A stretch of DNA of 20,838 nucleotides from IMG/VR virus record IMGVR_UViG_3300027973_002415, positions 1 to 20,838 of that record. One strand, 5' to 3'. Below the pieces are notes generated by a model that was given only the letters and a program-made list of their open reading frames with translations, was not told where the DNA came from and made no database searches. This DNA comes from a virus. Both the position numbers and the translations under genes were made by a program. Position 1 is the first letter of the stretch. Each line of letters opens with the position of its first letter. Positions 1-20,838 of the stretch are shown here, piece after piece.

Positions 1-2
1 GG

Positions 3-170
3 CGCCAAGGCTCGGGCGGACTTTCAGCCAGCCTAATAGATTCCTTTTTTCTGCGCCAGAAATGGCCGAATTTCGAGGTTTTCGACCAAAATCGACTCAC
101 GGTAGCAGACAGCCATGAACCATTCCAAAAATACCCTTCCTGCTCGTTTTTTGATTATGAAACCAATTGA
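3..170 (+). CDS. C-terminal end of an unknown protein (partial, 5' end outside window)
   Basis: This frame is open from the window edge to a TGA at 168-170 and gives about 55 residues. Its last part has ordinary protein composition with several aromatics (WPNFEVFDQNRLTVADS, then a Cys/Phe/Tyr-containing end). The two other forward frames look poorer: one stops at 36, the other is Arg/Pro/Ser-rich. The stop overlaps the start of the small membrane ORF at 157, in keeping with the tight packing seen elsewhere. I do not recognise the family. Another frame could be the real one, so confidence is modest. Confidence 0.4.
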   Translation, partial: RQGSGGLSASLIDSFFLRQKWPNFEVFDQNRLTVADSHEPFQKYPSCSFFDYETN

Positions 171-276
171 ACACCTGTCCTGGCTCATTTTAGTCGCCAT
201 TGTCGGCGGTTCCGTCGCCATCGCAGTTTCCGAATTCTGGCGACTCGGCCAAATCCTTCAGGAGGCCGCACGATGA
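157..276 (+). CDS. Small single-helix membrane protein
   Basis: A 39-residue ORF starts MKPIEHLSWLILVAIVGG and has one hydrophobic stretch at about residues 7-25, followed by an amphipathic, charged tail ending EAAR. An in-frame ATG at 115 would add 14 residues. I prefer 157 because it overlaps the presumed upstream gene less. The TGA at 274-276 overlaps the ATG of the next gene (ATGA at 273), which suggests translational coupling. No Shine-Dalgarno motif precedes either start. The function is unknown; a one-helix inner-membrane protein is all the sequence shows. Confidence 0.55.
   Translation: MKPIEHLSWLILVAIVGGSVAIAVSEFWRLGQILQEAAR
260..265 (+). promoter_or_regulatory. Strong Shine-Dalgarno site for the gene at 273
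   Basis: AGGAGG lies seven bases upstream of the ATG at 273 and inside the 3' end of the small membrane ORF. It fixes the start of the DDIPF-tail protein. It is one of only two clear Shine-Dalgarno motifs noticed in the window, the other being at 13131-13136. Confidence 0.8.
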
Positions 277-560
277 AACCGATCCGCATCAAAATCAATT
301 TGTCGAAGCTCGACAAGACGGCTTTTTTCGAAAGCCGATCCGGCGACAAGTGGCTGAACTTGGTAGCCTGGCCGACAAGGGAAAGCCGTTACGGCGAAAC
401 GCACAGCCTCAAACAGAGCTACCCAGCCGGAGATGAACGCGCAAAAGGATCGCCGTTCGTTGGATCGCTGACCCTGCCAGACACCCAGCCATCTACCCGG
501 CCAGTAAACCAGCCAATCCCGTTCGACCAACCGCCCGAAACCGATGACATCCCGTTCTGA
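273..560 (+). CDS. Small phage protein with SSB-like acidic C-terminal tip (DDIPF)
   Basis: The product is 95 residues. The N-terminal part (IRIKINLSKLDKTAFF, about residues 4-19) resembles a common small phage family that begins with K-I-N and K-I/L-D-K motifs. The second half is Pro-rich and disordered-looking. The last five residues are DDIPF, the same acidic tip that bacterial single-stranded-DNA-binding proteins use to recruit RecQ, ExoI, RecO, PriA and similar partners. The start is fixed by AGGAGG at 260-265. The gene overlaps the upstream membrane ORF by ATGA and ends just before the dpdA-like gene. A diverged ssDNA-binding protein or an SSB-tail mimic are both possible. The tail is seen directly; the role is inferred. 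Confidence 0.75.
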   Translation: MKPIRIKINLSKLDKTAFFESRSGDKWLNLVAWPTRESRYGETHSLKQSYPAGDERAKGSPFVGSLTLPDTQPSTRPVNQPIPFDQPPETDDIPF

Positions 561-561
561 A

Positions 562-1935
562 ATGAGCTACCGAATCGAATCCAAATACAAGGGAGAATGG
601 GTCAAGGTCACGTCCGCATCGGCTACCATGTATTTCGGAGTTGTTGGCAACCGGGACTACATCAAACTGCAAGGCGAGAAACGCCCGTTCTGGGAGTTTC
701 TTGATGAGCAACCTTCCGGGTGGTTGACCTCCCTCACCTATCGGCGCAAAGACCTCCCTACGGGCAAGCCGATGATTTACGACTGCGGGGCGTGGTCCTA
801 CAAAGACGACGAGATTCCCCCGGTGAATTCGGAACAGGTTGCAGCGCTCTATGCTGCGCACGCACCTGCGGGTAGCATGGTAATTGCCCCCGACCACATG
901 CTAATTGAGGGTTCCGATGTCGAGTATCGCCGCGCATGGAATGCCGACCAAGCCAAACTGTTCCTCGGTGATTGCCCGCCTGGTATGAATGCCATGGCTT
1001 GCGTCCACGGCATGAACCTCGACGAACGGGTCGAACACGCGAAATGGTTGGTCTCCATCGGCTACCGATACATTGCTATCGGAGGTCTCGCAGCCCGTGC
1101 AAGCCAGAAAAAACTCGTGGTCTCATGGGTCCGTGCGATTCGCGATGCGGTCCCTGACGTGTGGTTGCACGTCCTCGGCTTGTCCTCGCCGGACTTCATG
1201 AAGACGTGGAACGAGATCGGCATCCAGTCCGCTGACGGTAGCTCCCACTTTAAACAGGCTTTCACCGGGGGCGCATTCTTCACTCAGAACGGCGCAAAGT
1301 TGACGAAGCGTTCGGCGGCACGCACTCGGGATGGTGAAACGGTTCCCGAGGATATGGTCTCGTGCGACTGCAAGGCGTGCTCCGTCCTTCGCGGAGAAGG
1401 CGTGGACACTCGGTCCTATGGATCGAACGAGCACAACATGGGGCGAGCGGCCCACAATCTCAACATGCTCATGAGGGCGCAAAAGGAAGCGATGCACCGC
1501 AAGCTGGTTCTTGTGGCGTGTTGCGGACCGAAGCTCAAGGGCCGTCACCGAGCGGAGGACATCTATCAATCCGACCTTTTCCGCAAGTCGGCAGCATGGG
1601 CCAAACAGAATGGCGACGACTGGGCGATCCTGTCCGCACTTCATGGGGTCGTCAGTCCGTCAACGGTAATCGAAGGCTACGACGTGACGCTCAACGAGAT
1701 GCCGGTGATTCACCGTAAGGCATGGGCCGAAACCGTGCGGACGCAACTTGCCGGGAGGATCGGCGACGAAATCGTCGTTCTTGCTGGCAACCGTTACTGC
1801 GAATGGATCACCGACGAGTTCAAGACCTACCGTCCGATGCAAGGTCTTGGGATCGGTCAGCAACTCCAATGGCTCACCCAAAACACCAACAGATACGACC
1901 ATGAAAACGACAGTCTTCAAATGCTTCTCCTTTAG
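562..1935 (+). CDS. dpdA: DpdA-like DNA 7-deazaguanine transglycosylase fused to DUF6884
   Basis: Related to tRNA-guanine transglycosylases; the DpdA branch exchanges guanine in DNA for a 7-deazaguanine such as preQ0, which blocks restriction enzymes. With M1 at 562, the TGT-like part covers about residues 1-310. It has a YDCGAW motif near residue 75, APDHM near 110, SADGSS with a candidate catalytic Asp at about 225, and a zinc motif CDCKAC (C268, C270, C273) with His near 298. Residues about 316-420 match DUF6884 (LVLVACCGPK, YQSDLF, AILSALHGVVSP, VVLAGNRY), often fused or adjacent to phage DpdA. The start at 562 follows the upstream stop directly; an in-frame ATG at 544 would add six residues. 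The queD-like gene overlaps its 3' end by 35 bases, supporting a shared pathway. Confidence 0.85.
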   Translation: MSYRIESKYKGEWVKVTSASATMYFGVVGNRDYIKLQGEKRPFWEFLDEQPSGWLTSLTYRRKDLPTGKPMIYDCGAWSYKDDEIPPVNSEQVAALYAAHAPAGSMVIAPDHMLIEGSDVEYRRAWNADQAKLFLGDCPPGMNAMACVHGMNLDERVEHAKWLVSIGYRYIAIGGLAARASQKKLVVSWVRAIRDAVPDVWLHVLGLSSPDFMKTWNEIGIQSADGSSHFKQAFTGGAFFTQNGAKLTKRSAARTRDGETVPEDMVSCDCKACSVLRGEGVDTRSYGSNEHNMGRAAHNLNMLMRAQKEAMHRKLVLVACCGPKLKGRHRAEDIYQSDLFRKSAAWAKQNGDDWAILSALHGVVSPSTVIEGYDVTLNEMPVIHRKAWAETVRTQLAGRIGDEIVVLAGNRYCEWITDEFKTYRPMQGLGIGQQLQWLTQNTNRYDHENDSLQMLLL

Positions 1936-2245
1936 TGCGGCCCATCACCTCGACATTCCGGGGCATCCATGCAGCAAGACGCACGGACACAACTACACCC
2001 TGCGGATCGAAATCACCGGAGAACGAAAAGCGAACGGGTTTGTGATCGACTTCCACGACATCAGGTCGGTCGTCGCTCCGTTGGTCGAAATGTTGGATCA
2101 TTCGCTTTTGAATGACCTGGTTCCCGACACGACGGCAGAAGGACTTTGCGAATGGTTCCTTGACAAACTCGACGGAATCCTTCCAGGTATCTCGCGGATT
2201 GAAGTCAGGGAGACAGACTCATGCGGAGCGTTTATCACCCTCTGA
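1901..2245 (+). CDS. queD: QueD-like 6-carboxy-tetrahydropterin synthase
   Basis: QueD converts dihydroneopterin triphosphate to 6-carboxy-5,6,7,8-tetrahydropterin, the second step towards preQ0. The product is 114 residues, close to the E. coli enzyme (about 120). Family landmarks are present: FSAAHHL with zinc ligand H15, CSKTHGH with catalytic C24 and zinc ligands H28 and H30, VIDFHDI, LDHSLLND (D66, H67) and VRET (E104). The ATG at 1901 lies inside the dpdA-like gene; the open frame extends further upstream, but the family N-terminus fits this Met. Its position after dpdA indicates a phage-encoded DNA-modification pathway. FolE, QueE and QueC are not in the window and must come from the host or from phage DNA outside it. 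Confidence 0.92.
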   Translation: MKTTVFKCFSFSAAHHLDIPGHPCSKTHGHNYTLRIEITGERKANGFVIDFHDIRSVVAPLVEMLDHSLLNDLVPDTTAEGLCEWFLDKLDGILPGISRIEVRETDSCGAFITL

Positions 2246-2250
2246 GTGTA

Positions 2251-2412
2251 ATGCGCGAAAATTGCAGGTTAAGCCAATCCCGATTACAGAAACCTACATT
2301 AAATGAGTTGGCACTATTTGCAGGAGGGGGTTTTCGTCCGTTCCGCCGAGGGCAACGCCATGTTTCGGAGAACGTCCAGGATCAGACACGCGAACCCAAA
2401 ACGAAGATATGA
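2251..2412 (+). pseudogene. Possible remnant of a C5-cytosine DNA methyltransferase start
   Basis: The stretch between queD and the SNase gene has no convincing intact gene. Translated from 2251 it contains KPTLNELALFAGGG (about 2290-2331), which closely resembles motif I of phage C5-cytosine methyltransferases (LFAGAGG). The similarity stops there and the frame ends at 2412. In the next frame, an ATG at 2303 gives MSWHYLQEG, which resembles the N-terminus of a phage protein family often found beside such methyltransferases. Both frames draw on the same bases. No catalytic PC or ENV motif follows. I read this as a deletion scar or recombination joint. A short functional peptide from either frame cannot be excluded. 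Confidence 0.45.
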
Positions 2413-2467
2413 CACCAGACCCCATAGAGCGTTGTCTGCATCCTAAAGAAAACCAAACCTAACTTTA

Positions 2468-2800
2468 ATGAATCAGCCATACACTTACAAGGCTCAAATC
2501 GCCCGGGTCGTTGACGGAGATACCGTCATTGCCGATATCGACCTTGGCATGGATCTCTGGCGGAAAAACGTCCGGCTGCGGTTGGCCGGAATTAACGCGC
2601 CGGAATTGGAAACGCCACAGGGCGAAGCAGCTGCCATCGGACTTCGGGAGATGTTCGAGCAGGGCCGGGATCAGGTTTTGATCTCGACCCAAAAAGACCG
2701 CTCCGACAAATACGGCAGGCTGCTGGCAACCATTTATGTTTCCGGCGGAACTTCCGTCAATCAGCGGATGATCGATCTGGGCCATGCCGTGAAAATGTAA
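2468..2800 (+). CDS. Staphylococcal-nuclease-like (SNase/TNase) protein
   Basis: The product is 110 residues and covers a single SNase OB-fold domain (PF00565 type). Signature segments are RVVDGDTV (residues 13-20, with metal-binding D16 and D18), RLAGINAPE (R38 to E46), DKYGR (R84) and a C-terminal VNQRMIDLGHAV. In S. aureus nuclease the catalytic set includes Asp21, Arg35, Asp40, Glu43 and Arg87. Equivalents are present here except that the Asp40 position is Asn43 (GINAPE), a change that may alter calcium binding. No signal peptide is visible, so it should act in the cytoplasm. It stands alone, followed by a convergent regulator gene. Calcium-dependent DNA or RNA cleavage is likely from the family but not certain. 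Confidence 0.88.
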   Translation: MNQPYTYKAQIARVVDGDTVIADIDLGMDLWRKNVRLRLAGINAPELETPQGEAAAIGLREMFEQGRDQVLISTQKDRSDKYGRLLATIYVSGGTSVNQRMIDLGHAVKM

Positions 2801-2827
2801 CGGGCGAACCTTTTTCGGATCCGCCCG
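2801..2827 (-). terminator. Hairpin between convergent genes, best formed on reverse-strand RNA
   Basis: CGGGCG at 2801-2806 pairs with CGCCCG at 2822-2827. On reverse-strand RNA the stem extends by four further pairs, two of them G-U, around a loop CGAAAAA. It lies just downstream of the reverse-strand regulator gene and next to the stop of the SNase gene. The U-tract downstream on the reverse strand is weak. Confidence 0.4.
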
Positions 2828-2852
2828 CCCGTCCATATTGGCTGCGATTAAA

Positions 2853-3098
2853 TTAGCTCGTCGTCGCGTCACTGGACGCATCCGAGAATTTGTTTGCGCC
2901 CATCAGGTCCCGGCAAAGGGCCAGCATAGCCAGCCAGGCCTCCCGTTTGATTTGGATTTTTCCGCGCTCCCGAAGGCAGATGGTGGCGGTCGTCAACCCC
3001 AGCAATTTGGCAACCTCGAGCTGGCTTCCCAATAGTTTTCGAAGTAGCAAATAATGCTCCGCCGAAATTTCGCTCCATTCATGTAGGTCGATAGTCAT
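2853..3098 (-). CDS. XRE-type helix-turn-helix regulator
   Basis: The product is 81 residues from the ATG at 3098. The frame is open to an ATG at 3152, but the extra residues are Cys/Lys-rich and look non-coding, so the inner start is preferred. The centre (LRKLLGSQLEVAKLLGLTTATICLRE, about residues 19-44) fits the HTH of Cro/CI-like regulators: an A-K-L-L-G-L turn, a recognition helix with TTATIC, then an E-R-G-K segment. The gene is transcribed against its neighbours and faces a run of forward early-type genes across about 150 bases of AT-rich DNA. This is the usual arrangement of a phage repressor controlling divergent promoters. The target is not known. Confidence 0.75.
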   Translation of the reverse strand: MTIDLHEWSEISAEHYLLLRKLLGSQLEVAKLLGLTTATICLRERGKIQIKREAWLAMLALCRDLMGANKFSDASSDATTS

Positions 3099-3245
3099 GC
3101 TGAAACATTTGAGCGAGTTCCGCTTTTTGCAACAAAAAACCAAAAAATGCAATTTCTTGTTGCGCGCACGAAAAAATTACGTATTGTCCGAATCGTGACT
3201 ACGAATCGCATCCTCAGGGTGCATTGATACAACCAACGATAAACT
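3099..3245. promoter_or_regulatory. Divergent intergenic control region
   Basis: This AT-rich gap separates the reverse-strand HTH gene from the forward gene at 3246. It contains A-tracts and a perfect 7-base inverted repeat, GCAACAA (3129-3135) and TTGTTGC (3157-3163), with a 21-base spacer, a candidate operator. No -35/-10 pair stands out on either strand with good spacing. The role is inferred from position. Confidence 0.45.
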
Positions 3246-3248
3246 ATG
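3212..3248 (+). repeat. Leader repeat, copy 1 (upstream of gene 3246)
   Basis: The shared core AGGGTGCATT (3216-3225) is preceded by CCTC and followed by an A-rich stretch with AACGATAAACTATGAAAA running into the start codon. It matches copy 2 at 3562-3600. The core sits 30 bases upstream of the ATG. Confidence 0.6.
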
Positions 3249-3557
3249 AAAAGCATTATTAACGGTGTGCGGTATAACACAGAAAACGCTACGCGAATTT
3301 GTGCCGGGTGGCATAGTCATCGCACTGATTTCTCCCACTGGGAGGCTACGGTTTATCGGACACCGAAATCGGGCAGGTTTTTCATTGCCGGACTCGGGGG
3401 TCCGCTCTCTCGGTTCGCCCGTTCGCTTGACGGGAACACGCGGACGGGAGGTGAGGCAATCATCCCCCTGTCCGAAGAGGAGGCTTTCCAGTTTGCGCAG
3501 CACCACGGCACGCAGGAAGAGGTGGAATCGTGTTTCAGCCATTTGATTGACGATTGA
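3246..3557 (+). CDS. Small conserved phage protein of unknown function
   Basis: The product is 103 residues, starting MKSIINGVRYNTENAT. It resembles a widespread family of small phage and mobile-element proteins that begin with a K-I-I-N-G and Y-N-T-E/T-A-T pattern. A hydrophobic Gly-rich segment (FFIAGLGGPLSRFAR, about residues 45-59) and an acidic C-terminal helix (PLSEEEAFQFAQHH) follow. No catalytic motif is visible. It is the first forward gene after the regulator and is preceded by leader repeat copy 1 instead of a Shine-Dalgarno motif. An early accessory role is plausible from position only. Confidence 0.75.
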   Translation: MKSIINGVRYNTENATRICAGWHSHRTDFSHWEATVYRTPKSGRFFIAGLGGPLSRFARSLDGNTRTGGEAIIPLSEEEAFQFAQHHGTQEEVESCFSHLIDD

Positions 3558-3561
3558 CCGG

Positions 3562-3600
3562 CCTCGCGAGGGTGCATTAATGCCAAACGACAAATTATGA
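3562..3600 (+). repeat. Leader repeat, copy 2 (upstream of gene 3597)
   Basis: This copy contains the perfect palindrome CCTCGCGAGG (3562-3571), then the shared core AGGGTGCATT (3569-3578), then an A-rich stretch ending in TTATGAAAA at the start codon. The core is 28 bases upstream of the ATG, against 30 in copy 1. Confidence 0.6.
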
Positions 3601-3776
3601 AAATTTTGCACACTTGGTTCGAAGAGGACGGCGGCGATGAATTGGGCTGGGCCGTATTTTCGAAAAAAAAATTAGCTGGTGAGGATTGGAGAATCCCGGC
3701 CGGATGGATAGTCTGCGAGACGGCTGACAATGAAAACGAAACCGAGGGGATCTGCCTAACCAGGAAAACCAAATGA
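3597..3776 (+). CDS. Small acidic protein of unknown function
   Basis: A 59-residue ORF starts MKILHTWFEEDGGDELGWAV and ends CLTRKTK. It is acidic and Trp-rich with no membrane segment. It follows leader repeat copy 2 directly, and its TGA overlaps the ATG of the next gene (ATGA at 3773), which supports real translation. I do not recognise the family. It probably belongs with the two flanking small genes in one transcript. Confidence 0.6.
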   Translation: MKILHTWFEEDGGDELGWAVFSKKKLAGEDWRIPAGWIVCETADNENETEGICLTRKTK

Positions 3777-4024
3777 AGCGGATACTCCAATCAACGCAGC
3801 AGAAAATCGTCAGGGACATCCTCAGGCGCGAAACCATCGCCTTGGTCAAGCGAAAACCCGGCCACACGACCGGAGATCTCGCCTACGGATGGTTCCAAGC
3901 CATCCGGCCATGGCGCAAGATCGGGCGGATAGAAGCCGCACTCAGACTGGGAGAAATCCTCCGGGAATTGGAGGTCGAATGCGTCGTGCGACGCGAGGAT
4001 CGGAAATGGTATCCGATTTCATGA
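3773..4024 (+). CDS. Small basic protein of unknown function
   Basis: The product is 83 residues and strongly basic, with many Arg and Lys (MKRILQSTQQKIVRDILRRE). It is predicted mostly helical; the end (RLGEILRELEVECVVRREDRKWYPIS) resembles a small winged-helix type fold, though no family is recognised. It overlaps the upstream small gene by ATGA, and its own TGA (4022-4024) overlaps the ATG of the first DUF4417 gene at 4021. Nucleic-acid binding is a guess from charge. Confidence 0.65.
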   Translation: MKRILQSTQQKIVRDILRRETIALVKRKPGHTTGDLAYGWFQAIRPWRKIGRIEAALRLGEILRELEVECVVRREDRKWYPIS

Positions 4025-4644
4025 GCGAAGTTCCAAACGCAGTCTTCCCGACCGACAATCTGGCGGAGGTTCCAACCCTCCGCCTGGCTCTACAGGCCGA
4101 TGCGATCGATCAACCATTTTTGCCGTGGGGCGGCGAGTCCAAACACTGGCGAATTTCGCGTCAATCGGCCTTTCGCGGCACCTGGCATTTCTACGTTGCG
4201 GACAAATATTTCAGTGCGCTAAAACGCGAGCCGGATCTGCCAATGAGGACATCGGCTCCGACGTTGGTCGAGCCGAATTTTTCGATAGGCGACTCCACGC
4301 CGCACTGGCTCGGGCTGCACGAAATTGGATGGAAGCGTTGGATTGCGCGTTACTGGCAGGCCCAGGGTCGCCGGATTTTGGTCGACCTTCATGTGCCAGC
4401 GAAATTCCAGATGACGAACCTCATCGGCGTTCCAGCCGGATGGAACGCGTATGCGACCCGAGCCGCCGAAACTCGGATCGCCGATCTCGAAAACGAGCAT
4501 ATGCTGGCGATGGCGCACGCCGAGGTCGATGATCCCTCGGAACTGGTTTTTGCCGTCTACGGAGGTGGAGATCGCGTTCGGGATTGGTGCCGCCGCCGCT
4601 CAGCGGAATGGATTCCGGCGACGGGACGGGGCCGCCCGTCATAA
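4021..4644 (+). CDS. DUF4417 protein, copy 1
   Basis: The product is 207 residues. The frame is open further upstream, but the ATG at 4021 overlaps the previous stop and gives an N-terminus that aligns with the second copy. Family landmarks are WHFYVADKYFSAL, then VEPNFS, KRWIARYWQAQGRRIL, DLHVPAKFQ and IGVPAGWNAYATR. DUF4417 occurs in phages and mobile elements; no biochemical activity is known to me. The same landmarks recur in the gene at 5045, so the pair arose by duplication. The C-terminus is shorter than in copy 2 and ends in a basic tail (GRGRPS). Its stop overlaps the stop of the reverse-strand gene that separates the two copies. Confidence 0.78.
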   Translation: MSEVPNAVFPTDNLAEVPTLRLALQADAIDQPFLPWGGESKHWRISRQSAFRGTWHFYVADKYFSALKREPDLPMRTSAPTLVEPNFSIGDSTPHWLGLHEIGWKRWIARYWQAQGRRILVDLHVPAKFQMTNLIGVPAGWNAYATRAAETRIADLENEHMLAMAHAEVDDPSELVFAVYGGGDRVRDWCRRRSAEWIPATGRGRPS

Positions 4645-5046
4645 GTCCGGGAAGGTTAGTCCGGGGTCTGCAATTTGATTCCGCAACTTACGATAGACCC
4701 TTAGCTGGTCACTTAAGGTTGTCTGAATGTTATGCTGCCTGAGGAAATTGATGCTTTGTTTTGACAAAAAAGCGGCCTGAACTGTTTGATACCCAATTTC
4801 GCCCGCCAAAAAAACCAACCTTGCTTGTTTTGCGGCGATTTCCGGCTGATCGCCGCCATCAAGGGCGGCTCGAAACTCCTGGGAGGCGACAACCTTATCC
4901 TGATTTAGCGTGGTCAATTCCCTCAAGGCGTCCTCGACAAGACCTGCAAGTCGCGCGGCCTCGCCTAACACGGCGACGCTCGATCCCTCGGGGTTGACAG
5001 GCTCCCGACCGGGCAAACCTACGCCCGCAGTCTTGTTCGATCCCAT
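4639..5046 (-). CDS. Reverse-strand protein between the DUF4417 copies, unknown function
   Basis: The product is 135 residues and mostly helical: LGEAARLAGLVEDALREL, QARLVFLAGEIGYQTVQAAFL, LSDQLRVYRKLRNQIADPG. Composition is natural and no alternative forward gene exists for most of this stretch. The ORF fills the gap exactly. Its stop overlaps the stop of copy 1 by six bases, and its ATG shares the palindrome CATG (5044-5047) with the ATG of copy 2 on the other strand. No family is recognised. It may be a small independently expressed accessory gene. The chance that it is spurious is low but real, since no homologue is known to me. Confidence 0.68.
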   Translation of the reverse strand: MGSNKTAGVGLPGREPVNPEGSSVAVLGEAARLAGLVEDALRELTTLNQDKVVASQEFRAALDGGDQPEIAAKQARLVFLAGEIGYQTVQAAFLSKQSINFLRQHNIQTTLSDQLRVYRKLRNQIADPGLTFPDL

Positions 5047-5734
5047 GACTACCGACAGCCCGAGTCAACCAGCCGCGCCGCTTGATATTGAATGGCCGAC
5101 GGACAACCCGCTTGAGCTTCCGACGCTCCGACTCGACCGCCAGGCCTTGGCTATCGTCGCGCCGATGGCCTGCTGGGGAACGGTCCGGAGGCGGGATCAA
5201 AACAACGTCAACTCGTGGCATTTTTACACCGACGATTACCGGTTCAGCCGACTCTGGAGTCATCCGCAGGATGTCGTCGCGACCGGAGCAAAAATTTGCG
5301 TCGAGCCCAATTTCTCGGCTCTCGACTCGATGCCGTTCCCAGTCGGATGGAACAACCTCTACCGAAAACGATGGGTGGCTCGATGGTGGCAGGATCAGGG
5401 AATAGATGTCATCGCCGATCTCTACGTCGGAGCGAAATACCAATCGCACAACTGGATGGGCATTCCGCAAGGTTGGCGTGCCTACGCAACCCGAGGGAGC
5501 GCGGAGGATCCCGAGGCGACCGTCTCTCTATTTTACCGAGCATCCGAGCATGCAGGAACGGATCAGATCCTATACTACGTCTACGGCGGCGGCATCACTC
5601 AAGCCCGCGTCCTCCGCGATGCCAAAATCCCGGTTGTGCTCTCCGACTACTACCGGGACCATGACGCAAGGGTTTGGCTCGCAACCAACGGAGCCGCCGA
5701 TCCAGTTCCTCGGTTGACACTCCTCGCCGACTAG
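5045..5734 (+). CDS. DUF4417 protein, copy 2
   Basis: The product is 230 residues from the ATG at 5045. Shared blocks with copy 1 are ELPTLRL (LEVPTLRL-like in copy 1), WHFYTDDYRFSRLW, VEPNFSALDSMPF, KRWVARWWQDQGIDVIADLYVGAKYQ, and MGIPQGWRAYATRG. Here the end is extended with a YYVYGGG motif, echoed by FAVYGGG in copy 1, and about 50 further residues. The conserved Trp, Tyr and Gln positions suggest a ligand-binding or enzymatic fold, but the role is unknown. The frame is open upstream to 4910; that part faces the reverse-strand gene and lacks family similarity, so 5045 is chosen. The Ig-like gene begins three bases downstream. Confidence 0.82.
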   Translation: MTTDSPSQPAAPLDIEWPTDNPLELPTLRLDRQALAIVAPMACWGTVRRRDQNNVNSWHFYTDDYRFSRLWSHPQDVVATGAKICVEPNFSALDSMPFPVGWNNLYRKRWVARWWQDQGIDVIADLYVGAKYQSHNWMGIPQGWRAYATRGSAEDPEATVSLFYRASEHAGTDQILYYVYGGGITQARVLRDAKIPVVLSDYYRDHDARVWLATNGAADPVPRLTLLAD

Positions 5735-5737
5735 TAT

Positions 5738-6508
5738 ATGCCCGCACCCGTAATCGACTCGACGACGTCCGTCCTCGCCTGGCAACGAGGCCGATACTAT
5801 GCTTTTCAGCCCGCTCTGGTCGGCACTTCATCTGCCGCCGATTCGTGGACGATCGCCAGCGGAAGCCTCCCGACCGGAGTTTCGATCGACGAGGGTTCCG
5901 GCCTCATTTCCGGCGTCGTTTCGACCGAGGCGCAAGGCTCGATTTGGGTGGCCCAGCTAGTCGCGACCAATGGCAGCGGGCCGTCATCTCCGGTCCGCCT
6001 GACGTTCGGCGTCGAATACCCTGAGGTGGAGATCGATGGCGCAATTCATTGCGTTTTCGATTTAGACTCCGGTGCCGTCGCGTTTCGCGGGTTGGATCAG
6101 GTTTCCGACGATGGCCTGGCTGTCGTTCATTGCAAAGCCAATGACCAATTCCCATTGTCGGTCCAATTCGTCCGGCGCGAGCAGATCGTCGAGCTTCCTA
6201 TTGTCGAACTGTCCATCGCTGGCAAAATCAACGAGCCCGAGCCTGCTGTCGCATTGCAGGCGGCAGGCGACGACGTCATCCTACAGGTTGGATCCGGCGA
6301 GACTACCCGCTACATTATTTGGGTCGATTTGACCTCTGCTGCCCTTGATTCCGCTCTCTACGATTACGAGGATGACGACGGAACAAACGTTAGCCTGTTG
6401 GCGGAAATTCGGGCCGAATATACCGTCGACCTCGGTGAGGAATTAACCCGGACCGCCAACCGTTCATCTCTCAATTTCTGGCTGGTATTGCACCGCGACC
6501 TCGCATGA
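5738..6508 (+). CDS. Ig-like (He_PIG-type) phage surface protein
   Basis: The product is 256 residues. Residues about 15-95 resemble putative Ig domains of the He_PIG/cadherin-like type (SWTIASGSLPTGVSIDEGSGLISG, then VAQLVATNGSGPSSPVRLTF). The rest is beta-rich and acidic with no motif I can name. There is no signal peptide or membrane helix, which fits a virion component better than a secreted one. It is the first of four genes joined by ATGA overlaps (6505, 6852, 7844). Such domains decorate phage heads and tails and bind carbohydrates. The exact site on the virion is unknown. Confidence 0.7.
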   Translation: MPAPVIDSTTSVLAWQRGRYYAFQPALVGTSSAADSWTIASGSLPTGVSIDEGSGLISGVVSTEAQGSIWVAQLVATNGSGPSSPVRLTFGVEYPEVEIDGAIHCVFDLDSGAVAFRGLDQVSDDGLAVVHCKANDQFPLSVQFVRREQIVELPIVELSIAGKINEPEPAVALQAAGDDVILQVGSGETTRYIIWVDLTSAALDSALYDYEDDDGTNVSLLAEIRAEYTVDLGEELTRTANRSSLNFWLVLHRDLA

Positions 6509-6855
6509 CGACGATTCCCGCCAAGCTTCATTTTCCATATGCTCTCCGGGTTCTCCGGGCAGGCCATGCTGTGCGCCGGGTCGGCTGGACGGATCGGTGG
6601 TGGATCTGGCGGGGCGGGATCGTCATCCAGATTGAGGCAGGCGAACCAAACGCTCCGGTGCGATCGATCGATTACGATGCCGATGACCTGCTAAGCTGGG
6701 ACTGGACGACCCTGCCAGTCGATTGCGAGCTGCTGACGAAGGAGCCGGACATGCAGGAACTGATGACGATCCGACCGTATGATGGCCTGCCCGACTCCGC
6801 CGATCCGCTCGGATTGGGCTGCAACCTTCCAACCATTGAATCAATTCGGAAATGA
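6505..6855 (+). CDS. DUF2829 protein, Tad2-like (possible Thoeris anti-defence)
   Basis: The product is 116 residues. Residues about 9-72 match the DUF2829 pattern: YALRVLRAGHAVRRVGW (the AL-xx-L-xx-G-xx-V-x-R-x-GW signature), an aromatic strand (RWWIWRGG), and a closing DADDLLSWDW. Tad2 proteins of this family sequester the cyclic ADP-ribose signal of Thoeris defence; many family members are untested. Residues 73-116 form an extra tail with no recognised domain. The gene overlaps both neighbours by ATGA, so it is expressed with the surface-protein cassette rather than with early genes. Family membership is well supported. Anti-Thoeris function is inferred. Confidence 0.75.
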   Translation: MTTIPAKLHFPYALRVLRAGHAVRRVGWTDRWWIWRGGIVIQIEAGEPNAPVRSIDYDADDLLSWDWTTLPVDCELLTKEPDMQELMTIRPYDGLPDSADPLGLGCNLPTIESIRK

Positions 6856-7847
6856 TCAAGCCGCCGAAAATTTCCGGTCGCCGGGTCGCAGTTACGTTTT
6901 CGCGGCCTGCGTTTCCTCCCGGGCCTGCGATTCCCAAAGCGAGCTGGCCTTCGGTTGTTTGGACGCCGCGCCGGGATCGCGGACGTCCTTACGAGCCCCT
7001 GGTGCCTCCGCCGACTCCTCCGCCTCCGCCCGCTCCGCTCTCTGCGGTCATAACAATGACCCGAGCCTGCGTTGATGAACTGCCGATCACCTATCCGTAT
7101 AGCGCAACGTTTTATCGAAGCGAGGAATCCGAACTCCCGCCGTTCGTTACGCTCAATGGAGGAATCGCGGGCGCGCCGTACATTTTACGGCTGTATTGGC
7201 ACCGGTTCGTTGGCGACAACCTCACAGAAGAGATCATCTGGTCCGAAACAATTGTTCGGACAGGCGGGTCGCAGATTGTTAATTTCGCGGAGGAAGGCTC
7301 GGCCTTCACTCGGACATTCGACGGTCCTGTCGGGCAGACTTTTCTCAACGGATCAACGAGTGTAGCGCCGCTTTATTTTGAGGTATTCTCAAGCGCGGGC
7401 CGGGTCCTGACGCTATTCCCATTTGTGCCGCACGTTGAATGCGGAGTTGCGCCAAGCTCAACTCCGCCTCCAAGTTCGACTCCTCCTCCGAGTTCGACTC
7501 CTCCTCCGAGTTCGACTCCTCCTCCGAGTTCGACTCCTCCTCCATCCTCGACTCCTCCTCCATCCTCGAGTCCTCCTCCATCCTCGAGTCCTCCTCCATC
7601 CTCGAGTCCTCCTCCAATACCGTACGACTACAGTCTCTCCTACGAATTATATAGCGCCGCTTCCGCCTGCATGTTCGGGTCGGCATCGACGTACTACAGC
7701 CCGTTCTCTCCTCTGGTGGAGGGCGCATCGCTGTGGGCAAACATAGCGATGAGCCTCCCAGCGTCGGGGGGGTATTATTCAAACGGAGGACAATGGTATC
7801 AAGTGGCTGACGGCGGGACGATCATAATTCTCGGCAACTGCTCATGA
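6852..7847 (+). CDS. Proline-rich repeat protein, probable virion or tip component
   Basis: The product is 331 residues. Order: a short basic N-terminus, a PPPTPPPPPAP linker near residue 55, a beta-type domain (about 65-195), eight 6-residue repeats PPPSST or PPPSSS (about 205-252), then a Tyr/Ser-rich C-terminal domain (YDYSLSYELYS to NCS). The layout of two globular domains joined by a stiff Pro/Ser/Thr linker suits a tail-fibre or surface protein. There is no signal peptide. It overlaps the Tad2-like gene upstream and the methyltransferase-GT29 gene downstream by ATGA. The Ser/Thr-rich linker is a plausible target for sugar attachment by that neighbour; this is inference. Confidence 0.65.
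   Translation: MIKPPKISGRRVAVTFSRPAFPPGPAIPKASWPSVVWTPRRDRGRPYEPLVPPPTPPPPPAPLSAVITMTRACVDELPITYPYSATFYRSEESELPPFVTLNGGIAGAPYILRLYWHRFVGDNLTEEIIWSETIVRTGGSQIVNFAEEGSAFTRTFDGPVGQTFLNGSTSVAPLYFEVFSSAGRVLTLFPFVPHVECGVAPSSTPPPSSTPPPSSTPPPSSTPPPSSTPPPSSTPPPSSSPPPSSSPPPSSSPPPIPYDYSLSYELYSAASACMFGSASTYYSPFSPLVEGASLWANIAMSLPASGGYYSNGGQWYQVADGGTIIILGNCS
7464..7607 (+). repeat. Eight tandem 18-nt repeats encoding PPPSS(T/S)
   Basis: Eight in-frame units follow one another without interruption. The first four use AGT TCG ACT for the SST part; the fifth uses TCC TCG ACT; the last three use TCC TCG AGT. The Ser-Ser pair thus changes between AGT and TCC codons, which are not one mutation apart. This suggests two sub-repeats that expanded separately. 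A partial unit follows at 7608-7616. Confidence 0.95.
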
Positions 7848-8947
7848 CCGAACTGGAAAAATATCAGGGTATCTACGGATCTGTCGACTTTTCTAGCTAC
7901 GGCCATACATGCCACGGCGCGCGAGCAATTCCTATTATTGCTCGGTGGCAGCCGAAAACAGTCATTGACGTCGGCTGCGGTCATAATGAGTTTGCTCAAC
8001 GACTCCGTCAGGCGCTTCCAGAAGCGAGCATCATTGGTTGCGACTTTGCCTGCCCCTCAGCGGATCTGATCTGCTGGGGACATGACATTCCGCAACCTGA
8101 CAAAAATTTCGATGTTCTGACCGCGTTCGACGTTTTGGAGCATCTTCCTCCCGAGGACGTGGATAGGACGCTTTCCGAGTGGGCTCGGATCTCTAAAAGA
8201 TTCTGCGTTTCGATCAGCTACGTCGATAGCATCAACCGCTACAAGGGCGAAACTCTGCATCCGACCGTTCGGCCAGAGGGATGGTGGATTGATCGATTGA
8301 TGCGTGCCGGAGCGATGGAAATCAAAATCGAGGGACGTTATATCTATGGCCGCTGGATCCAGCCTTTGCGGGTCGCGAAAAACGCTAGGGTCATCCTTGT
8401 TGGCAACGGTCCTTCAATTTTGGCGCAAAAGCTCGGCGAACAGATCGACGAATTCGACGAAATCGTTCGGTTCAACGATTATCTAACAACCGGATTTGAA
8501 AAGCATGCTGGCAGCAAAACAACGCTCTGGTCATGTTTTGCCCCGATTTCCAAAAAAGCCCAACACCCTAGAATTCTGCTCCCGCACGAACAGACCAACG
8601 CCGACTCGAGCGCGAAGGAAGTCTACAAGGTGCCGGCGAGGCACTACAATGAACTCCGCCGGATAATTCAGGAACGGGCGTTGGTCAGATCGGGATATCG
8701 GCGAGACAGCACCGGCTTGCTTCCAAGTTCCGGCCTACTGGCAGCCACATACCTGCTGAATGTAGTTGGCGTGGATCAATTGAGTTTGATCGGATTTGAC
8801 CACTTCGCCAAGGATCGCTCAAGCCAACATCATTATTGGCTCCCAGGCGCGTTCGGAACGCCAAGAGAACATGACGGAGATGTTGAGGGGGATATTTTCG
8901 ACGAGTTGCGAAAAGCGGGCAGAATTTTCAACATCGGCACGGTGTAG
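7844..8947 (+). CDS. Fusion of SAM methyltransferase and GT29 sialyltransferase-like domain
   Basis: The product is 367 residues with two domains. Residues about 1-175 form a class I methyltransferase: motif I VIDVGCG (40-46), then an acidic strand end, and FDVLTAFDVLEHLPPEDV (89-106). Residues about 180-367 resemble GT29: an L-motif-like ARVILVGNGPS and IDEFDEIVRFN (181-211), an S-motif-like PSSGLLAATYLL to SLIGFDHF (294-321), and HDGDVE (343-348), which fits the HxxxxE very-small motif. GT29 enzymes transfer sialic acid from CMP donors; bacterial and phage relatives may use other sugars. No membrane anchor is present, so it acts in the cytoplasm. It is the last gene of the ATGA-coupled cassette. 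The acceptor is unknown; the adjacent PPPSS protein, a host glycan or a nucleotide sugar are candidates. Confidence 0.8.
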   Translation: MTELEKYQGIYGSVDFSSYGHTCHGARAIPIIARWQPKTVIDVGCGHNEFAQRLRQALPEASIIGCDFACPSADLICWGHDIPQPDKNFDVLTAFDVLEHLPPEDVDRTLSEWARISKRFCVSISYVDSINRYKGETLHPTVRPEGWWIDRLMRAGAMEIKIEGRYIYGRWIQPLRVAKNARVILVGNGPSILAQKLGEQIDEFDEIVRFNDYLTTGFEKHAGSKTTLWSCFAPISKKAQHPRILLPHEQTNADSSAKEVYKVPARHYNELRRIIQERALVRSGYRRDSTGLLPSSGLLAATYLLNVVGVDQLSLIGFDHFAKDRSSQHHYWLPGAFGTPREHDGDVEGDIFDELRKAGRIFNIGTV

Positions 8948-8991
8948 CTCTCGTCGCGCTACCCGGTTGTGCGCCCTGACAGAGAAAAAAC

Positions 8992-9120
8992 ATGCCACCT
9001 ATCCATAAAAGCGACCAATTAGGCAGTCAGCTAGGCATTCGGACAGACGCGCATCCGTTGACTCGTCCCAACACAATCAACCCCCTGCAACGCGCAAGAA
9101 CGCCCGTAAAAACCGCTTGA
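8992..9120 (+). CDS. Possible short ORF before the terminase genes
   Basis: A 42-residue ORF (MPPIHKSDQLGSQLG to PVKTA) follows an A-rich leader. Its TGA at 9118-9120 shares a base with the ATG at 9120. The product is basic and lacks membrane segments or known motifs. It lies in the 170-base gap where cos or pac sites usually sit, so the open frame could be accidental. No homologue is recognised. Confidence 0.35.
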   Translation: MPPIHKSDQLGSQLGIRTDAHPLTRPNTINPLQRARTPVKTA

Positions 9121-9800
9121 TGGTGGGATCTTCGTTGCGCAACGAAGATCCCACCACCAGACCAGTGAAAAAACGAACACCAGAGTTGGCGAGAGCGGTC
9201 CTAGAGCAGGACCTCGACGAGCTGCAGCGTCGGGTGGCGGATGGAAGGCGCCTGACCAAGGCCGAGCGAGAGATGTTGCGCCAACTGGCTGATGATGAGG
9301 CTGATGAGCCGACCGCTCCCGCTGATCCAGTGCCGGTCGGGTTCGCCAAAAATTACGTTGAGCTGGCCGCCGTGCTGGGCGTGCATCGGAGAACGCTGCA
9401 GGCATGGCGGAAACTCATAGGATGCCCGGCGCCTCGACCGGATGGGAGGCTGCTTATCTCCGAATGGCAGGAATTCATGGCCAACAAGGACCAGGCGCAG
9501 CAATCACAGCCGCAGGACTCCGAGGAGCTGAAGGCGCGGAAGCTTCTGGCCGAGGTCGAGGAACGGGAGCTGAAGGTAGCCATTCGCCGCGGCGAATACG
9601 TCCAGATCGACGAAGTGGCGCGAGAATGGACAACCCGGGCCGGAAGGGCCGTAAATCTTTTGCGAAACAAATTTGAGTCCGAGCTTCCGCCGATTCTGGC
9701 GGGCATGCAAGCCGCCGAGATCCAGGCCGAGGCCCGGAAGGCGATTGATGAGGTCCTAACTATTCTCCATGAACCCGAGGCTTCAACAGATCTGGCGTGA
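9120..9800 (+). CDS. Terminase small subunit (Nu1-like)
   Basis: The small subunit recognises the packaging site and recruits the large subunit. The protein has a charged N-terminal helix region, a winged-helix/excisionase-like HTH (ELAAVLGVHRRTLQAWRKLIGCPAPRPDGRLLISEWQEFM, about residues 80-118), then a coiled helix pair typical of Nu1-type subunits (ELKARKLLAEVEERELKVAIRRGEYVQ), and an oligomerisation-type tail. The frame allows ATG 9120 (226 residues) or GTG 9165 (211 residues). ATG 9120 overlaps a short upstream ORF, but its first 12 codons coincide with a perfect palindrome that would bury the start in a hairpin, so GTG 9165 is a serious alternative. The 3' end overlaps the large subunit gene by 32 bases. 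Confidence 0.85.
   Translation: MVGSSLRNEDPTTRPVKKRTPELARAVLEQDLDELQRRVADGRRLTKAEREMLRQLADDEADEPTAPADPVPVGFAKNYVELAAVLGVHRRTLQAWRKLIGCPAPRPDGRLLISEWQEFMANKDQAQQSQPQDSEELKARKLLAEVEERELKVAIRRGEYVQIDEVAREWTTRAGRAVNLLRNKFESELPPILAGMQAAEIQAEARKAIDEVLTILHEPEASTDLA
9121..9156. repeat. Perfect 36-nt palindrome at the terminase small-subunit start
   Basis: The left arm TGGTGGGATCTTCGTTGC is followed at once by its exact reverse complement: 18 base pairs with no spacer. It begins one base after the A of the ATG at 9120. No T-run follows, so it is a poor intrinsic terminator. Position next to the terminase gene suggests a packaging (cos/pac), telomere-like or translational control site. The function is open. 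Confidence 0.95.
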
Positions 9801-11547
9801 GGCCTGGCGTCCGCCCGACCGAAGGCCACCGTGGGCATGGGCGGAGGACAACATTCGCGGGATCCCGTATTCGCCGATTCCGGGACGATTCCGCTCGGAC
9901 AATTCGCCTTGGCTCAAAGATCCACTCGAAGCTCTCGTCGATCCAACGGTTAGGGTCATAACATTGTTAGCGTCGGTCCAGTCCAGCAAAACAACCGTCG
10001 CCGAGGTCGGGCTCTGCTACATCATCGCGAACCTTCCCGGTCCCACGCTCTGGCTGGATCAGACGGATGAGGATGCACGCGACCAGGCGGAGAGCCGGAT
10101 GGGGCTCCTATTCGGGGAATGTCAGGCGGTGACCTCGCTTTTCCCGCCGAATCGGCATCTGAACAAAACCGCGATCAAGCAATTTACCAACGGAATGACG
10201 TTGTGGGTGCTGGGAGCGCACAATAAAACTAACCTTCAGCGGAGATCGATTCGATGGCTGATCGGCGACGAATGTTGGAGGTGGCCGACTGGCCATATGG
10301 CCGAGGCCGAGGCCCGGGTTACGGCATTCGGATGGTTAGGCAAATGCCTGTTCATGAGCCAGGGAGGTCACGCCGACGACGACATGACCAAACGGCATCA
10401 AATGACCGACCAGCGGGAATGGACGTTCGCCTGCCCGGAATGCGAATCCCGTCAGCCATACCAGTGGGAACAAATCAAATGGTCGGCAGACGCCAGAACC
10501 GAACAAGGCTGGGATTATGCAGCAGTGAGAGCCTCGACGGTTATGCTTTGCGCGACCTGCCAGGCCGAGTTCCTGGATGATGACCGAACCAGAAAACGGC
10601 TCAACCAGGCGGGTTGTTACGTCCGTCAAAACCCGACCGCCTCGCCCGAAAACGTAGGCTTCCATTGGAACGCCTTGTGCGCCATGAGTTGGGGAAGGCT
10701 GGCGGAGCTTTACCTGCGAGCCAAGCAGAGCGCAAAACTGGGTGATATCGAGCCTCTCAAAATTTTCTACCAGAAAAGGTTAGGACAACCGTGGGCCGAG
10801 GCGTATGAGGATTACTCGGTAGATCTAACGCCCTCTGACTACCAGCTCGGCGAAGACTGGGAAAAAGAGGCGTCTTTGGACAAATCCGGCCACGTCTTGC
10901 CTGCACCCTATGAACAATCGATGGCCAGCGCGAAATTGCGCATCATCACCGTAGACTGCCAAATGGATCACGTTTTCGTCGTCGCTAGAAGTTGGGCCGC
11001 CGACGGGTCCTCGCGCCTCCTCTGGCATGAAAAACTCATCAGTTTCGATGATGTTTCCAGCTTGGCCCAACGGCTGGAGGTTCATCCCTCGCTTGTTTTC
11101 GTTGATGCGGGCTACGCAACCTACGACGTTTACCGAGGGTGCGCCGCCAGACGATGGACCGCGCTGATGGGCGACGCCCGAGCGACCTATCAACATCGTC
11201 TGCCGAACGGTCGCAAGGTCTGGCGATTTTACAGCCCGAAACGGAAGGTGGCGTTAACTCCGACTGTCGCTTGTTCGGTCTTCTATTGGTCTAACCTGAA
11301 CGTCAAAGACGTGTTGGCTAGGCTTCGATCTGGATCCGGCGGGCCGACTTGGGAAGTTGCGGGCGACGCATCGCCGGACTACCTCCAGCAATTGGAGAGC
11401 GAGCGCCGAGTCAAAAAAGCGGACAAATACATTTGGGAGAGAATCGGAAAAAGAGCGAACCATTATTTCGACTGCGAGGCAATGCAGGTGACGGCAGCAC
11501 TAATGCTAAAATTGCTTGGCGGCGATCGCGAAACGGGAGAAGAATAG
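9769..11547 (+). CDS. Terminase large subunit (GpA family)
   Basis: This is the DNA-packaging motor and nuclease. The 592 residues are typical of the lambda GpA family (PF05876). The N-terminal ATPase has a deviant Walker A (ASVQSSKTT, K74) and a Walker B (WLIGDE, D167-E168). A zinc ribbon follows, with C222-x2-C225 and C261-x2-C264. The C-terminal RNase-H-like nuclease carries candidate metal ligands D396 (IITVDCQMD), D446 (VFVDAGYA) and D568 (NHYFDCEA). The start at 9769 overlaps the small-subunit gene by 32 bases, a common arrangement that ties their translation. GpA-family enzymes usually cut at cos sites, which favours a cos-type phage. Confidence 0.96.
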   Translation: MNPRLQQIWREAWRPPDRRPPWAWAEDNIRGIPYSPIPGRFRSDNSPWLKDPLEALVDPTVRVITLLASVQSSKTTVAEVGLCYIIANLPGPTLWLDQTDEDARDQAESRMGLLFGECQAVTSLFPPNRHLNKTAIKQFTNGMTLWVLGAHNKTNLQRRSIRWLIGDECWRWPTGHMAEAEARVTAFGWLGKCLFMSQGGHADDDMTKRHQMTDQREWTFACPECESRQPYQWEQIKWSADARTEQGWDYAAVRASTVMLCATCQAEFLDDDRTRKRLNQAGCYVRQNPTASPENVGFHWNALCAMSWGRLAELYLRAKQSAKLGDIEPLKIFYQKRLGQPWAEAYEDYSVDLTPSDYQLGEDWEKEASLDKSGHVLPAPYEQSMASAKLRIITVDCQMDHVFVVARSWAADGSSRLLWHEKLISFDDVSSLAQRLEVHPSLVFVDAGYATYDVYRGCAARRWTALMGDARATYQHRLPNGRKVWRFYSPKRKVALTPTVACSVFYWSNLNVKDVLARLRSGSGGPTWEVAGDASPDYLQQLESERRVKKADKYIWERIGKRANHYFDCEAMQVTAALMLKLLGGDRETGEE

Positions 11548-11587
11548 AGTTTATTGGAAAACCCTTACATTGCTAAACTTGGCATAG

Positions 11588-12238
11588 ATGGCAAAAGGCG
11601 GACAGAGGAAAAAAGGCTTTGGGGCGGGAGGCGTTCGACCCGAACGGTCGACGAAAAAGGACGTCATCCTTTACGGATCGGAGTCTATCGACGCGATTCC
11701 TGACCCGTCCCTAAGAAAAGAGGTTCAATCTGCCATCAGTCGTTATGTTTCAATTTTCGGCTCGCTCCCTGAGCGGCAAATTAAAATCGCCGACTTTACA
11801 GTCGCCCTCGCTCCTGGCCCGATGCAAAATACCCTCGCTTTGCAGTTCCAGGGCGGCAAACGAAGCCTCAATATTCGCGGTATTTTCCTGAACAAAGCCG
11901 TCTGGAGAAACAACAAAGAAACGACTCGAATCATCAAAGAGCTGATGGATGATGGTATATTGAGCAAAACGCCTAGGCCGGTTCGGCATGCGATCGTTCA
12001 TGAATTGGCCCACGCTCGTTGGCAGGAATTTAATTCCTCGCGGAAAGCTCGCGGGGCCAGGCCGGAGATGACAAAAATCTTTCGGCAGTTCAAGCGCGAG
12101 CGCAGGCAAGGGTGGGGTTCGTTGGCTCGTCAGGACGTTGGCGAATTCTTCGCGGAGGCGATGGCGAAGCACGCATCTGGTGCTCCTGATAGGTACACAA
12201 AAAAAGTTATGCGTATCGTGGAAAAACACAACCTATGA
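11588..12238 (+). CDS. Putative zinc metallopeptidase (HExxH zincin)
   Basis: The product is 216 residues with a basic N-terminus (MAKGGQRKKG). A beta-rich middle part (about 64-105) leads to HAIVHELAHARWQ with the HExxH motif at H138-E139-x2-H142. A second helix, DVGEFFAEAMAKH (183-195), offers E186 or E190 as the third zinc ligand, as in gluzincins. No signal peptide is seen, so it should act in the cell or inside the particle. It sits between terminase and head genes, where phages often carry morphogenesis or accessory genes. Whether it processes head proteins is unknown; the S49 protease downstream is the likelier maturation enzyme. Its stop overlaps the next start by ATGA. Confidence 0.72.
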   Translation: MAKGGQRKKGFGAGGVRPERSTKKDVILYGSESIDAIPDPSLRKEVQSAISRYVSIFGSLPERQIKIADFTVALAPGPMQNTLALQFQGGKRSLNIRGIFLNKAVWRNNKETTRIIKELMDDGILSKTPRPVRHAIVHELAHARWQEFNSSRKARGARPEMTKIFRQFKRERRQGWGSLARQDVGEFFAEAMAKHASGAPDRYTKKVMRIVEKHNL

Positions 12239-12489
12239 AGATCGAGAAACAGAAACTGGCCGACCTTCAGGTCTTCCTGCCGGAAGCCACGGAGGAGCTG
12301 ATCCGGATGGGCGAAAAGCTCCTCCCTCGTCCCCAAGACGGTATTTTGGCAATGCCTATATTTCGCAACGGCGAGGGGAAAGCCGTTAGGGCTTACATCG
12401 AATATCGAGATCTTTTGATTCGGGTAAAAATGAAGAAAGCAAAAGCCGAGGGCAGGACCCTTCGCATTTCCGAAATTGAGATCCGTTGA
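12235..12489 (+). CDS. Small helical protein of unknown function
   Basis: The product is 84 residues, charged, with alternating Lys and Glu (MKIEKQKLADLQVFLPEATEELIRMGEKLLP). It has no membrane segment or motif that I recognise. The start overlaps the zincin gene stop by ATGA. It is followed by the Ala/Pro-rich membrane protein. In this position between terminase and portal it could be a connector accessory, but nothing in the sequence shows that. Confidence 0.65.
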   Translation: MKIEKQKLADLQVFLPEATEELIRMGEKLLPRPQDGILAMPIFRNGEGKAVRAYIEYRDLLIRVKMKKAKAEGRTLRISEIEIR

Positions 12490-12507
12490 CAAAACAAAAA
12501 AACTGCC

Positions 12508-12942
12508 ATGGCCGACCGTCCCGCTCCTCGAAAACGCCAACCACAACAAAACGCCAAATCGGCGCCTGCATCTGCGCCGAAGCCTGCGCCCGCTTCGTCA
12601 ACTGCCCCGGCTCCTGCTCCAAGGCCTGCTCCTGCCCCTGAACCTGCACTCAAGCCTGCGCCGGTCGAGCCGCCGAAAGGCAATCTGATTGCGAAAATCA
12701 AGGAGGCCCTCATCGCAAAAACCGCCGAAAAACTCGGACAACAATTCCTTCAGGGTAAAATGACTTACATCGGCCTGATCATGACTGCGTTGGGGGCATT
12801 CGCCCAAACAACCGGCATTCCGCTTCCGCTCGCAGATATTCAGGCATTGGTCGATTTCGTTCAAATCAACTGGCCGACGGTCCTCGAATTTGTCGGACTA
12901 GTCACCGCTCTCTATGGTCGTTTCAGGATCCCGGGCCGATGA
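12508..12942 (+). CDS. Holin-like protein with Ala/Pro-rich N-terminus
   Basis: The product is 144 residues. Residues 1-57 are an Ala/Pro repeat-like, disordered stretch (APAPAPRPAPAPEPALKPAP). A short amphipathic helix follows (58-84). Two hydrophobic segments then appear, about 87-101 (YIGLIMTALGAFAQT) and 123-137 (PTVLEFVGLVTALYG), ending in a small basic tail GRFRIPGR. The two-helix part resembles small phage holins with a GI-x-L-x5-D-x-QALV spacer and a terminal LYGR. The long Ala/Pro lead is unusual for a holin. It partners with the one-helix membrane gene directly downstream (ATGA overlap). An alternative is a virion membrane-penetration protein. Confidence 0.6.
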   Translation: MADRPAPRKRQPQQNAKSAPASAPKPAPASSTAPAPAPRPAPAPEPALKPAPVEPPKGNLIAKIKEALIAKTAEKLGQQFLQGKMTYIGLIMTALGAFAQTTGIPLPLADIQALVDFVQINWPTVLEFVGLVTALYGRFRIPGR

Positions 12943-13151
12943 TGTCTCTGGACCTTCACAAATCGATGAGCGACGGGCTGGCATTGTCAGCTGGGAGCAT
13001 GTTTGCCCTCGCGGCGTCGGAAGCCGACAACCTGCTTAAAGTCTTCGTGGGATTGCTGACCTGCGTTTTTTTAGGACTAGGTATTTACCTGCGAATTCAA
13101 GAGATCAAGGAAGGAAAAAAAAAGCCGACGAGGAGGAAAAATCATGGCTAA
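12939..13151 (+). CDS. Small one-helix membrane protein, possible second holin or antiholin
   Basis: The product is 70 residues with one strongly hydrophobic segment (about 32-52, LLKVFVGLLTCVFLGLGIYL) and a highly basic C-terminal tail (KEGKKKPTRRKNHG). Paired with the preceding holin-like gene, this suggests a lysis-control partner, as in other phages with adjacent small membrane genes. Start codons at 12939 and 12942 are both possible; 12939 overlaps the upstream stop by ATGA. The 3' end overlaps the next gene by eight bases and contains its Shine-Dalgarno site. Confidence 0.6.
   Translation: MMSLDLHKSMSDGLALSAGSMFALAASEADNLLKVFVGLLTCVFLGLGIYLRIQEIKEGKKKPTRRKNHG
13131..13136 (+). promoter_or_regulatory. 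Shine-Dalgarno site for the gene at 13144
   Basis: AGGAGG lies seven bases before the ATG at 13144, within the end of the small membrane gene. It fixes the start of the connector-like protein and is the second strong site of this kind in the window. Confidence 0.75.
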
Positions 13152-13401
13152 GGGGTTGTTCGTTGTCGGATTCACCGCCGAGGAAGTCGAAGCTATTCTG
13201 GCGAAAGCCAAGGAAATGCTGACCGAGGGAAAAACCCTGATGTCCTGGGGCGAAGGCGGCTCCTCGGCCTCGAAGCAGTTCGCGATGCCGGTTGTCGATG
13301 TCCTAGCCGAATGCGCCTACGCTCTCCCTATATTGGACCCTGAGACCTACGCGAAAAAGCGGCGGGTTGGTGTGACACGGATCATCTCAATCGAAAAATA
13401 G
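13144..13401 (+). CDS. gpW-like head-tail connector candidate
   Basis: The product is 85 residues. The N-terminal helix (FTAEEVEAILAKAKEMLTEGKTLMSWGEGG) matches the pattern of short proteins encoded just before gpB-type portals, where lambda gpW lies: two helices around a Gly-rich beta hairpin (SWGEGGSSASKQFAMP). The C-terminus is basic (KKRRVGVTRI). In lambda gpW closes the connector after packaging. I assign the role mainly by size, shape and position. A strong Shine-Dalgarno motif supports the start, and the stop TAG shares its last base with the portal GTG start. Confidence 0.6.
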   Translation: MAKGLFVVGFTAEEVEAILAKAKEMLTEGKTLMSWGEGGSSASKQFAMPVVDVLAECAYALPILDPETYAKKRRVGVTRIISIEK

Positions 13402-14822
13402 TGGCGAACCCGATCCTCAACGCGATTCAATCCCTGTTCCCCGGCCTCGATTTTCGCGGATGGACATCGAGCTATGACAACGCCCAGCAGTCAATCCGCC
13501 GAGGGTCAATTCCGGGCGCTCCGATTCGAGATGCCAGGCGGGACCTGACGCCCTCAACGCGCAAGGAGTTGGTTAGGCGGGCAAGGTATCTGGCTCGCAA
13601 CTCTGGGTTCGTCCGCGAGCTGGTCGCGAACATGGCGACGTACTCAATCGGCGACGGCATCCGGGCCCAGGCTCAGTCGACAGATGCCGACTGGAATACT
13701 CGGGCCGAACGCTATTTTCGGGATTGGTCCTCTAGGTGCGAAGTGACCGGGCGATTTTCCTGGGAGGAAGTGCAGCACCTTGTTTGTCGGGCGATCGACG
13801 TCGATGGCGAAATTTTCGTGCTCAAAACTCGCGACCGATACGGACTTCCATCGCTTCAGCTGGTCGAGACGCACCGGGTTGGAGGCGAGGAATACGGAAC
13901 TGATGCAATCGACGGAATCATCATGGATCGGTTCGGCGCTCCGGCTGCCTACCGGGTCGTGGAGGATGTTGGTTACCGGGACGTTCCGGCAAATTCGCTC
14001 TGTCACATTTACGAGCCCGAGGCCGCATCAGCGATTCGGTGCGCTCCGGTGATCCAGCATTCGATCAACCATGTCGTTGATGAGATGGAGTTGCTGGCGT
14101 TAGAGAAACACGCGGTTAAAGACAATTGCGACATAACCAGGATCTTGAAAGCCGATACGGCTCTTGATGAGGGAACTGATTTTGCGTTCGTCGATTCATC
14201 CGAGCAGATTTCAAGTTCAAATCCAGCCAGCCTGCAACAGATCACAGGCGGAAAGGTTGTGGCGTTGAAGCCGCACGAAAGTCTCGAATCCTTCCAGCCA
14301 TCCAGGCCCTCGCCGACCTTCACCGGGTTCCTTGAACACCTTCGCCGCGACACTGCTCTGGGGGTTCTTCCCTATGAATTCGCTGCCGATCCGTCGAAGG
14401 TCGGAGGCGCATCAACTAGGCTGGTCATCGCCAAGGCGGATCGCCGCTTCCAGCAACGCCAAAACGCAATCATCAATCGCCTAATCAAACCAGTATGGTT
14501 CTACGTCATCGGCGATGCGATCCAATCCGGCCAATTGCCTGCAACCGCAGATTGGTGGCGCATCAGCGCGGTGACACCTCGGCGGGTAACTGCCGATGCG
14601 GGCAGGGAGGCGCAGGCCAACCGGGAAGACGTTATCGTTGGCCTCAAAACCCTCTCCGACCATTACGAGGAGCTAGGCGCAGACTTTTCGGAGGAGCTTC
14701 GGCGGAGGGCTCGCGACATGAGGCTTGTTCTTGACGTCGCTGCCGAGTTCGGAGTTCCGGCGGGCCTACTCTGGCAACCAGCATCTCCGCCGCCCGCGCC
14801 TGCATTGCCGATTCCGGGTTGA
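13401..14822 (+). CDS. Portal protein (lambda gpB family)
   Basis: The 473 residues fit the lambda-type portal family (PF05136). Features are an N-terminal region with RDLTPSTRKELVRRARYLARNSGFVRELVANMATYSIGDGI (the R-x-L-x-R-N-x-G/P segment that precedes the clip), a central region with DGEIFV, LQLVETHRV, and DGIIMDRFGAPAAYRV, the conserved H-x-Y-E-P turn (CHIYEPEA), and LRRDTALGVLPYEFAADPSKVGGASTRL near residue 315. The C-terminal tail is Pro/Ala-rich. The portal forms the dodecamer through which DNA is packed and ejected. The start codon is GTG, overlapping the upstream stop. The order terminase, gpW-like, portal, protease-scaffold matches lambda. Confidence 0.95.
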   Translation: MANPILNAIQSLFPGLDFRGWTSSYDNAQQSIRRGSIPGAPIRDARRDLTPSTRKELVRRARYLARNSGFVRELVANMATYSIGDGIRAQAQSTDADWNTRAERYFRDWSSRCEVTGRFSWEEVQHLVCRAIDVDGEIFVLKTRDRYGLPSLQLVETHRVGGEEYGTDAIDGIIMDRFGAPAAYRVVEDVGYRDVPANSLCHIYEPEAASAIRCAPVIQHSINHVVDEMELLALEKHAVKDNCDITRILKADTALDEGTDFAFVDSSEQISSSNPASLQQITGGKVVALKPHESLESFQPSRPSPTFTGFLEHLRRDTALGVLPYEFAADPSKVGGASTRLVIAKADRRFQQRQNAIINRLIKPVWFYVIGDAIQSGQLPATADWWRISAVTPRRVTADAGREAQANREDVIVGLKTLSDHYEELGADFSEELRRRARDMRLVLDVAAEFGVPAGLLWQPASPPPAPALPIPG

Positions 14823-14837
14823 CAGGCCTGCGGGTCG

Positions 14838-16049
14838 ATGCTCGACCTGCTGCTTGCTCATGATTCCTGGCTCATTGCGCCAGACGCCCTCGATCATCTC
14901 GCGTCCCGGGCTGAGGCCTACGGTCGCGGTCTCATCAAGGAGCAACCGACTTCGCAGATCCCGCTGACCGAAGTTCGGGAAGGCATCGCCGAGATCGCGA
15001 TCCATGGAACCATGGCCAGGAGGCCAAACGATTTGACCCGCTGGCTCACTGAGGCAACGGACACCGAGCAGGTCCTCGAGGCAGTTCGGCTGGCGGCTGC
15101 TGACGATTCCATCGAATCGATCCTGCTCGATATTGATTCTCCCGGAGGATCCGTCGCCGGAGTTCCTGAGTTGGCGGAGGCTGTCGCGGAGGCCTCGAAG
15201 AAAAAACCGATCTACGCTTGGACGGGTGGCCGGATGGCGAGCGCAGCGTATTGGGTCGCGTCCCAGGCCGATGGTATTTTCGCATCGCCGTCTGCCCGGG
15301 TCGGATCGATCGGAGTTGTCGTTCCATTTCTGGATCGATCGAGGGCGATGGAAAGAGATGGCCTCAAAATGGAAGTTTTCGCCTCGGGCAAATACAAGGC
15401 CGCCGGAATGCCAGGCGTTTCCCTGACCGACGAGCAGCGGGCATCGATCCAAGCCGACGTTGAGGAGCTTTTCGGCGACTTCAAAAGCGCGGTCTTGGCG
15501 AAAGGTCGGAAAATTAGCGAGGAGAGCATGCAAGGCCAGATGTTTTCGGCTCGCCAGGCATCCGCTCGAAATTTGAGCCGAGTCGAAAAAAACAAGGAAG
15601 CGGTCAGGCGCAATCTCAAAGCCATGACCGGCGCCGCGATGGCTATGGCAGTTGACAAAACAAAGGTCGGAAAATACCGCACGATGGACAGCACCGAAGA
15701 AACTCTACAGGCCGCAATCGAACGGCTCCAACAGCTGGAAGCAAGCCAGTCGGCCCTTGTTGATTTCCAAGCATCGCTCGACACCGCCCGGACCTCCTAC
15801 GAAGAGCGGATCGGCAAACTGGCCGAAGATGTTGCCGCCCTGACCGAACTTGCCGAGCAGCTCGCGATCGAAAATGAGCAGCTCAAGACCAAGGCCGAGG
15901 AAGTCGATGCTCGCATCGCAGCCCGCGCCGCCCAGATCGCTGCTGACTCCGGTGCCGCTCCTCTCACGGTTTCTCCAGTCGGAGACGACCAGCCTCAGAA
16001 GGCTCTGAGCGCCGCCGAAGTCTGGAACCGCCAATTTGCCAAACGCTAA
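14838..16049 (+). CDS. S49 head maturation protease fused to scaffold domain (gpC-like)
   Basis: Residues about 1-260 form an S49/SppA-type serine protease: DIDSPGGSVAGV (99-109), GGRMASAAYWVA with nucleophile S135, and FASGKYKAAG with the catalytic Lys at about 187. The C-terminal third (about 285-385) is a long coiled coil (TLQAAIERLQQLEASQ to LAEQLAIENEQLKTKAEEV) ending in EVWNRQFAKR, which suits a scaffold. In lambda the scaffold Nu3 is also made from an internal start within gene C; ATG 15685 (MDSTEETL) is a candidate for the same here. The protease should cut the scaffold and itself during prohead maturation. It lies between portal and capsid genes as expected. Confidence 0.93.
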   Translation: MLDLLLAHDSWLIAPDALDHLASRAEAYGRGLIKEQPTSQIPLTEVREGIAEIAIHGTMARRPNDLTRWLTEATDTEQVLEAVRLAAADDSIESILLDIDSPGGSVAGVPELAEAVAEASKKKPIYAWTGGRMASAAYWVASQADGIFASPSARVGSIGVVVPFLDRSRAMERDGLKMEVFASGKYKAAGMPGVSLTDEQRASIQADVEELFGDFKSAVLAKGRKISEESMQGQMFSARQASARNLSRVEKNKEAVRRNLKAMTGAAMAMAVDKTKVGKYRTMDSTEETLQAAIERLQQLEASQSALVDFQASLDTARTSYEERIGKLAEDVAALTELAEQLAIENEQLKTKAEEVDARIAARAAQIAADSGAAPLTVSPVGDDQPQKALSAAEVWNRQFAKR

Positions 16050-16071
16050 CTCTTTTCCCTGACAAACTACA

Positions 16072-16971
16072 ATGTCCTTTCCCACTCTGCTTGACCTCGC
16101 CCGGACTGACGCCGGGATCCTCTATCCGATCATCGAAGATTCGCTCAAGTCCGCACCGGAAATGAGCATCTTCCCAGCCGCGACCATCAACGGCTCGACG
16201 ATGGAACTAACCGTGCGAACCGGCCTGCCGAGTGTCGCATTCCGCGATGCCAACGAAGGCGTCGCCCGGAGCAAATCGACCTACGACACGAAAATTTTCC
16301 AGACCCACATCCTGGACCACCAAATCGCGGTGGACAAGCAAGTTCTGGCCGGAGCGAAGGATCCGGGTCGCTGGTTGAGCAATCACGCCACCGGTGCGGT
16401 TGAGGCTGCGATGCGCTATATTGGCTCCCAGATCTATTATGGCACTGGGAACGACGCCAAGGGTTTCCCGGGCCTGCTTGCTCAATATTCTGCTGACTCG
16501 GCTCACGAGGTCGATGCTACCGGTTCGAGTAACAAAACCTCCGTCTGGATGGTTCGCCTTGGAGTCGAAACGCTTGAGATCCTGTTCGGCAACGACCAGA
16601 CTTTGCGTCTCAATGATCAATGGGAGCAGGAAACGGTTACCGACGGGAGCGGCAACCCCTACCAGGCCTGGACCAACTGGCTGACTGGCCGGGTCGGTCT
16701 TCGTTTGGCCAACCGCCATGCTGCGGTTCGGATTAAAAACATCGAATCGACGACCAAAAAACTGACCGATGCGCTGCTCTACAGTGCCTATGAAAAGTTC
16801 ACCGAGTTCGGATTCGAGCCGACCCACATTTTTATGAACGGTCGTTCTCGCGAACAGCTTCGCAGTGGCCGCACCGCCACGAACCCGGCGGGCCTTCCGG
16901 CTCCTCTCCCAACCGAATGGGAAGGCATCCCGATCATCCGAACCGCCTCGATCACCTCCAGCGAATCCTAA
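16072..16971 (+). CDS. Major capsid protein (HK97-fold candidate)
   Basis: The product is 299 residues and begins MSFPTLLDLARTDAG. Conserved blocks are LPSVAFRDANEGVARSKSTY (a typical E-loop/N-arm region of this capsid family), QIYYGTGNDAKGFPGLLAQY near residue 120, LTDALLYSAYEKF and a C-terminal strand WEGIPIIRTASI. No separate scaffold or delta domain is present, since scaffold sequence is fused to the protease gene. The start follows an A-rich leader (CTGACAAACTACA) without a Shine-Dalgarno motif. Many copies per particle are expected. Family assignment comes from sequence pattern and position; the fold is inferred. Confidence 0.9.
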   Translation: MSFPTLLDLARTDAGILYPIIEDSLKSAPEMSIFPAATINGSTMELTVRTGLPSVAFRDANEGVARSKSTYDTKIFQTHILDHQIAVDKQVLAGAKDPGRWLSNHATGAVEAAMRYIGSQIYYGTGNDAKGFPGLLAQYSADSAHEVDATGSSNKTSVWMVRLGVETLEILFGNDQTLRLNDQWEQETVTDGSGNPYQAWTNWLTGRVGLRLANRHAAVRIKNIESTTKKLTDALLYSAYEKFTEFGFEPTHIFMNGRSREQLRSGRTATNPAGLPAPLPTEWEGIPIIRTASITSSES

Positions 16972-16983
16972 CTCTTCTCCACC

Positions 16984-17376
16984 ATGACTCGCAATCTTCA
17001 AGACGCTCTTCTCATCAAATCTTCTGCGCTGCCCGCCGCAAATGCAAACAACGCAACGGCCTCCATCGACCTGACGGCGACAACCCAGGACGAAACGTAT
17101 TTCGAGGTCAGCCTCTCGGTTCCGGCGACGCCTAATCTGGCCGATACCAAAAAAATCACGTTCACGTTCGAGGATTCGGCTGACAACAGCTCGTTCGCCG
17201 CCATCGCTCCGCTCGCAACGCTGGTCGTAACCGGAACTGCCACCGGTGGCGCGGCAGCCGAAACCATTGTGCGCCTTCCGGGAGTGACCCGCCGCTATAT
17301 TCGGGCCAAGGCCGCCGTTGAAAACGCGGGCGGAACGAATACGGCTGTCTCCTACACGTTGGCGTTGATTTTTTGA
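16984..17376 (+). CDS. Capsid decoration/cement-like protein (Bbp16-like)
   Basis: The product is 130 residues and beta-rich with many Ala, Thr and Val (ASIDLTATTQDETYFEVSLSVP, ITFTFEDSADNSSFAAIAPLATLVV, RRYIRAKAAVENAGGTNTAVSYTLALIF). Its size, composition and place right after the capsid gene resemble the Bbp16-type cement proteins of other phages. It would stabilise the expanded head. No cysteine or catalytic motif is present. A strong hairpin follows the gene. An alternative is a major tail-tube-like protein, which is less likely at this position. Confidence 0.6.
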   Translation: MTRNLQDALLIKSSALPAANANNATASIDLTATTQDETYFEVSLSVPATPNLADTKKITFTFEDSADNSSFAAIAPLATLVVTGTATGGAAAETIVRLPGVTRRYIRAKAAVENAGGTNTAVSYTLALIF

Positions 17377-17404
17377 TTCGTTTTGGTCCGTAGTACGCAT
17401 AATT

Positions 17405-17435
17405 GGGCGGGCCAGGCTTCTACCCTGGTCCGCCC
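17405..17435 (+). terminator. Hairpin after the capsid genes, probable terminator
   Basis: GGGCGGGCCAGG pairs with CCTGGTCCGCCC around the loop CTTCTAC: a 12-bp stem with one G-U pair. It lies in the 67-base gap between the decoration and joining genes. The tail (TTCGCTATAT) is only weakly T-rich, so termination may be partial and serve to keep head proteins more abundant than tail proteins. Confidence 0.7.
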
Positions 17436-17443
17436 TTCGCTAT

Positions 17444-17752
17444 ATGAGCCGGTATTCCGAAATCGAGGCCGACATGGCCGAAATCCTGGCTGACGTAGGG
17501 GTCCAGATCCAATGGGATGGCGATGACTACGACGCGATCCTGACAGAACCGCGAGTGGATCTCGACCTAACGACTGGCGGGTTTTCGGCTGAAGCGGATT
17601 ACTCGGTGAAGGTTCGGAAAACGGATCTGCCGGAGGGCGCATTTCCGCAGGCGAAAGACCAAATTACAATTGCCGGAGCGGTCTACGTTGTGCGCGGAGT
17701 AACTGACTCTCCGCCCTCTCCGATGCTGGTTTTGCATGTCGCCAGAAAATGA
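17444..17752 (+). CDS. Head-tail joining protein candidate
   Basis: The product is 102 residues. An N-terminal helix (EIEADMAEILADVGVQIQW) is followed by beta strands (ADYSVKVRKTDLP, QITIAGAVYVVRGVTDSPPSPMLVLHVAR). This pattern fits the FII/attachment-type head-tail joining proteins encoded after the capsid genes. The gene follows the hairpin at 17405-17435 and overlaps the next gene by ATGA at 17749. The role is inferred from shape and order; no unique motif is present. Confidence 0.65.
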   Translation: MSRYSEIEADMAEILADVGVQIQWDGDDYDAILTEPRVDLDLTTGGFSAEADYSVKVRKTDLPEGAFPQAKDQITIAGAVYVVRGVTDSPPSPMLVLHVARK

Positions 17753-18510
17753 ACTCGCAGGTCGAATCGGCATTCGCAACGTGGATCGGCGGCCTGGTCA
17801 ATTCGGCTCCAATCTATACCGGCAGTTCTGCGGCGGAGATGGATGTGACCGATTTGGCGATTGTCGTAACAGTCCCGCAAATCGAATTTGTCCTCTATCA
17901 GCTTCATAGAGCAACGGTTGAAATTCTCATCGGAGGCCCTGCCTTTCACGCTTCGTTAAGCGCCTACAGAAACGTCGCAGCGGAAGTGATGGAGCCGATC
18001 CGGTCGCAGAATTTCGGAACTCTGCTCACCGCCCTTGCGCCAGTAGCAGCTTTTCGCGGAATCGCCATCCAGGATTCATCTGAGAGCCAGACCGATGATT
18101 CGTGGACGCACACGATTCGGCTGATCTGCGGACTCGAAACGGACGTTGAGGCGGCGCCATGGCCGGAGCCTGCGACCGATGACTATTTCGATGCCGCCGC
18201 GAACCTATCGGGCGGGCGGTTTGTATACCTGTCAGGATCCAGCGCATCCTACGCCAACGCAGGTTCCAGCCTGCCTGCAATGGGTTACATTAAGCAGGCG
18301 GTTGTCTCAGGCGACAGCGTGCGGGTCTATCGTCAAGGCCGCCTCGACGGGCTGGCCGGATTGACGGCAGATCGGGACTATTACCTCGGCGCAAACGGTC
18401 AGCCGACGCTCAACCCTAGCACTGCGTCAGGCATCATTCAGTTCCTCGGTCGGTCGATTTCGACCGATGTCATTCTAGTCGAAATTGACAGTCCTATTTC
18501 AGCAACCTAA
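17749..18510 (+). CDS. Tail-completion-like protein with appended fibre-type beta domain
   Basis: The product is 253 residues with two parts. Residues about 1-145 are alpha/beta with a Gln/Tyr-rich centre and the segment DDSWTHTIRLICGLET near the end; size and position suit a tail-terminator or minor tail protein. Residues about 150-250 carry a different beta domain (ANLSGGRFVYLSG, MGYIKQAVVSGDSVRVYRQGRLDGLAGLTADRDYYLGANGQPTL, GIIQFLGRSIS). The same domain pattern recurs in the next gene. The fusion looks like a portable surface domain added to a structural protein. It overlaps the joining gene by ATGA. Confidence 0.6.
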   Translation: MNSQVESAFATWIGGLVNSAPIYTGSSAAEMDVTDLAIVVTVPQIEFVLYQLHRATVEILIGGPAFHASLSAYRNVAAEVMEPIRSQNFGTLLTALAPVAAFRGIAIQDSSESQTDDSWTHTIRLICGLETDVEAAPWPEPATDDYFDAAANLSGGRFVYLSGSSASYANAGSSLPAMGYIKQAVVSGDSVRVYRQGRLDGLAGLTADRDYYLGANGQPTLNPSTASGIIQFLGRSISTDVILVEIDSPISAT

Positions 18511-18519
18511 TATAATCAA

Positions 18520-19035
18520 ATGCCTCTGGAAAAATATCAGACCTGGGATGGGGGTCAAAAACTCAAATCGTTCCTCCAGACCTCAGCCGGAGCAGCCGAT
18601 GCTGGGAAACCTGTTGCCCTTAACAATTCCGGCGAAATCGATTCGTCCATGCTCCCGAATCAGCTGGCGGACACAACTACCCTGCCAGCAAGCGAGAACC
18701 TAGCAGCTGGCGACCTCGTAAATATTTGGGCTGATTCTGGCACTCTCAAGGTCCGAAAAGCTGACGCAACCTCCTCGTCAAAACGGGCCGACGGTTACGT
18801 GTTGGCCGGAGTTACCAGTCCAGCGAATGCTATGGTTTTCCATGATGGCGCGATTACCGGGCTAACGTCTCTAACTGTCGGAGGACGCTACTACCTCTCC
18901 GCGACCGCTGGCGGACTGACTATCGAGGCATCGGTTCCAACGACGACCGGAAACTTGATTCAGTTCGTTGGTCAGGCAGTGTCGGCCACCAAACTGCTCT
19001 ACCAGCCTGACACGAACCCGCCGGTCATCGCCTAA
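18520..19035 (+). CDS. Phage structural protein with fibre-type beta domain
   Basis: The product is 171 residues. The N-terminal part (KSFLQTSAGAADAGKPVALNNSGEIDSSMLPNQLAD) resembles segments of phage tail-fibre and spike proteins. Residues about 60-165 repeat the beta domain of the previous gene: ENLAAGDLVNIWADSG, DGYVLAGVTSPANAMVFHDGAITGLTSLTVGGRYYLSATAGGLTIEA, GNLIQFVGQAVS. The leader before the ATG is A/T-rich without a Shine-Dalgarno motif. The stop TAA shares its last base with the ATG of the glycine-rich fibre gene, so both are likely parts of one fibre apparatus. Confidence 0.7.
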   Translation: MPLEKYQTWDGGQKLKSFLQTSAGAADAGKPVALNNSGEIDSSMLPNQLADTTTLPASENLAAGDLVNIWADSGTLKVRKADATSSSKRADGYVLAGVTSPANAMVFHDGAITGLTSLTVGGRYYLSATAGGLTIEASVPTTTGNLIQFVGQAVSATKLLYQPDTNPPVIA

Positions 19036-20342
19036 TGCCCGACCTCGCTCAAGTTTGGACTGGAAGCCAGTGGCAGCTAAAAGGTTTCGCTGCCACTGGC
19101 CACTCCCACAATTTTTCCGATCTTAGGATCAATATCGTGGTCAGCGGCAGCGGCAATGACATCCGCGTCGGAACTTATCTGCCTAATGCCTCCAACGCCA
19201 TTTGGACAAAAACTTATGCTGGCGGGTATAACGAAATCGTGCGGTTGGGTCAGCAATGGCATTTGGTCGAATACCCGAACAACGGCGATCCCGTCCAGAC
19301 CGCTGGAAACACTGGCCTAACGCCTTGGCAGAATCAGACTAATTTCAACGCCGCCGGACTGACATTGGCGCCACAGGTCAACGGGATCGAGGCATTGTTT
19401 AAACTCGATGAGTTGGCTTTTCCCGGCGACAACACAAGCCTAAACGCAACGACCTCGGCGCACGGGCTGCTCCCAAAATTGAGCGGCCAGACAACAAGTT
19501 TTCTGTGCGGTGACGGTTCGTGGGCCTCTGTTAGCTTCACAGACGTTAGGCTCTATACAGCCGACGGCACCTGGACAAATCCATCGCCTAGCGTCGCCAA
19601 GCGCGTTTTCGTCCGGTTAGTTGGTGGCGGAGGTGGCGGCGGAGCAGGTAGGCGAGGCGCTGCCGGATCGGCTCGGGTTGGAGGCGGTGGCGGCGGAGCT
19701 GGCTGCGTTGCCGAGGGATGGCTGTTGACGACTAACCTAGGATCGACTGTTAGCGTGACCGTCGGAGCCGGAGGAACTGGAGGCTCTGCTCAAACGGCTG
19801 ACAGCAGTTCTGGTGCGAATGGGGTCGATGGAGGGTTTTCGCTATTTTCTGATTTTCGGGCAAGTGGCGGAAGTTTTGGCTCGGGCGGAGGATCCGGGAC
19901 CGGTGGCGGCGGCGGCGCGGGGGTTAGCCTCGGAAACAATATTGGCCTGACCAACCTGAACGGATCTGGCGGAGCTGCGGCTTCGGCCACGGGCGGAGTA
20001 GGCGGGACCGTTACGGCAGCCGGTCCGTCGATTCCGACGGGAGGCGGTGCGGGCGGCGGCATAACCAGTGGCAACGCGAATAGCGCAGGATCTGCTGGCG
20101 GAATAATCGGCAACGCGACCCTCGGACAGCTCTCAGGCGGCGCGGCTGGCACAAACGGCAATGCTGGGAAAGGGGCCGGAACCGGAGGCGGCGGGGGCAA
20201 CGGCGGCGGCGCAAATAATGGAGGCAACGGCGGAGGGTTTGGCGCGGGCGGAGGAGGAGGAGGCGCGTCGTTAAACGGGACCAATTCCGGTAAAGGGGGC
20301 GACGGCGCTCCGGGCTACGTGCTGGTGATTGCCTATCTATGA
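19035..20342 (+). CDS. Glycine-rich tail fibre/adhesin
   Basis: The product is 435 residues. The N-terminal part (about 1-170) holds tail-fibre-type segments, among them GHSHNFSDL (a His-x-His fibre motif), AHGLLPKLSG and FLCGDGSW. From about 180 a strand entry (TADGTWTNPSPSVAKRVFVRLVGGG) leads into about 240 residues made largely of Gly with Ala, Ser and Asn, ending GAPGYVLVIAYL. Such polyglycine domains form the receptor-binding tips of some phage fibres and are variable between relatives. It is probably the host-recognition protein. The next gene, which overlaps by ATGA, may be its chaperone or partner. Confidence 0.85.
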   Translation: MPDLAQVWTGSQWQLKGFAATGHSHNFSDLRINIVVSGSGNDIRVGTYLPNASNAIWTKTYAGGYNEIVRLGQQWHLVEYPNNGDPVQTAGNTGLTPWQNQTNFNAAGLTLAPQVNGIEALFKLDELAFPGDNTSLNATTSAHGLLPKLSGQTTSFLCGDGSWASVSFTDVRLYTADGTWTNPSPSVAKRVFVRLVGGGGGGGAGRRGAAGSARVGGGGGGAGCVAEGWLLTTNLGSTVSVTVGAGGTGGSAQTADSSSGANGVDGGFSLFSDFRASGGSFGSGGGSGTGGGGGAGVSLGNNIGLTNLNGSGGAAASATGGVGGTVTAAGPSIPTGGGAGGGITSGNANSAGSAGGIIGNATLGQLSGGAAGTNGNAGKGAGTGGGGGNGGGANNGGNGGGFGAGGGGGGASLNGTNSGKGGDGAPGYVLVIAYL

Positions 20343-20722
20343 GACGAATTGCACACATCGCCTACGGGCAAATCGTTAGCGTTAGCCTAGCAAATGACGA
20401 CTGGACGCCGCCCGAAAACGGCACCCAGATGCTGGAAGAGGATGCCGTTGCAGCGGGCATTCCGCGGTGGGTTCGCCCGATCGTTTTCGGGCCTGCACCT
20501 AGCTGGCAGGTCAAAGTGTGGCTGATCCGTCAGGGTCTTTCCTCGGCTGATATTGAGGCGACAATTCGGCAAGCAATCGCTGCCGGACCAGAGCAGGATG
20601 AGGCCATTCTCCGCTGGCAGCACGCCCCTGAATTTCCATTCGATCATCCATTGGTTGGCCTCGTCGCGGACGCTCTCGACCTCGACGTTGCTGCGGCCTG
20701 GCCTCAGATCCTCGCGATCTGA
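20339..20722 (+). CDS. Small protein after the fibre gene, possible fibre-assembly partner
   Basis: The product is 127 residues. The second half (WQVKVWLIRQGLSSADIEATIRQAI, EAILRWQHAPEFPFDHPLVGLVADALDL) resembles short phage proteins encoded just after tail fibres: a V-W-L-x-R-x-G helix, then W-x(5)-F-x-x-x-HPLV, then an acidic end. No enzymatic motif is seen. The start overlaps the fibre stop by ATGA. A chaperone or tail-attachment role follows from position only. Confidence 0.65.
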   Translation: MRRIAHIAYGQIVSVSLANDDWTPPENGTQMLEEDAVAAGIPRWVRPIVFGPAPSWQVKVWLIRQGLSSADIEATIRQAIAAGPEQDEAILRWQHAPEFPFDHPLVGLVADALDLDVAAAWPQILAI

Positions 20723-20745
20723 GCGTTGACAACCCTCCTCAACAA

Positions 20746-20838
20746 ATGGCAGCCCACCTCGGCATTGACACAAATTTCGGCCTGACGACGCCATCCGGCG
20801 GATACGTTCAGGAGGCATCCAGAGAGGACTCAATCGAG
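20746..20838 (+). CDS. N-terminus of a phage protein (cut by window edge)
   Basis: Thirty-one codons from the ATG at 20746 run to the end of the window without a stop. The translation begins MAAHLGIDTNFGLTTPSGG and continues with YVQEASREDSIE. It resembles the N-terminus of small phage tail or head-completion proteins, but too little is present to name the family. The leader is A-rich (CTCAACAA). The sequence beyond the window would decide the call. Confidence 0.6.
   Translation, partial: MAAHLGIDTNFGLTTPSGGYVQEASREDSIE

Follow-up and report, generated by a model that had tools for sequence, protein, structure and literature searches.

We observed that a phage gene in the window (the whole 20,838-nucleotide stretch analysed here, IMG/VR record IMGVR_UViG_3300027973_002415) encodes a class I SAM methyltransferase fused to a GT29 sialyltransferase-like domain (MT-GT29). 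The catalytic residues are intact, the gene is under purifying selection, and the fusion recurs in further phage lineages in both domain orders, with linkage to genes for proline-rich repeat proteins. The GT29 family, phage glycosylation and GT29-like genes in phages are already known. In the searchable literature we found no description of a phage GT29 fused to a methyltransferase nor of sialyltransferase-methyltransferase fusions, and the recurrent, order-swapped fusion with its coupled Pro-repeat genes seems not to have been described before. An earlier, sequence-only reading of this DNA had held that no phage enzyme with such a pairing was described; this seems to hold for the fusion, but not for GT29-like phage genes as such.

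Domains and integrity of the fusion gene

The reading frame was open throughout, with zero internal stops. The features of the gene and its downstream neighbour, and the evidence for each, are as follows.

7844..8947, plus strand: MT-GT29 fusion gene, 367 aa, ATG at 7844, stop at 8947
7844..8371, plus strand: class I SAM methyltransferase domain, residues 1-176 (Pfam Methyltransf_25/23/11, alignments)
7961..7981, plus strand: SAM-binding motif I, VIDVGCG, residues 40-46 (sequence, Pfam)
8372..8944, plus strand: GT29 sialyltransferase-like domain, residues 177-367 (Pfam Glyco_transf_29, 2wml alignment, Foldseek 2wnf)
8384..8476, plus strand: sialylmotif L, residues 181-211 (2wml alignment, residue roles in PMC6884586, conservation)
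8723..8806, plus strand: sialylmotif S, PSSG...GFDHF, residues 294-321 (2wml alignment, conservation)
8828..8839, plus strand: sialylmotif III, HHYW, residues 329-332 (2wml alignment, PMC6884586, conservation)
8870..8887, plus strand: sialylmotif VS, HDGDVE, residues 343-348 (2wml alignment, PMC6884586, conservation)
9117..9800, plus strand: terminase small subunit-like gene, downstream of MT-GT29 (PHROG 57)

The C-terminal half matched Pfam Glyco_transf_29 (PF00777) at E=1e-14, with 55 bits against a curated cut-off of 23, and residues 36-118 matched several class I methyltransferase profiles, four of them above their curated cut-offs (Methyltransf_25/23/11 included). In a phmmer search of the PDB, residues 176-357 aligned to porcine ST3Gal1 (2wml) at E=5e-12, with both HHYW and HDGDVE inside the alignment. 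We used this alignment, together with the residue roles known for hST3Gal1 (PMC6884586), to map individual positions. N188 and N211 are the counterparts of the CMP-phosphate asparagines N147 and N170; H330 aligned with the catalytic acid H299, Y331 with the tyrosine Y300, H343 with the catalytic base H316, and E348 with the motif VS glutamate E321. All mapped CMP-binding and catalytic positions were kept, with the sole exception of the cytidine-stacking W297, whose place is occupied by Q328. The sequence-only reading had located motif I at 40-46, motif L at 181-211, motif S at 294-321 and HxxxxE at 343-348, and these coordinates were correct, DVGCG of motif I occupying 42-46; it had counted L, S and HxxxxE as all three GT29 motifs, and these are present, but motif III had been overlooked.

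In the methyltransferase half, which ends in a conserved LHPTVRPE-WW signature in the alignments, D42, G44, G46 and D67 were invariant in 13/13 aligned rows. Since the SAM motif and its acidic residues are invariant, this half is probably active.

AlphaFold2 (run on 25 aligned sequences) modelled the whole protein at a pLDDT of 90.5 and a pTM of 0.87. When this model was compared with the PDB using Foldseek, ST3Gal1 (2wnf) was the top match (E=1.2e-8, probability 1.00), with ST6GALNAC2 also among the leading ones; class I methyltransferases ranked after the GT29 sialyltransferases, and were mostly small-molecule methyltransferases, many of them O-methyltransferases. A structural search of a viral library gave matches that included phage methyltransferases as well as mimivirus and herpesvirus GT29 proteins, and none of the matches listed clearly spanned both halves. 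Motif I, the acidic strand-2 residue and the fold identify the first half as a class I SAM methyltransferase, and the profile score, motifs L/S/III/VS, the histidine pair with the CMP-binding asparagines, and the fold identify the second as GT29. The structure prediction and profile search that had been proposed as checks both gave GT29 for the C-terminal half, which aligns with the GT29 fold and not with the non-glycosyltransferase fold that was to refute the claim.

In line with the sequence-only reading, no anchor was predicted in the 367-aa protein; its most hydrophobic 19-residue stretch averages 1.57 and sits inside the S motif. No cysteine of the L/S disulphide was found, either in motif L or in motif S. 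Since it lacks both these cysteines and a hydrophobic anchor, the protein is, as judged from its sequence, a GT29 member outside the animal subfamilies (ST3Gal and related). It is like ST3Gal1 (PDB 2wml/2wnb/2wnf) in the four sialylmotifs, the CMP-binding asparagines, the acid/base histidines and the fold, but differs in having no transmembrane anchor or L/S cysteines, in the Gln for the cytidine-stacking Trp, and in the fused methyltransferase. Bacterial GT29 proteins also lack a membrane anchor and conserved cysteines (Petit et al. 2018, PMC5811610), and share all four sialylmotifs with the window protein (the Pseudosulfitobacter example), but the accessible text of that paper does not mention a methyltransferase fusion.

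The same fused reading frame was intact in six further IMG/VR contigs at 84-100% identity, and dN/dS for the window-clade fusion was about 0.08 overall and low in both halves, indicating purifying selection. Because of this the fusion is neither a chance event nor a sequencing error; two genes wrongly joined by sequencing, the outcome that was to refute the earlier claim, is ruled out by the six intact relatives and by the recurrence in unrelated contigs of further phage lineages. The proposed joining of the two domains in one protein is thus borne out by profile, motifs, fold and independent contigs.

Recurrence and exchange of the two halves among phages

Other lineages were found by profile-guided scans and then classified with local HMMs (L-numbers denote loci; one alignment, A3, was too divergent for the pattern scan). 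The search for proteins of the same domain order, which the sequence-only reading had suggested, yielded MT-GT29 in the window clade and at least four more distant lineages (L111, L114/L134/L135, L116/L117 and L158); in L116/L117 a separate GT29 gene lies just before the fusion. The reverse order, GT29-MT, was seen in L025, whose GT29 and methyltransferase are 43-45% and 46% identical to those of the window, and in L026, the methyltransferase of which is only a distant relative. A third GT29-MT lineage is perhaps L057, its N-terminal half having weak GT29-like motifs only and no Pfam match. The two domains occur as separate adjacent genes in L027, L121 and Stenotrophomonas phage DLP_6.

The methyltransferase half can be exchanged. 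In L025 and L112 the flanks on both sides are collinear at 86%, the first reaching the end of GT29 and the second starting past the methyltransferase, which is a fused member of the family in L025 versus a separate next gene of the Methyltransf_24 type in L112. The fusions of the window, L111 and L116 formed one group in the tree of GT29 domains (98/97), and L114 and L025 branched with standalone GT29 genes; fusion or splitting has therefore probably occurred more than once.

Unfused GT29-like or sialyltransferase-annotated genes are found in Azotobacter phage TayeBlu (PMC12772287), in DLP_6 and in the jumbo phage LR756508, where two GT29 genes flank NeuB and a GIY-YIG homing endonuclease-like gene (L008, 2968-6382). 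Related arrangements were also noted: a likely sulfotransferase-GT29 fusion, read by eye, that adjoins another GT29 gene and has NeuB nearby (L030, 3563-4816); a 548-kb phage contig in which this methyltransferase family is present in three closely spaced copies (L051, 3369-6106); and a layout resembling that of the window in phage DSL-LC06, where a DNA-packaging gene comes after a related methyltransferase, with glycosyltransferase and methyltransferase genes in between. No fusion was found in cellular genomes, the scan of genome contigs giving one weak GT29 match, in Rhizobium; 2/398 genomes of the Rhizobium phylum matched the GT29 profile, neither shown as a fusion, and the plasmid scan gave one GT29 match, a standalone gene.

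Elsewhere in the window, positions 544-2245 encode a QueD homologue and a fusion of a DpdA-like TGT domain to DUF6884, which suggests modification of the DNA with 7-deazaguanine. The relative L003, collinear in other respects, lacks this stretch. A DUF4417 gene (4910-5734) has an apparent diverged second copy upstream (3889-4644), and no RNA families or tRNAs were found in the window. Both contig ends of a 40.4-kb relative, L001 (IMGVR_UViG_3300010885_047290), lie within the repeat described below, so this contig probably represents a nearly complete circular map opened there. The closest matches of the terminase and the capsid protein come from Verrucomicrobia phage P8625 and Akkermansia phage Chantilly, respectively; as both matches are just about 25-30% identical, a Verrucomicrobiota host can only be guessed at.

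Proline-rich repeat neighbours and the sugar donor

The gene directly upstream overlaps the fusion and carries a proline-rich repeat.

6852..7847, plus strand: upstream gene for a 331-aa candidate acceptor protein, with a stop that overlaps the start of MT-GT29
7452..7616, plus strand: (PPPSST/PPPSSS)n tandem repeat in the upstream protein (TRF, 18-bp period; alignment)
7844..7847, plus strand: ATGA overlap of the upstream stop and the MT-GT29 start (sequence)

The overlap makes translational coupling of the two genes probable. The 331-aa protein had no Pfam match and no PHROG match, and its model was of low confidence (pLDDT 38) and mostly beta. The length of the (PPPSST)n repeat differs between phages, and in the window a variable C-terminal domain comes after it.

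A Pro-rich repeat occurred in a nearby gene in 5/5 MT-GT29 lineages, and in the window, L111, L158 and L115/L116 that gene overlaps the start of GT29 or MT-GT29 by ATGA. The repeat is PTPSPS in L111 and SPTPDV in L114/L134 (with a GT8-like gene in between), in both at or near the C-terminus, and L158 has a (TP)n tail finishing on the MT-GT29 start. The L115/L116 neighbour has (PH)n at or near its C-terminus, without Ser/Thr hydroxyls; these Pro-His tails (4663-4974 in L115, about 4660-4977 in L116) stand beside standalone GT29 genes, and in L116 a Pro/Ala/Ser-rich alternative frame enters the GT29 start. Since methionine takes the place of the motif VS histidine in the standalone GT29 copies beside (PH)n, this lineage may have drifted. 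Beyond the MT-GT29 lineages, a TP repeat was found inside a divergent neighbour in L118, L140, L143 and L148 (on the opposite strand in the L118 group), a SPSSSP repeat neighbour in L122, and a Thr-rich downstream neighbour without proline in L026; L025/L112 had no repeat neighbour. A repeat was near 7/25 GT29 locus clusters versus 0/31 methyltransferase-only clusters (Fisher p=0.002), by a criterion formed on the same data, of clustered loci, after the pattern had been seen. Loci found later (L158, L140, L143 and L148) also fit, only L158 being a new lineage.

GT29 enzymes use CMP-activated sialic acids as donors. NeuB was near 5/25 GT29 clusters versus 0/31 methyltransferase-only clusters (p=0.014), occurring only near the more distant standalone GT29 genes. 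The proximity of NeuB and cytidylyltransferase genes to GT29 genes of other phages favours a nonulosonate donor. The window-clade loci yielded no NeuB, and there was neither NeuB nor NeuA among the larger genes scanned in the 40-kb relative L001; as neither was recognised among the genes examined, the donor of the window phage would have to be supplied by the host.

Proposed activity and its alternatives

We propose, at a little less than an even chance, that the protein is a bifunctional cytoplasmic enzyme that transfers a CMP-activated 2-keto-3-deoxy sugar acid onto a phage protein and O-methylates the sugar. The host would supply the donor, either a sialic-acid-like nonulosonate or Kdo, and the GT29 half would move it onto hydroxyls of a phage-encoded protein, with H330 as the acid and H343 as the base. 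The acceptor would most likely be the Ser/Thr-Pro repeat of the upstream gene, and the methyltransferase half would most likely O-methylate the transferred sugar; we infer the donor, the acceptor, the methylated position and a product on the virion. The best working analogue is Maf, which combines a methyltransferase-like domain at its N-terminus with a CstII-like sialyltransferase domain and O-glycosylates flagellin Ser/Thr in the cytoplasm with nonulosonates (PMC11339370). The likeness is in how the two may work and not one of family, since the Pfam scan of the window protein gave no Maf_flag10 match at E up to 1; Maf belongs to a Pfam family of its own and has a helical C-terminal domain, and the motif similarity of its methyltransferase-like domain is no more than weak. 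In the mycobacteriophages Che8, Corndog and Myrna, capsid and tail proteins are indeed modified by phage glycosyltransferases (PMC12363180), the accessible text of that report mentioning neither GT29 nor a methyltransferase fusion.

The main difficulty for glycosylation of the repeat is that (PH)n in L115/L116 offers no hydroxyl. L025/L112, without a repeat neighbour, and the opposite-strand repeat of the L118 group also count against it, as does a repeat test designed after the fact, and no neighbour is a proven virion protein. The restriction of NeuB to the surroundings of the more distant standalone genes likewise counts against the proposal, as does the fact that no NeuB was recognised among the genes examined in the window phage. 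The repeats could instead be rigid stalks or spacers that are merely linked, the sugar going to virion or other phage proteins. The variable domain after the window repeat is what a stalk would predict, and (PH)n retains length and proline; we nevertheless consider this unlikely, since every other lineage has Ser or Thr in its repeat and the genes directly overlap. Another reading, which is somewhat unlikely, is that the enzyme uses a methylated sialic-acid-like sugar to remodel the host envelope (LPS core, O-antigen, capsule or lipid-linked precursors), for a superinfection block or a receptor change. Many phage GT29 loci do hold other sugar genes (GT2, GT8, NeuB, cytidylyltransferases, GDP-mannose dehydratase), and cytoplasmic lipid-linked intermediates are reachable without an anchor; however, there is no membrane anchor, and the fused genes, which overlap a Pro-repeat gene, are placed close to terminase or putative structural genes and not in an early or lysogeny region.

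Methylated flagellins are a precedent for methylation of the protein acceptor. The methyltransferase half might act in this way, or mainly bind the acceptor as a module like the N-terminal domain of Maf, whose function is unclear (PMC11339370), and the (PH)n neighbours would supply histidines for methylation. We regard this as quite improbable, given the invariant SAM motif and acidic residues of a half that is probably active, the mostly small-molecule structural matches and the exchange for unrelated methyltransferases. Modification of phage DNA nucleobases, jointly with the 7-deazaguanine genes at 544-2245, is highly improbable. The window does contain QueD and the DpdA-like/DUF6884 gene, but L003 retains MT-GT29 without them, GT29 enzymes act on glycans, and no DNA-binding part was seen.

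Glycosylation and O-methylation of the repeat could form part of a wider scheme, which we consider possible but doubtful: a modular phage system for mucin-like proteins, in which a length-variable Ser/Thr-Pro repeat protein receives an acidic nonulosonic sugar and a methyl cap from one enzyme, the genes of the two being translationally coupled. As its methyltransferase half is exchangeable (L025 versus L112), phages could then switch their surface glycan chemistry.

If the proposed activity is correct, one soluble enzyme would suffice for phages to decorate repeat proteins of their own with O-methylated sialic-acid-like sugars; the two proteins would form a compact enzyme-substrate pair for protein glycosylation, and phages would have a new route to vary their surface chemistry. 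GT29 is often regarded as an animal family; here it would be a soluble enzyme needing neither anchor nor disulphides, at work in phages beside NeuB-type sugar pathways.
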